Shown here: piece by piece, positions 1 through 64,000 of the stretch
How the letters are laid out: the number at the start of each line of letters is the position of its first letter
Position numbering within the stretch: position 1 is the first letter of the stretch
Assembly: GCA_025353485.1 (NCBI GenBank)
Contig: JANXQO010000035.1
Coordinates: 1-64,000, forward strand
Source of the DNA: Chitinophagales bacterium
Lineage (GTDB): Bacteria; Bacteroidota; Bacteroidia; Chitinophagales; Chitinophagaceae
Reading direction: 5' to 3'
DNA: 64,000 nucleotides
Position numbers and translations under genes: made by a program
Notes under the pieces: model-generated
Database searches by the model: none
Seen by the model: only the letters and a program-made list of their open reading frames with translations
Told to the model about the DNA's origin: nothing

Positions 1-1186
1 CTTTCTCAATAATAAGTTCCACACTATCCAGAATAGTTTTATCCTCGTATAAAAAACCTGTTTTTTTAAATTGAATTGAATTATTGAATTGCTTTAACTG
101 TACAGCATTTGGTTTCTCTTTTATAGAAACATCTTCTTTTATTAAGTGTTCAATCCTGTCAATACTGGCAGCGCCTTTTTTAATATTATACGATGCAGCG
201 GACAAAGCTTTTAAAGGTTGTATCAATTGAGAAAAAATAGCGATGTACGCTAAAAAATCTCCTGGATCTAAAAAAGTATTTCTCAATACCAACCTGCCGC
301 CATACCAAAGCACACATACAACTGCTGCTACACCCAATACTTCTGATACCGGCGAAGCAAGATCTCTGCGCCTGTTTGCACGGTTCTTTATTTTAAAAAG
401 CTCATTATTTTGTTGTGAGAATTTATCCGTTTGTTTTTTTTCTGCATTAAACGCTTTAATAATTCTTATACCACCAAGTGTTTCATCAATAGTGGATAAT
501 ATCACACCTAATTTTTCCTGAACTCTTGTGCTTTGCTTTTTTAGCGATCGTCCTATCCGCCCGATAATTAAACCGGATAACGGCATAAATATTATAAGAA
601 ATAAGGTAAGCTGAGGGCTTAACATTACTAAATAAATAAAGAAAAGAAAAATAGCAATTGGTTCCCGGAATAATGTTTCCAGTACGCCAACGGTTGAACC
701 TTCCACTTCACTCAAATCATTGGTAAGCCTGCTCATTATATCTCCTTTTCTCTGATCATTAAAATATCCGATAGGCAAAGCAAGAATTTTTTTATACATC
801 GCTGTACGCATATCATTAATAATATTATTGCGTATCGGGTTAAGATAATACATAGATAAATAAAGGAAAATATTTTTTAAAATAACAGAAGCCAGTACAA
901 CCAGGCAAATAATTGCCAGCGCCTTTATATCGCCATTGGGGGAATTTATCACATCATACAATGCGGCCTTAAATTTATTAACAGGATTTATCCTGGTAAG
1001 AAAAGTATTAGCATTACCTACTGCACTAAGTGTATCTTCTTTTTTAAAGATCAAAAGTAAAAATGGACTCAATAAAGCAAGAGAAATAACAGAAAATACC
1101 GACGATAAAATATTGAAACTGAAATAAGCGAAAATTAATTTTGGATATTTTGAAATGTATCTGAAAATGGATCGTAAACTCTTCAT
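1..1186 (-). CDS. ABC exporter (MsbA-like), 3' end outside window
   Basis: Reading the minus strand from an ATG at 1186 gives one uninterrupted frame of 395 codons that runs off the left edge. The N-terminal part has the hydrophobic segments of an ABC-exporter membrane domain (about residues 17-47, 90-112 and two more around 170-215), with the coupling-helix style stretch MYKKILALPIGYF followed by DIMSRLTNDLSEVE and later TIDETLGGIRIIKAFNAE, all typical of MsbA/LmrA half-transporters. The last visible residues (GFLYEDKTILDSVELIIEK) look like the beginning of the nucleotide-binding domain, so Walker A, signature and Walker B lie outside. It probably exports a lipid or hydrophobic compound across the inner membrane as a homodimer. 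It is divergent from rbfA. The family is clear; the substrate cannot be read from the sequence. Confidence 0.88.
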   Translation of the reverse strand, partial: MKSLRSIFRYISKYPKLIFAYFSFNILSSVFSVISLALLSPFLLLIFKKEDTLSAVGNANTFLTRINPVNKFKAALYDVINSPNGDIKALAIICLVVLASVILKNIFLYLSMYYLNPIRNNIINDMRTAMYKKILALPIGYFNDQRKGDIMSRLTNDLSEVEGSTVGVLETLFREPIAIFLFFIYLVMLSPQLTLFLIIFMPLSGLIIGRIGRSLKKQSTRVQEKLGVILSTIDETLGGIRIIKAFNAEKKQTDKFSQQNNELFKIKNRANRRRDLASPVSEVLGVAAVVCVLWYGGRLVLRNTFLDPGDFLAYIAIFSQLIQPLKALSAASYNIKKGAASIDRIEHLIKEDVSIKEKPNAVQLKQFNNSIQFKKTGFLYEDKTILDSVELIIEK

Positions 1187-1199
1187 CTATGGTTTGGGT

Positions 1200-1272
1200 C
1201 CCGATAGCTATCGGTATTATAAAATGATAATAGAGGCAAAGTAACTAATTTTACAATCCCGATAGCTATCGG
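1200..1272. repeat. Two copies of palindrome CCGATAGCTATCGG
   Basis: The perfect 14-base palindrome CCGATAGCTATCGG occurs at 1201-1214 and again at 1259-1272, in the spacer between the divergent ABC exporter and rbfA. A third, 16-base version (CCCGATAGCTATCGGG) lies at 53145-53160 upstream of metH. All copies are intergenic. It could be a protein-binding site or a dispersed palindromic repeat; nothing in the window decides between these. Confidence 0.7.
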
Positions 1273-1288
1273 AACAATAACATATAAA

Positions 1289-1654
1289 ATGACGGAGGGC
1301 AAAAGACAAAAACAGGTTGCAGGTGTTATTCTTCATGAGCTTAATAATATTTTTTTAAAGATGGGTTTAAATATGCAGGATGGAGGAATGATTTCTATTT
1401 CATCTGTAAAAATTACACCCGATCTTTTTGAAGCAAGAGTTTACTTAAGCTTTTTTCAGATAAAAGATAATGATGCAATGCTTACAAAGATCCAGGATAA
1501 AAGCAAAGAAATACGGGGAGATTTAGGTAACCGTGTTCGCCACCAACTGCGCAGCATACCGCAAATAACTTTTTATATTGATGATACTTTGGATTATGTT
1601 TTTAAAATGGAAGAACTGCTTGATAAAATAAAAAAAGAAACTCCTGATAGATAA
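1289..1654 (+). CDS. rbfA: Ribosome-binding factor A
   Basis: The 121-residue product has the RbfA layout: an N-terminal helix with a conserved start (RQKQVAGVILHELNNIF), the KH-like central part with ITPDLFEARVYLSFF, and the C-terminal signature NRVRHQLRSIPQITFYIDDTLDY. RbfA binds the 30S subunit near helix 1 of 16S rRNA and acts in late maturation of the small subunit. Length is normal for the family. The next gene, an FtsX-type permease, follows after 48 bases that contain a small hairpin, so co-transcription is plausible. The ATG at 1289 is the only reasonable start; a CCGATAGCTATCGG palindrome lies 16 bases before it. Confidence 0.93.
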   Translation: MTEGKRQKQVAGVILHELNNIFLKMGLNMQDGGMISISSVKITPDLFEARVYLSFFQIKDNDAMLTKIQDKSKEIRGDLGNRVRHQLRSIPQITFYIDDTLDYVFKMEELLDKIKKETPDR

Positions 1655-1662
1655 TAATATCA

Positions 1663-1691
1663 ACGTTTAAACTTTAAAACCTCTTAAACGT
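1663..1691. repeat. Small inverted repeat made of iterated GTTTAAA words
   Basis: ACGTTTAA at 1663-1670 pairs with TTAAACGT at 1684-1691, and the surrounding bases repeat related words (TTTAAAC, TTTAAAA). It fills most of the rbfA to permease spacer. It resembles, in miniature, the word-built hairpins at 2926-3405, 7204-7342 and 34511-34587. Confidence 0.5.
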
Positions 1692-1702
1692 TTTAAACTA
1701 AC

Positions 1703-2923
1703 ATGTACCTCAGATTTGCCTGGAGATATTTTAAAGCAAAAAAAAGCACTAATGCGATAAATATCATCTCATGGGTTACACTTTGTGTTATTGCTTTCTC
1801 AACCATGTGCCAGGTATTGGTGTTAAGCGTGTTCAATGGTTTTGAAGATTTGGTTCGATCTCTCTATTCCAATTTTTATACTGATGTAAGAGTGATCGCT
1901 TCTAAAGGAAAAACAATTTTTCTTTCTACAGAGCAGATCAATTCTATAAAAAAATTTAAAGGCGTAAAAAATATTTCTTTGGTTGCACAGGAAAAAGCAT
2001 TGCTGCAAAACGGCGAATTACAAACAGTAGTTTTTTTAAAAGGCGTAGATGATAATTATAAAAACGTTTCAGGTGTGCCACAAAAAATGCTAACGGGCAA
2101 TTTTGAAACAGGTACTGCTGATGAACCACGCTTAATTTTAGGAGCGGGAATTGAATATGCAATTGGCGTACAGTCTGACAAGAGCTTAACACCACTCACT
2201 GTTTTTTTACCAAAAAAAATCGGGTACGCTTCTTCTGATCCTGCTGCATCTTTAAGCGAAGGCAATGCCTATCCCTCGGGCAGTTTTGCCATTCAGCAGG
2301 ATTTTGATAATAAATATGTGATAACAAATATTGATTTTATAAAGCAGCAAATGAATTATGCAGGCAATGAATACAGCGCTGCTGAAATTGCATTATTATA
2401 TCCTTCGCAAACTGATGACATAACTATTGCTTTACAAAAAATGCTAGGAGAAAATTACAAAGTTCAAACAAAGTACCAGCAAAATACAAGCTTATACACA
2501 TCAATGAAAGTGGAGAAGTGGGCTATTTATGCAGTGCTTACACTTATTCTTATTATCGCCGCATTCAACATGATAAGTGCCCTTACCATGTTAGTGTTGG
2601 AAAAAAGAAAAGATATAAGTGTACTGCAATCGTTGGGTGCTGATAAAAGTTTGATATTAAAAATATTTTTAAGTGAGGGATTGATATTAGCCATTTCAGG
2701 TGCGGCCCTGGGATTATTACTTGCCACAATTATTTGTGCACTGCAATCAAAATTTAAAATTGTAAAACTTTCAGGAAATTCTTTTCTTATAGATTATTTT
2801 CCGGTAAAAATTATTGCTGCAGATTTTTTACTGGTAGCTTCAACTGCATTAATAATAGCTTTTATCGCTGCATGGTTTCCGGCAAATAAAGCGGCGCATC
2901 AAACGTTTGAATTGAGGAGTTGA
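1703..2923 (+). CDS. LolC/LolE-like FtsX-family ABC permease
   Basis: The 406-residue protein has the topology of lipoprotein-releasing permeases: one N-terminal membrane helix (about residues 20-45), a large periplasmic domain (about 46-270) and three C-terminal helices forming an FtsX domain (about 272-300, 318-345 and 368-395). The stretch ALTMLVLEKRKDISVLQSLGA is the diagnostic FtsX/LolE coupling segment. With a LolD ATPase it would extract lipoproteins from the inner membrane, but no ATPase lies nearby in this window, so the partner must be encoded elsewhere. It follows rbfA on the same strand. Its stop codon lies three bases before the left arm of the S23-carrying inverted repeat. The exact substrate (lipoprotein release or another FtsX role) is inferred. 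Confidence 0.85.
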   Translation: MYLRFAWRYFKAKKSTNAINIISWVTLCVIAFSTMCQVLVLSVFNGFEDLVRSLYSNFYTDVRVIASKGKTIFLSTEQINSIKKFKGVKNISLVAQEKALLQNGELQTVVFLKGVDDNYKNVSGVPQKMLTGNFETGTADEPRLILGAGIEYAIGVQSDKSLTPLTVFLPKKIGYASSDPAASLSEGNAYPSGSFAIQQDFDNKYVITNIDFIKQQMNYAGNEYSAAEIALLYPSQTDDITIALQKMLGENYKVQTKYQQNTSLYTSMKVEKWAIYAVLTLILIIAAFNMISALTMLVLEKRKDISVLQSLGADKSLILKIFLSEGLILAISGAALGLLLATIICALQSKFKIVKLSGNSFLIDYFPVKIIAADFLLVASTALIIAFIAAWFPANKAAHQTFELRS

Positions 2924-2925
2924 TC

Positions 2926-3405
2926 GGTTAATTGGTTTATCAGTTAATTAGTTAATTGGTTGCGCTATTCTTTTATTTTAATTTTTTGTGAACGTGCTAC
3001 AAATTTGATAAATGCATTTAGCATTACTAAGATTCGCTCTGTAGATGCGATTAATGTATCACAATCGGATGAAGGAATTATTGTTCTTCTTTTACATTTT
3101 GACAGCCACGCTTTCGTTTCCTGAATTGAGCCTCTTGAATAAAAATAAAATTGTTTACTTTCTTTATAAAAATATCTGCCATAACCTTCGGCAATGTTAG
3201 CTGAGATAGAATCAGCGGCTCTTACCATTTGCTTTCCAATAGTATCTTTCTCAAAAAAATTCCAGCTAATTACAATATTCCAAATTTTATCAGAAAAATC
3301 TTCAGCAAGATTGTAAACCTCTAATTTCTCAAGCGTATATTCCATAAAAAAAGTTTAAAATTTATTAACCACAAATAAACCAATTAACCAATTAACTGAT
3401 TAACC
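2926..3405. repeat. Inverted-repeat element enclosing an S23-type gene
   Basis: A left arm at 2926-2962 and a right arm at 3377-3405 are inverted copies of each other. Over the 29-base right arm I count about 27 matching positions. Both arms are built from an iterated 8-base word close to ATTAACCA. The arms enclose a single gene for a four-helix-bundle protein whose stop codon is two bases from the left arm. Outside, the arms abut the stop codons of the convergent permease and transketolase genes (2923 and 3408). The structure looks like a self-contained 480-base cassette, comparable in design to the S23-encoding intervening sequences known from some 23S rRNA genes. Confidence 0.75.
2965..3345 (-). 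CDS. Four-helix-bundle protein of the 23S rRNA intervening-sequence (S23) family
   Basis: The 126-residue product matches the S23/TIGR02436-type pattern: an N-terminal LEVYNLAEDFSDKIW helix, then GKQMVRAADSISANIAEGYGR, which is the family signature, then a helix with SRGSIQETKAWLSKC and a final helix ending in basic residues. Members form four-helix bundles and pentamers; relatives include the Avd accessory protein of diversity-generating retroelements. The biochemical role of the stand-alone family is not established. The gene is the only one between two inverted repeat arms and is transcribed toward the permease end. No reverse transcriptase or template repeat is near, so a retroelement role is not supported here. 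Confidence 0.88.
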   Translation of the reverse strand: MEYTLEKLEVYNLAEDFSDKIWNIVISWNFFEKDTIGKQMVRAADSISANIAEGYGRYFYKESKQFYFYSRGSIQETKAWLSKCKRRTIIPSSDCDTLIASTERILVMLNAFIKFVARSQKIKIKE

Positions 3406-3407
3406 AT

Positions 3408-4241
3408 TTAGTAATCTCCCAAAGTACTGGGTAACTGTGCCAATGCACTTGCTAATTGCTCATCATTTGGCGCAATGCCATGCCATTCATAATTGCCGGC
3501 CATAAAATCAACACCGTAGCCCATTATAGTGCTCATTAAAATTACTATCGGCTTTCCTTTCCCAACAAAAGATCTTGCATTATGCAACCCGGCAATTACT
3601 GCATCCATATCATTGCCATCCATTTCCAGTACATGCCAGTTAAAGGCTTCAAATTTGGCTCTCAGGCTATCTGTGGACATTACTTTTTGTGTAGTGCCAT
3701 CAATCTGTTGTCCATTCCAGTCTACTGTAGAAATTAAATTATCTACTTTATGATGTGCAGCAAACATTATCGCTTCCCAGTTTTGTCCTTCATCTAATTC
3801 ACCATCTCCATGTAATGAATAAACAATGTGGTTATCCTTATTTATTTTTTTTGATAATGCTGCGCCAATAGCCACACTCATTCCCTGTCCCAATGAGCCG
3901 GAAGCGACCCTTATGCCCGGCAAACCTTCGTGCGTAGTAGGATGGCCCTGCAGGCGGGAACTAATTTTTCTAAAAGTTTTTAATTCTTCTAAAGGAAAAT
4001 AGCCTGCCCGGGATAATGTGCTATACCAAACAGGTGAAATATGACCGTTGGATAAAAAGAAAATATCTTCTCCCGGGCCATCCATATCAAAGCCAGGCTT
4101 TCTGTTCATTATTTCAAAATACAAGGCAGTAAAAAACTCTGTGCAACCTAAAGACCCACCCGGATGACCGCTTTGCACTTCATGCACCATCCGTACAATA
4201 TCTCTTCTTATTTGTACCGCTATTGCTTTTAAATCTTTCAT
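3408..4241 (-). CDS. Transketolase, N-terminal (TPP/pyrophosphate-binding) subunit
   Basis: The 277-residue protein covers only the first third of a full-length transketolase. It has SGHPGG at residues 24-29 and the thiamine-diphosphate motif GDGELDEGQNWE starting at residue 145, plus the conserved ASGSLGQG before it. Such short forms work with a separate C-terminal subunit to transfer two-carbon ketol units in the pentose phosphate pathway, or act in related TPP chemistry. The likely partner is encoded at 45246-46208 on the other strand, about 41 kb away, which is unusual since the two subunits are often adjacent. The gene converges on the S23 cassette and its stop lies two bases from the right repeat arm. 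Confidence 0.9.
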   Translation of the reverse strand: MKDLKAIAVQIRRDIVRMVHEVQSGHPGGSLGCTEFFTALYFEIMNRKPGFDMDGPGEDIFFLSNGHISPVWYSTLSRAGYFPLEELKTFRKISSRLQGHPTTHEGLPGIRVASGSLGQGMSVAIGAALSKKINKDNHIVYSLHGDGELDEGQNWEAIMFAAHHKVDNLISTVDWNGQQIDGTTQKVMSTDSLRAKFEAFNWHVLEMDGNDMDAVIAGLHNARSFVGKGKPIVILMSTIMGYGVDFMAGNYEWHGIAPNDEQLASALAQLPSTLGDY

Positions 4242-4496
4242 TGTAATTTATAACAGGAAGCGAACCTACATTAAAACCCGTAATAGTACAAATTCAATTT
4301 TCGGCATATAAATTGAAATAAATTATAATTTGATTCGTTTATTGTTTTTGATTGGTTATTTTTACGGCTTAAATATATTTTGAAAACACCCTAAAAGTAT
4401 AAGCAGCATATTCTCTTTCAGATGGGTCTAAATGCAGCTATTGACTTCAACAAAGGTTTATACTTAATTAGTTTTTGCTTATTACAATAATGAAGC
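4242..4496. other. Divergent intergenic region, 255 bases
   Basis: This AT-rich spacer separates the divergent transketolase and glycosyl-phosphate transferase genes and must hold both promoters. I see no exact TAnnTTTG core, no open frame worth calling and no strong hairpin in it. Confidence 0.5.
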
Positions 4497-5624
4497 ATGC
4501 ATAATATTTTACTAAGTACGGCACTTGCATTTCTAATTACCTATTTTGCAATTCCTCCAATAATTAAGGTTGCTAAGGATAAAAAATTGTTTGACGAACC
4601 TGATGAACGTAAGGTTCATAAATCTGTAATTCCTACACTTGGCGGTCTTGGCATATTCGCAGGATTTATCATTGCCACATTAATGGGTGTACCCGTACAT
4701 ATGGCAAATGAACTACAATATTTTTTGGCAGCTGCTATGGTTATTTTCTTCCTGGGAATTAAGGACGATATATTGCTGTTATCCCCTACCAAAAAATTTA
4801 TGGGACAATTAATTGCCGCAGGTATCATTATTAAGTTTGGTGGAATCCAGATAAATAATTTACAAGGCTTTTTAGGAATATATGAAATACCCCATATAAC
4901 CAGTTATATACTTACTGCTTTTACAATAATAGTTGTAACAAACTCTTTCAATCTTATTGATGGAGTGGATGGATTGGCAGGTAGCCTTGGGTTATTAACC
5001 TCTTTGGTGTTTGGCGTTTACTTTTTTGTTACAGGAGAACTAATGTATTCCGTTATGGCGCTTTCATTGGCAGGCAGTCTTATTGCATTTCTTATTTATA
5101 ATTTTTCGCCGGCAAAAATATTTATGGGTGATACAGGGTCTTTATTAATAGGGTTGTTGAACTCAATTTTTGCGATAAAATTTATTTCCGTAGCTGCTAA
5201 TCAAGATGCAAGTCTCCCCTTACTTTCTGCACCGGCTATTGCATTTGCTATCTTAATAGTTCCTTTATTTGATACCCTTCGTGTATTTAGTCTTCGCATA
5301 TTTAACAGGCGTTCACCATTTAGCCCTGATAGAAATCATATACATCATTTTTTACTTGATCTTGGCCTTTCACAAAGGATAATCTCATTGATTTGCGTTT
5401 CAGCCAATATCGTTTTTATTGGATTGGCATACTTTCTCCGCTCCCAGGGTACCACAATGGTAATGGGCGCATTAGCTACTGCTGCTTTTTTATTTATAAC
5501 AGTTATCTATTATAGCCGTTCCAAACACAAGTATATTAATTCAGAAGCAAGAGAACATCAGGGAGAGATCATCAAATCTCATAAAGTTCTTACTCTTGTA
5601 AAAGAAACAGTTGACCAAGACTAA
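4497..5624 (+). CDS. WecA/TagO-type undecaprenyl-phosphate sugar-1-phosphate transferase (MraY family)
   Basis: The 375-residue, highly hydrophobic protein has about ten to eleven membrane segments and the active-site motifs of the polyprenyl-phosphate N-acetylhexosamine-1-phosphate transferases. These are FLGIKDDILLLSPTKKF (the DD pair for magnesium), NSFNLIDGVDGLAG, KIFMGDTGSL and the cytoplasmic loop RNHIHHFLLDLG with the HxxHH-type signature of the WecA/TagO branch rather than MraY. It would start a lipid-linked glycan by moving a sugar phosphate from a UDP-sugar to undecaprenyl phosphate at the inner membrane. No other glycan-assembly genes are adjacent, which suggests a housekeeping or O-antigen-like initiator encoded away from its cluster. 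An earlier ATG at 4490 is closed by a stop after four codons, so 4497 is the start. Confidence 0.9.
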   Translation: MHNILLSTALAFLITYFAIPPIIKVAKDKKLFDEPDERKVHKSVIPTLGGLGIFAGFIIATLMGVPVHMANELQYFLAAAMVIFFLGIKDDILLLSPTKKFMGQLIAAGIIIKFGGIQINNLQGFLGIYEIPHITSYILTAFTIIVVTNSFNLIDGVDGLAGSLGLLTSLVFGVYFFVTGELMYSVMALSLAGSLIAFLIYNFSPAKIFMGDTGSLLIGLLNSIFAIKFISVAANQDASLPLLSAPAIAFAILIVPLFDTLRVFSLRIFNRRSPFSPDRNHIHHFLLDLGLSQRIISLICVSANIVFIGLAYFLRSQGTTMVMGALATAAFLFITVIYYSRSKHKYINSEAREHQGEIIKSHKVLTLVKETVDQD

Positions 5625-5659
5625 CGATTGGTTTAACTTTTTAATCATCCTCTTTTTGC

Positions 5660-5667
5660 TAAATTTG
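5660..5667 (+). promoter_or_regulatory. Bacteroidota -7 promoter core TAAATTTG, upstream of frr
   Basis: TAAATTTG fits the Bacteroidota consensus TAnnTTTG. It is 65 bases before the frr start. No good TTTG -33 element is seen at the usual distance, so confidence is modest. Confidence 0.4.
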
Positions 5668-5732
5668 TAATTCATTTTACAACACTGCCTGTTTACGGTA
5701 TCAATTGTAATTATCCGCTTAATTATTGAGAC

Positions 5733-6296
5733 ATGACAGATGATCTATCATTTATATTAGAGGAAGGTAAAGATTCTATGACAAAAGCTATAACCCATTT
5801 GGAAGCCGAATTGGTTAAAATACGTGCCGGCAAAGCTAATCCTGCGATGGTTGATGGTATTGTTGTAGATTATTATGGCAATCCCACACAAATAAATCAG
5901 GTAAGTAATATCAGTGCAATGGATGCAAGAACAATTTCTATTCAGCCATGGGAAAAAAATATGCTGCAACCCATAGAAAGAGCGATCATCGCAGCTAACA
6001 TTGGTATCAATCCTCAAAATGACGGAAATATTATCCGATTGTTTTTGCCCCCCCTTACCGAAGAAAGAAGAAGAGAAATGGTAAAAAGAAGTAATGGTGA
6101 AGGTGAACAGGCAAAAGTTGCCGTTAGAAGTATACGCCGTGAAGCCATAGAACAAATAAAAAAGCTCCAGAAGGATGGGCTAAGCGAAGACCAGGCAAAG
6201 GATGCTGAAACAGAGATGCAGGAAATAACCGATAGGTATATCTCTCTTGTTGAAAAACATTTAGCTGCAAAAGAAAAAGAAATAATGTCAGTATAA
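5733..6296 (+). CDS. frr: Ribosome recycling factor
   Basis: The 187-residue protein is a typical RRF: VKIRAGKANPAMVDGIVVDYYG near the N-terminus, the domain-II hinge region with IRLFLPPLTEERRREMVK, and the C-terminal coiled coil VRSIRREAIEQIKKL followed by EDQAKDAETEMQEITDRYI. RRF with EF-G splits post-termination ribosomes. Length is normal. In many bacteria frr follows pyrH; here pyrH is not adjacent. The gene at 6306 starts nine bases after its stop on the same strand and may be co-transcribed. Confidence 0.95.
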   Translation: MTDDLSFILEEGKDSMTKAITHLEAELVKIRAGKANPAMVDGIVVDYYGNPTQINQVSNISAMDARTISIQPWEKNMLQPIERAIIAANIGINPQNDGNIIRLFLPPLTEERRREMVKRSNGEGEQAKVAVRSIRREAIEQIKKLQKDGLSEDQAKDAETEMQEITDRYISLVEKHLAAKEKEIMSV

Positions 6297-6305
6297 ATAT
6301 TTCTT

Positions 6306-7199
6306 ATGCTGAAAGAACAATTACTCATACTAATTTCCACACCACTTTATTTTTTGGTGATAGCTATTGAAATATTGTTAAGTCATCTCCATTTAAAAAA
6401 ATATTACAAACTAAAAGATACGTTGATGAATGTTTACCTGTGCCTGGTAAACGGAGGAATTGATCTTTTATTTAGAGCAGTATATCTTGTTATATTACTT
6501 TGGTTTTTTAATTTTCATTTCGTTGATCTTTCTTTCAACCCTGTGTTATACTGGGGTTTGCTATTCATACTGGAAGACTTGATTTTTTATATTGAACATC
6601 GTGTTGATCATTATTGCAGATTTTTTTGGGCTGTTCATGTTACACATCATTCTTCTGAAGAATTTAATTTAACCACAGGATTTCGTTCTTCTGTATTACA
6701 ACCTTTGTACAGGTTTGTATATTTTATTCCAATTGCCTTTTTAGGATTCAGGCCTATTGATATTGTTTTTATGTATTCTCTTACCCAGATTTATGGGATA
6801 CTGGTACATACTAAATATATTGATAAAATGCCCCGCTGGTTTGAGGCGATCTTTGTGAGCCCCTCACATCACCGTGTACATCATGCAAGTAACATCCGTT
6901 ATCTTGATAAAAATATGGGGATGGTGCTTATCATTTGGGATCGGCTGTTTGGCACTTTTCAGAAAGAATTAAAAGAAGACCCGATAAAGTATGGACTTAC
7001 AAAACCATTAGAAAATCCTAATCATCCTGCAAAAATTATTTTTCATGAATGGCAAAATCTTAGCTTCGATCTCAGGAAAAAAATACCCTTTCTTGCTAAA
7101 TTAAAATACCTCGTTATGCCGCCCGGCTGGAGCCATGATGGTAGTACAAAAACTGCAAAGCAATTACGCAGAGAATTGCTTATCATTGAAAAAGGATAA
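6306..7199 (+). CDS. Sterol desaturase / fatty-acid hydroxylase superfamily membrane enzyme
   Basis: The 297-residue membrane protein carries the eight-histidine di-iron pattern of the superfamily: HRVDH at residues 98-102, HVTHH at 111-115 and HHRVHH at 188-193, with the third box in a cytoplasmic loop after hydrophobic segments. Four to five membrane helices lie in the first 170 residues. Enzymes of this group hydroxylate or desaturate lipids using oxygen; Bacteroidota members may act on sterol-like, carotenoid or sphingolipid substrates, but the substrate cannot be told here. It follows frr by nine bases. Confidence 0.85.
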   Translation: MLKEQLLILISTPLYFLVIAIEILLSHLHLKKYYKLKDTLMNVYLCLVNGGIDLLFRAVYLVILLWFFNFHFVDLSFNPVLYWGLLFILEDLIFYIEHRVDHYCRFFWAVHVTHHSSEEFNLTTGFRSSVLQPLYRFVYFIPIAFLGFRPIDIVFMYSLTQIYGILVHTKYIDKMPRWFEAIFVSPSHHRVHHASNIRYLDKNMGMVLIIWDRLFGTFQKELKEDPIKYGLTKPLENPNHPAKIIFHEWQNLSFDLRKKIPFLAKLKYLVMPPGWSHDGSTKTAKQLRRELLIIEKG

Positions 7200-7203
7200 T
7201 TCG

Positions 7204-7342
7204 GTTTAAAAGGTTTAAGAAGTTTAAGAAGTTCCTAAGGGTTCGGGAAGTTTTTGCGTGCTATTGAAACATTAAACTTTTACGCTATTTTTAAATATTC
7301 AAGAATAAACTTTTTAACTTCTGCAATTTCTGAAACTCTTTA
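7204..7342. repeat. Imperfect inverted repeat with iterated GTTTAAGAA words
   Basis: The left part (7204-7233) repeats GTTTAAGAA at nine-base spacing; the right part (7307-7342) carries the complementary words AACTTTTTAACTTCT and TTCTGAAACTC. The pairing is partial. It occupies the 153-base spacer between the hydroxylase and ppk2 genes. The design (short word iterated within each arm) is the same as at 2926-3405 and 34511-34587, with a different word. Confidence 0.5.
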
Positions 7343-7352
7343 AATAATTAAT

Positions 7353-8108
7353 ATGGGAGAGATAAAACTTAGCAAAATAAGTACGAGGGCTGATAAAGAT
7401 CTGGATAAAAAAGATACAAAAAACAAAACAGCTCAATTACTTGAAGATATAAATGAACTTCAAAACCTTTTCTACGCAGAAAATAAGCACTCAATTTTAG
7501 TTGTAATACAAGGCCTGGATGCCAGCGGAAAAGATGGTGTTATCAGAAATGTTTTTGGAGCATTAAATCCACAGGGTGTTACTGTAAAAAGTTATAAAGC
7601 CCCTAACCCTGAAGAATTAAGTCATGATTTTTTATGGAGGATCCATCAGCATGCACCAGCCAAAGGAATGATACAAATTTTTAACCGCAGCCATTATGAA
7701 GATATTTTAATTACCCGTGTACATAAATGGTGTAATGATGATGATGCAAAAAAGAGAATGAAAGCAATTAATGATTGGGAAGAATTACTTACTCAGCATA
7801 ACAATACGCACATTCTTAAATTTTATCTTCATGTTTCACCTGAAGAACAACAGTCAAGGCTCGGGGAACGACTGAAAGATCCTGCTAAAATGTGGAAGTA
7901 TAATGAAAATGATTTTGCAGAAGCAAAGCTTTGGGACCTATACATGGCAATGTATGAAGACGCCTTTACAATTTGTAATCAACCCAAATGGAATATTATA
8001 CCCAGCGATCAAAACTGGTATAAAGAATATTTAATAGCTGAGAAAATATATGATACATTGAAAAATTTAGATATGCAATATCCTGGTATAAAACCAAAAA
8101 GCTCATAA
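7353..8108 (+). CDS. ppk2: Polyphosphate kinase 2 family protein
   Basis: The 251-residue protein has the PPK2 kinase core: Walker A-like GLDASGKDG at residues 54-62, the lid-region motifs FNRSHYEDILITRVH and KFYLHVSPEEQQSRLGERL followed by DPAKMWKYN, and the C-terminal NWYKEYLIAEKIYDTL. PPK2 enzymes phosphorylate nucleoside mono- or diphosphates with polyphosphate or run in reverse. The sequence style (single domain, about 250 residues) suits a class that forms ATP from AMP or ADP, but the class cannot be fixed by eye. A phosphate-uptake cluster lies elsewhere in the window (34-43 kb). Confidence 0.9.
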   Translation: MGEIKLSKISTRADKDLDKKDTKNKTAQLLEDINELQNLFYAENKHSILVVIQGLDASGKDGVIRNVFGALNPQGVTVKSYKAPNPEELSHDFLWRIHQHAPAKGMIQIFNRSHYEDILITRVHKWCNDDDAKKRMKAINDWEELLTQHNNTHILKFYLHVSPEEQQSRLGERLKDPAKMWKYNENDFAEAKLWDLYMAMYEDAFTICNQPKWNIIPSDQNWYKEYLIAEKIYDTLKNLDMQYPGIKPKSS

Positions 8109-8162
8109 TTTCTAAAGTATACAATCATAACCAACTTTTTTTACCAACTAAACCTTACACTT

Positions 8163-8567
8163 ATGGCATTTATTAGAGAATTTAAAGACTTTGCCATGAA
8201 AGGCAATCTTGTTGATATTGCTGTGGCATTTGTTATGGGCGCTGCCTTTGCAAAGGTGGTTACCTCTTTTACTGAAGGAATAATATCTCCTTTAATCGGT
8301 TTGCTTGGGGGTGCTGATCTTTCAAAGAAAATGTATGTTATAAAAGATGCAGTCATGGATGCCTCCGGCAAAATCATTACCGAAGCCGTGGCAATTAAAT
8401 GGGGTGACTTTATAACCGCCATTATTAATTTTGTTATTGTTGCTTTTTTAATGTTTTTAATTATTAAAGCACTTAACAGGATGAAAAAGAAAGAAGAAGC
8501 CATTACAGTACCACCAACCACCACAGAGGTTTTATTGATGGAAATAAGAGATTCTTTAAAAAAATAA
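8163..8567 (+). CDS. mscL: Large-conductance mechanosensitive channel
   Basis: The 134-residue product begins MAFIREFKDFAMKGNLVDIAVAFVMG, the diagnostic MscL N-terminal helix and first membrane segment, then a periplasmic loop (residues about 45-72) and a second membrane helix (about 78-105) followed by a basic cytoplasmic helix ending with EIRDSL. MscL forms a homopentamer that opens under membrane tension to release solutes on osmotic downshock. Length is typical. Confidence 0.95.
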   Translation: MAFIREFKDFAMKGNLVDIAVAFVMGAAFAKVVTSFTEGIISPLIGLLGGADLSKKMYVIKDAVMDASGKIITEAVAIKWGDFITAIINFVIVAFLMFLIIKALNRMKKKEEAITVPPTTTEVLLMEIRDSLKK

Positions 8568-8600
8568 TCATTACTATTATTTAAGGCATCTCCATTACTG

Positions 8601-8663
8601 AACTTTCCAAAAGTTGGTAATTATAAACTAACGCCAATGCGTAATTTAAACTTTTGGAAAGTT
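8601..8663. repeat. Perfect 15-base inverted repeat AACTTTCCAAAAGTT
   Basis: AACTTTCCAAAAGTT at 8601-8615 is exactly complementary to AACTTTTGGAAAGTT at 8649-8663, with a 33-base loop. Each arm is itself close to palindromic. It belongs to the same style of spacer hairpins found elsewhere in the window. Confidence 0.7.
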
Positions 8664-8700
8664 TAAACTTACTGTTATTAGAGATTCTCTTAATTAATAT

Positions 8701-8792
8701 GGGCTAAAGCCCAACAGGAAAGGGTTTACATTTATAATCCCGGCTTTAAAGCCGGGGTTAATGAAATGCAGTGCTGCAAAGGGCTTTAGCCC
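8701..8792. repeat. REP-like element with GGGCTAAAGCCC / GGGCTTTAGCCC ends
   Basis: GGGCTAAAGCCC (8701-8712) and GGGCTTTAGCCC (8781-8792) are exact inverted copies that end the element. In the middle is an 18-base perfect palindrome CCCGGCTTTAAAGCCGGG (8739-8756). GC-rich short palindromes in tandem are the hallmark of REP/BIME repeats. No REP-associated transposase gene is present in this window. Confidence 0.7.
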
Positions 8793-8830
8793 CTAAACAA
8801 AATAATTTCTTTTTGGTAGATGGCATTTTA

Positions 8831-8867
8831 TATTTTTGTATCCCGGTGGTTTCACCGGGATTTTATT
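8831..8867 (+). promoter_or_regulatory. -7 promoter core immediately followed by terminator-like hairpin before scpA
   Basis: TATTTTTG at 8831-8838 matches TAnnTTTG. Two bases later comes TCCCGGTG-GTTT-CACCGGGA (8841-8860), an eight-base-pair hairpin followed by ATTTTATTT. The hairpin may terminate the upstream transcript; a start from the promoter core would fall inside the hairpin, so both functions cannot be used by the same transcript. A TTTG at 8812-8815 is a possible but closely spaced -33 element. scpA begins 12 bases after the T-run. Confidence 0.5.
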
Positions 8868-8879
8868 TAAATTGAACTT

Positions 8880-9653
8880 GTGAACACAGAAACGTATCAA
8901 ATAAAATTACCTGAATTTGAAGGCCCCTTCGATCTGCTTTTATTTTTTATTGAAAGGGATGAACTGGATATCTATAATATCCCCATCACAAAAATTACCA
9001 ATGAATTTTTGGAATTTATCCGCACCAGCGAAAAACTAAACATTGATCTTGGCAGCGAATTTATTTTATTTATAAGCACCTTAATGCGCATTAAAGCAAA
9101 GATGCTTTTGCCAAGAAAAGAACTTGACCAGGAAGGGAACGAAATTGATCCGCGGCAGGAATTGATAGACAAAATTCTGGAGTATAAAAAGTTTAAACAG
9201 GCTGCCCTGGAAATGCAGCAGATGGAAGCATTACGAATGATGATGGTAAAGCGGGGTAACCTGCAAAATGAGTTGGCAAAAATTGGAGAAGAATCCGGCG
9301 AAGGAACTGAGATACAAACGGTGACTTTATTTAAGCTGATGAAGGCTTTTGAAAGAGTTGCCCAACGTCTTCATGAAAAAAGACACCAGCCTGTACATAC
9401 CGTTGTTCAATACAATTATACCATGGAAGGCAGCAGAGAGTATATGCTGGAGTTGGTTAAAAAAGAACGTTCGCTTTCTTTTGAAAAAATATTTGACGTT
9501 TGTGAAAATAAAATTCACGCCATTTTTCTTTTTTTAAATATGCTGGAACTGATACAGGGAAAATACATTTTCATTTTAACCGGTGAAGGAAGAAATAATT
9601 TTATTGTAGAGTATAATGAAAACAGGGAGGAAGAACCGGTCGGGGCGCTGTAA
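8880..9653 (+). CDS. scpA: Segregation and condensation protein A
   Basis: The 257-residue product shows the ScpA kleisin pattern: the N-terminal FEGPFDLLLFFIERDELDIYNIPI with ITNEFLEFI, then AKMLLPRKELDQEGNEIDPRQELI, and the C-terminal winged helix with FEKIFDVCENKIHAIFLFLNMLELIQ. ScpA bridges SMC heads in the chromosome-segregation complex with ScpB, which is not encoded nearby. The start is a GTG at 8880; no ATG lies in the right place and the family N-terminus begins at once. A hairpin terminator follows at 9681. Confidence 0.92.
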   Translation: MNTETYQIKLPEFEGPFDLLLFFIERDELDIYNIPITKITNEFLEFIRTSEKLNIDLGSEFILFISTLMRIKAKMLLPRKELDQEGNEIDPRQELIDKILEYKKFKQAALEMQQMEALRMMMVKRGNLQNELAKIGEESGEGTEIQTVTLFKLMKAFERVAQRLHEKRHQPVHTVVQYNYTMEGSREYMLELVKKERSLSFEKIFDVCENKIHAIFLFLNMLELIQGKYIFILTGEGRNNFIVEYNENREEEPVGAL

Positions 9654-9680
9654 ACAACCTGATCGTAATAATGGCGATTA

Positions 9681-9717
9681 GACCTTGAAGGTTTTCAAAA
9701 AACCTTCAAGGTCTTTT
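9681..9717 (+). terminator. Rho-independent terminator after scpA
   Basis: GACCTTGAAGGTTTT at 9681-9695 pairs perfectly with 9699-9713 across a three-base loop, followed by TTTT. It lies 27 bases after the scpA stop and 14 bases before the next start codon, separating the two transcripts. The arm sequence itself has the look of a recurring palindromic repeat. Confidence 0.8.
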
Positions 9718-9730
9718 AAAAATCATTTTT

Positions 9731-10444
9731 ATGAAAACAAAAATTCAAAAAGCATCCGAAAGAGGCAATGCAAATTTTGGATGGCTTAACAGCAATCACT
9801 CATTTAGTTTTGGGCAATGGTACGATGCAGCTAAAATGAACTTTGGCGCATTGCGTGTATTAAATGATGATGTAGTTACAGGTGGTAAAGGCTTTGGAGC
9901 ACACCCTCACGATAACATGGAAATCGTTTCTATTCCCTTAAAAGGTTCGCTTGCTCATAAAGACAGTACAGGAACTGATGGGATAATAAAAACAGGCGAC
10001 GTGCAGATAATGAGCGCCGGTACAGGAATAAAGCATAGTGAATTTAATGCATCTAAAACAGAAGAAGTAAATTTTTTACAGATATGGATTATGCCGAAAG
10101 AGCAAAATATAAAACCACGCTACGAACAAAAAACTTTTTCTGTCGCAGACAGAAAAAATAAATGGCAGGTAGTGGTTAGTCCCGATGAAAATGACAGCAG
10201 CGTATGGATAAACCAGGATGCAGTATTTTCTTTAGCACATATTGAAAAAGATGTGGTAATTATTTATAAAAATAAATTCAGCGGCAATGGTGTTTATCTT
10301 TTTTTAATTGAAGGAGAAGCAGAAGTAAACGGAGAGACCTTACATAAAAGAGATGCAATGGAAATTTCTGATGCCGATGAATTTGAAATAAAAATAAATG
10401 CTGATGCTGATTTATTGGCTATTGAAGTGCCAATGTTGGAATAA
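9731..10444 (+). CDS. Pirin-family bicupin protein
   Basis: The 237-residue protein is of the YhhW-like pirin type: the N-terminal cupin carries metal ligands H58 and H60 (GAHPHDNME), H102 and E104 (GTGIKHSEFN), and the conserved FLQIWIMP stretch. The C-terminal cupin is shorter and lacks an obvious metal site. Some relatives cleave quercetin as iron or copper dioxygenases and others act as redox-linked regulators; the true substrate is unknown. It stands alone between the scpA terminator and the tRNA gene. Confidence 0.88.
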   Translation: MKTKIQKASERGNANFGWLNSNHSFSFGQWYDAAKMNFGALRVLNDDVVTGGKGFGAHPHDNMEIVSIPLKGSLAHKDSTGTDGIIKTGDVQIMSAGTGIKHSEFNASKTEEVNFLQIWIMPKEQNIKPRYEQKTFSVADRKNKWQVVVSPDENDSSVWINQDAVFSLAHIEKDVVIIYKNKFSGNGVYLFLIEGEAEVNGETLHKRDAMEISDADEFEIKINADADLLAIEVPMLE

Positions 10445-10547
10445 TTCTTTTTAAACTTATCAAAAATAAACAATAAAGGAAAAGAGGTTTTCATTTACTC
10501 ACTTCAGAAATTATTCAGTCACTTCCACAAATCAATAAATTTTCATT

Positions 10548-10622
10548 TGGTAGTCCCGGCAAGAATCGAACTTGCATCTAAAGTTTAGGAAACTTCTATT
10601 CTATCCATTGAACTACGGGACC
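10548..10622 (-). tRNA. tRNA-Arg (anticodon CCT)
   Basis: On the minus strand a full cloverleaf folds: acceptor GGTCCCG/CGGGACT (one G-U), D arm GTTC...GAAT, anticodon stem GAAGT/ACTTT with loop TTCCTAA, a four-base variable loop, and T arm GCAAG-TTCGATT-CTTGC. The discriminator is A and CCA is encoded. The anticodon CCT reads AGG arginine codons. The gene stands alone between the pirin gene and the TPR gene. Confidence 0.95.
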
Positions 10623-10688
10623 GGTTTTGAGGACTGCAAAAATAAAGGATTCTGCCATTCATTGTCTGTTTAATCTGTTTGCTAATTG

Positions 10689-10696
10689 TATCTTTG
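10689..10696 (+). promoter_or_regulatory. -7 promoter core TATCTTTG upstream of the TPR gene
   Basis: TATCTTTG is an exact TAnnTTTG match, 19 bases before the ATG at 10716. This supports the ATG over the in-frame TTG at 10686, which would lie before the transcription start. Confidence 0.6.
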
Positions 10697-10715
10697 CACT
10701 CCTAATTTTTTTATC

Positions 10716-11366
10716 ATGAAGTTTTTGAATTTTATTATTAAATACCGCTTATTGCTGGGAGGTATATTATTAATTGCTGCCATTGGGGTAAATATAGAAA
10801 CAAGCTTTTGGCCATCCTTTATTTTGTATTTGATTGCAGTGGTTTTTATTGTTGGTCATTTTTTATTTGGTCCCATGCGGTTGATACAGGGTTATATGGA
10901 ATCAGGCGATATGGAAGGGGCTGAAAAAGTTATCAGGTCAATTTGGTTCCCCAACCTTTTGATTAAACCTGTCCGCTCGGTTTATTTTACCATCAAAGGA
11001 AATCTTGCTATGGTAAAACAGGATTATGTATCAGCAGAAACGCACATGAAAAAAAGCCTTTCCTTAGGGAGCCCGATGAAAGAAGCCGAAGGTGCAAATC
11101 ATTTGCAACTTGGTATGCTTTCCATGCAAAAAGGAAATATTAAAGAGGCGGAAAAATATATAAGACAGGCAATACGTTCCGGTTTACCTGATAAGGAAAA
11201 CGAGGCTGCTGCCTGGTTACAGCTTTCTTCAATAATGATAAACAAAAGAGAATTCCGTGCAGCTAAAGAGTACTTTAGAAAAGTAAAAAAGCTTAAACCA
11301 ACTACTCCGCAGATAGTTGATCAGATAAAGCAAATGGAAAAATATATTACAAGGATGCCGGGATAG
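10716..11366 (+). CDS. Membrane-anchored TPR-repeat protein
   Basis: From the ATG at 10716 the product is 216 residues. It opens with two hydrophobic helices (about 5-22 and 27-48), then a soluble region of TPR-like helical pairs: AMVKQDYVSAETHMKKSLSLG, HLQLGMLSMQKGNIKEAEKYIRQAI and WLQLSSIMINKREFRAAKEYFRKVKKL. Such proteins are scaffolds for protein contacts at the inner membrane; no specific partner can be named. An in-frame TTG at 10686 is rejected because the -7 promoter core overlaps it. Confidence 0.75.
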   Translation: MKFLNFIIKYRLLLGGILLIAAIGVNIETSFWPSFILYLIAVVFIVGHFLFGPMRLIQGYMESGDMEGAEKVIRSIWFPNLLIKPVRSVYFTIKGNLAMVKQDYVSAETHMKKSLSLGSPMKEAEGANHLQLGMLSMQKGNIKEAEKYIRQAIRSGLPDKENEAAAWLQLSSIMINKREFRAAKEYFRKVKKLKPTTPQIVDQIKQMEKYITRMPG

Positions 11367-11372
11367 TTGAGT

Positions 11373-11470
11373 GAAGAAAGTATATAAAGTAATAAGTAAA
11401 TAAAATAGCGGAGTAGTAAATCAGGCTTTACTTATATACTTTATAAACTCTACATACTTCATTTACTTAC
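11373..11470. repeat. Imperfect inverted repeat with AAGTATATAAAGTA words
   Basis: The left arm (11373-11402) and right arm (11427-11470) carry complementary iterated words (AGTATATAAAGTAATAAG against CTTATATACTTTATAAAC). The repeat lies between the convergent TPR and SRPBCC genes, overlaps the latter's stop codon, and may serve as a terminator. It is another member of the word-built hairpin set. Confidence 0.5.
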
Positions 11471-11927
11471 CCCAAATAATTCTTCGGCTTTTTTAAAACG
11501 GTAATCAAATATTTAGTAAGCTGGTTTTTTACAAAAAGAGTATTTGCAATATCTCCCAAAAACCAAAGTGGCAATTTGTAGTGAATGATATCGGTTATCT
11601 CAACACCATTTTCAACTTCTTTAAAATGGTGCTGGTGATGCCACATTGAATAGAGGCCATACCGCTGATTATCTATAAAGAATTTTTGATCTTCTACATG
11701 TGTTATTTCCGTCATCCAGTAAAGTGGTATTCCTAAAAATGGTTTTACAGTGTATTCAATTATTTGACCGGGATACATTTTTTCACTAGGATAAAGGGAA
11801 ATTATTTTAAACCTAAATGATCGGGAGTAAGTGTGGCAAGGTTTGCGGGAGAAGAAAAAAAATTCCATGCTTTAGTAAATGATATTGGAAGATGTTGTAT
11901 TTTTTTTAAACTGTAAACTTTACTCAT
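11467..11927 (-). pseudogene. SRPBCC-family protein, disrupted by a single-base frameshift
   Basis: Two overlapping minus-strand frames together give one complete protein. The first, from ATG at 11927, reads MSKVYSLKKIQHLPIS and continues through FTKAWNFFSSPANLATL to DHLGLK and then a stop. The second continues the same fold with FKIISLYPSEKMYPGQIIEY and runs through MWHHQHHFKEVENGVEI to a stop at 11467. Adding one T in the TTTAAAA run (plus-strand 11805-11811) joins them as DHLGFKIISL, giving about 153 residues, a normal length for START/polyketide-cyclase-like SRPBCC proteins, which bind hydrophobic ligands. The cause is either a real mutation or a sequencing error in a homopolymer. If only the distal frame were called, the N-terminus would be spurious. 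Confidence 0.8.
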
Positions 11928-11968
11928 TCATTAAAAGTAAACATCATTTCTACAAATAAGTTCTAAAA

Positions 11969-12023
11969 AGCCTCCCCTTTTAGGGGAGAGATAGTGCCGA
12001 AATTTCGGAATTTGGAGAGGGCT
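11969..12023. repeat. GC-rich inverted repeat element (AGCCTCCCC type), 55 bases
   Basis: The left end AGCCTCCCCTTTTAGGGGAG contains a hairpin and the right end reads GGAGAGGGCT, the inverse of the left terminus in style (AGCCxxxCC). The interior includes the palindrome CCGAAATTTCGG. It sits just upstream of the helicase promoter core and belongs with the copies at 16660, 30805, 53791 and 56592. Confidence 0.6.
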
Positions 12024-12026
12024 GCT

Positions 12027-12034
12027 TAACTTTG
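12027..12034 (+). promoter_or_regulatory. -7 promoter core TAACTTTG upstream of helicase gene
   Basis: TAACTTTG matches TAnnTTTG and ends six bases before the ATG at 12041. The transcript could therefore start at or next to the start codon, that is, be leaderless or nearly so. Confidence 0.5.
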
Positions 12035-12040
12035 AAAAAC

Positions 12041-15000
12041 ATGTATAATTACAGAGACAATCTGCAAAAGAAATTTACTGAAGAATACCAAAAACTAAAT
12101 TCAGAACAAAGAAAAGCTGTTGACACTATTGAAGGCCCGGTGATGGTTATTGCCGGGCCGGGTACGGGCAAAACACAGATCCTTGCGGCAAGAATTGGAA
12201 AAATATTATTAGAGACAGATGCATCCCCCCAAAATATTTTATGCCTTACTTACACCGATGCCGGCGCTATTGCCATGCGAAGAAGGCTGCTGCAATTTAT
12301 CGGCGCTGATGCTTACAAAGTGAACATTTACACTTTCCATTCTTTTTGCAATGATATTATCCAGGAAAATTTATCAATGTTCGAAAAGTCATCCCTGAAC
12401 CCGGTTTCAGAGCTGCAGAAGATCGAATTGTTTAAAGAACTTATTGATAGCTTCCCTAAAAATCATTTGCTTAAAAGATACCGCGGAGATGTTTACTATG
12501 AAATAAAAAACCTGCAAAATTTATTTTCAGCAATGAAAAGAGAAGGATGGAATCAGGAGTTTTTGCAGCAAAGAATTGATGTGTATTTAGAAAGAATAAA
12601 AACGGATGAAAATTTTAAATACAAAAATTCAAGAAAGGGCCAATGGGAAAAAGGAGATTACAAACCGGCATACGAAGACGAGAAATTAAGAATGGAAAAA
12701 CTTTGTGCGGCAGTAAATGAGTTTCAGCATTTCAAGGATATGATGCGGCAAAAAGATCTGTATGATTTTGATGATATGATAAACTGGGTTATAAAAGCTT
12801 TTGAAGAAAATAAAAACCTTCTTGCCAACTACCAGGAAAAATATCAATATATTTTGGTTGATGAATACCAGGATACGAGCGGAACACAAAATAAAATTGT
12901 TGAACTTTTGGTAAGTTACTGGGAGAACCCAAATGTGTTTGTTGTAGGTGATGATGACCAAAGTATTTTTCGTTTCCAGGGGGCTAACATTGAGAACATG
13001 GAAAGTTTTGCCAATGGATACGCTGATCTTTTAAAAATTGTACTCACCAATAATTATCGTTCCACTCAGGGTATTTTAGATATTTCAAAAACACTTATCG
13101 AAAGAAATAATGAAAGGCTCATTAATAAGTTTGAAGGCCTTACCAAGAATCTTATTTCTTCAAAAGAAGAATTAATGAAGCTGTTGCATAACCCAACAAT
13201 TGTTGAATATAAAACTGCCAAAGATGAAATGGCAGATATCACCGGCAAAGTGCAAACCCTGGTGCAGCAAGGCATTGAGCCGGGAAGAATTGCTGTTATC
13301 TTTAAAGAAAATAAATATGGTGAAGATCTTATAAAATATTTCCGGTTAAAAGATATTCCTGTTTTTTCAAAGCGAAGTATCAATATCATACAGCATCCAT
13401 TTGCAAAAAAAATAATCCAGTTGCTAAGGTATCTTGCTGCAGAGCATGATATTCCTTATGGTGGCGACGAAATGCTTTTTGAAATATTGCATTTTGATTT
13501 TTATAAAATCCCTCCCATTGAAATTGCAAAACTTACTGTAGAAACAAATAATAAAAAACACTCCGGTGAACTTTCTTCCATAAGAAAATTATTGTATGAT
13601 AAGGCCAACAAGCCTCCTCAAAATCTTTTTGATAAAAGCCTACCCCATGAATTAAAAAGTGTTAGCAAAATAATTGAAAATTTAATTGCTGATGTTTCCA
13701 ATCTTCCCTTACAGCAACTTTTTGAAAACATCATTTGCAACGCCGGTGTACTCAGTTACATAATGAAGAGTGATGAAAAAATAAAGCTGATGCAATTGCT
13801 TACGGCTTTATTCGATTTTATAAAAGAAGAAACGGCACGCAATCCATTATTGAGTTTGCAAGGATTAATTTCTATAATTGATCTTATGGAAAAAGAAGAC
13901 CTTCCGCTTTCTATGATACAGGTCTCAGGCAGTGATAAAGGCGTAAACCTGCTGACAGCACATGGCTCCAAAGGTTTGGAGTTTGAACATGTGTTTGTTA
14001 CCGGTATAAATGCTTCTTTATGGGAAAAGAAAAGAAAACCTTCAGGTGGATTTAAATTTCCTGATACCGTTTTCTCATCGCTGCCCGCAGCAAATGATGA
14101 TGAAGAACTTCGCAGATTATTTTATGTTGCTCTTACAAGAGCTGAAAAACATTTACAGATATCGTATGTAAAATATAAAGCGGATGGTAAAGAATTAGAA
14201 CCTTCCATGTTTATTGCAGAAATTTTGCAAACGCATGAGTTGCCGATTGACAGAATAGAGCTGGCTGATAGTGAGATGATGGATTTTGAAGTGTTAAACT
14301 TTACCAGCCTTGCTCCTGAAATTGAAAAATCTGAGGAAGATTTTATATCAGCCCTGTTGGAAAAATATGTGATGAATGTTACAGCACTCAATAATTATTT
14401 AAAGTGTCCGCTTGAGTTTTATTTTAAAAATCTTTTGCGTATTCCTTCAGGTAAATCTGAGAATACTGAGTTTGGAAGCGCCATACATTTTGCTGTTCAA
14501 AAGCTTTTTGAAAAAATGCAGCAACACGAAAAGCAGCAGTTTCATACCAAAGAATTATTGATAGAAGATTTTAAATGGTACATGAGCCGTCATCGTGAAA
14601 ACTTTACCAGGGAAGCATTTGCACGAAGAATGGAATATGGAGAGGAAGTATTAAGCAATTACTATGATAAATATATACACACATGGAATAAAATTGTTGC
14701 CGTAGAGCGAACAATAAAAAATGTTGTTGTAAATGGTGTTCCATTAAAAGGTAAAATTGACAAGATGGAATTTACCGGCAAAGAAGTAAATGTTGTTGAT
14801 TATAAAACGGGAGATGTTACCAGCCAATACACAGCCGATAAATTATCGGTGCCAAATGATAAACACCCCAATGGGGGTGATTACTGGCGGCAGGCAGTAT
14901 TCTATAAAATATTAATTGATAACTACGATAAAAAAGAATGGAAAGTATTAAGCACTGAATTTGATTTTGTTGAGCCAGACAAAAAGAAAGAGTTTAAAAA

Positions 15001-15187
15001 AATTAAAGTGATAATTCTGCCTGAGGATATTGAAACGGTAATGCAACAGGTAATTACCGTTTGGCAAAAAATTAAGAGCCGTGATTTTTATACAGGCTGC
15101 GGTAAAGAAGATTGCCACTGGTGCAATTTTGTAAAAGAAAATAAACTTGAAGTTGCATTGCATGAAATGTCAGAAGAAGAAGCCTGA
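12041..15187 (+). CDS. UvrD/PcrA-type DNA helicase fused to an iron-sulfur PD-(D/E)XK nuclease
   Basis: The 1048-residue protein has all superfamily-1A helicase motifs: Walker A AGPGTGKTQ, TYTDAGAIAMRRR (Ia), VDEYQDTSGTQ (II), GDDDQSIFRFQGA (III), NNYRST (IV), TAHGSKGLEFEHVFV (V) and RRLFYVALTRAEKHL (VI). The C-terminal quarter is a RecB/AddB-like nuclease: FGSAIHFAVQ, KIDKMEF and VVDYKTG supply the acidic and lysine catalytic residues. One cysteine near residue 789 (LKCPLEF) and three at the end (CGKEDCHWC) match the AddB iron-staple [4Fe-4S] layout. It probably unwinds and degrades DNA ends in recombinational repair, resembling AddA with an AddB-type nuclease end. No AddB or RecC partner is adjacent. 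The in-frame TTG at 12032 overlaps the promoter core, so ATG 12041 is preferred. Confidence 0.92.
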   Translation: MYNYRDNLQKKFTEEYQKLNSEQRKAVDTIEGPVMVIAGPGTGKTQILAARIGKILLETDASPQNILCLTYTDAGAIAMRRRLLQFIGADAYKVNIYTFHSFCNDIIQENLSMFEKSSLNPVSELQKIELFKELIDSFPKNHLLKRYRGDVYYEIKNLQNLFSAMKREGWNQEFLQQRIDVYLERIKTDENFKYKNSRKGQWEKGDYKPAYEDEKLRMEKLCAAVNEFQHFKDMMRQKDLYDFDDMINWVIKAFEENKNLLANYQEKYQYILVDEYQDTSGTQNKIVELLVSYWENPNVFVVGDDDQSIFRFQGANIENMESFANGYADLLKIVLTNNYRSTQGILDISKTLIERNNERLINKFEGLTKNLISSKEELMKLLHNPTIVEYKTAKDEMADITGKVQTLVQQGIEPGRIAVIFKENKYGEDLIKYFRLKDIPVFSKRSINIIQHPFAKKIIQLLRYLAAEHDIPYGGDEMLFEILHFDFYKIPPIEIAKLTVETNNKKHSGELSSIRKLLYDKANKPPQNLFDKSLPHELKSVSKIIENLIADVSNLPLQQLFENIICNAGVLSYIMKSDEKIKLMQLLTALFDFIKEETARNPLLSLQGLISIIDLMEKEDLPLSMIQVSGSDKGVNLLTAHGSKGLEFEHVFVTGINASLWEKKRKPSGGFKFPDTVFSSLPAANDDEELRRLFYVALTRAEKHLQISYVKYKADGKELEPSMFIAEILQTHELPIDRIELADSEMMDFEVLNFTSLAPEIEKSEEDFISALLEKYVMNVTALNNYLKCPLEFYFKNLLRIPSGKSENTEFGSAIHFAVQKLFEKMQQHEKQQFHTKELLIEDFKWYMSRHRENFTREAFARRMEYGEEVLSNYYDKYIHTWNKIVAVERTIKNVVVNGVPLKGKIDKMEFTGKEVNVVDYKTGDVTSQYTADKLSVPNDKHPNGGDYWRQAVFYKILIDNYDKKEWKVLSTEFDFVEPDKKKEFKKIKVIILPEDIETVMQQVITVWQKIKSRDFYTGCGKEDCHWCNFVKENKLEVALHEMSEEEA

Positions 15188-15242
15188 ACCACAATTTATG
15201 GGATTTAATAGATTATTGGGAAATAAGAATGGATAAAGAATT

Positions 15243-15250
15243 TATGTTTG
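15243..15250 (+). promoter_or_regulatory. -7 promoter core TATGTTTG upstream of Ig-like lipoprotein gene
   Basis: TATGTTTG is an exact TAnnTTTG match 24 bases before the ATG at 15275. An in-frame TTG at 15248 falls inside the core, which rules it out as a start. Confidence 0.6.
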
Positions 15251-15274
15251 CACCGATACAATAATTATTCATTG

Positions 15275-16657
15275 ATGAAAAAGATGCTGTATTTTTTCCT
15301 GCTAATCCTGGTAATCCCAAAAATCGTGGTTCTGACAAGTGGCTGTGCCCAAATAATTGCGCCAACCGGTGGCCCAAGAGATACGTTACCACCCGTGCTT
15401 ATAAGTACCACCCCAAAAAAGCCCGCTACAAATTTTACCGGCAACCGCATCAATTTATATTTTGATGAATATGTGCAGATACAGGAACTGCAGCAAAATT
15501 TATTAGTGTCTCCAACGCCAAAAAATAATCCTTACATAGATTATAAACTAAGAAGTGTGACCATCAGGCTGCGGGATACTTTAGAGCCTAATACTACCTA
15601 TACAATCAACCTTGGAAATTCGATCCGCGACATAAATGAAAATAATATTATTAAAGATTTCAGATATGTTTTTTCAACCGGTTCTACCATTGACTCATTA
15701 AGTTTTTCAGGAAAAGTTCAGGAAGCTGAAACGGGGAAAATTGACAGTACATTAATAGTTTTGCTTTATAAAAATTTAGATGATACGGCAGTTATTAAAT
15801 TAAAACCAAAATATATTGCCCGGCTTGATGGCGCAGGAAATTTTTCTTTCGAGAACCTTTCAGCCGGAGAATATAAAGTATATGCTTTAAAAGATGGCGA
15901 TGGGAGCAGAACGTACAACAGTAAATTAGAGATGTTTGCTTTTGCTAATAGCGCTGTAACAGTAAGCAGTAACACTACCCCGGTTTTTTTATATGCATAC
16001 GCAGAACAAAAAGAGAAACCCAAAGTTACAGCACCGGCAGAAAAAAAATTAAAATATACTACTAAGATCACCACGCAAAAACAGGATGTGTTTACTGATC
16101 TTGCTATAGAATTTAATAAGCCACTTAAAAACCCTGATAAACAAAAAATAATTCTCACCGATACTTTGAATAATATCATTAAAGATTTTTCAGTAACTAC
16201 TGACAGCACAAATAAAAATCTTTTAATAAAAACCAAATGGATTCAGGATGCTTCTTATAAACTTGTGATCTTAAAAGATTTTGCTACTGACAGCACGGGC
16301 CTTTCATTAGCCAAATCGGATACGCTCCGTTTTAAAACAAAAGGTGAAACTGATTATGCTATTGTCAAACTTAAATTTACAAATTTTGATAAAACTAAAA
16401 ACCCCGTGCTGCAGTTTGTGCAAAATAATGAAGTGGTAAATGCTTACCCACTTACCTCTGATACGTGGAATGCGCAGCTCTTTAACCCCGGCGAATATGA
16501 ACTTAGGATATTGTATGATGATAACAGGAATGGAATATGGGACACCGGAAATTTTGTTAAAAAAATACAGCCCGAAAAAGTTTACAGCATATCGCAAAAA
16601 TTATCTTTAAGAGAAAATTTTGAAAAAGATATTGATAATATTGAACTGCCAAAATAA
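15275..16657 (+). CDS. Secreted lipoprotein with N-terminal bacterial Ig-like (SbsA-type) domain
   Basis: From ATG 15275 the product is 460 residues with a lipoprotein signal: a hydrophobic stretch then LTSGC at the cleavage site. Directly after is the TGGPRDTLPPVLISTTPKK lead-in and an Ig-like domain with NRINLYFDEYVQI and NTTYTINLGNSIRDINENN, as in SbsA_Ig/BIG_5 proteins. A second part resembles a carboxypeptidase-regulatory-like fold (FENLSAGEYKVYALKDGDGS), and the end has DDNRNGIWDTGNF. The family is common in Bacteroidota and of unknown function, probably an outer-membrane surface lipoprotein. It is followed by a GC-rich repeat element, then recR. Confidence 0.8.
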   Translation: MKKMLYFFLLILVIPKIVVLTSGCAQIIAPTGGPRDTLPPVLISTTPKKPATNFTGNRINLYFDEYVQIQELQQNLLVSPTPKNNPYIDYKLRSVTIRLRDTLEPNTTYTINLGNSIRDINENNIIKDFRYVFSTGSTIDSLSFSGKVQEAETGKIDSTLIVLLYKNLDDTAVIKLKPKYIARLDGAGNFSFENLSAGEYKVYALKDGDGSRTYNSKLEMFAFANSAVTVSSNTTPVFLYAYAEQKEKPKVTAPAEKKLKYTTKITTQKQDVFTDLAIEFNKPLKNPDKQKIILTDTLNNIIKDFSVTTDSTNKNLLIKTKWIQDASYKLVILKDFATDSTGLSLAKSDTLRFKTKGETDYAIVKLKFTNFDKTKNPVLQFVQNNEVVNAYPLTSDTWNAQLFNPGEYELRILYDDNRNGIWDTGNFVKKIQPEKVYSISQKLSLRENFEKDIDNIELPK

Positions 16658-16659
16658 TT

Positions 16660-16875
16660 AACTCACCACTGTCCTTCTCTCTTTATGCAGAGAAGAAGAA
16701 GCACTATTCTGCATTACCTAACATCATATTTTCCAAATTATGCCTTGCAATGCACTTAAACATTTTAACCATTTTTTGAATAAAGATATAAGGCTGATGG
16801 GGAACATTTGCAGATCATTATTCTGATGAAGTACCGCTCCCTCTCTGCAGGAGAGGGGGATGGAGGGTGAGGCTT
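16660..16875. repeat. GC-rich terminal-inverted-repeat element with decayed interior, 216 bases
   Basis: The left end (16660-16702) and the inverse of the right end (16836-16875) share CTCACC, then TCCxxCTCTC, then TGCAGAGA in the same order, so they are diverged inverted copies of about 40 bases. The interior, about 130 bases and AT-rich, contains a short minus-strand open peptide (see 16704-16772). It separates the Ig-like lipoprotein gene from recR. Confidence 0.6.
16704..16772 (-). pseudogene. Possible cargo-gene relic inside the GC-rich element
   Basis: The minus strand encodes 22 residues, MVKMFKCIARHNLENMMLG and then NAE, with an open frame extending upstream through FIQK. The spacing FIQK...LENMMLG matches FIQQ...MEDIMFG in the relic at 30875-31045, inside another GC-rich element. 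The shared pattern suggests both come from one gene family. I cannot assign the family; it is far too short to be functional. Confidence 0.3.
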
Positions 16876-16897
16876 TAGTTCTTCTTATCTTTACCCC

Positions 16898-17518
16898 ATG
16901 ATCTTCTCTTCTTCTCTTTTAGAAAATGCCGTAAACGAATTTGCAAGACTGCCCGGCATTGGTAAAAAAACAGCGTTACGACTGGTTTTACATTTGATAA
17001 AAAAAGATATTCCCGAAGTAAAAAATTTCAGCGATACCATTCAAAAGATGAGGGAAGAAATTAAGTTTTGTTCACGATGTCACAACATTGCTGATAAGGA
17101 ATTATGTAACATCTGCGCAAACAATTTACGCAGGCAGGAAATGATCTGTGTAGTGGAAAATATTCGTGATGTTATAGCCATAGAAAGTACACAGCAATAC
17201 AATGGATTGTACCATGTTTTGGGAGGAATAATATCTCCATTAGATGGCATTAGCCCTGATCAATTGCAGATAGGTACCTTAATAGAACGGGTAAAAAATG
17301 AACAATGCGAAGAGATAATTTTTGCATTAAGCCCTAACATACAGGGCGACACTACCATCTATTATATTGGTAAAAAATTAAAAGATCTCACTGTTAAAAT
17401 TACTACCATAGCCCGTGGCATTGCATTTGGCGGAGAACTTGAGTATGCGGATGAAATCACTTTGGCAAGAAGTATTTCAAACAGGATGCCAGTAGAAAAT
17501 TATGTAATGAATAAATAA
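16898..17518 (+). CDS. recR: Recombination protein RecR
   Basis: The 206-residue protein has the RecR domain order: N-terminal helix-hairpin-helix (FARLPGIGKKTALRLVLHLI), the four-cysteine zinc motif CSRCHNIADKELCNIC, and a Toprim domain with ICVVENIRDVIAIE and GGIISPLDGISPDQL, ending with the Walker-B-like TIARGIAFGGELEYAD. RecR works with RecF and RecO in loading RecA at single-strand gaps. Length is typical. A near-consensus -7 core (TATCTTTA, 16886-16893) lies only four bases before the ATG. Confidence 0.95.
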   Translation: MIFSSSLLENAVNEFARLPGIGKKTALRLVLHLIKKDIPEVKNFSDTIQKMREEIKFCSRCHNIADKELCNICANNLRRQEMICVVENIRDVIAIESTQQYNGLYHVLGGIISPLDGISPDQLQIGTLIERVKNEQCEEIIFALSPNIQGDTTIYYIGKKLKDLTVKITTIARGIAFGGELEYADEITLARSISNRMPVENYVMNK

Positions 17519-17628
17519 AAGTTTTTTATAAGCAACCTTTATTCCCACTCAACCGTTCTTTATTCCTGTTCGGGTAATTTGCCGCTGTTGCCGCTTGCAT
17601 TTAAAATAGTTTTATTGTATCAACAATT

Positions 17629-18057
17629 ATGAGCAAAAGATCCGTCGTACTAATATTTTTCCTTATTATTTTAGGAGTGGCTGGCCTTGTTGGTTACAGA
17701 ATGTGGAACAAACCTTTTAAAGATCCTTTAGAGGGAGACGCCATCAAAGTTACTGCCATACAATTATTCAATGATTTTAGTTCTAATGAAGTTAGTGCCC
17801 AAAAAAAATATGTGCCTGAAAAATTAGGTAACAAAAAAGTAGAAATAACAGGAGAAATAAATGAGATGGGGAAAAACGAAGATGGAGAAACCTTTTATAC
17901 TTTAAAAACAGCAGACGAAATGTTTGGTGTAAAATGTATAATGGACAAAGGAGAAGAAATAAAAAATGCAAAAGTTGGCGATAACATTACTGTGAGAGGA
18001 TTTTGTGATGGTTATAATATGGATGTAATTGTTAATCGCTGTAAACCTGTAAAATAA
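17629..18057 (+). CDS. Membrane-anchored OB-fold (tRNA_anti-like) protein
   Basis: The 142-residue product has one N-terminal membrane helix (about residues 5-24) and then a periplasmic OB-fold: NKKVEITGEINEMGKNEDGE, FGVKCIMDKGEE and VGDNITVRGFCDGY follow the strand pattern of the tRNA_anti-like family found in secreted proteins. Nucleic-acid binding is not implied by the family. It starts a run of genes in one direction to 24976; the next gene begins five bases after its stop, so it is probably part of the haem-lipoprotein/YceI cluster. Confidence 0.72.
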   Translation: MSKRSVVLIFFLIILGVAGLVGYRMWNKPFKDPLEGDAIKVTAIQLFNDFSSNEVSAQKKYVPEKLGNKKVEITGEINEMGKNEDGETFYTLKTADEMFGVKCIMDKGEEIKNAKVGDNITVRGFCDGYNMDVIVNRCKPVK

Positions 18058-18062
18058 TTAGG

Positions 18063-18809
18063 ATGAACAAATTGCTTATAGTAGCATCGGTTATTATTTC
18101 TATTGCATTGTATGCATGTAAACATACACCGCCTGATCCCATAGTCATTCCCATTCCGGGAGGCGGTGGCGCTACCGGAGGTGGAGGTACCGGCGGGGGA
18201 ACTGGCAGCACTGCTATATGTTTCCAGTCTGAAGTGCTTCCAATATTTCAATCAAATTGTGCAAAATCCGGCTGCCATGATGCAGCCTCACACAAGGGTG
18301 GATATGTTTTAAATGCGTATGATAGTTTGTTTAAAAAAGAGGGTAAGGTTAACAACAACAATATAAAACCCGGCGATCCATCCGGCAGTGAATTGTATAA
18401 AATTCTTTTTGAAACAGGAAGCAAAAAAATGCCGCCATTGCCAAATCCTGATCTTACTACGGCACAAAAAAATCTTATAGCAAGATGGATAAATGAAGGT
18501 GCAAAAAACACAACCAATTGTGTAGTGTCATGCGACTCAGGTCAATTCAAATTTGCAGCAAACATTCTTCCCATTTTACAAAACCATTGTACAGGTTGTC
18601 ATACGGGTACAAATCCGGGTACAAATCCAAGTGGTATTGATCTTACAACGTATGCAAATGTGCTGCCGTCTGCCCAAAACGGATTTCTCGTGGGAGTAAT
18701 AACTCCGGGATCAGGATATAATCAAATGCCAAAAGGTTTAGGCAAATTATCTGATTGTGAAATTGCGCAAATAAGAAAATGGGTTCAGGCAGGATCACAG
18801 AATAATTAA
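18063..18809 (+). CDS. Lipoprotein with two c-type haem motifs (CX4CH and CXXCH)
   Basis: The 248-residue protein has a lipoprotein signal (LYAC, Cys19), a flexible glycine-rich stretch at residues 33-48, then two cytochrome-c-like domains. The first has CAKSGCH (Cys66, Cys71, His72), a CX4CH variant rather than CXXCH, with KKMPPLP as a possible methionine ligand and LIARWINEGA. The second has CTGCH with NQMPKGL and IRKWVQAGS. The domain style is that of Planctomycete/Bacteroidota cytochrome c modules. It likely carries electrons on the outer or inner face of the envelope. It lies in a tight cluster with another haem lipoprotein and two YceI proteins. Confidence 0.82.
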   Translation: MNKLLIVASVIISIALYACKHTPPDPIVIPIPGGGGATGGGGTGGGTGSTAICFQSEVLPIFQSNCAKSGCHDAASHKGGYVLNAYDSLFKKEGKVNNNNIKPGDPSGSELYKILFETGSKKMPPLPNPDLTTAQKNLIARWINEGAKNTTNCVVSCDSGQFKFAANILPILQNHCTGCHTGTNPGTNPSGIDLTTYANVLPSAQNGFLVGVITPGSGYNQMPKGLGKLSDCEIAQIRKWVQAGSQNN

Positions 18810-18835
18810 TAAAAAAAATAATAAGAATTCAAATA

Positions 18836-19192
18836 ATGAAGTACCCGGGAATTATACTATTACTATTTATCGTGTTTATGCAGGGATGTTATTATGATAA
18901 TAAAGATATTTTAAATCCGGGTACGGGGTGCGATACAACAATTGTTACCTACAGTGCATCTGTAAACCCTGTGCTTACTGCATATTGCGTGGGATGTCAT
19001 TCAGGCGCTAATGCACCGTTAGGTGTTAATCTGGAAACGTATCCGAATGTAAAATTGCAGACTGGAAAATTATTTGGCAGCGTTAACCACAGTCCCGGCT
19101 TTATCCCTATGCCTAAAAATGAAAATAAATTAAGTGATTGCAATATTGCTAAAATAAGAAAGTGGGTTGCCGCAGGCGCACCTAATAATTAA
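18836..19192 (+). CDS. Small mono-haem c-type lipoprotein
   Basis: The 118-residue product starts with a lipoprotein signal (MQGC, Cys18) and has one haem-binding CVGCH at residues 51-55, with FIPMPKN as a probable methionine ligand and an ending (KLSDCNIAKIRKWVAAGAPNN) almost the same as the end of the preceding protein's second domain. It is likely a duplicate of that domain. Spacing of 26 bases from the gene before and 33 to the gene after suggests one operon. Confidence 0.82.
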   Translation: MKYPGIILLLFIVFMQGCYYDNKDILNPGTGCDTTIVTYSASVNPVLTAYCVGCHSGANAPLGVNLETYPNVKLQTGKLFGSVNHSPGFIPMPKNENKLSDCNIAKIRKWVAAGAPNN

Positions 19193-19225
19193 ATTCAACC
19201 TAAAAAAACTACCTAAAAAATTATT

Positions 19226-19783
19226 ATGAAAAAACGTATTCTGCCGGTATTCATTGGATTTCTTGTTACACTCAGTGCATCTGCACAAACCTATATCACA
19301 CGAAGCGGAAGAGTAATATTCTTTTCTAAAGCCCCTGTTGAAAACATTGAAGCCAATAACAATGAAGTAACCAGTTTTTTAGATATAAAAAAAGGTGAAG
19401 TGGCTTTTGTTACACTTATCAAAAGTTTTAAATTTAAAAAGGCATTAATGGAAGAACACTTTAATGAAAACTATATGGAAAGTAATACCTTTCCCAAAGC
19501 AAATTTTAAAGGAACAATAACTGATTTGAGTAAAGTAAATTTTTATAAAGATGGTGCTTACACCGTAACTATAAAGGGAGATCTTACCATTCACGGAGTT
19601 ACCAAAAACATAGAAGTGCCGGCAACTGTAAGCCTATCGGAGGGTAAGATCAACGCCAATTCAAAATTCAACATTAAGGTAAAAGAGTATAACATTAAAA
19701 TTCCTTCAACAGTTGTAAATAATATTGCTGAAACTATTACTATAACTGTTGATTGTAAATACGAACCTTTTAAAAAAGGATAA
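19226..19783 (+). CDS. YceI-family periplasmic protein (first copy)
   Basis: The 185-residue protein has a signal peptide ending ASAQ and a YceI lipocalin-like barrel: GRVIFFSKAPVENIEANN, FVTLIKSFKFKKALMEEHFNENYM, then the signature FPKANFKGTITDL and GDLTIHGVTKNIEVPATV. YceI proteins bind isoprenoid lipids such as polyprenyl quinone precursors in the periplasm. A second, diverged copy lies at 20728. The pairing with cytochrome-c-like lipoproteins hints at a role with quinones or electron transfer, which is an inference. Confidence 0.87.
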   Translation: MKKRILPVFIGFLVTLSASAQTYITRSGRVIFFSKAPVENIEANNNEVTSFLDIKKGEVAFVTLIKSFKFKKALMEEHFNENYMESNTFPKANFKGTITDLSKVNFYKDGAYTVTIKGDLTIHGVTKNIEVPATVSLSEGKINANSKFNIKVKEYNIKIPSTVVNNIAETITITVDCKYEPFKKG

Positions 19784-19786
19784 AAT

Positions 19787-20707
19787 ATGAATATGAGAAA
19801 AAAATTATTGATTATTACTACAAGTTTTTTTATGGCAACTTCTTCTTTCGCCCAGGATACAACTGACATATCAAAAATGCTTGAAGATGAATTGAAGGCT
19901 AATGATATAAATAAGACATATTATACAACAGCTACATTTAAAACTACAAGATTAATAGATGGACATTCAGTTGAGAATACTGCCCCCGGAGTTTTGGATG
20001 TTAAGATATCACATCGCTTCGGAACCATCGGCGGAAGTAACGGCGGAGCTTACAATTTCTTTGGACTTGATAATGCTACCATGCGCCTTGGATTTGATTA
20101 TGGAATAACCCATACATTAATGATTGGTATTGGCAGAAGTACAAGCAATAAAACTTTTGATGCTTTTTTTAAATTGAAAATATTAAGACAATCTACCGGT
20201 AAAAGAAAGATGCCAATAACACTCAGCTATGTTCCCACCATCGGTGTTATTAGTTTTAGAGATACTTCTCTTTATAAATTTTTTAGCAGTCGGGTAAATT
20301 TTACTCACCAGCTTATTATCGGAAGAAAATTTACGGAAGGTCTTTCATTACAAATTATGCCAACTCTTGTTCATCGCAATTATCCTGTTGATAGAGGCCC
20401 TAACGATGTATATGCTTTTGGAATTGGAGGCAGACAAAAATTAAGTAAGCGCACCAGTTTTAATGCTGAATATTATTATCAAATTCCGTCAACTAAAGTG
20501 CCGGGCACAGTAAATGTGCTTTCACTTGGTTTTGATATAGAAACAGGTGGTCATGTTTTTCAACTTCATATCACCAACTCCTCCTCTATGACAGAAAGTA
20601 ATTTCATTACAGGTAACAAAGGTTCATGGCAAAAGGGAGATATCCTTTTTGGATTTAATATTTCCCGTGTATTTAACGTTGTAAAAAAGCATACCAAAGA
20701 ATGGTAA
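19787..20707 (+). CDS. DUF5777-type outer-membrane beta-barrel protein
   Basis: The 306-residue product has a signal peptide ending SSFAQ and an alternating pattern of amphipathic strands, with the family-like stretch GVLDVKISHRFGTIGG, FFGLDNATMRLGFDYGI and MIGIGRSTSNKTFD. It ends in strands LFGFNISRVF. It is predicted to sit in the outer membrane. It lies three bases after one YceI gene, and the next YceI gene starts 20 bases after its stop, so the order YceI-barrel-YceI looks like a single transcription unit. Confidence 0.75.
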   Translation: MNMRKKLLIITTSFFMATSSFAQDTTDISKMLEDELKANDINKTYYTTATFKTTRLIDGHSVENTAPGVLDVKISHRFGTIGGSNGGAYNFFGLDNATMRLGFDYGITHTLMIGIGRSTSNKTFDAFFKLKILRQSTGKRKMPITLSYVPTIGVISFRDTSLYKFFSSRVNFTHQLIIGRKFTEGLSLQIMPTLVHRNYPVDRGPNDVYAFGIGGRQKLSKRTSFNAEYYYQIPSTKVPGTVNVLSLGFDIETGGHVFQLHITNSSSMTESNFITGNKGSWQKGDILFGFNISRVFNVVKKHTKEW

Positions 20708-20727
20708 TAACCGTTTCAATAATTCAC

Positions 20728-21282
20728 ATGTATAATCGGGTTCTTATAACCGTTGCGTTCATTTTACTATTAGGCTCTTCATTTAAGGAACCGCTTAGTA
20801 TTTTCAATATTACCAAAGGCAATATTTCTTTCAGTTCCGATGCTCCGTTAGAATTGATAAAAGCAGAAAGTAATGATTTAAAAGGATTGATAGAAACAGA
20901 AAAAAAACAATTTGCTTTCTCTATTAAAGTAAGATCTTTCAAAGGGTTTAATAGTGCTTTTCAAAAAGATCATTTTAATGAAAATTACCTGGAAACTGAT
21001 AAATATCCTGATGCCACCTTCTCAGGAAAAATTATTGAAGATGTAGACTTTACCAAAAATAATATTTTAACTGTAAGAGCAAAAGGAATATTAACTGTTC
21101 ATGGTGTACCAAAAGAAAGAATTATTAAAAGTGATATGACCATAAAAGATGGTCTTATATTTATCAAAGCTAATTTTACTGTTTTACTTGCGGATCATAA
21201 TATTCCTATTCCTAAAGTGGTTCATGAAAAGCTTGCATCAGAAATTAAAGTGGAAGTAAACAGTGAATTAAAGGTCCGCTAA
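20728..21282 (+). CDS. YceI-family periplasmic protein (second copy)
   Basis: From ATG 20728 (MYNRVLITVAFILL) the product is 184 residues with a signal peptide and the same YceI pattern as the gene at 19226: ISFSSDAPLELIKAES, FNSAFQKDHFNENYLETD, YPDATFSGKIIEDV and GILTVHGVPKERIIK. The in-frame ATG at 20701 overlaps the barrel gene and would add nine residues before the signal peptide, so the later start is preferred. The two YceI copies share the FxxDHFNENY motif, which suggests an old duplication. Confidence 0.83.
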   Translation: MYNRVLITVAFILLLGSSFKEPLSIFNITKGNISFSSDAPLELIKAESNDLKGLIETEKKQFAFSIKVRSFKGFNSAFQKDHFNENYLETDKYPDATFSGKIIEDVDFTKNNILTVRAKGILTVHGVPKERIIKSDMTIKDGLIFIKANFTVLLADHNIPIPKVVHEKLASEIKVEVNSELKVR

Positions 21283-21299
21283 AGATAAAATACCTTTGA

Positions 21300-24212
21300 A
21301 TGAGATTATGCCCAATAAAGTTTTTGCTTCTCACCGGGTTTTTAGTATTATCAAATTTACTTCCTGCTCAAATAAAAGACATCCGGCACTTTAGAATTTC
21401 GGAAAGCGGTATTCCTATAAAAATTTCAACCCTCTTTAAAAATAACCAGGGATATATTTATGCCGGTACATCAAAAGGGCTGTACAAGTTTGATGGCATA
21501 AAATTTACTTTAGTACCTTTTCAAAATCCTGTTGAAAACCCTGCCATTACAAGTGTCTTCCAGGATAAGCAAAATCAGTTATGGGTAGGATTACAAACCG
21601 GTGATATTGCAAAACTGGTTAATAATCATTTAAAATTTTTCATACCTGAAGAAGGAACACCCAAAAAACCTATCACTGCATTTTTACAGGATGATCAAAA
21701 TAACATTTGGTATTCTACAGATGGCGAAGGCATTTATTATTTCTCAGGTAAACACCAATACAATATTGATTCTACTGATGGCCTTTCTGAAATGAGTATT
21801 TATTCTTTAACCTTAACTGATAATGGCGAAGTGCTTGCAGGTTCTGACCAGGGAATTAGTATCTGTAAAATTTCCGGGGCACAGAAAAAGGTAGTAAACA
21901 TTAACACTAAAAACGGGCTGCCTGATAATTTTGTAAAAACAATTATCCCGGCAGGCAATAATACTTTTTGGATAGGTATGCAGGATAAAGGAATATGCCT
22001 GTACAATAATACTACAAGGCAATTCACAATATTACCCGCCTTTCAATCATGGAAGTACGGGCAGGTAAATAAATTATTACAATCACAAAATAATTTGTGG
22101 ATAGCTACCGAAGATTATGGTGTAATTAAAACATCTGCAACTGCCGGTGGTAGTAGTAATTTAAAAATTGAAGCTGATCAGTCTTTTAATATTAACGATC
22201 TTTTACAGGATAATGAAGGAAATATCTGGATGCTTGCCAATAATTCTGAATTGATAAAAACTACAGGCGATCAATTAAAACTATTGGTAAATTATAAAGA
22301 AAAAGATTTTTCAAATGTGCATGCCATTTTATGTGATAATAAAAATAATATTTGGCAGGGAACTATAAAGGGAGTAATAAAATATTTAGATAATGATACA
22401 GCAAAGCAGCCACAAAAATACAGCATCAATGAACTGGATGTAAAAACAGATATAACAGCTTTGTACCAGGATATGTACAACCGTATCTGGATAGGAACAA
22501 TGGGCAAAGGCATTTTTTTGCTTGATGAAAAAACAGGAAAATACCGAAGTGTTGATGAGAATAAATTACTCCAAAAAAGCAGCGTATTGTCAATAACTGG
22601 TAACGGCAATACTGTTTTTGTAAGCAGCCTGGAAGGTGCCGGGGCATTCACTCTCAGCTATGATGCATCTATATTAAATAAGTTTAGTTACAGCAATTTT
22701 ATAAACATAAGCAACATAGGCAGCAATTACATTTACTACATTTTTAAAGATAGTAAAGGTAATATTTGGTTTGCTACAGATGGTAAAGGGATAACTGTTT
22801 TGCACAATGAAAAATTTACAAACTATAACGAATCTAACGGCTTAAAAGATGAAGTGATATATTCTGTTACAGAAGATATAAAAGGTAATATCTGGTTTAG
22901 TACACACAGCGCAGGGGTATACAAATTTGATGGAAATAAATTCACCAATTATTCAACAGCAAATGGCTTAAGTGATATAAATATATCTGCTGTAAAAACA
23001 GATAGATCAGGTAACATATTTATCGTTTATAAAAGGGGCATTGATGTACTGGATCCTGCTACCGGCCAGGTATCTTACATTAATGGCAGCCAGGGTGTAA
23101 AAGAAATTAATGTTCAGGACCTTGGTACTGTTTCGCAGGATACTTCAGATGGCGTACTGGTAAGTACATTAGATGGCATTCTTTATTATCGTGCGTTATC
23201 AAATGCCGTACATCAGCCGCAAACAATTTTGGAAGGCGCTGCATTATTTTTAGAGCCGGTTGACATCAACACAAAACATAATTTTACCTATGATCAAAAC
23301 AGCTTTTCATTCTCTTTCATCGGCATTTATTATACAGACCCTGAATCTGTAAATTATCAATATAAATTAGAAGGGCTTACTAATGAATGGGTATCTACAA
23401 AAGACAGGAGTATTACTTTTCCTAAATTACCCCCGGGAAAATATACTTTTCGTGTGCGGTCATCCATTAATCAATTGTTTGATAATTCAAAAGAAACTTC
23501 TTACCAGTTCCTAATTGAAAAACCTTTTTGGACAGCATGGTGGTTTATTATTCCCTGTATATTAATTGCTGTAGTATTAATATATTGGTATGTGAAGGCA
23601 CGAGAAAAAAGTGTAAAAAAAGTTGAACACCTGCAGCAGGAAAAAATACAGTTTCAATTTGAAACGTTGCGCAACCAGGTTAACCCTCATTTTCTTTTTA
23701 ATAGCTTTAATACACTCATTTCTATTATTGAAGATGATCCTAAAATGGCAGTACAATATGTTGAACAGCTCTCAGATTTTTTCAGAAATATTGTTAACTA
23801 TCGTGATAAAGATGTAATTGCAGTAAAAGAAGAAATAGAATTGCTGAAAACTTATTTCTTTATTCAGCAAAAGCGTTTTGGCAGCAGCCTTAGTCTTACT
23901 ATTAATTTATCTGAAGAGGAAAAAAATCAAAATTTTATTCCTCCGCTAACGCTGCAGTTGCTTGCAGAAAATGCAATAAAACACAATGCCGTTTCAAAAG
24001 AAAGTATTCTTACCATTGATCTGTTTATGGAAAACGAAAGATTAATTGTGCGTAATAATATCAATAAGAAATTATCTAAAACAGCGGGTGCAGGCATGGG
24101 TTTGCAAAATATTATTAACCGGTATACGTTGCTGAGTAACCAAAAAGTTATTATAAAAAATGATGATCAGTTTTTCCTGGTTTCACTGCCCTTTTTAAAA
24201 CAAAAATTATGA
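21300..24212 (+). CDS. Two-component sensor: beta-propeller, Y_Y_Y and LytS-type histidine kinase
   Basis: The 970-residue protein has a signal peptide, then repeated propeller blades with the Reg_prop signature (NNIWYSTDGEGIY, GNIWFATDGKGI, GNIWFSTHSAGVY, NRIWIGTMGKGIF), then a Y_Y_Y domain (DPESVNYQYKLEGL), one membrane helix at about residues 747-768 and a His_kinase domain. The kinase motif is NQVNPHFLFNSF with phospho-acceptor His797, followed by LQLLAENAIKHNAV as the N box and GMGLQNIINRY. It would sense a periplasmic ligand and signal to the LytTR regulator whose start overlaps its stop by four bases. It lacks the receiver and AraC domain of hybrid sensors. Position after the haem/YceI genes suggests it controls them. 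Confidence 0.9.
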   Translation: MRLCPIKFLLLTGFLVLSNLLPAQIKDIRHFRISESGIPIKISTLFKNNQGYIYAGTSKGLYKFDGIKFTLVPFQNPVENPAITSVFQDKQNQLWVGLQTGDIAKLVNNHLKFFIPEEGTPKKPITAFLQDDQNNIWYSTDGEGIYYFSGKHQYNIDSTDGLSEMSIYSLTLTDNGEVLAGSDQGISICKISGAQKKVVNINTKNGLPDNFVKTIIPAGNNTFWIGMQDKGICLYNNTTRQFTILPAFQSWKYGQVNKLLQSQNNLWIATEDYGVIKTSATAGGSSNLKIEADQSFNINDLLQDNEGNIWMLANNSELIKTTGDQLKLLVNYKEKDFSNVHAILCDNKNNIWQGTIKGVIKYLDNDTAKQPQKYSINELDVKTDITALYQDMYNRIWIGTMGKGIFLLDEKTGKYRSVDENKLLQKSSVLSITGNGNTVFVSSLEGAGAFTLSYDASILNKFSYSNFINISNIGSNYIYYIFKDSKGNIWFATDGKGITVLHNEKFTNYNESNGLKDEVIYSVTEDIKGNIWFSTHSAGVYKFDGNKFTNYSTANGLSDINISAVKTDRSGNIFIVYKRGIDVLDPATGQVSYINGSQGVKEINVQDLGTVSQDTSDGVLVSTLDGILYYRALSNAVHQPQTILEGAALFLEPVDINTKHNFTYDQNSFSFSFIGIYYTDPESVNYQYKLEGLTNEWVSTKDRSITFPKLPPGKYTFRVRSSINQLFDNSKETSYQFLIEKPFWTAWWFIIPCILIAVVLIYWYVKAREKSVKKVEHLQQEKIQFQFETLRNQVNPHFLFNSFNTLISIIEDDPKMAVQYVEQLSDFFRNIVNYRDKDVIAVKEEIELLKTYFFIQQKRFGSSLSLTINLSEEEKNQNFIPPLTLQLLAENAIKHNAVSKESILTIDLFMENERLIVRNNINKKLSKTAGAGMGLQNIINRYTLLSNQKVIIKNDDQFFLVSLPFLKQKL

Positions 24213-24976
24213 TAAACATTTTAATTATCGAAGATGAAGAACCTGCAGCAAACAGGTTGAAAAAGATGCTTACTGAATTATTGCCTGATGCAAATGTGCT
24301 TGACAATATTGTAGGCGTTAAATCTGCTATTGCATGGTTTAAACAAAATTCTTTACCCGATCTTATATTTTCGGATATCCAGTTATCTGATGGATTAAGC
24401 TTTGAAATATTTAAAAATGTTGAAATACAATGCCCTGTTATTTTTATTACAGCTTATGACCAATATGCCATTGATGCTTTTAAAGTAAATAGTATTGATT
24501 ACCTGCTAAAGCCAATTAAAAAAAATGATCTGCAAACTGCAATAAATAAGTTTAAAAAATTAAACAGAAGTGAACCTTCATCACTTGATATAAATAAACT
24601 GCTGGAAGCATTTAATCAACCGAAAACAGATTATAAAACAAGATTTATTGTGCGATACGGAGAGCATATAAAAACAATTAAAATAGAAGACGCTGCCTAT
24701 TTTTATACAGAAGATAAGATCAATTTTATAACTACCAAAGAAGGCCGTCGTTATACAATTGATTACAATTTAGATGCGCTTGAAAGTATGTTGGATCCAA
24801 AAATATTTTTTCGCATCAACAGGCAATTTATTATTTCCATACATGCCATAAGCGAAATGTTTTCATACAGTAAAAGCAGGGTGTTGGTAAAACTTAATCC
24901 GCCAACAAAGCATGAAACCATTGTGAGCACTGAGCGATCAGGAGATTTTAAATTATGGTTGGGTGATGAAAAATAA
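24209..24976 (+). CDS. LytTR-family response regulator
   Basis: The 255-residue protein has a receiver domain with acidic pocket EDEE (residues 8-11), phospho-acceptor Asp56 (DLIFSDIQLSDG) and DYLLKPIKKND, and a C-terminal LytTR DNA-binding domain with RFIVRYGEHIKTI, KINFITTKEGRRYTIDYNLDALE and FFRINRQFIISIHAI. It is translationally coupled to the sensor (ATGA overlap at 24209-24212). The target promoter is probably upstream in the same cluster, but no clear direct-repeat LytTR site was recognised. Confidence 0.93.
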   Translation: MINILIIEDEEPAANRLKKMLTELLPDANVLDNIVGVKSAIAWFKQNSLPDLIFSDIQLSDGLSFEIFKNVEIQCPVIFITAYDQYAIDAFKVNSIDYLLKPIKKNDLQTAINKFKKLNRSEPSSLDINKLLEAFNQPKTDYKTRFIVRYGEHIKTIKIEDAAYFYTEDKINFITTKEGRRYTIDYNLDALESMLDPKIFFRINRQFIISIHAISEMFSYSKSRVLVKLNPPTKHETIVSTERSGDFKLWLGDEK

Positions 24977-25013
24977 CCTTCTATAAATTTGCCGGCAATA
25001 CAATTTTTTGATT

Positions 25014-25048
25014 TTGCCAATTATTTTTGCTCATAAAATAATTGGCAA
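25014..25048. terminator. Hairpin between convergent genes
   Basis: TTGCCAATTATTTT (25014-25027) pairs perfectly with AAAATAATTGGCAA (25035-25048) over a seven-base loop. It lies between the convergent LytTR regulator and M28 peptidase genes and could end transcription from both sides. U-tracts are weak on both strands. Confidence 0.6.
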
Positions 25049-25073
25049 ATAAAATTTTATTAATCCACCGCAA

Positions 25074-26420
25074 TTATCTTCCAATTCCTGGTACTACCGG
25101 CAAGCTTTCATTCCCTGTTTCATTAACGGATTGTACCGCAAAAAAATAATTGTCTTTTGAATAAGGTAAGCGCATTTCTGTTGCAGTAGTAAAAAATTTC
25201 TTTTGCCAAACAGGGCTTGTTGTTTCTCTCATTAAAATATAATAGCCTTTTACTTTTCCAATTGCAGGCGCCTGCCAATATAAATAAGTGGAGTTGGTTA
25301 ATTTTTTTACATCCATTTTTACTGAGTCGGGCATTGAAGGAGCCTTTGCAAGATTGGCGAGATTGCATAAATTAAGTCCTGTATTTTTTCGCAGGTATTC
25401 AAAATCTATATGCTCAGGCAGATCGCCGTACTGAATGCCGTTCTCAACTCTCACATCCTGGTGTTGGCGTGTATAATTTTCATTCATTTCTGTAATGCGA
25501 ACCGCTGCAAAGCCACGCTGCACATAAGGTGTATGATCGCCGCCACGCAAAAACCTGTCGTTACGGTACACTAAAACCACCTGTAGATTATCAACATAGC
25601 GTTCGCCAATTTCTTTTACATAGCGGGCAAGCTGCCTAGCTTTGCCATCATTTTCCAAACCAAGAGCACGAATGTTTGCAGCATTTTTTTCAGTTTCATA
25701 CGCCGGCAACCCTTCACTAAATACACGCACTTTTGTATTATCAATAATATTTGTTTCGTTGCTGTTATTGCTGCCCATAATATCTTTATTAAGAACAGCT
25801 TCAATATTCCGGTTTTCTTTTTTTGCTTTTTCGCTCATGTAAGTTGAACCAAGCAAACCCTGCTCCTCGCCACTTACCGCTACAAAAATTATTGTTGCCG
25901 GAAATGGATGCATACTCATTATTCTTGCACATTCCATAACAGCCGCCGTACCACTGCCGTCATCATTTGCACCGGGTGCATCATTTATCCGGTCCATTAC
26001 ACTTGTACGCATATTATCAAGATGACCGCTGATGATAAAAATGCGTTTGTCTTTTGGGTCAGTTCCTCTTAATGTTGCCATTACATTGCCTAACAATAAA
26101 ATTGTATCCACCCTTTTTTTATCAGGCGGTAACGTAGTGGTATCAATGGTTGCGGTGAGCCTGCCATTGGATTGTTTTGCAAATTCATTAAACCTTTGCA
26201 ACACCCAACCGCGTGCTGCACCAATTCCTCTTTTTGAATTTGTTGGTGTACTTAATGTATTGCGTGTGCCAAAAGCAACTAATGTTTTTATGTAAGATTT
26301 AAGAGAATCGGATGATATCTCTTTTACCATTTGCTCTATTTCAGGGTCACGCTGAACAATGATTTGTGCAAATAAATTATGTATAGATAAAAAACAGGCA
26401 ATGAATATTATTTTTTTCAT
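25074..26420 (-). CDS. Secreted M28-family metallopeptidase with C-terminal FN3-like part
   Basis: The 448-residue protein has a signal peptide ending LFAQ, and zinc-peptidase motifs of the M28 fold: SGHLDN (His123), PGANDDGSG (Asp144 region), AVSGEEQGLLGS with catalytic Glu175 and ligand Glu176, and GGDHTPYVQRGFAAVRI with a late histidine. The last 90 residues (STYLYWQAPAIGKVKGYYILMRE) look like a fibronectin-III-like domain with a tail. It is expected to be an aminopeptidase in the periplasm or outside the cell. A second M28 protein of a different subgroup lies at 62627. It converges on the LytTR gene. Confidence 0.88.
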   Translation of the reverse strand: MKKIIFIACFLSIHNLFAQIIVQRDPEIEQMVKEISSDSLKSYIKTLVAFGTRNTLSTPTNSKRGIGAARGWVLQRFNEFAKQSNGRLTATIDTTTLPPDKKRVDTILLLGNVMATLRGTDPKDKRIFIISGHLDNMRTSVMDRINDAPGANDDGSGTAAVMECARIMSMHPFPATIIFVAVSGEEQGLLGSTYMSEKAKKENRNIEAVLNKDIMGSNNSNETNIIDNTKVRVFSEGLPAYETEKNAANIRALGLENDGKARQLARYVKEIGERYVDNLQVVLVYRNDRFLRGGDHTPYVQRGFAAVRITEMNENYTRQHQDVRVENGIQYGDLPEHIDFEYLRKNTGLNLCNLANLAKAPSMPDSVKMDVKKLTNSTYLYWQAPAIGKVKGYYILMRETTSPVWQKKFFTTATEMRLPYSKDNYFFAVQSVNETGNESLPVVPGIGR

Positions 26421-26468
26421 GAAAAATTGTTGAGAATTAAATATACAGAGAAAGAAAATGAGATTAAT

Positions 26469-26867
26469 TTAGGAGATTTTTTTTGGCTCTATAAAATCCC
26501 AGAGATTGCCATACAGATCTTTAAACACAGCAACTGTTCCCCACTTTTCTTCAATGGGTTCCCTTACAAATGAAATTCCTTTGGCCTGCATATTTTTATA
26601 ATCTCTCCAAAAATCATCTGTATAAAGAAATAAAAAAACACGTCCTCCGGTTTGATTACCCACCCTGCTTTTTTGTTCTTCATTATCGGCTCTTGCCAAT
26701 AGCAAACAAAAATCTGTTGAACCTTTTGGCGATATCCGTAACCAGCGTTTTGTTTTACTCAATATTGTGTCTTCTGCAACAATAAAATTTAATTTTTCAG
26801 TATAGAATTTAATAGCTTCATCATACTCATTAACCACCAATGTTATTTGCGCTATCCGTTGTTTCAT
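26469..26867 (-). CDS. VOC-superfamily (glyoxalase-like) protein
   Basis: The 132-residue protein has one vicinal-oxygen-chelate module pair: ITLVVNEYDEAIKFYTEKLNFIV at the start and GISFVREPIEEKWGTVAVFKDLYGNLWDFIEP at the end, the usual GNxxxF/Wxx(E) pattern with a terminal Glu as possible metal ligand. Members include glyoxalases, dioxygenases and antibiotic-binding proteins; no specific function is readable. It is a single-gene unit 49 bases upstream of the M28 gene on the same strand and may be co-transcribed with it. Confidence 0.85.
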   Translation of the reverse strand: MKQRIAQITLVVNEYDEAIKFYTEKLNFIVAEDTILSKTKRWLRISPKGSTDFCLLLARADNEEQKSRVGNQTGGRVFLFLYTDDFWRDYKNMQAKGISFVREPIEEKWGTVAVFKDLYGNLWDFIEPKKIS

Positions 26868-27159
26868 TATTTATTTACTACTTTTTTATTTTACAGTGGG
26901 TTATAGGATCTGATTAAAACAACAGGTCAGACTGGTTTAATATTACTATAACATGACTTCTCTAATAAACTTTTTAAATATAAGTTTGCCGCCTTAAAAG
27001 TAAATGAAGATTGAAAATTATCAGCAATTAATTTTATTATTTGTTTTATAAAAACGGTAAACTATCTTTAAGTTCTGCTGAAACAAAACCTATTTTTTAC
27101 ACTGCTGCTTTAATCTTTGATGATTTGAAATATTTCATTCCTGAATTTAAAAAAATAAT
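26868..27159. other. 292-base intergenic region with one promoter core
   Basis: This spacer between the divergent VOC and SGNH-like genes has no open frame of interest. A plus-strand TAAGTTTG (26981-26988) fits TAnnTTTG, which would give the SGNH-like gene a long leader of about 165 bases. No other structured element was seen. Confidence 0.45.
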
Positions 27160-28200
27160 ATGGAAAGTAAAAATCTGGTGAAAGCCGGTGTACTAACGTT
27201 GATACTGGTTATAACTTCTATTGCCAGTTGGGAACTTTATTTGCGTAGTAAAGGCATCAACATTGCATACGATGATGGTGATGCTTTGTGGAGCGATAAA
27301 AGAGCCAGGGTTTACGAACCAGCTGATAAGGCCACAGTTTTTATCGGCTCATCCCGCAATAAGTTTGATCTCGATATTGTAACATGGCAATCAATCACCG
27401 GAGAAAATGCTATTCAACTGGCGGTTGAAGGTACTTCACCACTGCCTGTTTTAGATGACCTTGCTAAGGATTCTGACTTTAAGGGAAAATTGATGATAGA
27501 TGTTACGGAAGGATTATTTTTTTCTTTATCAACTCCCAGGGGAGCTATGCTAAAAGCGGATATGGATTATTATAAAAAAAGAACACCTGCTCAACGATTT
27601 AGTTTCGAGGTAAATCATTTATTGGAATCCCAATTTGTTTTTCTTGACAAAAATTATTTATCATTAAATAGTATTCTGGAAAATGCAAAAATACCTCCAC
27701 GTTATGGTGTTTATGGATCACCGGTTTTCCCTATGGATTTTAATAAATCAACCTTTAACCGGCAGAGTTATATGACAGACCGTTTTGTAACGGATACCAA
27801 TTTACAAAACCAGGTGAAAGCTATTTGGGCGTATGGAGCTTCACGGCCCACAACACCATTAAGCATTTACCAACAAGACTCTATTATTGCAACAGTTAAA
27901 AGCGACGTAGCTAAAATAAAAGCAAGAGGAGGGCAAATAATATTTGTACGTACTCCATCAAGTGGTCCGTTCCTGTCGAAAGAGAAAACCGGTTTTCCAC
28001 GGGAAAAATATTGGGATATAATATTAACGGTTACAAATTGTCCCGGAATTTATTTTGAGGATTATCCAGCCATTGCCCATTTTCAATGCCCTGAATTTTC
28101 TCATCTTAAACCATCGGATGCAATTGTTTTTACCAAAAACTTAATTAATATTATTCAGGAAAAAGGTTGGTCTTTTCCTCATAAACAAACTATACAATAA
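27160..28200 (+). CDS. SGNH-hydrolase-like membrane-anchored protein, partner of the MBOAT enzyme
   Basis: The 346-residue protein has an N-terminal membrane helix (about residues 8-27) and an SGNH-like domain in the periplasm: VFIGSSRNKFDLD with Ser65 in GSSR (residues 63-66) and AVEGTSPLPVLDDL as block II. Near the end SHLKPSDAIVF carries the histidine of the expected D-x-x-H block, but the usual aspartate is replaced (PEFSH). Such proteins (DltD/AlgJ/AlgX-like) act with an MBOAT acyltransferase in acylating extracellular glycans. The MBOAT gene follows after 29 bases. The altered catalytic block leaves its enzymatic activity uncertain. Confidence 0.68.
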   Translation: MESKNLVKAGVLTLILVITSIASWELYLRSKGINIAYDDGDALWSDKRARVYEPADKATVFIGSSRNKFDLDIVTWQSITGENAIQLAVEGTSPLPVLDDLAKDSDFKGKLMIDVTEGLFFSLSTPRGAMLKADMDYYKKRTPAQRFSFEVNHLLESQFVFLDKNYLSLNSILENAKIPPRYGVYGSPVFPMDFNKSTFNRQSYMTDRFVTDTNLQNQVKAIWAYGASRPTTPLSIYQQDSIIATVKSDVAKIKARGGQIIFVRTPSSGPFLSKEKTGFPREKYWDIILTVTNCPGIYFEDYPAIAHFQCPEFSHLKPSDAIVFTKNLINIIQEKGWSFPHKQTIQ

Positions 28201-28229
28201 AATAATATTCAAAGCCAAAACTTTTAATC

Positions 28230-29711
28230 ATGGTTTTTAACTCGTATACTTTTATCGTTTTTTTTATTGTGATGCTTGTGCTGCACAATCTTCCTCTTGC
28301 ATGGAAAGTAAAAAAGATAAATCTTTTAATAGCCAGCTATATTTTTTACGCTGCCTGGAATCCGCCTTTTGTTCTTTTGCTTTGGCTGGCAACAGTTGTA
28401 GATTTTTTTGTAGGGCGGGCATTGTACACACAACCCAACAGGCATAAAAGAAAATTGCTGCTCGTAATCAGCCTCTGCGGAAACCTTGGTATGCTTTTCT
28501 TTTTTAAATATGGAGGGTTTTTATTAGAGAACTTCACCCATGTTGTAAATGCTATTGGAATTAATTATCATCCCGCCAAACCAAATATTATTCTACCGGC
28601 AGGTATATCCTTTTATACATTTACAACATTGTGCTATACAATTGATATGTATAAAAAAAGAAGTAAGCCTGTAAAATCAATGCTTGATTTTGCATTGTTT
28701 GTAACCTTCTTTCCACATCTCGTTGCAGGTCCTATTGTACGTCCGCCACAATTAGTGCCACAGTTTGAAACACCCAGAACTGCCAATCAAAAACAAATGC
28801 TGCAGGGTTTGTTATTGATAACCCTTGGATTATTTATGAAAGTGGTGTTGGCTGACAGTATGCTCTCAACGCCTGCCAATGTTGTGTTTGACGCAAAAGG
28901 TCCCCTGAGTACACTTGATGCATGGATGGGAGTGCTTGCATTTTCGGGGCAAATATTTTTTGATTTTGCAGGCTACTCAACCTGCGCCATTGGCGTGGCT
29001 TCCTGCTTAGGTTTTGTATTGCCGGAGAATTTTTTGTACCCCTACGCTGCCATAGGATTTTCAGATTTCTGGAGAAGATGGCACATTACTTTATCTGCCT
29101 GGCTCAGGGATTATTTATACATTCCATTAGGAGGCAACAGGAGCGGAAAATTCCGGACATACATAAACCTTATGATAACAATGTTGCTTGGCGGTTTATG
29201 GCACGGGGCTAACTGGACCTTTGTTGTATGGGGAGCCTTGCACGGTTTTTATCTAATGGTAGAAAAGTTTATCCAGGATTTTAAGATACGTTTAAAACCA
29301 AAGCCGGAACTTGTACAACCTGCTGTTGTTATGCAGGGTTTTATGGCGCCCCGGTTTTTAAAGAAAGTACAATCCTCTAATTTTCTTCTTGCCCTGTTTA
29401 CCTTTTTTTTGGTGAATGTAACATGGGTGTTTTTCCGCTCACCTGATTTTACTTCAGCATGGAGAATGCTTACATCCATGTTCTATCATGTACCAAAAGG
29501 TGCTGTGCTTTTATCTACCTTAACTATTATAAAAGTTTCTGTTATTGTTGTTTGTATGGTTGCCTTTCACTGGATGATGCGTAACACCCGTATTGTAAAT
29601 GTTGCCAATAAAATGCCATGGTGGCTGCTGGGGTTAGTTTGGAGTGCCATGCTTATGCTTATAATATTAAGCCAGGAAAGCAGCAGCACATTTATCTATT
29701 TCCAGTTTTAG
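28230..29711 (+). CDS. MBOAT-family membrane O-acyltransferase (AlgI/DltB-like)
   Basis: The 493-residue multi-spanning protein follows the AlgI/DltB pattern: FNSYTFIVFFIVMLVLHN and ASYIFYAAWNPPFVLLL near the start, LPAGISFYTFTTLCYTIDMYK, PHLVAGPIVRPPQLVPQF, the arginine-rich FSDFWRRWHITLSAWLRDYLYIPLGGNR and the catalytic WHGANWTFVVWGALHG (His325 and His338). It moves acyl groups from the cytoplasm to a glycan in the envelope. The preceding SGNH-like gene is the likely transferase partner, so the pair probably acetylates an exopolysaccharide or surface glycan. No glycan synthesis genes adjoin it. Confidence 0.9.
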   Translation: MVFNSYTFIVFFIVMLVLHNLPLAWKVKKINLLIASYIFYAAWNPPFVLLLWLATVVDFFVGRALYTQPNRHKRKLLLVISLCGNLGMLFFFKYGGFLLENFTHVVNAIGINYHPAKPNIILPAGISFYTFTTLCYTIDMYKKRSKPVKSMLDFALFVTFFPHLVAGPIVRPPQLVPQFETPRTANQKQMLQGLLLITLGLFMKVVLADSMLSTPANVVFDAKGPLSTLDAWMGVLAFSGQIFFDFAGYSTCAIGVASCLGFVLPENFLYPYAAIGFSDFWRRWHITLSAWLRDYLYIPLGGNRSGKFRTYINLMITMLLGGLWHGANWTFVVWGALHGFYLMVEKFIQDFKIRLKPKPELVQPAVVMQGFMAPRFLKKVQSSNFLLALFTFFLVNVTWVFFRSPDFTSAWRMLTSMFYHVPKGAVLLSTLTIIKVSVIVVCMVAFHWMMRNTRIVNVANKMPWWLLGLVWSAMLMLIILSQESSSTFIYFQF

Positions 29712-29783
29712 AGATTCTTAATGATAAACAATGCTATGCAACTGAATTGATTGACAAAACGATGCTGCCAGGAATATCTACTG

Positions 29784-29811
29784 TTGGCTCAATAAAAAAA
29801 AATTACTTTTG
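29784..29811 (+). promoter_or_regulatory. Promoter: TTG (29784-29786) and TACTTTTG (29804-29811)
   Basis: An exact TAnnTTTG core lies 18 bases before the ATG at 29830, with a TTG 17 bases upstream as a -33 element. This is one of the better promoters in the window. Confidence 0.6.
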
Positions 29812-29829
29812 CGTCCTTAATATTTTACC

Positions 29830-30804
29830 ATGAAAAAAGGACCTGTTTCTGAATTTATAGAACATCATTACCGGCATTTTAATGCAGCGGCATTAATGGA
29901 TGCAGCAAAGGGTTATGTAACACATATTGATGAAGGTGGTAAAATGATGGTAACGCTGGCAGGGGCTATGAGCACGGCTGAGCTGGGAATTTCTTTTGCA
30001 GAAATGATTCGGCAGGATAAAGTTGCCATCATTAGTTGCACGGGCGCAAATCTTGAAGAAGATATAATGAACCTGGTAGCGCACAGCCATTATAAAAGAG
30101 TTCCTAATTACCGTGATCTTAGTCCGCAGGAAGAATGGAATCTGTTGGAAAATCATTACAACCGTGTTACCGATACATGTATTCCGGAAGAAGAAGCTTT
30201 CAGAAGATTACAACAACATATTCATAAAATATGGAAAGATGCAGATGATAAAGGAGAAAGATTTTTTCCGCATGAGTACATGTACAAAATGCTTTTGAGT
30301 GGTGTGCTGGAACAGTATTATGAAATTGATGCGAAGAACAGCTGGATGCTTGCTGCCGCACAAAAAAATATTCCGATGGTTGTGCCCGGTTGGGAAGACA
30401 GCACGATGGGGAATATTTTTGCATCCTATATTATTAAAGGAGAATTAAAAGCATCTACCATGAAAAGTGGAATTGAATACATGGTTGAATTGAGTGACTG
30501 GTACCGCAAAAATTCTTCAGGGAAAGGTGTTGGGTTTTTTCAGATTGGTGGCGGCATTGCAGGAGATTTTCCTATCTGCGTTGTGCCAATGATGTACCAG
30601 GATCTTGAATGGCACGATGTTCCGTTCTGGAGTTATTTCTGTCAAATTTCTGACTCCACAACTTCGTATGGCTCTTACTCCGGCGCAGTTCCTAATGAAA
30701 AAATTACCTGGGGTAAACTTGATATTCATACACCAAAATTTATTGTAGAGAGTGATGCAACAATTGTAGCACCGCTGATATTTGCATGGGTATTGGAATG
30801 GTAA
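29830..30804 (+). CDS. Deoxyhypusine-synthase-family enzyme
   Basis: The 324-residue protein follows the deoxyhypusine synthase fold: VTLAGAMSTAELGISFAEMIR, DKVAIISCTGANLEEDI, PMVVPGWEDSTMGNIFASY, GVGFFQIGGGIAGDFPICVVP and the end ESDATIVAPLIFAWVL. The active-site lysine that forms the enzyme intermediate in eukaryotic enzymes is kept in EKITWGKL (Lys296). Bacteria lack eIF5A, so the likely reaction is transfer of an aminobutyl group from spermidine to another amine, such as formation of homospermidine, but this is inferred. The gene has its own promoter and is not in an obvious operon. Confidence 0.87.
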   Translation: MKKGPVSEFIEHHYRHFNAAALMDAAKGYVTHIDEGGKMMVTLAGAMSTAELGISFAEMIRQDKVAIISCTGANLEEDIMNLVAHSHYKRVPNYRDLSPQEEWNLLENHYNRVTDTCIPEEEAFRRLQQHIHKIWKDADDKGERFFPHEYMYKMLLSGVLEQYYEIDAKNSWMLAAAQKNIPMVVPGWEDSTMGNIFASYIIKGELKASTMKSGIEYMVELSDWYRKNSSGKGVGFFQIGGGIAGDFPICVVPMMYQDLEWHDVPFWSYFCQISDSTTSYGSYSGAVPNEKITWGKLDIHTPKFIVESDATIVAPLIFAWVLEW

Positions 30805-31096
30805 AGCCTCACCCCTTCCCTCTCCACAAGTAGAGAGGGTGAAAGAAGCCTCACCCTCCAACTCTCTCTCCACCTCATCCGCCCTTTGGGCACCTTCTCC
30901 TAAAGGAGAAGGAAAGTGGAATGAATATAATGAGGGAGCGGTACGTTTGAATAATACCAAACATAATATCTTCCATTTCATCATTAAATCTTTGTTGGAT
31001 AAATTTATCTGATGGTAATTTATTTTCAACTTTTGTAAACGGCATTGTGTGTTAGCAAGTCTCCCCTGTTGGGGGAGAGTTAGAGGGGGCGGGGCT
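30805..31096. repeat. GC-rich terminal-inverted-repeat cluster, about 290 bases
   Basis: Several AGCCTCACC-type units follow the stop of the deoxyhypusine-like gene: one at 30805-30840 with hairpin CCCTCTC/GAGAGGG and another from 30848 with hairpins GCCCTTTGGGC and CCTTCTCCTAAAGGAGAAGG. The right end (31058-31096) reads CTCCCCTGTTGGGGGAG then AGAGGGGGCGGGGCT, the inverse of the AGCCxCACCC left ends. The AT-rich middle contains a 56-codon open frame (30875-31045). The cluster fills the gap between two convergent genes. Confidence 0.65.
30875..31045 (-). pseudogene. Possible cargo-gene relic inside the GC-rich cluster
   Basis: A minus-strand frame of 56 codons starts MPFTKVENKLPSDKFIQQ and continues RFNDEMEDIMFGIIQTYRS; its end is made of repeat sequence (SFSFRRRCPKGG). 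The FIQQ...MEDIMFG pattern resembles FIQK...LENMMLG in the relic at 16704-16772. The family is not recognised. It may be a decayed or non-coding remnant rather than an expressed gene. Confidence 0.35.
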
Positions 31097-31097
31097 A

Positions 31098-33599
31098 TTA
31101 GAATTTGAACTGTACACTTCCTAAAATTCCAAACGTAGGTACATTTTTATTCTGCAGATAATTCAATCTCCAAATGGCATCTATTCTCAGCAGTTTAAAA
31201 ATATTTTCAATGCCGACACCTGCTTCCATGTAAGGCGTTTTATTGGGTACAGTAAAATGATAATCTATTGTGGGGTCATAAAACCCGTTAGCGATTTTAT
31301 TTTCTTCTGTCATGTTACCAATTACTCCTTTAAAAGTTGCAAGAGAACGCCATTTTAATTTTTTTAGAGCAGGAATATGATTGAAAGGGAAAGCGCCAAA
31401 GTTTTGCTGCAATAAAAGACTTGTATATTTATCAGCAACAAATTCATACCGGTTCATATTATTAAATGCATAGGTGGAGTAATAATAAGTATCATTTCCT
31501 TTTTGTACATCAAGCAATAATATTGGTAAAATACCTTTTGTAATGCCTGCCTGCAGTGTGTATGACAGTTGCCCTAAACGTCCGTCAGAAAAATCATGCT
31601 GAATATTTATATTCCATTTGTTATAATTAAAATCACTTTTAAATATGCCGTTATCAATTTTAAATCCTTTGGTATAGGCAAGATTTATTTCGGGGTAATT
31701 GCTTCCTAAGCTTCCTCTTCTGAAATGCTGCGTAATAAATTTTTCTTTGTAAACATACCTTACTGTAAAAGACACTTCATTGCTTTTGTAATTGCTGTTA
31801 AACCCTGGCTTGGTTACAATGAACGGTGTAAAATTATCATGGGTATAATAAATGTTGAAATAAGGCGTGAGGGTTGAAGACCTTGCTTCCATCTTTATCG
31901 CAAATCCGTTGGCAAAAAATTTGTTGTAAAAAATATCTGCCTCTTTATTATTAACCAACCGGGTTGTATGCTTTATCCTTTTCACCAGATAAGCAAAAAG
32001 AGAATTCTCATCTATGTCATCATCATTATTATAGGAGGAAAAGATATCGCTGCTGTACCGCAAATGTAATGTGCTCCATTGTTTCCGGTCTAAAACAAAA
32101 ATACTTCCGAAGAGATAACGGAACTGTTTATCTTTTGTAGAAGTACCAACATACGTTTTTAATTGTATGTTTTTATTAAAATGCCAGTTTGTTTTTGCAC
32201 CGATGTTGAACCTGTTTCCTTCCACAATATTGTTGGTATAAAAGTTCCAGATGTAGCCAATATCAATATTGCCAACGGTATAGTAACCACTGGTTAATCC
32301 GTCTACAATTTTTGTGTATTTAATTACAGCCGGTATTTTAGTTATGGTGTCCATCAGCGTATACACAAATTGTTCTGAGTTACTTAACGGTTCAAAACGG
32401 TTGGCGGGCCAGTAAGATGGATCTGTATTGATCTTTGCAACTGAAGAAATATCTTTTAATTTTTTATTGAAGACAGTATCAATGGATGAATTATTAAAAC
32501 TAAAATTTTGAAAGAGCGTTGTCTTCTTTGCAATCACTCCCATTTTTTTCATTGCCGGAATATTGAGATCAATAAATAAAATATTTTTTGATGGAAGAAA
32601 TTTGTCATCATCTAATTCAAAGTTTTGCGTTATCTCAAACTTGTTTACAAAATTTATACTTGCACTTTTATCCATATGCATCGTCATAGATTTTATCGCA
32701 TAGGTACTATCAACAATCCACATAAAACCATTAAAAGTATTGGTACCATATTGTATCTGCGAAAACTGAACCTGTATACATTGATGCCCATCAATCAGCA
32801 TTGTATCATTGATGATATAATTGTAAAGATTTAAAGCATTATCAGCAATGGGACTTATAAAATTAATATCAACCAATTTTATAAGGTTATCGTAGATATT
32901 TATTTTTTTGTACAAACCATCTATGTAAGTAAGGATGGATTGGTTATCGAACCCTGAGCTTTTTATGGCGCTGTAATCATACCGTTCAGTTTCAGGGTTT
33001 TTTTTGTAATAGAAATCAGCAATTGTTTCAGATAAATAAACGGGTAAATATTTTTGTTTATCCGTTGTACTGTCCATGTGGTTTAAAACAAAAGCAAGCG
33101 GTTTAAGGAGGCGGCTTCTTTCTATTTTGTCTGCGATATTTTTTATGTCAAGTTCAACCTTATCATATACTCTTGATTGAAAATTTTCTTTATTGTAAAC
33201 GTTATGGTTCGGTTTATTTTTTATCACCAGCCTTACCAGGCGCTGCGCCCTTGTATATTTTGATTTTGCCAAAATAGTTACCTCACTCATTGATGCGGAA
33301 GATGTTTGTGCTTCAAAATTGATAAGCTGATTTTTTTCTTTTGTAACAGGTTTTAAAACCGGTCTGTAACCCACCATTGAAATCGCTATGGAATCAATTC
33401 TGTCGGAGATGGTCATGATGTAGCTTCCATCCTCATCTGTAATAACTCCATTACCTGAATGTACTGCATAAACGCTGCAGGAAGAGAGGGGCAGCCCTGT
33501 TTTTACATCAATAACCTTCCCGGTAATTACCCGTTGCTGTGCGGGGGATAAATAAGTAACAAATAATAAAAGAAGAAATAAGAAATAGTATGATTTCAT
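31098..33599 (-). CDS. DUF5686 protein with carboxypeptidase-regulatory-like domain
   Basis: The 833-residue product has a signal peptide (LSPAQ end), an N-terminal carboxypeptidase-regulatory-like domain (ITGKVIDVKTGLPLSSCSVYA through DEDGSYIM), then the DUF5686 region with VRLVIKNKPNHNVYN and a long C-terminal run of beta strands ending in VQFKF. The final aromatic residue and alternating strands point to an outer-membrane barrel. These proteins are Bacteroidota-specific and their function is not known. The gene faces the deoxyhypusine-like gene across the GC-rich repeats, and its 3' end overlaps none of them. Confidence 0.85.
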   Translation of the reverse strand: MKSYYFLFLLLLFVTYLSPAQQRVITGKVIDVKTGLPLSSCSVYAVHSGNGVITDEDGSYIMTISDRIDSIAISMVGYRPVLKPVTKEKNQLINFEAQTSSASMSEVTILAKSKYTRAQRLVRLVIKNKPNHNVYNKENFQSRVYDKVELDIKNIADKIERSRLLKPLAFVLNHMDSTTDKQKYLPVYLSETIADFYYKKNPETERYDYSAIKSSGFDNQSILTYIDGLYKKINIYDNLIKLVDINFISPIADNALNLYNYIINDTMLIDGHQCIQVQFSQIQYGTNTFNGFMWIVDSTYAIKSMTMHMDKSASINFVNKFEITQNFELDDDKFLPSKNILFIDLNIPAMKKMGVIAKKTTLFQNFSFNNSSIDTVFNKKLKDISSVAKINTDPSYWPANRFEPLSNSEQFVYTLMDTITKIPAVIKYTKIVDGLTSGYYTVGNIDIGYIWNFYTNNIVEGNRFNIGAKTNWHFNKNIQLKTYVGTSTKDKQFRYLFGSIFVLDRKQWSTLHLRYSSDIFSSYNNDDDIDENSLFAYLVKRIKHTTRLVNNKEADIFYNKFFANGFAIKMEARSSTLTPYFNIYYTHDNFTPFIVTKPGFNSNYKSNEVSFTVRYVYKEKFITQHFRRGSLGSNYPEINLAYTKGFKIDNGIFKSDFNYNKWNINIQHDFSDGRLGQLSYTLQAGITKGILPILLLDVQKGNDTYYYSTYAFNNMNRYEFVADKYTSLLLQQNFGAFPFNHIPALKKLKWRSLATFKGVIGNMTEENKIANGFYDPTIDYHFTVPNKTPYMEAGVGIENIFKLLRIDAIWRLNYLQNKNVPTFGILGSVQFKF

Positions 33600-33805
33600 T
33601 TTATTAATAAGAACATTTTAAGATGATTATGTATGAAATTAAACAAAAACTATGCTCAATAAAGTATAGATGTAATAATAAGAATAATAGAAGGGTTGAA
33701 TAATTTAATCGTCCAAATTTTTGTTTGGAAATGCTAAATTTTCTTTTCAATATTAATAAATTGTAAAGAGGTTCATCAGGCGTAGGGGGTAACAATAAAT
33801 TAATA

Positions 33806-33813
33806 TAGGTTTG
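33806..33813 (+). promoter_or_regulatory. -7 promoter core TAGGTTTG upstream of the PhoB-like gene
   Basis: TAGGTTTG matches TAnnTTTG and ends 15 bases before ATG 33829. The in-frame TTG at 33811 lies inside the core and is rejected as a start. No pho-box-like direct repeats were recognised next to it. Confidence 0.55.
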
Positions 33814-33828
33814 CCAAAAATTGTTTTG

Positions 33829-34503
33829 ATGAATAATCCGGGAAAAATATTATTAGCAGATGATGAGCCTGATATTTTAGAAATAGTAAGCTATAACCTT
33901 TCTGCAGAAGGGTACGAAGTTATTTGCGCAAAAAACGGAAATGAGGCAATTGAGCTTGCCAAAAAACATCTGCCTTCTATGATCATCCTTGATATAATGA
34001 TGCCTGGAAAGAACGGGATTGATGTTTGTAAAATTTTACGGTTACAGCCTGAATTTAAAGACACAGTGATCATATTTTTATCTGCATTAAGTGATGAGAA
34101 TACAGAAATACGGGGATTGGAAACCGGCGCTGATGATTACATAACAAAACCAATAAGCCCTAAAGTTTTAATAAGTAAGGTTAATGCATTGTTTAGAAGA
34201 GTTACAAAAGAAGACAACTCAATTTTACAGCTTGGAGAGCTGTTAATTAACCGGGAAAAATATAATGTTACTTTTAAAAATATTCCCATAACGCTTGCCA
34301 GAAAAGAGTTTGAGCTGCTGTCATTACTTGCCTCAAAGCCGGGAAAAGTTTTTTTGCGCAACGAGATATTAGAAAAAGTTTGGGGTACAGAAGTTATTGT
34401 TGGTGACCGTACCATTGATGTGCATGTTAGAAAAATAAGGCAAAAAATAGGAGTGGATTGTATTTCCACAGTAAAAGGTGTAGGGTATAAATTTGAATTA
34501 TAA
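33829..34503 (+). CDS. OmpR/PhoB-family response regulator
   Basis: From ATG 33829 the product is 224 residues. The receiver domain has LLADDEPDILEIV, phospho-acceptor Asp55 in IILDIMMPG and DDYITKPISP. The C-terminal winged helix has FELLSLLASKPGKVFLRNEILEKVWG and DRTIDVHVRKIRQKIG. The histidine kinase gene follows after 119 bases. Similarity of both partners to PhoB/PhoR, and a Pit transporter, DUF47 protein and OprP-like porin within 9 kb, suggest phosphate sensing, but this is contextual. The spacer to the kinase gene holds a word-built hairpin. Confidence 0.88.
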   Translation: MNNPGKILLADDEPDILEIVSYNLSAEGYEVICAKNGNEAIELAKKHLPSMIILDIMMPGKNGIDVCKILRLQPEFKDTVIIFLSALSDENTEIRGLETGADDYITKPISPKVLISKVNALFRRVTKEDNSILQLGELLINREKYNVTFKNIPITLARKEFELLSLLASKPGKVFLRNEILEKVWGTEVIVGDRTIDVHVRKIRQKIGVDCISTVKGVGYKFEL

Positions 34504-34510
34504 TATCAAC

Positions 34511-34587
34511 GTGAAAGGTGAGACGTGAAAAGTGAGAGAGTAAAATGTGAGACTTAAAAAATTCACGTTTCACGTTTGCCGTTTCAC
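34511..34587. repeat. Inverted repeat with iterated CGTGAAA words
   Basis: The 26-base arms at 34511-34536 and 34562-34587 match at about 20 of 26 positions when inverted. Each arm is built of a seven-base word close to CGTGAAA. The hairpin sits between the two genes of a two-component operon and could act on mRNA stability or kinase expression. Confidence 0.65.
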
Positions 34588-34622
34588 AATTAAGATAACA
34601 CCAAAATTTTAGAAAGTAATAA

Positions 34623-35672
34623 ATGTTATCAGGTAAAAACTTTTCTGCACAACAAATTGCTGCGCTTACAGCTTTGCCTTTGGCTGTTGTTGCAGGCGTT
34701 ACTGGATATTTATATCATGAAAACTGGAAGATTATCAGTATAGCAGTTGCAGGATTTTATATTCTTGCCTATCTGTTGATTGCATTTATGCTGCGCAGAT
34801 TTATTTACCGCAGACTTAAACTTATTTATAAACTTATTTATCAAACCAAGGCAACTAAAAAAGAAGAATTTTATTACAACAATATTTTACCGCAAAAAAG
34901 TATTGATGAAGTTAGAGAAGATGTGGAAGTTTGGGCAGAGCATCATAAAGAAGAAATAGAAGTATTGAAGGAGAATGAAATTTTTAGAAAAGAATTTTTA
35001 TTGAATTTGTCCCATGAATTAAAGACGCCTGTTTTTGCCATACAGGGGTATATTGATACGCTTATAAATGGAGCGATGGATAAACCGGAAGTGAACAAAA
35101 AATTTTTAGGCAATGCGGCAAAGAATGTATCACGGCTTGTAAATCTTATTAATGACCTTGATGAAATATCGAGACTTGAAAGTGGTGAGCAATTATTATA
35201 TAAAGAGAATTTTGTGATACAGGATATGATTGAAGATGTGTTTGAAACTCTTTCAATTAATGCAGAAGAAAAGCAGATAAATTGCCACATAAAAAAAGGC
35301 TGCGAATTGCCGCTAACTGTTTATGCAGATAAAGAGAAGATACGGCAGGTGCTTATTAATCTTGTAGATAATGCAATTAAATATGGTAAGCAACATGGCA
35401 TTGTTGAAGGCAGTGTTTATAGTATGGAAGGCAAAAGAATATTAATAGAAATAACAGATGATGGCGCCGGAATAACAGAAGAACATTTGCCCAGGATATT
35501 TGAAAGGTTTTACCGCACTGATCTTGCCCGTAACAGAAAAATAGGCGGTAGTGGATTAGGGCTTGCTATTTGTAAACATATAATTGAAGTTCATGGGCAA
35601 GCAATGCATGTTCGCAGTAAAGTAGATGTTGGAAGCAGCTTTGGATTTACACTTCAGAGTTTGCGAAATTAA
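34623..35672 (+). CDS. PhoR-like sensor histidine kinase
   Basis: The 349-residue protein has two membrane helices (about residues 12-30 and 36-56) with a very short periplasmic loop, a helical linker, then HisKA with FLLNLSHELKTPVFAIQGY (His131) and a HATPase with RQVLINLVDNAIKYGK, DDGAGITEEHLPRIFERFYR and GGSGLGLAICKHIIEVHG. The short periplasmic part resembles PhoR, which senses via other proteins rather than a ligand domain. It would phosphorylate the regulator encoded upstream. Confidence 0.9.
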   Translation: MLSGKNFSAQQIAALTALPLAVVAGVTGYLYHENWKIISIAVAGFYILAYLLIAFMLRRFIYRRLKLIYKLIYQTKATKKEEFYYNNILPQKSIDEVREDVEVWAEHHKEEIEVLKENEIFRKEFLLNLSHELKTPVFAIQGYIDTLINGAMDKPEVNKKFLGNAAKNVSRLVNLINDLDEISRLESGEQLLYKENFVIQDMIEDVFETLSINAEEKQINCHIKKGCELPLTVYADKEKIRQVLINLVDNAIKYGKQHGIVEGSVYSMEGKRILIEITDDGAGITEEHLPRIFERFYRTDLARNRKIGGSGLGLAICKHIIEVHGQAMHVRSKVDVGSSFGFTLQSLRN

Positions 35673-35675
35673 TTT

Positions 35676-35942
35676 TTATTCACCCAATATTTCCCAGGGA
35701 GTAGGGGCTTCTTTTTCAGGTTCATCATCGTCATTCTTTCTATCTTTTTCTTCCTCCTTTTCATCCTTCTTTTCATCAGGTTCACTTGCAACATTTTCTG
35801 TTCCCGTAACGGTATTAATATTTTTTAAATCTTCTTCTGAAATAGTATCATCAATATCACTTAGATGTTTATTTATTTTATTTCTTGTAGCCTCATCAGA
35901 AGGAAGCTGGTTATGATCATCGCTGTGTGATTTTTTTTCCAT
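35676..35942 (-). CDS. Small, highly charged hypothetical protein
   Basis: The 88-residue product is rich in Asp, Glu and Lys (KKDEKEEEKDRKNDDDEPEKE) with no signal peptide or membrane segment, and is predicted to be disordered. It ends APTPWEILGE. Family not recognised. It is convergent with the kinase gene, its stop four bases from the kinase stop. The opposite-strand frame in this stretch is serine-rich and is taken to be a shadow. Coding status is likely but not certain. Confidence 0.55.
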   Translation of the reverse strand: MEKKSHSDDHNQLPSDEATRNKINKHLSDIDDTISEEDLKNINTVTGTENVASEPDEKKDEKEEEKDRKNDDDEPEKEAPTPWEILGE

Positions 35943-35981
35943 AATAATATTTTTAAATGTTAGAATAAAAAATGTGCCAAG

Positions 35982-36013
35982 AAAAAACCACCCTTTAAAT
36001 TTTAAAGGGTGGT
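35982..36013 (-). terminator. Rho-independent terminator of the TonB receptor gene
   Basis: On the minus strand ACCACCCTTTAAA pairs with TTTAAAGGGTGGT (36013-36001 with 35999-35987) and is followed by TTTTTT. It lies 42 bases after the receptor stop codon and just upstream of the small charged-protein gene. Confidence 0.85.
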
Positions 36014-36054
36014 ACAGCTTTACAAAAATAGTTTTTTGTGTTCTACTTATTGAT

Positions 36055-39000
36055 TTAAAAATTATATTTTATTCCAACCTGCCCCTGCCATCTTGAGTTA
36101 ATTGGATCCAAAGTATAATAATGATTGTCTATTCCGGTTGGCTTAACAAAATTAAATGAAGGAACATATCCTGTTGCCGGTGCTCCTGAACTTTTGCCAT
36201 TTGCATCTTTTACAAACTGTAAAAAATTTACAGTATAATTATTAAGATTGGTAACAAACGTTACATGTCCCCAATTATTATTTATTAAATTAAGCACATT
36301 AAAAATATCAAGACTTAATTGCAACGTGTTTGATTTATTGCTCTTGCTTAATTTAAATTCATGCATAAGCTTCATATCAAGATCATTCACAAATGTTGTA
36401 TGCAAACCATTTCTTTCAGCATATTGCCCTCTTCTTGTTTTTAAATATTTATCTCCTTCAATAAAATTATTAAGATCGTTCCATTGGTTTGCTGAACTGT
36501 AAGTAATGTTGCCTGCTGCATCTTTTTTATCAACAAGATTAATATTGGATTGATTTGACGGAATGTATGGCAATGGTGCATTTGAGCCATTTCCAAAAGG
36601 CGCAGATTGATAAATTACACTATACGGAGCGCCTGATTGTCCTGAATAAAAGAATGCAAGAGATGTTGTATTTGTAGTATTCCATGCCATGCTGCCGCTC
36701 CATGTTGCAACTATACGGTTACGAAGATCAAAATTAGAAAAGGCTAATTGAGAATTGCTAGGAGTTATTGTCGGGTTTACATTGTAACTGCTTTCCCATG
36801 AATTGCGGATACCATTGGTAACATCTTTACTCATTCCGTAGGTATAAGCAAGGCTCCAGTTCATATTGAATGAATGCATGCCCATTTTTATATTATTACC
36901 TGCTTTTAAAATTTGGGCGGTAAGGTTGTAACGGTAACCTTGTTTGGTGTTGGTTAAATAGTAAACGTTTGAGAATGTAGAATTATACTTTCCGCCAACA
37001 TACACCGGGGTTTTTGTTGGACCGGTTGAAAAATAGGCAACAGAATCTTTTAAATTTATCTGCTCATATTTTACATCATAAATTGTTTTGGTGTACATCG
37101 CATCAAGGGTAAGTTTATAACCTTTGCCAAATTTAATATCAGTTGCAATGTTGCTTCTCCAAACCGCAGGAAGTTTAAAATTATTATCAAAAATATCTAT
37201 CTCACGGGTACTGCTTCTTGAGGCGCCACCATATTTTGTAACCGTATCTTTTAACCCTGCAGGGTTAATTGCAAGAGGAACATACTGACCATTTGGTAAA
37301 GATGTACCAGGCCCTGCAGGCCCGTTCCAGTCAATGTTTCCGTAAGTTCCTCCATTTAGTGTGTATGCATAACCATACCATGCAAAAGGTATACGTCCGG
37401 TAAATATTCCTGAACCACCACGGATAATAATTTTTTGATTGCCGTTAACATTATATGTAAACCCTAATCTTGGTGACGCTATAATTCTTGAAGGTAATTT
37501 ACCCGTTAGATCTTTAAAAGAAGTATTAGAATAAGTTGGATTAGCAGAAACATAACCTGCGGAATTAGTTGTTGCTAATGCAGGGTCTAAATAAGGCTGT
37601 GAGCCAACAAAAGAATAATCGAACCTGATGCCGGGAGATAATTTAAATTTTCTGCTCACACTAATTTCATCCTGGGCATATAAACTGGTAAGTGCTATAG
37701 TAAACGGATTTGGAGGATTGTTCCTTATCGCATTAATATCATTATTATATTTTGTATCTGTAACAAATGCGCCACGTACACGACTTGGATTATCGTTTAA
37801 AAAACTTTGAAGACCTCTGTTGTATTCAACCCTGCCATTGTATGAATTTATAAATCCATAAGTAAGATCATAAAATTCATTATGCGTTCCGAAGGTAAAT
37901 TTATTGATGCCCTTTGTTACTGTAACATTGTCACTGATCTCAATAGTTTTTTGTTTCAGATTATAAACAGATGCTTCTCTCCATGTTCCTAAAGTTATTC
38001 TTCCGTTATCAATATCAATGTAAGGTGCAATAGGGGCAGGAAAAGTTCGATACTCATGAACATTGATATAACTAATATTGAAAAGATTATTTACACCGTT
38101 ACTAAACTTTGTTTTAAGTTCTGCGGTTAGGTTATAGTTCTTTGTAAACTGTGTAAAGTCGGTTGATCCAAATTGAAAATTGGTAGATGATCTTTCTAAA
38201 TTATTACCACTTCCGTTTGTATAAATGCCCCTTAATGTTAGCGTATTATTATTATCTATTTTAAAGTCAAATCTTCCAAAAAGTTTATCACTGTTGGTGA
38301 AAACTTTATATGTACCAAGGTAACTACCGGGATCGTAATTGTATTTTGTTTTTAATTGATTTACAATTTGTGCTCCTTCTGCTGCCGTCATTGCTGCACC
38401 GGGATCACCCACATTATAAAACGAAGGTTCCTGTCTGCGTGTTTGTTCAAAGTTCACAATAAAGAAAGCTTTATTTCTAATAATAGGTCCGCTAAGGGTT
38501 GCACCATATTGGTAATCGTGAAAATCAGAACCAATTTTTGATTTTAAACCATCAACACTTTTTCCAACCAGTGATTGATTTCTGCCATAGCCATAGATTG
38601 ATCCATGAAAATCATTGGTACCACTTTTAGTTACAGCATTTACGCTTCCTCCTGTAAAATTTCCAAGCTTAACATCATAAGGTGCAATTTGTACCTGCAC
38701 TTCCTGTATCACATCAAGGCTGTAAGGGTTTGTTCGTGTGCCCGAACCCGCCGTACCGGCCTGTCCACCGCCACTAACACCACCGGCAGAATTACTAAAG
38801 CCAAATGCATCATTATTAATAGCCCCATCAATTGTTACATTGTTATAACGAAAGTTTGTGCCTGCAAAAGAGTTGTTATTTGATTGTGGGGTAAGCCTTG
38901 TAAAATCATTAATGCTTCTGCCTATTGTTGGCAAAATGTTCATTTGTGAACGGCTTATATTTAAGCCGCCTGTCGGTCTTCTGCCAGATGCAATAACAAC

Positions 39001-39351
39001 TTCCTGCAGCGATTTATTACTATTTGATAAAACCACATTTATATCCGCATTATTTCCTAATGAAAGATTTACATTGTCATTTTTATTGCTTTCAAATCCT
39101 ACAAAGGAAATTGTAACAGTGTAAGGGCCTCCTGGTTTTAAATTAGGAATTGTATAAATTCCTTTGCTATTAGTTTGTGATCCGCTAACATAACCGGTAG
39201 GCCCATGTTTTAATAGAATGGAGGCGCCTGCAACAGGCGTTCCTTTATCATCAGAAACAAATCCGCTTAAAGTTGCTGTGGTTTCCTGAGCTGATAAATT
39301 TAAACAGGCTAATAATAAAAAAAAGAAGAAAAGTAAACGTTGTGAGTTCAT
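36055..39351 (-). CDS. Oar-like TonB-dependent outer-membrane receptor
   Basis: The 1098-residue protein has a signal peptide (LNLSAQ end), a carboxypeptidase-regulatory-like domain (TLSGFVSDDKGTPVAGASI to FVGFESNK), a plug domain (LPTIGRSINDFTRLTP, with FRYNNVTIDGAINND and IQEVQVQIAPYDVKLGNFTGG) and a long barrel ending in IKYNF. A glycine/serine-rich loop lies at about residues 186-210. The closest familiar type is Oar/adhesin-like TonB receptors, not the SusC nutrient type; no SusD gene is adjacent. Its substrate is unknown. It is transcribed alone and has its own terminator. Confidence 0.9.
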   Translation of the reverse strand: MNSQRLLFFFFLLLACLNLSAQETTATLSGFVSDDKGTPVAGASILLKHGPTGYVSGSQTNSKGIYTIPNLKPGGPYTVTISFVGFESNKNDNVNLSLGNNADINVVLSNSNKSLQEVVIASGRRPTGGLNISRSQMNILPTIGRSINDFTRLTPQSNNNSFAGTNFRYNNVTIDGAINNDAFGFSNSAGGVSGGGQAGTAGSGTRTNPYSLDVIQEVQVQIAPYDVKLGNFTGGSVNAVTKSGTNDFHGSIYGYGRNQSLVGKSVDGLKSKIGSDFHDYQYGATLSGPIIRNKAFFIVNFEQTRRQEPSFYNVGDPGAAMTAAEGAQIVNQLKTKYNYDPGSYLGTYKVFTNSDKLFGRFDFKIDNNNTLTLRGIYTNGSGNNLERSSTNFQFGSTDFTQFTKNYNLTAELKTKFSNGVNNLFNISYINVHEYRTFPAPIAPYIDIDNGRITLGTWREASVYNLKQKTIEISDNVTVTKGINKFTFGTHNEFYDLTYGFINSYNGRVEYNRGLQSFLNDNPSRVRGAFVTDTKYNNDINAIRNNPPNPFTIALTSLYAQDEISVSRKFKLSPGIRFDYSFVGSQPYLDPALATTNSAGYVSANPTYSNTSFKDLTGKLPSRIIASPRLGFTYNVNGNQKIIIRGGSGIFTGRIPFAWYGYAYTLNGGTYGNIDWNGPAGPGTSLPNGQYVPLAINPAGLKDTVTKYGGASRSSTREIDIFDNNFKLPAVWRSNIATDIKFGKGYKLTLDAMYTKTIYDVKYEQINLKDSVAYFSTGPTKTPVYVGGKYNSTFSNVYYLTNTKQGYRYNLTAQILKAGNNIKMGMHSFNMNWSLAYTYGMSKDVTNGIRNSWESSYNVNPTITPSNSQLAFSNFDLRNRIVATWSGSMAWNTTNTTSLAFFYSGQSGAPYSVIYQSAPFGNGSNAPLPYIPSNQSNINLVDKKDAAGNITYSSANQWNDLNNFIEGDKYLKTRRGQYAERNGLHTTFVNDLDMKLMHEFKLSKSNKSNTLQLSLDIFNVLNLINNNWGHVTFVTNLNNYTVNFLQFVKDANGKSSGAPATGYVPSFNFVKPTGIDNHYYTLDPINSRWQGQVGIKYNF

Positions 39352-39455
39352 GTTTTAAATTTTCCACAAAGGAACTCATAGTATGTTATCGCATTATTAT
39401 CGCAACGTTATGTAATTGTTATGGAAAAGAATTTGAAATAAAATATTACAGAGAT

Positions 39456-39656
39456 TTATCCGGCAGGTAACAAATTATTTTGATGACCTGCTTTTTTCTC
39501 AAGGTCATCAATTTCAATATCACTGAATGAAGAAATTTTTTCAAATCCTAAAATTATTCTTCGCAATTTTTGAATTTGCTCTTCACTCATTACCAATAAA
39601 AAATTGTAAAAAAAATGATAATCAGTTTTGGGGAAAAAAGTTGTGCTGATACTCAT
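39456..39656 (-). CDS. Hypothetical 66-residue protein, weakly supported
   Basis: An open frame of 66 codons with coding-like composition (MSEEQIQKLRRIILGFEKI and SSFSDIEIDDLEKK after a more hydrophobic start). A start at an internal ATG, giving about 44 residues, is also possible. No family recognised. The 3' end contains a hairpin (TGATGACCT/AGGTCATCA). It lies alone between the receptor and porin genes, on the same strand as both. It may be real or a chance frame. Confidence 0.35.
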   Translation of the reverse strand: MSISTTFFPKTDYHFFYNFLLVMSEEQIQKLRRIILGFEKISSFSDIEIDDLEKKAGHQNNLLPAG

Positions 39657-39826
39657 AAAATTTAAATTAGAGAAAGCGAAGTAATGGAAATATTTCTGAA
39701 TCCAACATTAAGTTTTATTAAAAGCAGGGAATGTTTATAAATACTACTTCAATGTGTATAATCATAGGCGTTACGTTAAGAAGATAAAGTACGATAGGAG
39801 AGAATTATAAAATTATCCGGTAAATT

Positions 39827-41146
39827 TTAAAACCTGAATTGCAGCCTGCAGGTAAAAATATTGTCCTTTATATCGGAAGTAAATCCGGCAATTTGTGTTT
39901 TTTCATTAAATATCTTTTCATACCACAAAACAAGTTTCAGATTTTCGTTTATGTAATTGATATAACCAAAACCCAGCGTTGAAAATTTAATATTGGCTTC
40001 ATTAATATTACTGCCCGCCTTGCCAATTTCATTTTCTTTTACTTCACTGTTGGGGTCGTACCAATCATATTTAACTCCCACCTGATGTTTTGTGCTAAAA
40101 ACATTTTGCAGCAGATAAAAATAGGCGCCATTAAATTTTCTTATGTAAAAAGGCGTGGAATTATCTGTGGGTAATGCAGCAGGTGTTTCAGTTGTATTGG
40201 CAAAAGATGTTTGTGTTCCTGTAATATATTCACCTCTTAGTTCGGTAAACCCTTTGTTGTTTTTTATTTTCAATTGCATATCTGCACCATAATATTTTCG
40301 GGGTGCAATTTTTCCAATATTATTAAGAGATGAATCAACCATAAATGCTTTACCGGTTGCAGCATTGCCGATCCGGTATACATACTTTGTGTTTTGCAAA
40401 ATGCCGCCGTTATACCAGGATACCGCAATCGAAAGATTTATATTTTTTGTTATGGGAAAAGGTTTTAAGCCTATCCGTGCTATAAAATCTTTATGACTGT
40501 CATAATCTGCCGGCGCTGATAAGCCTGGTCCATTAAACAGTCCCGCATCAATTTTTAAATATCTTAACGGATGATCTTTTATCCTTGGCTCAAATGATAA
40601 CATGGCACCAAGATCTCTTTCCGTTTTCATTAATATCTGGCTCATTCTTCCTCTCTCCGGACTTTCTCTATCGGATGATGAGAGATTAAGTTCATAACTG
40701 AATGGCCTGGCAAACATGCCTATACTAAATGCAAAAAGTTTGTATTTATTCTCAAATATTCTTCCCCAGAAATCACGGATAAATACCCCTCTTTCCGAAC
40801 CATCAAATTGTAAAACAAACTGAACAGAAGGCTTATTATCTTTATTAAAATGAATATAATCAAACCGTATTCTTCCTCTGCGAAGCATAAACCTGTTATT
40901 TACATTTGTTAGAAAATCACCACCATTAAAACTTTTTACACCCTTAGTTTGTGCCACCTGAAACTGGGGCTGTATATACCCCCCAATTCTTATGTTATCA
41001 AATCTTTTACTAACTGATAATATAGATTTGCCTATATCAGTAGTAGTGTCTATCATGTCCATTAAAAATTGGGCTTTAACTAAACCTGATATAGTAAACA
41101 GCAGTATGGTTAATATAAATCTTAGCTTTAAAATTGGTTTAATCAT
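39827..41146 (-). CDS. OprO/OprP-type phosphate-selective porin
   Basis: The 439-residue protein has a signal peptide (VKAQ end) and a repeated amphipathic strand pattern. The stretches RIGGYIQPQFQVAQT, FMLRRGRIRFDYIHF and VQFVLQFDGSERGVFIRDFWG are characteristic of the porin O/P family, and the chain ends CRLQFRF with a terminal phenylalanine. In other bacteria the family takes up phosphate or polyphosphate across the outer membrane. The divergent DUF47-Pit genes next door support a phosphate role. Confidence 0.85.
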   Translation of the reverse strand: MIKPILKLRFILTILLFTISGLVKAQFLMDMIDTTTDIGKSILSVSKRFDNIRIGGYIQPQFQVAQTKGVKSFNGGDFLTNVNNRFMLRRGRIRFDYIHFNKDNKPSVQFVLQFDGSERGVFIRDFWGRIFENKYKLFAFSIGMFARPFSYELNLSSSDRESPERGRMSQILMKTERDLGAMLSFEPRIKDHPLRYLKIDAGLFNGPGLSAPADYDSHKDFIARIGLKPFPITKNINLSIAVSWYNGGILQNTKYVYRIGNAATGKAFMVDSSLNNIGKIAPRKYYGADMQLKIKNNKGFTELRGEYITGTQTSFANTTETPAALPTDNSTPFYIRKFNGAYFYLLQNVFSTKHQVGVKYDWYDPNSEVKENEIGKAGSNINEANIKFSTLGFGYINYINENLKLVLWYEKIFNEKTQIAGFTSDIKDNIFTCRLQFRF

Positions 41147-41242
41147 AATTTACGTATACGTTAAAAATCAATGTTATAAATAAGTTGTATGTTAAGAAAT
41201 TATTATCAAATGTAAACTGGTTTAATTCAACTTTTATAGCTT

Positions 41243-41250
41243 TATTTTTG
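41243..41250 (+). promoter_or_regulatory. -7 promoter core TATTTTTG upstream of DUF47 gene
   Basis: TATTTTTG is an exact TAnnTTTG match ending 15 bases before ATG 41266. It excludes the in-frame starts further upstream, including the one at 41185, which would lie before the transcription start. Confidence 0.55.
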
Positions 41251-41265
41251 CCAAAATCATACAAT

Positions 41266-41913
41266 ATGGCATCCGCTTCCTTTTTAAAATTTTTCCTTCC
41301 AAAGGATAAAGTCTTTTTTCAACTATTTGAAGGCGTTGCAGAAACCGTAATGCAAATGGGTAATAAATTAAAGGAAGTAGTAAAAGAACCCAGCTTTGAA
41401 TTGAGGGCTGTGTATATAAAAGAAATTGAAGACATGGAACATGTCAATGATGATTATACACACAGGATATTTACAGAGTTGGGCAGAAATTTTATTACCC
41501 CTTTTGACAGGGAAGATATCCACTCATTAGCATCGGCACTTGATGACGTATCAGACTACATTTATGCCACAGCAAAAAAAATAAATTTTTATAAAGTTGA
41601 TCCGAGTGATATCGGCATACAAAAATTAAGTGAGCTGATAAGCAGCGCCTGTGCCGAAGTGCAAAAGGCTGTATTAGAATTGCGTGATATGAAAAACTTA
41701 AGACGTATAACTGACTCCATGGTGCTTATCAACAGTATCGAAAACCAGGCAGACGATGTATTTGATATGAGTATTGAAAGACTGTTTGAAACAGAGCCGG
41801 ATGCAAAAGAAGTAATAAAGAAAAGAGAAATATACCAGGTAATGGAAATTGTAACTGACAAATGTGAGGATGCAGCGAATGTAATAGAATCAATCATTAT
41901 TAAATACGCTTAA
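41266..41913 (+). CDS. DUF47-family PhoU-like protein, Pit transport partner
   Basis: From ATG 41266 the product is 215 residues, a typical DUF47 length. It is all-helical with the family start FLPKDKVFFQLFEGVAETVMQM, IEDMEHVNDDYTHRIFTELGRNFITPFDREDIHSLASALDDVSDYI, and EIVTDKCEDAANVIESIIIKYA at the end. DUF47 proteins modulate the adjacent Pit phosphate transporter and resemble PhoU. The Pit gene follows 95 bases later. The longer open frame from 41185 adds 27 residues of no family character. Confidence 0.9.
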   Translation: MASASFLKFFLPKDKVFFQLFEGVAETVMQMGNKLKEVVKEPSFELRAVYIKEIEDMEHVNDDYTHRIFTELGRNFITPFDREDIHSLASALDDVSDYIYATAKKINFYKVDPSDIGIQKLSELISSACAEVQKAVLELRDMKNLRRITDSMVLINSIENQADDVFDMSIERLFETEPDAKEVIKKREIYQVMEIVTDKCEDAANVIESIIIKYA

Positions 41914-41920
41914 TCAATTT

Positions 41921-42004
41921 GATAATTTGCTGATTAGCCAATGTGCTGATTAAGCAATGAAACTTAAATAAATCAGCACAGCATATTATCACATCAGCAC
42001 ATTA
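41921..42004. repeat. Imperfect inverted repeat with iterated GTGCTGATT words
   Basis: The left part has TTGCTGATTAGC and GTGCTGATTAAGC; the right part has AATCAGCACAGC and CATCAGCACATT, the inverse words. It fills the spacer between the DUF47 and Pit genes, so any hairpin would form on the shared mRNA. Similar in design to the other spacer hairpins. Confidence 0.55.
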
Positions 42005-42008
42005 GAAT

Positions 42009-43211
42009 ATGACCTTTCTTATTATCGTTATCGCCCTTGCTTTAATTTTTGATTACATCAATGGTTTTCATGATGCTGCAAATTCTATAGCAACCATTGT
42101 TTCTACAAAAGTATTAACCCCTTTTCAGGCGGTTCTTTGGGCTGCTCTTTTTAATTTTGTAGCCTATTTTATTTTTAAAGATCACGGCGTTGCCAACAGC
42201 GTTGCCAAAACAGTTAAGGCAGAATATATAACACTGCAGGTTGTTTGTGCCGGGCTTATCGCATCTATTCTTTGGAATTTATTAACCTGGTGGTTTGGTA
42301 TTCCCTCATCCTCTTCACACACATTAATCGGGGGCTTTGCAGGTGCAGCTATTGCGCATGCCGGCATACATTCTGTAAACTGGAGCGATCCTGTTTTAAA
42401 AACTATCGGTTTTATTTTTATTGCGCCGCTGATAGGGATGATAATGGCTTACATTATTTCCTTATGGTTTTTAAACTCATTTAGAAAAGGCCCCATACCT
42501 AAAATAATTTCTACAATAGTTATCTTATTGGTTATTCTTTTTTTATATAAAACACTTGAATTTGATAAACAGGTGCTGGATGCAAAAACACATTACTCCA
42601 CCTATATTTGGCAGGTTATCTTTTATACTAAAAATTTTAAATGGGTATTGATGAGTATCATTCTTATAGCTATGGCCGTCTTTACTTTCTATTTAAATCA
42701 TTTAAATACAGCCAGAGCCAATCATTGGTTCAAGCGCCTCCAGCTTTTATCATCAGCAGCTTTTAGTATTGGCCATGGCGGCAACGATGCACAAAAAGTT
42801 ATGGGGATTATTATGGCCGCACTAATTTCTTATGATCCAAAACGCTACAGTCTGGATCACATGGTATTTTGGGTACCCATAGCCTGTTATTCTGCTATTG
42901 CATTGGGCACACTCACAGGTGGATGGAAGATTATAAAAACCATGGGAACCCGCATTACCAAAGTAACTCCTTTTGAAGGGGTTGCCGCAGAAACTGCAGG
43001 CGCAATAACTCTTTTTATAACCGAATCTTTAAAAATCCCTGTAAGTTCTACCCATACTATAGCAGGCTCTATTATTGGTGTGGGCGCCACTAAAAGGCTT
43101 TCGGCAGTAAGGTGGGGTATAACGGTTAACCTGCTGTGGGCATGGGTTTTAACTATTCCGGTAAGCGCAGGGCTTGCAGCATTAATTTATTTTATAGTAT
43201 TCCACCGGTAA
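42009..43211 (+). CDS. Pit-family inorganic phosphate transporter
   Basis: The 400-residue protein has about ten to eleven membrane helices and the paired Pit signatures: DYINGFHDAANSIATIVSTK near the start and the internal duplicate SIGHGGNDAQKVMGIIMAAL, plus GIPSSSSHTLIGGFAGAAI and IPVSSTHTIAGSIIGVGATK. It imports phosphate, probably with proton or metal coupling, across the inner membrane. It is downstream of its DUF47 partner and near the PhoB/R-like pair, which hints that phosphate regulates it. Confidence 0.93.
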   Translation: MTFLIIVIALALIFDYINGFHDAANSIATIVSTKVLTPFQAVLWAALFNFVAYFIFKDHGVANSVAKTVKAEYITLQVVCAGLIASILWNLLTWWFGIPSSSSHTLIGGFAGAAIAHAGIHSVNWSDPVLKTIGFIFIAPLIGMIMAYIISLWFLNSFRKGPIPKIISTIVILLVILFLYKTLEFDKQVLDAKTHYSTYIWQVIFYTKNFKWVLMSIILIAMAVFTFYLNHLNTARANHWFKRLQLLSSAAFSIGHGGNDAQKVMGIIMAALISYDPKRYSLDHMVFWVPIACYSAIALGTLTGGWKIIKTMGTRITKVTPFEGVAAETAGAITLFITESLKIPVSSTHTIAGSIIGVGATKRLSAVRWGITVNLLWAWVLTIPVSAGLAALIYFIVFHR

Positions 43212-43264
43212 TTTTTTTTTATTTCTTTATTTAGTGGTAAGCAATTTTTTTCTTTCTTTGCAGC

Positions 43265-44320
43265 ATGAAGAAGATTTTAGTTACAGGTGGTTGTGGTTAC
43301 ATTGGTGCACATACAATTGTAGATCTGATAGAAAATGGGTTTGATCCCATTTGTGTGGATAATAATTCCAGATCAACACCAGTATTATTAGAAGGGATAG
43401 AAAAAATCACAGGTAAAAAAATTAAGAATTACAAGGTTGATCTCTGCAGTTTTGATGAAACACATGCGGTTTTCCAGGAGAATCCTAATATTGAAGGGAT
43501 CATTCATTTTGCGGCTTACAAGTCAGTGGGAGAATCTGTACACAAACCTTTACTTTATTTTGAGAACAACATTCTTTCCCTAATAAATATTTTAAAATGT
43601 GTAAAGGAATTCCAGATTCCCTATTTTATTTTTTCTTCGTCATGCACTGTGTATGGCAGCCCGGATGAAATCCCGGTAACAGAAAGTACACCACCTAAGC
43701 CGGCTGAATCTCCCTATGGTTATACAAAACAAATGGGCGAACAAATTGTAAGCGAAACCACAAAAACAATTTTTGCACAAAGTATTTTATTAAGATATTT
43801 TAATCCTGTTGGCGCTCATCCTTCGGCGCTTATTGGTGAAATGCCATTGGGTAAACCGGAAAATCTTGTACCAGCCATTACGCAAACAGCCATTGGAAAA
43901 TTACCCCAAATGAAAGTGTATGGCGATGATTATCCTACACGGGATGGCTCATGTGTGCGGGATTACATACATGTTTGCGATATTGCTCATGCACATACTT
44001 TGGCATTGCAATATCTTATAGATCATGGAAACAAAAGCAGATGTGAAGTTTTTAATTTAGGTACAGGCAATGGTGTAACTGTTTTGGAAGCGATAAAAAC
44101 ATTTGAAAAAGTTAGTAGTGTAAAATTAAATTATGTAATAGGCCCAAGGCGTCAGGGCGATGTTGTAGCTGTATATGCAGAGAACAAATTGGCCAGAGAA
44201 AAATTAGGATGGGATATTAAATATTCATTAGAGGATATGATGTCTACGGCCTGGAAATGGGAACTTAAATTAAAGGAAGATGAAGCCATGCATAATAATC
44301 CAAATTTTCAGATGAATTAA
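43265..44320 (+). CDS. galE: UDP-glucose 4-epimerase
   Basis: The 351-residue protein is an extended short-chain dehydrogenase: glycine-rich NAD site GGCGYIGAH (residues 8-16), catalytic serines in SSSCTVYG (124-131) and YGYTK with Tyr151 and Lys155, then DYPTRDGSCVRDYIHVCDIAHAH and RRQGDVVAVYA, typical of GalE. It interconverts UDP-glucose and UDP-galactose (possibly the N-acetyl forms) for glycan synthesis. A near -7 core (TTTCTTTG, 43253-43260) lies four bases before the ATG. It has no adjacent galactose genes. Confidence 0.92.
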   Translation: MKKILVTGGCGYIGAHTIVDLIENGFDPICVDNNSRSTPVLLEGIEKITGKKIKNYKVDLCSFDETHAVFQENPNIEGIIHFAAYKSVGESVHKPLLYFENNILSLINILKCVKEFQIPYFIFSSSCTVYGSPDEIPVTESTPPKPAESPYGYTKQMGEQIVSETTKTIFAQSILLRYFNPVGAHPSALIGEMPLGKPENLVPAITQTAIGKLPQMKVYGDDYPTRDGSCVRDYIHVCDIAHAHTLALQYLIDHGNKSRCEVFNLGTGNGVTVLEAIKTFEKVSSVKLNYVIGPRRQGDVVAVYAENKLAREKLGWDIKYSLEDMMSTAWKWELKLKEDEAMHNNPNFQMN

Positions 44321-44413
44321 CCCGTTTTTTATTATATTGCACCATCCTTTTGAAAATCTCCAAATTCTAACTTCGGTATCCCCCTGTTTTTTTTAAATTA
44401 ATCAGAATTAGAA

Positions 44414-45190
44414 ATGAATTCTATTTTTAAGAGGATCACTTATCTGACCCTATTATTCCTGTTATTTTTAATAAATCAATCCTGTAATAAAAATGATATT
44501 ATACCAGGTGGAAATACAACAGAAAATACAAGAGGAGGAATAGCACTTACTTTTGATGATAATTATATTGACAATTGGTATCCGTATATTGATCTGTTTG
44601 ATTCGCTGGGTGTAAAGGCTACTTTTTATATATCAAATTACAATAAGCTTAACGCTGCTCAAAAAAACAAGCTTCAAAAAATAAAGGATCATGGGCATGA
44701 AATTGCTTTCCATTCAACCAATCATGTAAATTTTCTAAAATGTGTTGACAGTACTAATGTTGACAGGTTGATGAAAGAAGAAATTACGCATGGGTTACAT
44801 TTATTGAATAAAGACGGTTTCTATCCAACAACATTCGCTTATCCCTATGGAAAGCATAATGATATTCTTGACAAATTATTATTAAAGCACTTTAAAAGTC
44901 TAAGGGCTTTAAATGGCACACAGGATCTGTCAAGAAGCCTGGTGTCTCTAAAAAATAATAAATTACTATTTGGCTTAGGAATAGATGAAACAAGCAATCG
45001 GAATTTAAGCAAAATCGAAGGCCTGCTCTATCTTGCCCAGCAAACAAATCGCTGTGCTGTACTGCTTGTTCATAATATTGAGCGCCAGGATATGAAAATG
45101 CAAATACCACTTTGGAAATTAAAAGAGATACTGCTGAGGGCAAAATCACTTAACCTGAAATTTTATACCATTTCAGAAATTTCAAAATAA
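44414..45190 (+). CDS. Polysaccharide deacetylase (NodB-type) lipoprotein
   Basis: The 258-residue product has a lipoprotein signal (NQSC, Cys24) and a NodB domain: LTFDDNY with Asp48 and Asp49, HEIAFHSTNH with metal ligands His100 and His104, and FAYPYGKHN as the third motif. Members remove N- or O-acetyl groups from chitin, peptidoglycan or exopolysaccharide. As a lipoprotein it would act in the periplasm or at the cell surface; the substrate is unknown. It follows galE by 93 bases on the same strand. Confidence 0.87.
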   Translation: MNSIFKRITYLTLLFLLFLINQSCNKNDIIPGGNTTENTRGGIALTFDDNYIDNWYPYIDLFDSLGVKATFYISNYNKLNAAQKNKLQKIKDHGHEIAFHSTNHVNFLKCVDSTNVDRLMKEEITHGLHLLNKDGFYPTTFAYPYGKHNDILDKLLLKHFKSLRALNGTQDLSRSLVSLKNNKLLFGLGIDETSNRNLSKIEGLLYLAQQTNRCAVLLVHNIERQDMKMQIPLWKLKEILLRAKSLNLKFYTISEISK

Positions 45191-45245
45191 AAGTTTTTAT
45201 TTTTAAGCGCTAAGCTTTAGTATTTTGCAGCATAAATAAATAGCT

Positions 45246-46208
45246 ATGCTAAAAGATATACAGCCTGTAAACGAAAAAGAAACAAGGGAAGGTTTTGGAG
45301 AAGGAATTTATGAACTTGGTAAAAGCAACGAAAATGTTGTAGTTCTTACTGCTGATCTTGGAGGCTCATTAAAACTAAAACCATTTATAAAAGATTTTCC
45401 TGAAAGATTTTTTCAGTGTGGTATTGCTGAAGCAAATATGATCGGCATTGCAGCCGGTCTTACTATTGGCGGAAAAATTCCTTATACAACAACATTTGCC
45501 AATTTTTCTACAGGCCGTGTTTACGACCAGATCCGTCAATCAGTAGCTTATAGTAATAAAAATGTGAAGATATGTGCCTCTCATGCTGGCTTAACCCTGG
45601 GTGAAGACGGCGCTACACACCAGATATTAGAAGATATAGGTTTGATGAAAATGTTGCCGGGAATGACAGTTATCGTTCCCTGCGATTTCAACCAAACAAA
45701 GGCCGCTACTATTGCCATTGCAGATTATAAAGGCCCTGTATATTTAAGATTTGGACGCCCTAAATGGCCCAATTTTACAAAGGGAGAAGATTTTACAATT
45801 GGCAAAGCCCAGGTACTAAGCGATGGAAATGATGTGAGTATTTTTGCATGTGGACACTTAGTATGGAAAGCCATTGAAGCGGGTAAAATTCTGGAAGAAA
45901 AAGGAATAAGTGTAGAGATAATAAACATCCATACCATAAAACCATTGGACACGGATGCAATACTTAAATCTATCAAAAAAACAAGGTGTGCAGTTACTGC
46001 AGAAGAACATAATATTATTGGTGGATTAGGAGACAGCATTGCCCAGACTGCAGCTAAGAATTTTCCTGTTCCAATTGAATATGTCGGCACCAAAGATACC
46101 TTTGGTGAAAGTGGAAAACCCCTTGATCTTTTAAAAAAATATGGATTAGATACGCCTGATATTGTTGCCGCTGTAGAAAGAGTAATGGCTAAAAAAGTTT
46201 CTGCGTAA
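45246..46208 (+). CDS. Transketolase, C-terminal (pyrimidine-binding) subunit
   Basis: The 320-residue protein matches the second part of transketolases: VVLTADLGGSLK, FFQCGIAEANMIGIAAGLTIGG with the TPP-activating glutamate, YTTTFANFSTGRVYDQIRQSVAY, SHAGLTLGEDGATHQ, then the C-terminal domain with VSIFACGHLVWKAIEA and CAVTAEEHNIIGGLG. It lacks the N-terminal TPP-diphosphate-binding domain, which is encoded at 3408-4241 on the opposite strand. The two subunits are expected to assemble into one active enzyme. Confidence 0.92.
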   Translation: MLKDIQPVNEKETREGFGEGIYELGKSNENVVVLTADLGGSLKLKPFIKDFPERFFQCGIAEANMIGIAAGLTIGGKIPYTTTFANFSTGRVYDQIRQSVAYSNKNVKICASHAGLTLGEDGATHQILEDIGLMKMLPGMTVIVPCDFNQTKAATIAIADYKGPVYLRFGRPKWPNFTKGEDFTIGKAQVLSDGNDVSIFACGHLVWKAIEAGKILEEKGISVEIINIHTIKPLDTDAILKSIKKTRCAVTAEEHNIIGGLGDSIAQTAAKNFPVPIEYVGTKDTFGESGKPLDLLKKYGLDTPDIVAAVERVMAKKVSA

Positions 46209-46355
46209 AATATTTTATAATTTTTTGTCTGGTTTATTATGTTTTAGCCTAACTGTAATATGCAGAAGAGATTTTTAAAACCTCCACCATCCTGTAAAAG
46301 TTAATTATTCCATTAAACTTATTGTTTTAAACCCAATCTTACCAAATGGTTTTTT

Positions 46356-46363
46356 TATTTTTG
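46356..46363 (+). promoter_or_regulatory. -7 promoter core TATTTTTG upstream of the sigma-factor operon
   Basis: TATTTTTG fits TAnnTTTG and ends 21 bases before the ATG at 46385. The in-frame TTG at 46379 is a less likely start. Confidence 0.55.
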
Positions 46364-46384
46364 CAGCTGAAATAATTTTTGCCT

Positions 46385-46936
46385 ATGCCTGTACATCCGG
46401 ATGATAAGGAACTTTTACACAGGTTTAAAAATGCTGATACTAAAGAGTCTGCCTTTACAGCAATTTTAAAAAAATACCAGGAAAAATTATATTGGCATAT
46501 ACGCAGGATGGTTATAGACCATGATGATGCCAATGATGTGTTACAAAACATGTTTATTAAAGTATGGAAAGGGTTGGAAAATTTTAGAGAAGATAGCCAG
46601 TTATATACCTGGCTTTATCGTATAGCAACCAATGAATGCCTTACGTTTTTAGAACAGCAGAAAAAAAGAAGCTCAGTTTCATTAAGTGGCATTGAAAACG
46701 GATTGGAAAATAAACTTAAAGCGGATACTAATTTTGATGCAAACCGGTTGGAATGGAAACTGCAGTTGGGCATTCAGCAATTGCCCGAAAAGCAAAGAAT
46801 TGTTTTTAACTTAAGATATTATGATGAGATGCCTTATGAAGAAATGAGCAGGGTGTTGGAAACCAGTGAGGGGGCATTAAAAGCAAGCTACCACCATGCT
46901 GCAAAAAAAATTGAAGAATTTATATTAAATGGCTAA
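46385..46936 (+). CDS. ECF-type sigma-70 factor
   Basis: From ATG 46385 the product is 183 residues. Region 2 contains YQEKLYWHIRRMVIDHDDANDVLQNMFIKVWKGL and SQLYTWLYRIATNECLTFL; region 4 contains LPEKQRIVFNLRYYDEMPYEEMSRVL and SEGALKASYHHAAKKI. No region 3, as in ECF factors. Two genes follow in the same direction whose products look like an anti-sigma factor and a periplasmic sensor, so the operon probably handles an envelope signal. Confidence 0.93.
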   Translation: MPVHPDDKELLHRFKNADTKESAFTAILKKYQEKLYWHIRRMVIDHDDANDVLQNMFIKVWKGLENFREDSQLYTWLYRIATNECLTFLEQQKKRSSVSLSGIENGLENKLKADTNFDANRLEWKLQLGIQQLPEKQRIVFNLRYYDEMPYEEMSRVLETSEGALKASYHHAAKKIEEFILNG

Positions 46937-46976
46937 ACTGTTTAAACTATTGAGTAATATTTATGTCTATTAACTG

Positions 46977-47735
46977 ATGAAATCCTCAAAAGAAATATTT
47001 GACGAACTGAATAACATCAGTTCATTATTGGCAGGGATTGAGAAAAAAAATATTTTTTCTGTTCCTGAAGGATATTTCAATCTGCTTGCAATTGATATTC
47101 TAAAAAAGACAAATGCCAACTCTTTTAAACCCGATAAATTAACCGTACCTGAAGGATATTTCGAAAATTTAAGTTCATCAGTATTAAAAAAAATAAGATC
47201 GCTGAACGATAATCCTGAACAGGAATTAAGGGCATTGTCACCAATGCTTTATTCAATTCAAAATGAAAATATTTTTGAAGTCCCGTCCGGTTATTTCAGA
47301 AATTTACAAAATGATATTCTAGATAAAATAATCACTAAACCTGAAACTAAAGTAGTTCAATTAAAGAAAAGAGATTCTGTATGGAAATATGCAGCAGCAG
47401 CTGTAGTAACAGGGATTATAGGCTTAAGTTCATTAACGATCTTTAATACATCACGTCAATCACCGGTTAGCAAGGCTACTGAATTATTTGTATCATCCTC
47501 TGCTCAAACAGCATCTCAATTTAAAAACGAGCAAGAGATAAATACAGCGATAGCTAAGTTATCAGATGAGGAGATCATTAAATATCTTGAAAGCACCGGT
47601 ACTGAAGTTGACAATGAAGTATTAGCTACCAGTATTGACGAAAATGAACTTCCTGCTACCAAAGATTATCTGCTTGATGAAAAAACATTAGACTTATATT
47701 TAGATAAAATAGATCAGAAGGGTTCTCAAAACTAA
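46977..47735 (+). CDS. Putative anti-sigma factor with three VPxGYF repeats and one membrane helix
   Basis: The 252-residue protein repeats a unit three times in its first 120 residues: FSVPEGYFNLLAIDILKK, LTVPEGYFENLSSSVLKK and FEVPSGYFRNLQNDILDK, about 30-60 residues apart. One membrane helix (about residues 137-155) separates this cytoplasmic part from a periplasmic tail with acidic LSDEEIIKYLESTGTE. The layout (cytoplasmic sigma-binding part, one helix, periplasmic part) fits an anti-sigma factor, but there is no classical zinc ZAS motif. Position directly after the ECF gene supports the call. Confidence 0.65.
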   Translation: MKSSKEIFDELNNISSLLAGIEKKNIFSVPEGYFNLLAIDILKKTNANSFKPDKLTVPEGYFENLSSSVLKKIRSLNDNPEQELRALSPMLYSIQNENIFEVPSGYFRNLQNDILDKIITKPETKVVQLKKRDSVWKYAAAAVVTGIIGLSSLTIFNTSRQSPVSKATELFVSSSAQTASQFKNEQEINTAIAKLSDEEIIKYLESTGTEVDNEVLATSIDENELPATKDYLLDEKTLDLYLDKIDQKGSQN

Positions 47736-47741
47736 ATGTAA

Positions 47742-48152
47742 ATGAAAAAAATATTATTTATAGCGATTATTTTTTTAGGAAGCTTTTCCATAGTTAATGC
47801 ACAGGATGATGCTAATAAAGCTGAAAGGATCCAGGCTTTGAAAATAGCTTTTATTACAAAAAAACTTGACCTAACAGCAGATGAGGCACAAAGGTTTTGG
47901 CCTGTTTATAACCGGTATGAAAATGATATTAAAGAGGCAGTTGGAGAAAATAAAAACGGCGATGTGATTGATAATGAGGAAAAAGTTTTAAATATAAAAA
48001 AAAGATACAGACCTGAATTTATAAAGGTTGTCGGTCAGCCAAAAGCGAACAATCTTTTTAATTCAGAAAGAGAATTCAGGGGCGTTTTAATGCGTAACCT
48101 CCAAAACCGACAGGCTCAGCCAAAGCCAATGAGACTCCGCAGGCAGAAGTAA
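47742..48152 (+). CDS. Spy/CpxP-like periplasmic helical protein (sigma-operon sensor candidate)
   Basis: The 136-residue product has a signal peptide (SIVNAQ end) and helical core with ERIQALKIAFITKKLDLTADEAQRFWPVYNRYENDI, a motif seen in Bacteroidota proteins resembling Spy/CpxP and in those annotated as sensors of ECF sigma factors. The C-terminus is basic. It starts six bases after the putative anti-sigma gene, so the three genes probably form one operon and this protein may sense misfolding or metal stress in the periplasm. Confidence 0.72.
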   Translation: MKKILFIAIIFLGSFSIVNAQDDANKAERIQALKIAFITKKLDLTADEAQRFWPVYNRYENDIKEAVGENKNGDVIDNEEKVLNIKKRYRPEFIKVVGQPKANNLFNSEREFRGVLMRNLQNRQAQPKPMRLRRQK

Positions 48153-48180
48153 TGCCTTTTTAAATTTTTTTTTATAAAAC

Positions 48181-48210
48181 TTGTATTCTATAAAAATTCT
48201 CCTATTTTTG
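48181..48210 (+). promoter_or_regulatory. Near-ideal Bacteroidota promoter: TTG, 19-base spacer, TATTTTTG
   Basis: TTG at 48181-48183 and TATTTTTG at 48203-48210 are separated by 19 bases, the consensus spacing. It lies between the end of the sigma operon and a strong terminator 29 bases further on, with no gene in the plus direction after it. Confidence 0.6.
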
Positions 48211-48216
48211 TTATTA

Positions 48217-48269
48217 GGTGTTTTTCATAGGTTAGCAACGGCCGGCCCTTTTTAGGGCAGGCCTTTTTT
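48217..48269 (+). ncRNA. Candidate small RNA of about 50 bases
   Basis: Transcription from the promoter at 48181-48210 would start near 48217 and stop at the terminator ending at 48269. The transcript would have a short single-stranded head and end in a GC-rich hairpin with a U-tract, a common sRNA form. No start codon occurs in it. The region could also simply be the sigma operon's 3' end. Expression evidence is needed. Confidence 0.3.
48240..48269 (+). terminator. Strong Rho-independent terminator
   Basis: GGCCGGCCCT (48240-48249) and AGGGCAGGCC (48254-48263) pair in nine of ten positions over a TTTT loop, followed by six Ts. It ends the sigma operon or the candidate small RNA, and stands four bases before the stop of the convergent MBL gene. 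Confidence 0.9.
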
Positions 48270-48273
48270 ATTT

Positions 48274-49011
48274 TTAATACTTAAAAACAGGTGTTTTAAT
48301 GTCGTGATAAAATAAAAAAATCCATTTTTCACGTTCCCCCTGCTCTCTCCATTGTTGCCTTAATTCCATTGATCTCTTTCCATCATAATCATATTTTGCT
48401 ATAAACTTATTCTTCATTTGCTGTAATTGAGGCGCTACATCCCCTCCAAAAAAAATAATTTCCTTATTTTCTTCAATCCAAAAAACCTGGTGATACGGGC
48501 TGTGAGCTCCGGTAACTTCGTATTTAATATACTCATTTATTATACGATTGCCTTCAATAAATTTTACCTGAGTTGAATTTTTAAGCAATTCAAAATCTTC
48601 GATCATGTATGATGATTTTGAATTCTCAAAAGCAAACTCAAACTCTTGCTTGTTTATATAATAAGTTGCATTGGCAAAACTTAAAACTCGCTTTCCATTT
48701 TGTTGATGGCTTATTCCACCTGAATGATCTTTATGTAAATGTGTAAGCAAAACTTTTGTTACCTCTAATGGGCCAATACCATTATTCAATAAATTTTGAT
48801 GTATTTGTAAAACCCCTGTTGCATTTGTAAACCCTAAGCCGGTATCTAACAATAAAATATCTTTTGAGGTAACAATTACAAAAGGTTGAATTTCTACTAA
48901 AAGACTTCCAACATTTCTTTCCTGTAATTTATCTTTTTGCAGATCAAATGGAATAAATTGCTTTGTTTTATCTACAGTAAAAGCACCTTCGCTTAGGGAT
49001 ATAATTTTCAT
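48274..49011 (-). CDS. Metallo-beta-lactamase-fold hydrolase
   Basis: The 245-residue protein has the MBL metal motif THLHKDHSGG (His91, His93, Asp95, His96), the start DILLLDTGLG, a later histidine in GAHSPYHQVFWI and aspartate in FFGGDVAPQ. The variant with HLHxDH and a long final segment is that of lactonase-like or quorum-quenching-type and other small-molecule hydrolases. The substrate is unknown. Its start lies four bases after the ctaA stop, so it is likely co-transcribed with ctaA. Confidence 0.87.
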   Translation of the reverse strand: MKIISLSEGAFTVDKTKQFIPFDLQKDKLQERNVGSLLVEIQPFVIVTSKDILLLDTGLGFTNATGVLQIHQNLLNNGIGPLEVTKVLLTHLHKDHSGGISHQQNGKRVLSFANATYYINKQEFEFAFENSKSSYMIEDFELLKNSTQVKFIEGNRIINEYIKYEVTGAHSPYHQVFWIEENKEIIFFGGDVAPQLQQMKNKFIAKYDYDGKRSMELRQQWREQGEREKWIFLFYHDIKTPVFKY

Positions 49012-49015
49012 GGGA

Positions 49016-50086
49016 TCAGGATGAAACTGTATTAAATTTTACATGGCTGCGTATTAAAAAAATCATCCAGATCATAGTAATTAAAAATAGCATAGCTGTA
49101 AATTGATGTGCCAGGCCAAGCCATACAAGATTATCAGGAAAAGGTGATCTTATTACGGTAAAAATGCCAAGTACAACCTGTATCAAAATAAAAATAAGCG
49201 GAAACCATTTGCTTTTATTTAAAAGATAATTACCACTGAGCTTTCTTGTTTTTATCGTCCATATAAAAACCAAAAGAATTAATAAGTATGCCAGGCTTCT
49301 ATGTATTAGCTGGATGGTAATTTTATTTTCAACAAAATTTTTCCACCATGGCGATAAATTATTTACGTGCCGGGGAATCATCATTCCATTTATATCAGGC
49401 CATGTTGGTGCAGCGGTAGCAGCCTTTAATCCCGACATAAATGCCCCATAAATAAGTTGAATAAAAAGAACAAAAAGAATCGTAATCGTAATTGTTTTTA
49501 AGGAAGAGTTTACAACCAGTTTTTCTTTTGGAATTAACAGGATCAATGCGAACCAAAATGTGTAACAGAGTAAAACAAGAGCAGCAATAAAATGCGTGGC
49601 CAATTGTATATGCCCAACAAACATTTTTTCAGGTACCAGTCCGCTCTTTACCATTATCCATCCTACAAGTCCCTGCATGGCGCCTAACAGAAATAAGATG
49701 ATCATAGGAATGATCATCTCTTGTTTAAATTTTTTTCTTACCAGAAAATATACAAACCCTGTTAAGAACACAACTCCCAAAAGCCTGGCCCATAAACGGT
49801 GAAACCATTCCCAAAAAAAAATGAACTTAAAATCGCTTAAAGTAAAATCAGCATGTATGTACCGGAATTGATCGGTGTTTTTATATTTATCAAATTCAGT
49901 CTGCCACTCCACTGTATTTACTGGTGGCAGTGACCCTGTAATTGGTTTCCATTCTGTAATTGACAACCCCGATTCAGTGAGTCTTGTAATTCCTCCAAGC
50001 AATACCTGTATCATTATCATAGCAACACCAATCAATAACCATATTGCAATCGGTTTTGAAGAAGATCTATCCAAAGAATACTGCAT
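49016..50086 (-). CDS. ctaA: Haem A synthase (COX15/CtaA)
   Basis: From ATG 50086 the product is 356 residues with eight predicted membrane helices. Histidines expected to bind haem lie in WFHRLWARLLG, GHIQLATHFIAAL, LIHRSLAYLL and GLAHQFTAML, and GGITRLTESGLSITEWKPITG is the family signature. The enzyme converts haem O to haem A for cytochrome oxidase. The ATG two codons after an in-frame TTG is preferred. An exact -7 core lies only three bases before it. Confidence 0.92.
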   Translation of the reverse strand: MQYSLDRSSSKPIAIWLLIGVAMIMIQVLLGGITRLTESGLSITEWKPITGSLPPVNTVEWQTEFDKYKNTDQFRYIHADFTLSDFKFIFFWEWFHRLWARLLGVVFLTGFVYFLVRKKFKQEMIIPMIILFLLGAMQGLVGWIMVKSGLVPEKMFVGHIQLATHFIAALVLLCYTFWFALILLIPKEKLVVNSSLKTITITILFVLFIQLIYGAFMSGLKAATAAPTWPDINGMMIPRHVNNLSPWWKNFVENKITIQLIHRSLAYLLILLVFIWTIKTRKLSGNYLLNKSKWFPLIFILIQVVLGIFTVIRSPFPDNLVWLGLAHQFTAMLFLITMIWMIFLIRSHVKFNTVSS

Positions 50087-50089
50087 GCG

Positions 50090-50097
50090 CAAAGTTA
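50090..50097 (-). promoter_or_regulatory. -7 promoter core TAACTTTG directly before ctaA
   Basis: On the minus strand TAACTTTG (50097-50090) is an exact TAnnTTTG match that ends three bases before the ctaA ATG. If used, the transcript begins at or inside the start codon, so either the message is leaderless, the true start is further in, or the match is chance. Confidence 0.4.
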
Positions 50098-50180
50098 TTT
50101 GTATATGCTCATTAAACTTTATGTTGATAATTATTTAAGCATGCTATTTTTCAGATAATTAGTTTTGATAAAATTTTTGA

Positions 50181-50834
50181 TTGCTCCTTCCTTTTTTTCA
50201 TAATCGTTTTTGCGAGGCCGGTTTAGATGAAGCTGGCCGTGGATGCTTTGCCGGGCCTGTGTTTGCTGCAGCTGTTATTCTGCCAAAAGATTTTTATCAT
50301 CCTGCTTTAAACGATTCAAAGCAAATGAAAAAAGAAGATCGGGAAATGCTTCGCCCGATTATTGAAAAAGAAAGTATTTCTTATTCAGTTGCAAAAGTTG
50401 ATAATGATGAAATTGACAGGATAAATATTTTACAGGCATCTTTTAAAGCCATGCATCGCTCTCTTAATAAACTAAAATATAAACCTGAGTTTTTGCTGGT
50501 AGATGGAAATCGTTTTAAAAAATATAAAGACTATCCTCATCGCTGCGTAATTCAGGGTGATGGAATATATACTTCAATTGCAGCGGCGAGTGTATTGGCA
50601 AAAACCTATAGGGATGAATACATGCAAAAGCTGCATAAGAGATTTAAAATGTATGCATGGGAAAACAATAAAGGTTATGGCACCCGCGAACACCGCACTG
50701 CTATTGAGAAACATGGACTATGCAAATACCATAGAATAAGTTTTAATATTCTTGCAGCAAAACTTTTTGATGACGATGATGATATTGCAGAAGAAATACA
50801 AACTATGCAGCCCACTCTCCAAGTCCCTGCCTGA
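50181..50834 (+). CDS. rnhB: Ribonuclease HII
   Basis: The 217-residue protein has the RNase HII catalytic pattern: EAGLDEAGRGCFAGPVFAAAVIL with Asp16 and Glu17, LNDSKQMKK, LLVDGNRF and ASVLAKTYRDEYM. It removes ribonucleotides from DNA and RNA primers. The start is a TTG at 50181; the preceding in-frame codon is a stop, and no ATG fits. The last 32 bases overlap the 3' end of the convergent TsaC/Sua5 gene. Confidence 0.93.
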   Translation: MLLPFFHNRFCEAGLDEAGRGCFAGPVFAAAVILPKDFYHPALNDSKQMKKEDREMLRPIIEKESISYSVAKVDNDEIDRINILQASFKAMHRSLNKLKYKPEFLLVDGNRFKKYKDYPHRCVIQGDGIYTSIAAASVLAKTYRDEYMQKLHKRFKMYAWENNKGYGTREHRTAIEKHGLCKYHRISFNILAAKLFDDDDDIAEEIQTMQPTLQVPA

Positions 50835-51411
50835 TTATTTGCCATTCATCTGTTGTGCAATCAATAATTGTAGATGGATTCATGCCTCCGGGTCCTCCGT
50901 CAATTACAAAATCAACTTTGTCTCCAAATTTTTCAAAAATAATTTCAGGGTCGGTGTATTCTTCCACCATATCACCGGGTAATGATGCACTTAAAATTGG
51001 ATTGTCTAACGTTTCCAATATTTGTTGGCAAATAATATTATCAGGAACCCGTAAACCAATCGTTTCTTTTTTACTTTTTAAAATTTTAGGTACCTGTTTG
51101 CCCGCCGGTAAAATAAAAGTGTATGGTCCTGGCAAATACGTTTTCAGCATGCGGTATAAAGGTGTGTCAATGCTCTTAGTGTAATCGCTGAGATGGCTAA
51201 GGTCACGGCATATAAAAGTAAGCTGGGCTTTTTGAGGATCTACATTTTTTATTTTACAAATTCTTTCCACCGCTTTTTGCTGGTGAATATCACATCCCAA
51301 ACCATAAATAGTATCTGTGGGATAAATAATGATACCACCCTCTTTTAAGCACTCAGCAATTTGCTTAAGTAATCTTGGTTGAGGATTGTCAGGATGTAAT
51401 TGCAACAGCAT
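50803..51411 (-). CDS. TsaC/Sua5/YciO-family threonylcarbamoyl-AMP synthase
   Basis: The 202-residue protein has the YrdC-fold signature: KEGGIIIYPTDTIYGLGCD, RICKIKNVDPQK, LRVPDNIICQQIL and PILSASLPGD. It lacks the extra Sua5 domain, so it is the short TsaC/YciO form. TsaC makes threonylcarbamoyl-AMP for t6A in ANN-decoding tRNAs; the YciO branch may differ, and the sequence alone does not settle this. It is convergent with rnhB and overlaps it by 32 bases. Confidence 0.87.
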   Translation of the reverse strand: MLLQLHPDNPQPRLLKQIAECLKEGGIIIYPTDTIYGLGCDIHQQKAVERICKIKNVDPQKAQLTFICRDLSHLSDYTKSIDTPLYRMLKTYLPGPYTFILPAGKQVPKILKSKKETIGLRVPDNIICQQILETLDNPILSASLPGDMVEEYTDPEIIFEKFGDKVDFVIDGGPGGMNPSTIIDCTTDEWQIIRQGLGEWAA

Positions 51412-51487
51412 CCTGCAAAGTTTAATTAAAATTTATAATTATAGATGCAATCAGCCAAAACAAGTTAATCAGCTACATTTGCAAAGT

Positions 51488-51694
51488 TTTACCTCGGAGA
51501 ACAGGAGAGGCAGAGTTTTACGCAGAGAAAATCTAATTTGATCCATAAGAGAAAGATTAAATGAGGTAGAAGTTATTTGTGATATTGCTATAAATTTTAA
51601 AGCTCGCACTTTTGAAGATAGTTTTAAAAGAATTGGTTAAAATTTTTTTGAATTCTCTGCGTAAACTCTCTTAACTCATGTTCTCTGCGGTAAA
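51488..51694. repeat. 40-base inverted repeat of CTCTGCG words around a decayed interior
   Basis: The left arm (51488-51527) inverted reads CTCTGCGTAAAACTCTGCC and continues to a GAGGTAAA end; the right arm (51655-51694) begins CTCTGCGTAAACTCTC and ends GCGGTAAA. About three quarters of the 40 positions match with small gaps. The interior of 127 bases includes a relic frame. The right arm supplies a misleading upstream ATG (51678) in frame with the PfkB gene. The layout parallels the S23 cassette at 2926-3405. Confidence 0.7.
51542..51640 (+). pseudogene. Possible 3' relic of a GxxExxY-type gene
   Basis: The frame reads SIRERLNEVEVICDIAINF then KARTFEDSFKRIG and stops. The segment INFKARTFEDSFKRI resembles the conserved end of GxxExxY proteins (pattern INFNxxxxxxGxKRI). 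No upstream part of the gene survives within the repeat arms. The match is from memory of the family and short, so this is tentative. Confidence 0.3.
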
Positions 51695-51737
51695 AAAAAA
51701 ATTTATTTCAAATATTAATCCGGCTAAAATATTATTT

Positions 51738-52661
51738 ATGTCTGTTATCGCACTCGGTACTATGGCGTTTGATGCTATTGAAACTCCCTTTGGTAAAATT
51801 GATAAAATTGTAGGTGGTTCTGCAACGTATGTTGCTTATGCTGCCAGCCATCTTATTACACCTGTTCAACAAATTTCAATTGTGGGCGCTGATTTTCCTG
51901 AGGAAGAAATGAATGAATTAAAAAGCCGCGGTGTGCAGTTAGATGGGGTAGAAATTGTTCCCGGTAAAAAATCTTTTTTCTGGAGCGGAAAGTATCACAT
52001 GGATATGAACACAAGAGATACATTGATAACTGACCTGAATGTATTGGCTGATTTTAATCCTAAAGTGCCCGATAGTTACCAGGGGGCTGAATTTTTGATG
52101 TTAGGAAATTTAATGCCAGGCCTGCAGATAAGTGTTATACAGCAATTGAAAACAAGGCCAAAATTAATTGTGTTAGATACAATGAATTTTTGGATGGACG
52201 CTGCATTGGAAGATTTAATGAAAGTGCTAACAATGATTGATGTGTTGTTAATTAATGACACTGAAGCAAGGCAATTGAGCAGTGAATTTTCTTTGGTTAA
52301 AGCTGCAAAAAAAATTCTTGAGATGGGGCCTAAATACCTTATCATAAAAAAAGGAGAACATGGCGCTTTGTTATTTCATGATAATCATGTTTTCTTCGCA
52401 CCCGCATTACCATTAGAGGATGTATTTGATCCAACAGGTGCCGGAGATAGTTTTGCAGGTGGATTTATCGGGCACCTTGCCAAAACAAAAAATATCAGTT
52501 TTGAAAATATGAAAACCGCCATCATTGTCGGTTCTGCAATGGCAAGTTTTTGTGTTGAAAAATTTGGCCCGCAGCGCTTAAAAGAAATTACCAGGCATGA
52601 TATTGATGTAAGGCTTGAGGAATTTGTACAATTAGTGAATTTTGATATTGATATAGTTTAA
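51738..52661 (+). CDS. PfkB-family carbohydrate/nucleoside kinase
   Basis: From ATG 51738 (MSVIALGTMAFDAIETPFG) the product is 307 residues. It has IDKIVGGSATYVAYAASH near the start and the PfkB signature DPTGAGDSFAGGF with catalytic aspartate about residue 237, plus YLIIKKGEHGALLF. The early region resembles Bacteroidota sugar-kinase-like proteins of unknown substrate. The in-frame ATG at 51678 lies in the repeat arm and adds 20 non-family residues; it is rejected. Confidence 0.88.
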   Translation: MSVIALGTMAFDAIETPFGKIDKIVGGSATYVAYAASHLITPVQQISIVGADFPEEEMNELKSRGVQLDGVEIVPGKKSFFWSGKYHMDMNTRDTLITDLNVLADFNPKVPDSYQGAEFLMLGNLMPGLQISVIQQLKTRPKLIVLDTMNFWMDAALEDLMKVLTMIDVLLINDTEARQLSSEFSLVKAAKKILEMGPKYLIIKKGEHGALLFHDNHVFFAPALPLEDVFDPTGAGDSFAGGFIGHLAKTKNISFENMKTAIIVGSAMASFCVEKFGPQRLKEITRHDIDVRLEEFVQLVNFDIDIV

Positions 52662-52669
52662 TTTTTTTT

Positions 52670-52957
52670 ATGCTTGAAATTATTGCCCTCATTTTACTTG
52701 CAAAACAGATTGGAAAAATTGCTGCCGGCAAAGGCTTAAAGCCGGGCAAATGGAAATTATATTTTGTGTTGTCATGGATAGCCGGAGAATTTATTGGGGC
52801 TATAATTGGGGTACTAATATTTGGAACCAGAAATATTTTTAGTGTTGAATTGGTTGCAATAGCCGGCGCTATTACAGGATATGTTATTATAAAAGCCAAT
52901 CTCTCCAAAAGATCTGAAATAATGGAGGATGATATAAACCAGATAGGAAGGCAGTAG
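52670..52957 (+). CDS. Small membrane protein of unknown function
   Basis: The 95-residue product has two membrane helices with glycine zippers (about residues 32-52, SWIAGEFIGAIIGVLIFG, and 59-76, VELVAIAGAITGYVIIKA) after a short N-terminal hydrophobic/basic part. Its start is nine bases after the PfkB stop, so they are probably co-transcribed. Its last codons are formed by the iterated word GGCAGTA, suggesting a repeat arm reached into the gene end. Family not recognised. Confidence 0.65.
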   Translation: MLEIIALILLAKQIGKIAAGKGLKPGKWKLYFVLSWIAGEFIGAIIGVLIFGTRNIFSVELVAIAGAITGYVIIKANLSKRSEIMEDDINQIGRQ

Positions 52958-52964
52958 GCAGTAG
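52945..52964. repeat. Iterated GGCAGTA word at a gene end (half hairpin)
   Basis: AGGAAGGCAGTAGGCAGTAG repeats a seven-base word. No inverse partner was found nearby. It may be a decayed arm of the word-built inverted repeats, here overlapping the stop of the small membrane-protein gene. Confidence 0.4.
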
Positions 52965-53144
52965 ATTTTCAAAAGCCTCTGATTTTGTTTTACCACTAAC
53001 ATGATTTAATTTTACATCACATTCAGGCGGATTTGTTTATTGTTCAGCCTGCTGTTTTAAATCGAACTAATAAACGAAAACCATTCTGTAATCTCTTCAG
53101 GATTTTAAATTTCGTTTAAAAGTTTGTTCTTATATTTTGTTGAT

Positions 53145-53160
53145 CCCGATAGCTATCGGG
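53145..53160. repeat. Palindrome CCCGATAGCTATCGGG upstream of metH
   Basis: A perfect 16-base palindrome 31 bases before the metH start. It is the same core as the pair at 1201-1214 and 1259-1272. It lies where an operator might be, but it is not a known SAM or cobalamin riboswitch. Confidence 0.65.
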
Positions 53161-53191
53161 ACACTTCAGCCGCATACATAAATTAAACAAA

Positions 53192-54334
53192 ATGAAAACA
53201 ATTCACGATTGTCTAAAAGAAAGGATACTTATCATTGATGGTGCAATGGGCACAATGATACAACGCCATAAGCTGGAAGAAAAAGATTACCGCGGCGAAA
53301 GATTTAAAGTATGGCATAAAGATATAAAAGGGAACAACGATCTTTTAAGTATTACCCAGCCCCAAATTATTGAAGATATTCATACACAATATTTGCAGGC
53401 AGGAGCAGATATTATTGAGACCAATACTTTCAGCAGCACATCCATTGCGCAGGCTGATTATGATATGCAATCGCTGGCTTACGAATTAAATGTAGCGGCC
53501 GCAAAGTGCGCAAGAAATGCAGTGAATAAATTTTTAGCTACTTCAAAAGATGATGAGCCAAGATTTATTGCCGGAGCAATCGGTCCCCTGAATAAAACAT
53601 TAAGTTTATCTCCTGATGTAAACAATCCCGGTTACCGTGCAGTAACATTTGATGAAGTTGCTACAGCTTATTATGAGCAGGTGAAAGGGTTGGTTGATGG
53701 TGGCGTAGATATTCTATTAATAGAAACAATTTTTGATACGCTTAATGCAAAGGCTGCTATCTATGCCATTAAAAAATATTTTAGAGATACAGCCCCCTCT
53801 ATCTCCCCCGAAGGGGGAGGAAATGGAGAAGAACAAAGTGAAGAAAGAAAATTATCAAACCATAAATCTTCGCATCAGTCTTCTAACTCTCCCTCCCCTT
53901 CGGGGAGGATAGGAGTGGCTGAACTTCCCCTCATGATAAGCGGAACTATAACAGATGCCAGCGGACGAACATTAAGCGGTCAAACATTAGAAGCATTTTA
54001 CATTTCTGTTTCACATGCAAAACCTTTAAGCATTGGATTGAATTGTGCGTTGGGTGCAAAAGAAATGCGTCCACACATTGAGGAGTTAAGCCAGTTGGCA
54101 AGCTGTTACACATCTGCGTATCCCAATGCAGGTTTACCAAATGCATTTGGAGAATATGATGAGCAACCGCACGAAACGGCGCACATTATTGAAGAGTGGG
54201 CAGCAGAAGGTTTTGTAAATATTGTAGGGGGCTGCTGTGGTACAACTCCCGATCATATTAAACATATTGCAGAGCAGGTAAAAAATTATAGAGCGAGAGA
54301 ATTGCCAATTGTTGAAGAAGAAATTCTTGCATAA
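53192..54334 (+). CDS. metH: Methionine synthase, homocysteine-binding (N-terminal) part
   Basis: The 380-residue product is the first module of cobalamin-dependent Met[61 protein letters not shown], and zinc ligands in [15 protein letters not shown] (Cys) and [10 protein letters not shown] (Cys-Cys). It activates homocysteine for methyl transfer. Between IKKYFRDT and [11 protein letters not shown] the protein has about 41 extra residues (about 200-243), rich in Ser, Glu and Pro, encoded exactly by a GC-rich palindromic element (53791-53920). The next gene supplies the remaining MetH modules after 11 bases, in a different frame, so the split is genuine rather than a frameshift. Confidence 0.92.
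53791..53920. repeat. Palindromic element inserted in frame within metH (first gene)
   Basis: The 130-base segment begins AGCCCCCTCTATC and ends GATAGGAGTGGCT, which match in about 10 of 13 positions when inverted. Inside each end is a hairpin: CTCCCCCGAAGGGGGAG (left) and CCTCCCCTTCGGGGAGG (right). The segment is read through without a stop and encodes about 43 residues absent from usual MetH. It resembles Rickettsia palindromic elements in principle, though the sequence differs. Confidence 0.8.
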
Positions 54335-54345
54335 GAAGAAGAAAC

Positions 54346-57207
54346 ATGAGTGATACAATACATATAAAACCTTTTTTAAGATTGGCAGGACTTGAGCCTT
54401 TAGTAGTGCGTCCGGAAACAAATTTTGTGAACGTTGGAGAGCGAACCAATGTAACAGGTTCTAAAAAATTTGCAAGATTAATAAGAGAAGATAATTATGA
54501 AGAAGCACTTTCGGTTGCAAGGCAACAGGTAGAAAGTGGCGCACAGATATTGGACGTTAACATGGATGATGCATTGCTTGATGGAGAAAAAGCAATGACA
54601 ACATTTCTCAACCTGTTGCAGGCAGAGCCTGATATAGCGAAGATTCCAATCATGATTGATTCTTCTAAATTCAATATTATAGAAGCAGGATTAAAATGTG
54701 TACAGGGTAAGTGTATTGTGAATTCTATTTCGATGAAAGAAGGAGAAGAAAAATTTATTGAGCAGGCGATCATTTGTAAAAGCTATGGCGCTTCAGTAGT
54801 TGTGATGGCTTTTGATGAAAAGGGACAGGCTGATACAAAAGAGCGAAAAGTAGATATCTGTGAAAAAGCATATAAAATATTAACTAAGCAGGTTGGCTAT
54901 GATCCACAGGACATCATTTTTGATCCCAACATTTTTGCGATAGCAACCGGGATTGAGGAACACAACAATTATGGCGTTGATTTTATTGAAGCCACGAGGA
55001 TAATAAAACAGAGAATGCCACTTGCAAAAGTCAGCGGTGGTGTGAGTAATGTTTCTTTTTCATTTCGTGGAAACGATGCTGTAAGAGATGCTATGCATTC
55101 TGTTTTTTTGTATCATGCTATTGAAGCCGGAATGGATATGGGAATTGTAAATGCAGGGCAGTTGCAGGTTTACGAACAAATAGAACCACAATTAAAAGAG
55201 CTTTGTGAAGATGTTATCTTAAATAGAAATGATGAAGCAACCGATAAACTTCTTGCCTTTGCTGAGACAGTAAAACAAAAAGGCAAGGTTGAAGTAAAGG
55301 ATGAGGCATGGAGAGGTGAGCCTGTAGAAAAACGTTTGAGCCATGCGCTGGTAAATGGAATTACAGATTTTATAGATGCCGATACAGAAGAAGCAAGAGT
55401 AAAATATCCAAAGCCACTTGATGTTATTGAAGGCCCGTTGATGGATGGAATGAACATCGTTGGAGATCTTTTTGGAAGCGGTAAAATGTTTTTGCCTCAG
55501 GTGGTAAAAAGTGCAAGGGTTATGAAAAAATCTGTTGCGATCTTAACGCCATACATTGAAGCAGAAAAAGAAGAACGCCGGCTTGGGCATGTTGCAGCAG
55601 GAACAAAAAATGAAGAAGGTGCAGGTGCTGCAAAAATATTATTGGCAACGGTAAAAGGCGATGTACATGATATAGGAAAAAATATTGTTGGTGTTGTACT
55701 CGGTTGTAACGGTTACGATATTATTGATCTTGGGGTAATGGTTTCGGCGGATAAGATTTTGCAAACAGCCAAAGATGAAAATGTTGATATAATCGGTTTA
55801 AGCGGATTGATAACACCTTCATTGGATGAGATGGTGCACATTGCAAGAGAAATGAAACGCCGGGAATTTAAAGTCCCTTTATTGATAGGTGGTGCTACCA
55901 CTTCACGCATGCATACTGCTGTACGCATTGCACCGGAATATGATAATGGAGTCTTGCATGTGTTGGATGCATCAAGAAGTGTGACAGCAGCAGGAAGTTT
56001 ATTAAGTAAAGATCAAAAGCCTGAATTTTTAAAAGGTGTAAAAAAAGAATATGATAAGCTTAAAGTAGATTTTGGAAATAAACAATCTGTAAAAAATTAT
56101 TTACCATTTGCTGAATCTCAAAAGAATGGCGCAAAAATTACATGGGATGATTTTACTCCTGTTGCTCCAACATTTACCGGCACAAAAGTTTTTGAAGATT
56201 ATTATCTTACTGAAATTGAAAAATATATTGACTGGCAACCATTTTTCATAGCCTGGGAAATGCATGGAAAATTTCCTAAACTATTACAAGATGAAATAAT
56301 AGGGAAGGAAGCAACAAAACTTTTTAATGACGCAAAAGATCTTCTGAAAAAAATTATTGAAGAGAAGTGGTTAATAGCAAAAGGTGTGATTGGTTTTTGG
56401 GAAGCAAATAAAATCGCACCTGATACAGTTGAAGTTCAAGTCCCCTCTAACTCCCCCGAGGGGCGAGAACGGGTACGTCTTGAATTCTTACGTCAGCAAA
56501 TTCAAAAAGCAAAAGATCAACCCAATTTATCATTGGCAGATTTTATAAGCCCATCCCCGCAAACCTCTCAGGAGATGCAGGGTTTCACTGAAGCCCCTTC
56601 CCGAGAGGAAGAGGGGAAAGTTCTTTTTTCTTTGAATTTAAATACGCAACAAAATTTTAAAGATACTAACGATCTAAGTTCCCCCTTCGGGGGACAGGGG
56701 GCCGATTTTCTTGGTGCTTTCGCAGTTTCTATTCATGGCATTGAAGAGCACATTAAAAAATTTGAATCTCAGCATGATGATTACAATAAAATAATTCTGC
56801 AGGCATTGGCCGACAGGCTGGCTGAAGCATTTGCAGAATTGCTGCATGAAAGAACCAGAAAAGAATTTTGGGGTTATACAACAGAAGAACATTTGACAAC
56901 GGAAGAATTGATTGAAGAAAGATACCTTGGCATCCGTCCTGCACCTGGTTATCCTGCATGCCCTGATCATACTGAAAAATATAAACTATTTAAACTACTG
57001 AATGCAACAGAAAATGCAGGTATAATACTTACAGAATCTTTGGCAATGTATCCTGCGTCATCAGTTTGCGGCTGGTATTTTGCACATCCTGAAAGCAAAT
57101 ATTTTGGTGTAGGTAAAATAGGCAGAGACCAGCTGGAAGATTATGCAAAAAGAAAAGATATGCCACTTGAAGAAGCGGAAAGATGGCTGCGGCCTGTTTT
57201 AGAATAA
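54346..57207 (+). CDS. metH: Methionine synthase, folate, cobalamin and activation modules
   Basis: The 953-residue product has the pterin-binding domain ([45 protein letters not shown]), the cobalamin-binding domain with [20 protein letters not shown] containing the DxHxxG cobalt-ligand histidine, and the SAM-binding activation domain with [15 protein letters not shown]. With the upstream gene it makes a full MetH. The linker within the activation domain carries about 44 extra residues between ADFISP and DFLGAFAV (about 735-786), overlapping a GC-rich palindromic element at 56592-56703, and a smaller relic at 56439-56467. These should lie in surface loops if the enzyme works. Confidence 0.93.
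56439..56467. repeat. Short GC-rich repeat relic within metH (second gene)
   Basis: AGTCCCCTCTAACTCCCCCG, followed by AGGGGCGAG, matches the left half of the GC-rich elements. It encodes VPSNSPEGR inside the activation domain. Only one arm is present, so it is either a partial insertion or the remains of one. Confidence 0.55.
56592..56703. repeat. Palindromic element inserted in frame within metH (second gene)
   Basis: The left end, AGCCCCTTCCCGAGAGGAAG and AGGGGAAAG, matches the inverse of the right end, GTTCCCCCTTCGGGGGACAG followed by GGGGCC, in base order and hairpin position. The enclosed stretch is AT-rich and read in frame, encoding part of the extra residues of the activation domain. 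Another palindrome-rich run lies directly before it (56545-56590). Confidence 0.7.
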
Positions 57208-57211
57208 TTCG

Positions 57212-58156
57212 TTATTGAGTTTGATAAGCTCTTCCCGATTGAATAAGTCTTTGCCTTGCAGTATTTCCCGGAACCGCTATATGCGTGGCTGGATCATATT
57301 CTTTTCCAACGGCATTTGAACCCTGGGGCACCCATATTTCTACATTGGTATTAGTATAATTTATTGGTAAATACCTTATATAATAACCATCAGGATGTAA
57401 ATACCAGCGACCACCCGGTATATCCCGTGAGCCCTCACCCAGTGGAGCTATTCCGGTTAATACCGCTACCCTTTCCATTTGCTCATAGGAAGAATTAGCT
57501 GATGACAACATTCTTCTCAACTGATTTTCTGCATCAATCATCTGTTGAACAAAAGGCGGTAAGCCGGATTTTATCTTACTCATTATTGGATCGGGCAAAA
57601 AATTGGTTGCATTGCGGTTTAATGAGGTTATTTGACGGGGTGTAAGCAATTTAGCTGCAGTAAGTTTTAATTCAGGCTGAAGATCTTCAAATTTTGATCT
57701 TGCAATAATGGCCCACAATAAAACCTGGATATCGTGCTGATGAATTTCAGGAAGTTGCACTGAATTGCGCACGATAGACATAACAGCATCTTCTGCCGGG
57801 CCTAGTGGAGGCGCAAAACCATAACCTTCGCCACCGCCAGGACCATGAGTTCCGGCTTTAAGGCAATAACTCTGATCATGAAAATTATAATACCCCGATT
57901 GTAAAATGAATCCACCATTTACAGTTCGTTGCAGGGTTAGTAAAGATTTTTTTAATTCCTTTGGTACAAATGTTTCTGACATGAAACTATCTGTTCTTAC
58001 ATCCTTAAGATTTGTAGTTATTGGTTGATTATCCAAAATATTGGGAAGCTTATCAACTTTTACTGTTTTTGCCGCTCTTTTTAAAAGATCAAACTGGGCA
58101 TTTGTAGATATTGAGCAGATAATGAAAGCAGCAAAAGTGAGAATAATTTTTCTCAT
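57212..58156 (-). CDS. Secreted protein of unknown function
   Basis: The 314-residue product has a signal peptide ending ISTNAQ. It is rich in helices in the middle (PEIHQHDIQVLLWAIIARSKF, LKLTAAKLLTPRQITSLN) and has a glycine-rich patch GPGGGEGYGFAPPLGPAEDAV. The C-terminal part has WYLHPDGYYIRYLPINY and IWVPQGSNAVGKEYDPATHIAVPG. I do not recognise the family. It is convergent with metH with only four bases between stops. No metal or catalytic motif is obvious. Confidence 0.7.
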   Translation of the reverse strand: MRKIILTFAAFIICSISTNAQFDLLKRAAKTVKVDKLPNILDNQPITTNLKDVRTDSFMSETFVPKELKKSLLTLQRTVNGGFILQSGYYNFHDQSYCLKAGTHGPGGGEGYGFAPPLGPAEDAVMSIVRNSVQLPEIHQHDIQVLLWAIIARSKFEDLQPELKLTAAKLLTPRQITSLNRNATNFLPDPIMSKIKSGLPPFVQQMIDAENQLRRMLSSANSSYEQMERVAVLTGIAPLGEGSRDIPGGRWYLHPDGYYIRYLPINYTNTNVEIWVPQGSNAVGKEYDPATHIAVPGNTARQRLIQSGRAYQTQ

Positions 58157-58245
58157 GACTTAATTTTTTTTGGTAACTAAAAATATAAAAAATAAGAAGG
58201 AATGCAAAAACTTGTTTATAAGTTTATATGCATAATTAAGACCAG

Positions 58246-58584
58246 TTACAGTAACCTGTCTCCTAACGCAACAGTGGATTTAGAGGGTGTTACTAAAACA
58301 TACCCGGTGTTCTCAGTGTTCTTAAAACCTAAGGTTAATACTTCTGAAATAAACGGACCAATCTGCCTTGATGGAAAGTTCACAACGCATGCAACAAGCA
58401 TCCCTTCCAGTTCTTCTTTACTATAGGTTCCCACAAGCTGCACACTGGATCTTTTTAAACCTATCAGCGGTCCAAGATCAATTATTAATTTGTAGGCAGG
58501 TTTTTGTGCTTCAGGAAAATCCTTTACTTCAATAATTCTTCCTAACCGGATATCTACCTTTTCAAAATCTTCATAAGTGATCAT
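58246..58584 (-). CDS. csaA: CsaA-type tRNA-binding protein
   Basis: The 112-residue protein is a single tRNA_bind OB-fold: FEKVDIRLGRIIEVKDFPEA, PAYKLIIDLGPLIGLKRSSVQL, LEGMLVACVVNFPSRQIGPF and ISEVLTLGF. CsaA is a dimer with chaperone-like and tRNA-binding roles. The pattern of the fold and length match the family. A terminator-like hairpin lies upstream (58607-58636) and a possible small gene lies beyond it on the same strand. Confidence 0.9.
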   Translation of the reverse strand: MITYEDFEKVDIRLGRIIEVKDFPEAQKPAYKLIIDLGPLIGLKRSSVQLVGTYSKEELEGMLVACVVNFPSRQIGPFISEVLTLGFKNTENTGYVLVTPSKSTVALGDRLL

Positions 58585-58606
58585 TTAAATAAATTTAGTT
58601 TTATTA

Positions 58607-58636
58607 AAAAAGCTGTCCGCAAAAGAACAGCTTTTT
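58607..58636. terminator. Hairpin AAAAAGCTGT / ACAGCTTTTT between divergent genes
   Basis: A ten-base-pair stem (58607-58616 with 58627-58636) with A and T tracts on its outer sides could terminate transcription on either strand. Its place between the divergent csaA and MFS genes has no clear purpose unless a gene ends there, which is what the frame at 58655-58795 would supply. Confidence 0.55.
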
Positions 58637-58654
58637 ATAATTCAACCTGTATAA

Positions 58655-58795
58655 TTATTTTCTTTTAAAATAAAAAACAGCAGCAACGTATTTTCTGTAA
58701 GTTGAATAAATAACATCCTGATTGATTTCTTTTTTACCCTTAAGTTTGCGTGCATTTTTTAATTGATGATATGTTACAAAACCGCAAAGCTGCAA
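58655..58795 (-). CDS. Possible small basic protein, weakly supported
   Basis: An open minus-strand frame ends with [19 protein letters not shown] then [10 protein letters not shown] and a TAA at 58655, 19 bases before the hairpin at 58607-58636, the usual spacing to a terminator. Its only start-like codon is a TTG at 58795, which overlaps the first codons of the MFS gene on the other strand. It could be a small lysine-rich protein of about 46 residues or the tail of a lost gene. Not recognised. Confidence 0.25.
58741..58748 (+). promoter_or_regulatory. -7 promoter core TAAGTTTG upstream of the MFS gene
   Basis: TAAGTTTG is an exact TAnnTTTG match 22 bases before ATG 58771. A TTG at 58722-58724 is a possible -33 element at a 16-base spacing. 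The in-frame GTG at 58750 lies too close and is rejected as start. Confidence 0.5.
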
Positions 58796-60012
58796 CTGGA
58801 TTTATTTTTATTACAATACTTCTTGATGTTATAGGTTTTGGAATTATTATACCTGTATTTCCTAAACTCATTACCCAGCTTACGCATGGCAGTATGAGTA
58901 CTGTATCTCAATGGGGTGGCCTGCTTTCTTTTGCGTATGCAATTATGCAATTTGTATGTGCACCAATAATTGGTAATTTAAGCGATCAATATGGAAGAAG
59001 GCCGGTGCTTCTTTTATCTCTACTTGGTTTTGGAATTGATTATCTGTTTCTTGCTTTTGCGCCAACAATCGGTTGGCTGTTTTTAGGAAGAGTGATAGCA
59101 GGTATTGCGGGATCAAGCATTACCACCGCCTCTGCATACATGGCTGATATAAGTACAAATGAAAACCGTGCACAAAATTTTGGAATGATTGGAGCAGCCT
59201 TCGGGATTGGATTTATCATAGGCCCGGTAATGGGCGGCGTGTTAGGACAATACGGGGCAAGAATCCCTTTTCTTGTATCTGCAGGTCTTGCATTACTCAA
59301 TGCTTTGTATGGATATTTTGTTTTGCCTGAATCCTTAACCAAAGATCACAGAAGAAAATTTGAATGGAAACGTGCAAACCCTGTAGGCTCATTAAAGCAA
59401 TTAAAAAAATATCCATCCATTGGCGGGCTTTTAGGCTCGCTGCTTTTAGTTTACATAGCTGCACATGCAGTGCAAAGCACATGGACATATTTTAATATTG
59501 AAAAATTTAAATGGAATGAAAAATTGATCGGCTATTCATTAGGAGCAGTAGGGTTATTGGTTGCCCTTGTTCAGGGTGTATTGATAAGATTTATTAATCC
59601 CAAATTAGGAAATGAAAAAAGTGTGTACATAGGTTTGGGATTATATTCCTTAGGATTATTATTGTTTGCCTTTGCCAGCCAAACGTGGATGATGTTTGTT
59701 TTTTTAATTCCTTATTGCATGGGCGGCATAGCAGGGCCGGCTTTGCAGAGTATTATTTCCGGCAACGTACCACGTAATGAACAGGGAGAATTACAAGGCG
59801 CATTAACAAGCCTGATTAGCGTTACAACAATTATAGGCCCTGTTGTAATGACATTTTTATTTTCTTTTTTCACCAAACCAAATGGAAGAATATATTTTGC
59901 AGGCGCACCATTTTTATTAGGCGCTATACTAATGATGGGCAGCGCTATAATTGCATATTATACTTTAAGGGGGAGAAGATTGGCGGCCGAAGAAAACCCG
60001 GTTGCCATTTAG
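58771..60012 (+). CDS. MFS efflux transporter of the TetA/DHA1 type
   Basis: From ATG 58771 the product is 413 residues with twelve predicted membrane helices. [19 protein letters not shown] is the TetA-like first helix, and [29 protein letters not shown] holds motif A between helices 2 and 3. Motif C-type [16 protein letters not shown] marks proton-driven antiporters. It probably exports a small molecule such as tetracycline or another drug; the substrate cannot be told. Resistance should not be assumed from sequence alone. The start is set by the promoter core before it. Confidence 0.9.
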
Positions 60013-60094
60013 TATTTTAATTATTTTTTTAAAATCAATTCTATTATAAATTGATTTGTAAATTGAAGATTATTTCTCACTAATTTTTACTTAG

Positions 60095-60517
60095 ATGATC
60101 ATCTCCAAATATTTCTTATTTCTTATTTTCATTTCTCTTTGCAGCTGTGCTGAGAAAAAAAATGCAATACCTGCGATTAGAAAAGAGATAAATAAAAATC
60201 CTGTTGCAACATACCTCATCCAAATGGGTGATCCAAAGCTCGACAGAAAATTTGGAGCTGAGGTTTTTGAAACGCAGGAAACTTTTAAATATTTACTTGT
60301 AATGTATTTTGATGGAACAGTACAAAATGATACACTGAATGTTCCCAACATTGGTATATTTCCTGTAGTAAAAATAAAAGCCGGTGAAGAAAAACTATCC
60401 TGCATAATCGGATTTGCAGATGACAAAAATGTTTTTAGAGAATACAAATTACTTTCCGTAAAAAATGATCAGCTAAGATTAACAACGCTAAAAAAATATG
60501 CTGTTTCCGGAGAATAA
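60095..60517 (+). CDS. Small lipoprotein of unknown function
   Basis: The 140-residue product has a lipoprotein signal (LCSC, Cys18) followed by a small domain with FGAEVFETQETFKYLLVMYFDGT and LNVPNIGIFPVVKIKAG. Family not recognised. It lies on the same strand as the MFS gene after 82 bases that include an AT-rich short inverted repeat, and its stop is four bases from the convergent uvrB stop. Confidence 0.62.
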   Translation: MIISKYFLFLIFISLCSCAEKKNAIPAIRKEINKNPVATYLIQMGDPKLDRKFGAEVFETQETFKYLLVMYFDGTVQNDTLNVPNIGIFPVVKIKAGEEKLSCIIGFADDKNVFREYKLLSVKNDQLRLTTLKKYAVSGE

Positions 60518-60521
60518 ATAA

Positions 60522-62552
60522 TCATCTCTTCATCCTTTCCAGCTCTTTCTGCATTTTAAACATTTCATCACGTAACCTTGCGGCTTCCATAAAGTCAAGG
60601 TCACGGGCAGCTTTTTCCATTTGCCTTTTGATTTGAGAAATTGCTTTCTCCATTTGAGGAATGGTTTTGTATTGTTCCTGATCTTCGGCGGCAACAGTCA
60701 CCAATTCATCAACTGCATAAAGTGATCTTTCATCATAGCCTTTTATATCCAGCACAGATGTCTGACTCATTATCTGCGCAATTGATTTTTTTATTGTAGT
60801 TGGTATAATGTTATGTTTTATGTTGTAAGCAATTTGTTTGTCTCTTCTACGGCTTGTTTCATCAATGGTTTTTTGCATGCTTTCTGTCATCTTATCTGCA
60901 TAAAAAATTACGAGGCCATCAATATTTCGTGCAGCTCTTCCGGCAGTTTGTGTAAGCGATCTTTCATTGCGGAGAAATCCTTCTTTATCTGCATCCAAAA
61001 TGGCAACCAGGGAAACTTCAGGAAGATCTAACCCTTCTCTTAAAAGGTTTACACCAACCAATACATCAATTTCACCGAGGCGGAGTTCACGTAAAATTTC
61101 TATCCGGTCTAAAGTATGCACTTCGCTGTGTATGTATTTTGATTTGATGTTGATACGATGAAGATATTTATCCATCTCTTCTGCCATACGTTTGGTAAGC
61201 GTTGTTACCAAAACACGGTCACCCTTTGTTACTCTTTTATCAATTTCATCCAGCAGGTCATCAATTTGATTAACAGAAGGGCGAATTTCAATTGGCGGAT
61301 CCAATAACCCTGTAGGCCGTACAACCTGCTCCACCACTACTCCTCCGCATTTTTCCAATTCATAATCTCCGGGAGTTGCACTTACATAAATAGTTTGATT
61401 AAGCATGCCTTCAAACTCATTAAAATTTAGCGGACGGTTATCCAATGCAGATGGCAAACGAAAACCATAATCAACCAAAATTAATTTTCGTGAGCGGTCG
61501 CCACCATACATGCCGCTAACTTGTGGAATAGTTTGATGGCTTTCATCAACAACACATAAAAAATCTTTTGGGAAATAATCCAGCAAACAAAACGGTCTTG
61601 TGCCGGGTTCTCTGCGATCAAAAAATCTTGAATAATTTTCTACACCATTACAATAACCAAGTTCACGGATCATCTCCACATCATAGTTTACCCGTTCGCT
61701 GATGCGTTGTGCTTCTATATATTTTCCTGTGCTTTTAAAATAATCTGTTTGTCTTCCGCACTCATCCTGTATCTCTGCTAAAATATCCTGCAGCTTATCT
61801 TTTGGAGCAATGTATAAATTAGCCGGGAAGATAGCGGCATTATCAATTTTCATAATCCTTTTACCTGTACTTAACTCAAGTGTTTCTATACTTTCAATTT
61901 CATCACCGAAAAAAGTTATGCGATAACCATGGTCCATGTAAGGAAGATTAATATCAACCGTATCACCTTTCACACGAAAGGTTCCTCTTGCAAAATCTCC
62001 CTGCGTTCTGGAATATAAACCATTCACCAGCGAATGCAAAAATCCCTGGCGGCTTATACTTTGGCCGGATTGAATTCTTACAACACCTTCTGCAAAATCT
62101 TTGGGGTTACCGATACCATAAATACAACTCACACTGGCAACAACAATAATGTCTCTCCTGCCGGTAAGCAACTGCGAAGTGGCCTGCAGCCTGAGTTTAT
62201 CAAGCTCTTCATTTATGCTCAGATCTTTTTCAATGTATGTGTCACTAACAGGCATGTAAGCCTCCGGTTGATAATAATCATAGTAAGAAACAAAATACCC
62301 CACAGCATTGTCAGGAAAAAATTGTTTGAATTCTCCATACAATTGTGCAACAAGCGTTTTATTGTGAGTAAGCACCAGCGTAGGTTTCTGTACATTTTGG
62401 ATAACATTGGCAATGGTGAAAGTTTTACCACTACCGGTTACACCCAACAATGTTTGGTATTTTTCTCCCTCCAATAATCCTTGCGTAAGATTATGTATTG
62501 CTTCCGGCTGATCGCCAGCAGGCTGATATGAAGATTGAAGATTGAATGACAT
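60522..62552 (-). CDS. uvrB: UvrABC system protein B
   Basis: The 676-residue protein has the UvrB helicase layout: Walker A GVTGSGKTFT (residues 37-46), the beta-hairpin region YYDYYQPEAYMPVSDTYIEKD, DESHQTIPQ (Walker B), the C-terminal helicase motifs VLVTTLTKRMAEEM and VLVGVNLLREGLDLPEV, QTAGRAARN, and the UVR domain at the end (RQMEKAARDLDFMEAARLRDEM). UvrB verifies DNA damage and recruits UvrC for excision. Length is typical. A -7 core lies 10 bases before its start. Confidence 0.96.
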   Translation of the reverse strand: MSFNLQSSYQPAGDQPEAIHNLTQGLLEGEKYQTLLGVTGSGKTFTIANVIQNVQKPTLVLTHNKTLVAQLYGEFKQFFPDNAVGYFVSYYDYYQPEAYMPVSDTYIEKDLSINEELDKLRLQATSQLLTGRRDIIVVASVSCIYGIGNPKDFAEGVVRIQSGQSISRQGFLHSLVNGLYSRTQGDFARGTFRVKGDTVDINLPYMDHGYRITFFGDEIESIETLELSTGKRIMKIDNAAIFPANLYIAPKDKLQDILAEIQDECGRQTDYFKSTGKYIEAQRISERVNYDVEMIRELGYCNGVENYSRFFDRREPGTRPFCLLDYFPKDFLCVVDESHQTIPQVSGMYGGDRSRKLILVDYGFRLPSALDNRPLNFNEFEGMLNQTIYVSATPGDYELEKCGGVVVEQVVRPTGLLDPPIEIRPSVNQIDDLLDEIDKRVTKGDRVLVTTLTKRMAEEMDKYLHRINIKSKYIHSEVHTLDRIEILRELRLGEIDVLVGVNLLREGLDLPEVSLVAILDADKEGFLRNERSLTQTAGRAARNIDGLVIFYADKMTESMQKTIDETSRRRDKQIAYNIKHNIIPTTIKKSIAQIMSQTSVLDIKGYDERSLYAVDELVTVAAEDQEQYKTIPQMEKAISQIKRQMEKAARDLDFMEAARLRDEMFKMQKELERMKR

Positions 62553-62562
62553 AAAAAGATAG

Positions 62563-62570
62563 CAAATTTA
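62563..62570 (-). promoter_or_regulatory. -7 promoter core TAAATTTG upstream of uvrB
   Basis: On the minus strand TAAATTTG (62570-62563) matches TAnnTTTG, ten bases before the uvrB ATG. No LexA-like site was recognised around it. Confidence 0.5.
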
Positions 62571-62626
62571 ACAACAATGCATGAGTATCATTTTACAGAA
62601 TTGTCAAAATGCTTCTTAATCAATTT

Positions 62627-64000
62627 TTATTTATTTGACGCTGTATTCATCAAATAATTTGCAAGCCTGTTGATTGCTTCCGCATCAATATTAATTTGGT
62701 CCTGCGCTTCTTTCCAGTTGCGCTGTTCAATAGCCTCCCGAATGCCGGGTAAAGTTTTTACACCATAGCCAGTGTAAAACCCCGGGGCATATAAAGTATG
62801 TTTATACCAGCCTCTGCGGGGCAATCCTGTAGTAGTTAATAATTGTTGTTCGGCCTGGTATAGCGCTTTATTCAATGCATCATGATCTGCATTTGTTGTT
62901 ACCGCTTTGTTCCAAACTGATGATAAAGAATCAGAACTTTTTTGTAAAGAAGATAAGGCATTTTGTAATGGAGAAAAATCAAGATAGGGAACTTCTTCTT
63001 TTGTTTTTGGGACGATGAAAGTTTTTGTTGGGTCAGCAGCCAAAGTATAATCATGTGATCGTATCAATTGATTTTCTATTTCAGTATTTTCTTTTGTTTG
63101 TTGTAACAGATCCATCAGTTCCTTGGTATAATTATTTACAGTTGTGTACAAATGCCTGAAATCAAAAGGAAGAACATCAGCATTGGCCATACGCAGAGCA
63201 GTACGTCCGGCTGTTTGCGATAAAGCAACTCCGTAATAAAACCCGGGATCTTTAAAGCGGACATAATTATCGTAAGAATCATAAATGGAATGATATTCTC
63301 CGCCATTATTTTCTCCTCCAAAACCAAGATCAAGTGAAGGAACAGCAAGGTGTTGAAGAAACGAAGAAAAGTCAGAACCGGAACCTAATGCATCTAACGT
63401 AAGTGTATTTTTATTAAAAGCATCTTTCTTTGCTTTTGTTGTTGCAGCACTCACAACCTCTTCTGCTTTCTTTCTTTCATAAACACTTACTTTGGTTTGC
63501 GGATCAATAACATCTTTTGCAACTTCATCCATTACAGTTTCCAAAGCATGTGAACCTCCGGCGCTCAAAAAACCTCTACCACTTCCATCAGAATTAATAT
63601 AGACAACTGCCTTTTTTTGTAATTCATCTCCATGAAATTCTGCCCATTCAGTAGAGCCGATCAAGCCCGGTTCTTCTCCATCCCATGAGCAATACACTAA
63701 AGTTCTTTTTGGTCTCCATCCGGTTTTAACCAAAGCGCCAATGGACTTTGCTTCTTCTAACATTGCTGCCTGCCCGCTTATGGGGTCGCTTGCTCCATTA
63801 ACCCATGCATCATGATGATTGCCACGTATCACCCATTCATCAGGATATTGTGCGCCTTTCATTACTGCTATCACATCATAGCAGGGAACAATTTTCCAGT
63901 TGAAAGCCATTTGTAAATGCACCTTGGTTTTGCCCGGACCAATGTGATAAGTAAACGGCAAACCTCCACTCCAGCCAGCAGGAGCTACGGGGCCTTCCAG
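62627..64000 (-). CDS. M28-family peptidase of the glutamate-carboxypeptidase-II type, 5' end outside window
   Basis: The visible 457 codons have no stop and continue past the right edge (frame enters as LEGPVAPAGWSGGLPFTYHIGPG). Metal and catalytic motifs are WVIRGNHHDAWVNGASDPISG, YCSWDGEEPGLIGSTEWAEF (general-base and ligand glutamates), INSDGSGRGFL and GGEYHSIYDSYDNY (last histidine). The C-terminal 130 residues match the transferrin-receptor-like dimerisation domain. Homologues hydrolyse peptides or folyl-polyglutamate; here a secreted aminopeptidase is likely. The ORF start at 63961 (TTG) is an artefact of the window end. Confidence 0.9.
   Translation of the reverse strand: MEGPVAPAGWSGGLPFTYHIGPGKTKVHLQMAFNWKIVPCYDVIAVMKGAQYPDEWVIRGNHHDAWVNGASDPISGQAAMLEEAKSIGALVKTGWRPKRTLVYCSWDGEEPGLIGSTEWAEFHGDELQKKAVVYINSDGSGRGFLSAGGSHALETVMDEVAKDVIDPQTKVSVYERKKAEEVVSAATTKAKKDAFNKNTLTLDALGSGSDFSSFLQHLAVPSLDLGFGGENNGGEYHSIYDSYDNYVRFKDPGFYYGVALSQTAGRTALRMANADVLPFDFRHLYTTVNNYTKELMDLLQQTKENTEIENQLIRSHDYTLAADPTKTFIVPKTKEEVPYLDFSPLQNALSSLQKSSDSLSSVWNKAVTTNADHDALNKALYQAEQQLLTTTGLPRRGWYKHTLYAPGFYTGYGVKTLPGIREAIEQRNWKEAQDQINIDAEAINRLANYLMNTASNK

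Follow-up and report, generated by a model that had tools for sequence, protein, structure and literature searches.

An in-frame palindromic insert in a Bacteroidota metH gene is probably a miniature relative of apparently translated DUF559 nuclease elements

To our knowledge, the origin of palindromic repeats that code for segments of proteins has been an open question since the work on Rickettsia. The Rickettsia palindromic elements are described, in the available part of the report, as dispersed palindromes of 105-146 bp with inverted ends that lie in frame in conserved proteins (PMC2229807). In-frame palindromes are already known outside Rickettsia: according to the accessible portion of a second study, intragenic GTAG and CGTC REPs consist of short hairpin units in inverted pairs, some of which are in frame in uvrA and other genes (PMC3733652). 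A third source, also available in part, presents inteins as selfish nucleases translated in frame inside conserved enzymes (PMC3943268). Here we report an in-frame palindrome in metH-N of a Bacteroidota genome. Comparison of sequences leads us to propose, with a probability of roughly two in three, that it is a miniature and probably non-autonomous version of nuclease elements which settle in permissive loops of core enzymes and are translated there without splicing. We did not recognise a translated, non-splicing nuclease element in the accessible portions of the literature on DUF559, Vsr-like homing endonucleases and in-frame repeats; most subscription journals lay outside the scope of this search, and its negative outcome is weak evidence of novelty.

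The window, by which we mean the whole stretch of 64,000 nucleotides analysed, contains both metH-N and metH-C (Table 1). As a preliminary description of this DNA had claimed, metH-N carries a 130-base in-frame element with inverted ends. The two ends (AGCCCCCTCTATC and GATAGGAGTGGCT) are complementary at 10 of 13 positions, and complementarity between the 55-nt arms (53790-53844 and 53867-53921) is 71%. Single-strand folding of the insert was better than that of all 200 dinucleotide shuffles (z -3.9 as DNA, z -6.3 as RNA). Just one of its six frames is open, namely the frame used by metH-N. As 67% of shuffles equal this count, the whole element is no more open than shuffles.

Table 1. Palindromic features of the window and the genes that carry them.
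Feature	Position	Strand	Remark
metH-N, host gene, homocysteine S-methyltransferase domain, 380 aa	53192..54334	+	Uninterrupted ORF; Pfam S-methyl_trans over whole profile
Two-ended palindromic insert in metH-N, 130 bp, translated as 42 protein letters	53791..53920	+	
Left end unit of metH-N insert, type A hairpin unit	53791..53832	+	69.7 bits to model R1, itself built with this unit
Right end unit of metH-N insert, inverted	53879..53920	-	53.1 bits to model R1, itself built with this unit
metH-C, host gene, pterin-binding, cobalamin-binding and activation domains, 953 aa	54346..57207	+	
Remnant of a single palindromic unit in the metH-C frame; adds about 5 residues compared with relatives	56439..56464	+	
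Nuclease-deleted remnant element, in frame at LADF site of metH-C	~56548..56703	+	

Homologues of MetH-N were searched in 39 genomes including the window's own; 36 genomes had a match, and 30 loci were fetched. The alignment excludes two partial loci ending before the site (L050, L055) and one fragment of the N-terminus (L062). The site is only about 3 residues long in all 27 aligned homologues that span it (the window's own not counted), in agreement with the short link previously ascribed to canonical MetH, and the net gain is thus about 40 residues; the insertion itself stands, and the earlier figure of about 41 residues does not. The insert is missing from all 27 of these homologues, and distant Bacteroidota do not share it as a conserved feature. 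Of 80 named MetH loci, 76 could be read at this site with a sequence pattern: 73 have no insert, and three have other inserts there, one of them bounded by palindromic units. A structure model of the window's MetH-N places the insert between helix 183-200 and strand 247-253, as expected from its reported position between a helix and the LPLMISGT strand. Residues 204-240 were modelled with pLDDT <50 and the rest of the fold confidently (mean pLDDT 83.7), suggesting that the insert region is probably disordered.

The window's own genome (G000) is a 3.82 Mb draft of 189 contigs. We built a covariance model (R1) of the 42-nt type-A unit from 17 units, and scored 150 of 1448 first-look candidates. 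Among the candidates scored, G000 contains 15 units of >=48 bits, at 13 places, so that the units of the insert do recur in this genome, as had been anticipated. Twelve of the 13 places were examined: at six, the unit shares the reading frame of a gene, either internally or at its end (metH-N, an alpha/beta hydrolase, a proline racemase, RelA/SpoT, UvrA and, at its C-terminus, a metallo-beta-lactamase-fold protein), and six have no recognised gene frame running through the unit. The model had matches at E <= 0.01 in 7 of 39 genomes, namely G000 and six further genomes of the genus; those scoring above 48 bits were confined to G000, G010, G015 and G008, within the same 150 of 1448 candidates scored. 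The full element was detected at E <= 1e-12 only in G000 and G015 among 20 genomes of the genus. The sister species G015 has its full copy, 90% identical, within a GH43 protein, where orientation and frame match those in metH-N. A search of plasmids with the DNA of the metH-N element gave no match. We also considered whether the unit is built to be open in many frames, and rejected this: five of its six frames are open, but 38% of dinucleotide shuffles equal that.

By its architecture (130 bp, palindromic, inverted terminal repeats), and by the dispersal of the element and its units in frame in unrelated genes, the metH-N insert resembles the Rickettsia palindromic elements. The suggestion that a Rickettsia-like process operates in Bacteroidota was sound in that a dispersed palindrome has become a protein segment tolerated by a core enzyme; what it missed is the tie to a nuclease. 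The presence of a nuclease-bearing partner with the same ends sets the Bacteroidota elements apart from those of Rickettsia, for which the available part of the report mentions none (PMC2229807).

The insert might be kept for a benefit to the enzyme, as an exapted loop. The RelA/SpoT insert is in frame in both G000 and G015, and the alpha/beta hydrolase insert is shared by G000 and G008, as such retention would predict. The metH-N insert, however, is absent from every spanning homologue, and its peptide was modelled with low confidence. Between the metH-N copy and the GH43 copy of G015, the codons with a single change comprise 9 non-synonymous and 2 synonymous cases (one further codon has two changes), and we therefore rejected the idea of peptide conservation: at the sequence level the peptide is unconstrained between the two mini copies. 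Exaptation is accordingly hard to credit.

The partner mentioned above was found in the sister species G008, in which acetyl-CoA synthetase (Acs) contains an in-frame insert of 559 bp that has an inverted pair of type-A units at its ends and encodes a DUF559 domain. The halves of the mini-element align with the ends of this Acs element with scores of 74 and 54 (best of 200 shuffles, 35 and 26, respectively). As this likeness to the full element lies mostly in the end units, descent of the metH-N copy by internal deletion is likely rather than proven. The DUF559 copy with type-A ends is in G008, and none was seen in G000.

The hairpin units also recall REPs, and the metH-N insert could be a REP/REPIN-type element moved by a RAYT (Y1 HUH transposase), with the DUF559 elements merely sharing or hijacking similar ends. 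Such an origin would account for the short hairpin units in inverted pairs, seen in the metH-N and G015 GH43 copies, some of them in frame as are REPs in the accessible portion of the published study (PMC3733652), and the genome has 10 Y1_Tnp matches. We consider it unlikely, however. A regular-expression scan showed no type-A unit beside any of the eight Y1 loci fetched (of the 10), which makes these eight improbable as the source of the element. Inspection by eye found neither the GTAG nor the CGTC tag at the ends of the type-A consensus on either strand, and in G008 it is a DUF559 gene that the type-A units bound.

We then turn to the DUF559 elements themselves. A search of 24 genomes gave 23 matches in 11 of them, of which 18 strong loci were analysed and 5 weaker ones set aside. 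In 10 of the 18, the domain is embedded in a core enzyme and shares one frame with the host sequence that flanks it at either end. The hosts are MetH, IcmF (four species), LeuRS (two sites), AroC (two species) and Acs. Three others are fused to the end of TrpA, ArgB or HemE, and five are free. Inverted hairpin ends scored above every mononucleotide shuffle (50 or 30 per locus) in 15 of the 18 loci, the exceptions being L119, L120 and L131.

Across the class, DUF559 was detected at E <= 1e-15 in 118 of the 295 genomes sampled; among the matches listed, the best 150 by score, 76 belong to frames of >=300 aa, 70 to frames of <=200 aa and 4 to frames of intermediate length. In 19 of 29 new loci, the domain is flanked at both ends by sequence of the core enzyme that houses it (LeuRS 9, MetH 7, IleRS 1, Acs 1, HsdR 1); one is at the end of a glutamine amidotransferase-domain protein, and nine are free. 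A single open frame runs through 18 of the 19 internal copies (18 of the 29 loci). The number is 18 rather than 19 because in the LeuRS copy L161 a stop codon follows directly after the element, in the host frame; in another LeuRS copy (L158) a stop further down ends the frame. Judged by the arrangement of reading frames alone, none of the 14 free copies in the two sets has disrupted a host gene. In 23 of the 29 loci, inverted hairpin ends scored above every shuffle; over both sets, an end repeat above shuffles was absent in 9 of 47 (3/18 and 6/29). A plasmid search with the nuclease domain returned 39 records, none reaching 60% identity. One contig of 45,741 bases is present twice in identical form (L195 and L142, a duplicate record). 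The HsdR case (L145) is an in-frame DUF559 inside a type I restriction protein, so that one nuclease houses another.

Full MetH frames with DUF559 were found, among the 80 named MetH loci, in Nubsella zeaxanthinifaciens TDMA-5 and in two MAGs; in Cnuella takakiae RG1-1, the DUF559 domain is in a metH-C frame adjoining masked bases. These records bear on the possibility that the insert is an assembly or binning artefact, since G000 is a draft in many contigs. The element nevertheless recurs with different flanks in another draft species (G015), and the Nubsella record, with its full DUF559-in-MetH frame, is not marked as a MAG; an artefact has next to no probability.

Given that introns and inteins are common homes of homing nucleases, as the available part of the intein source states (PMC3943268), the insert might instead be cut out of the RNA, skipped by the ribosome or lost from the protein by splicing, in which case the enzyme would never carry it. 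The DUF559 copies do share with inteins a nuclease in frame inside conserved enzymes. They differ in their hairpin DNA ends and in that Pfam scans of the DUF559-bearing proteins gave no splicing (Hint) domain and no intein family. Moreover, nearly all the sites examined retain an open sequence in the host's frame, something that removal from RNA or bypass would not need, and the two sites modelled are a loop and a linker. We thus hold removal to be very improbable. In the model of a Nubsella MetH fragment (mean pLDDT 79, pTM 0.51), the nuclease sits between two MetH domains, and the surrounding structure matches E. coli MetH with Z 28 and 6.7 A over 244 residues; judging from this model, MetH would keep its fold around the embedded nuclease.

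The second metH gene of the window provided a comparison of the same site among relatives. At the LADF site of metH-C, 13 of 17 aligned sequences (16 relatives and the window; the fetched relative G020 had no alignable frame) have a short junction, and the sister species G003 holds a DUF559 element. G000 and G015 have a common remnant without nuclease and with similar flanking peptides, and G010 has a smaller one. The remnant of the window does not fold better than shuffles (z -0.73). The short junction of G019 resembles the right end of the element and could be a scar. In these alignments, the site shows a series among sister species from empty, through nuclease-bearing, to deleted remnant. 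On the basis of this comparison across relatives, the window contains three elements: the metH-N mini-element, the deleted element of metH-C, and the remnant at 56439. At three MetH sites compared by eye, we saw no evident target-site duplication of the kind expected of a DDE-type IS or MITE, and a few host bases appear to have been replaced.

The nuclease signature is well kept. Six of seven marked residues, including E, D, ExD and the following H, are invariant in all 38 non-free DUF559 rows (one of them a duplicate record), and the histidine of RRQH is kept in 35 of the 38. A profile of eight domains, compared with solved chains, matched 3hrl (E 1.4e-31) and 3r3p, "Mobile intron protein" (E 1.4e-6), the latter of which we take to be the EDxHD homing endonuclease I-Bth0305I. 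DUF559 resembles EDxHD (Vsr-like) homing endonucleases such as this one in having a related domain with invariant acidic and histidine residues; it differs in its palindromic ends, in the occurrence of related lineages in different host genes, and in that no intron or intein was seen around it. Between G000 and G015, dN and dS are 0.076 and 0.858 in IcmF, and 0.043 and 0.315 in AroC, values that indicate purifying selection on the sequence in these two orthologous pairs; several of the further pairs had saturated or undefined dS.

In a tree of 53 DUF559 domain rows, the internal insertions other than HsdR, together with one end fusion, form one side of 34 rows (support 84/93, from a bootstrap that had not settled). 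Outside it fall the free copies and the three remaining end fusions. The IcmF copies of the four species form one group (98/90), which fits inheritance. The MetH LADF and LeuRS editing-site copies are scattered over the tree, each site requiring 6 changes, of which at least 2 are forced by well-supported branches; the same loops have thus probably been entered repeatedly. The topology fits a combination of movement between genes and inheritance, and strict site-specific homing as the sole mode is unsupported by it.

These results can be drawn together as follows. Complete members of the proposed elements (559 bp in the one measured) would encode a DUF559 nuclease of the Vsr-like, EDxHD type, with a frame open through both palindromic ends. 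Insertion in sense and in phase into a permissive surface loop would let the element borrow the promoter and ribosome-binding site of the host gene, and the host protein is predicted to gain it as an additional domain or loop, with no splicing. The nuclease would subsequently be lost by deletion, leaving in-frame linkers such as those of the window. What carries this reading is the empty sites, the repetition of element and frame elsewhere, the shared ends, the intact nuclease signature, the selection seen in two pairs and the repeated use of loops. We infer that the nuclease moves the elements and recognises their hairpin ends, that the host-element fusions are produced and functional, and that internal deletion, not the pairing of two units, gave rise to the metH-N copy. 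On a wider claim we are evenly divided: that palindrome-ended DUF559/EDxHD elements constitute a new class of mobile element, translated without splicing in loops of essential enzymes across the Bacteroidota class, which moves between host genes, re-invades the same loops and decays into in-frame mini palindromes.

The nuclease-bearing relatives with the same ends, and the series within one gene from empty to full to remnant, offer a candidate source of protein-coding palindromes. If the explanation is true, here a selfish nuclease spares its host gene by being tolerated inside the protein and not by splicing, and mobile DNA has a route to add loops and domains to LeuRS, MetH and other core enzymes. 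The elements would also mark permissive loops in MetH, LeuRS and UvrA.

Several other repeats were observed in the window and in related genomes. One loop of UvrA is hypervariable (L250-L254): the inserts that repeats encode there differ between G000, G015 and G010, its length is intermediate in G012 and G019, and it is short in 8 of the 13 species aligned (13 of 20 fetched loci). The metH-N gene of the sister species G010 (L070, G010:C2, about 38735-38759) has a palindromic unit at a different loop, with a G run that breaks the frame and may be either a switchable tract or an assembly error. The window has two further CCCC hairpin units (31061-31091 and 11972-11988), probably intergenic or at gene edges. 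In G000, two CTCCGCC..GGCGGAG hairpins come after an IS200-like Y1 transposase gene (L031 1945-2047) and may represent a separate REP-type system. Finally, a second dispersed palindrome, GATCCCGATAGCTATCGGGA, lies just upstream of metH-N (53142-53163) and also at 1197-1218 and 1255-1275 of the window. Its pattern, allowing <=2 mismatches, occurs in the genome 66 times on the forward and 59 times on the reverse strand (reversed control, 0), and one match is inside uvrA (C141:26484), apparently in frame (PDSYRD) as deduced from its coordinates.
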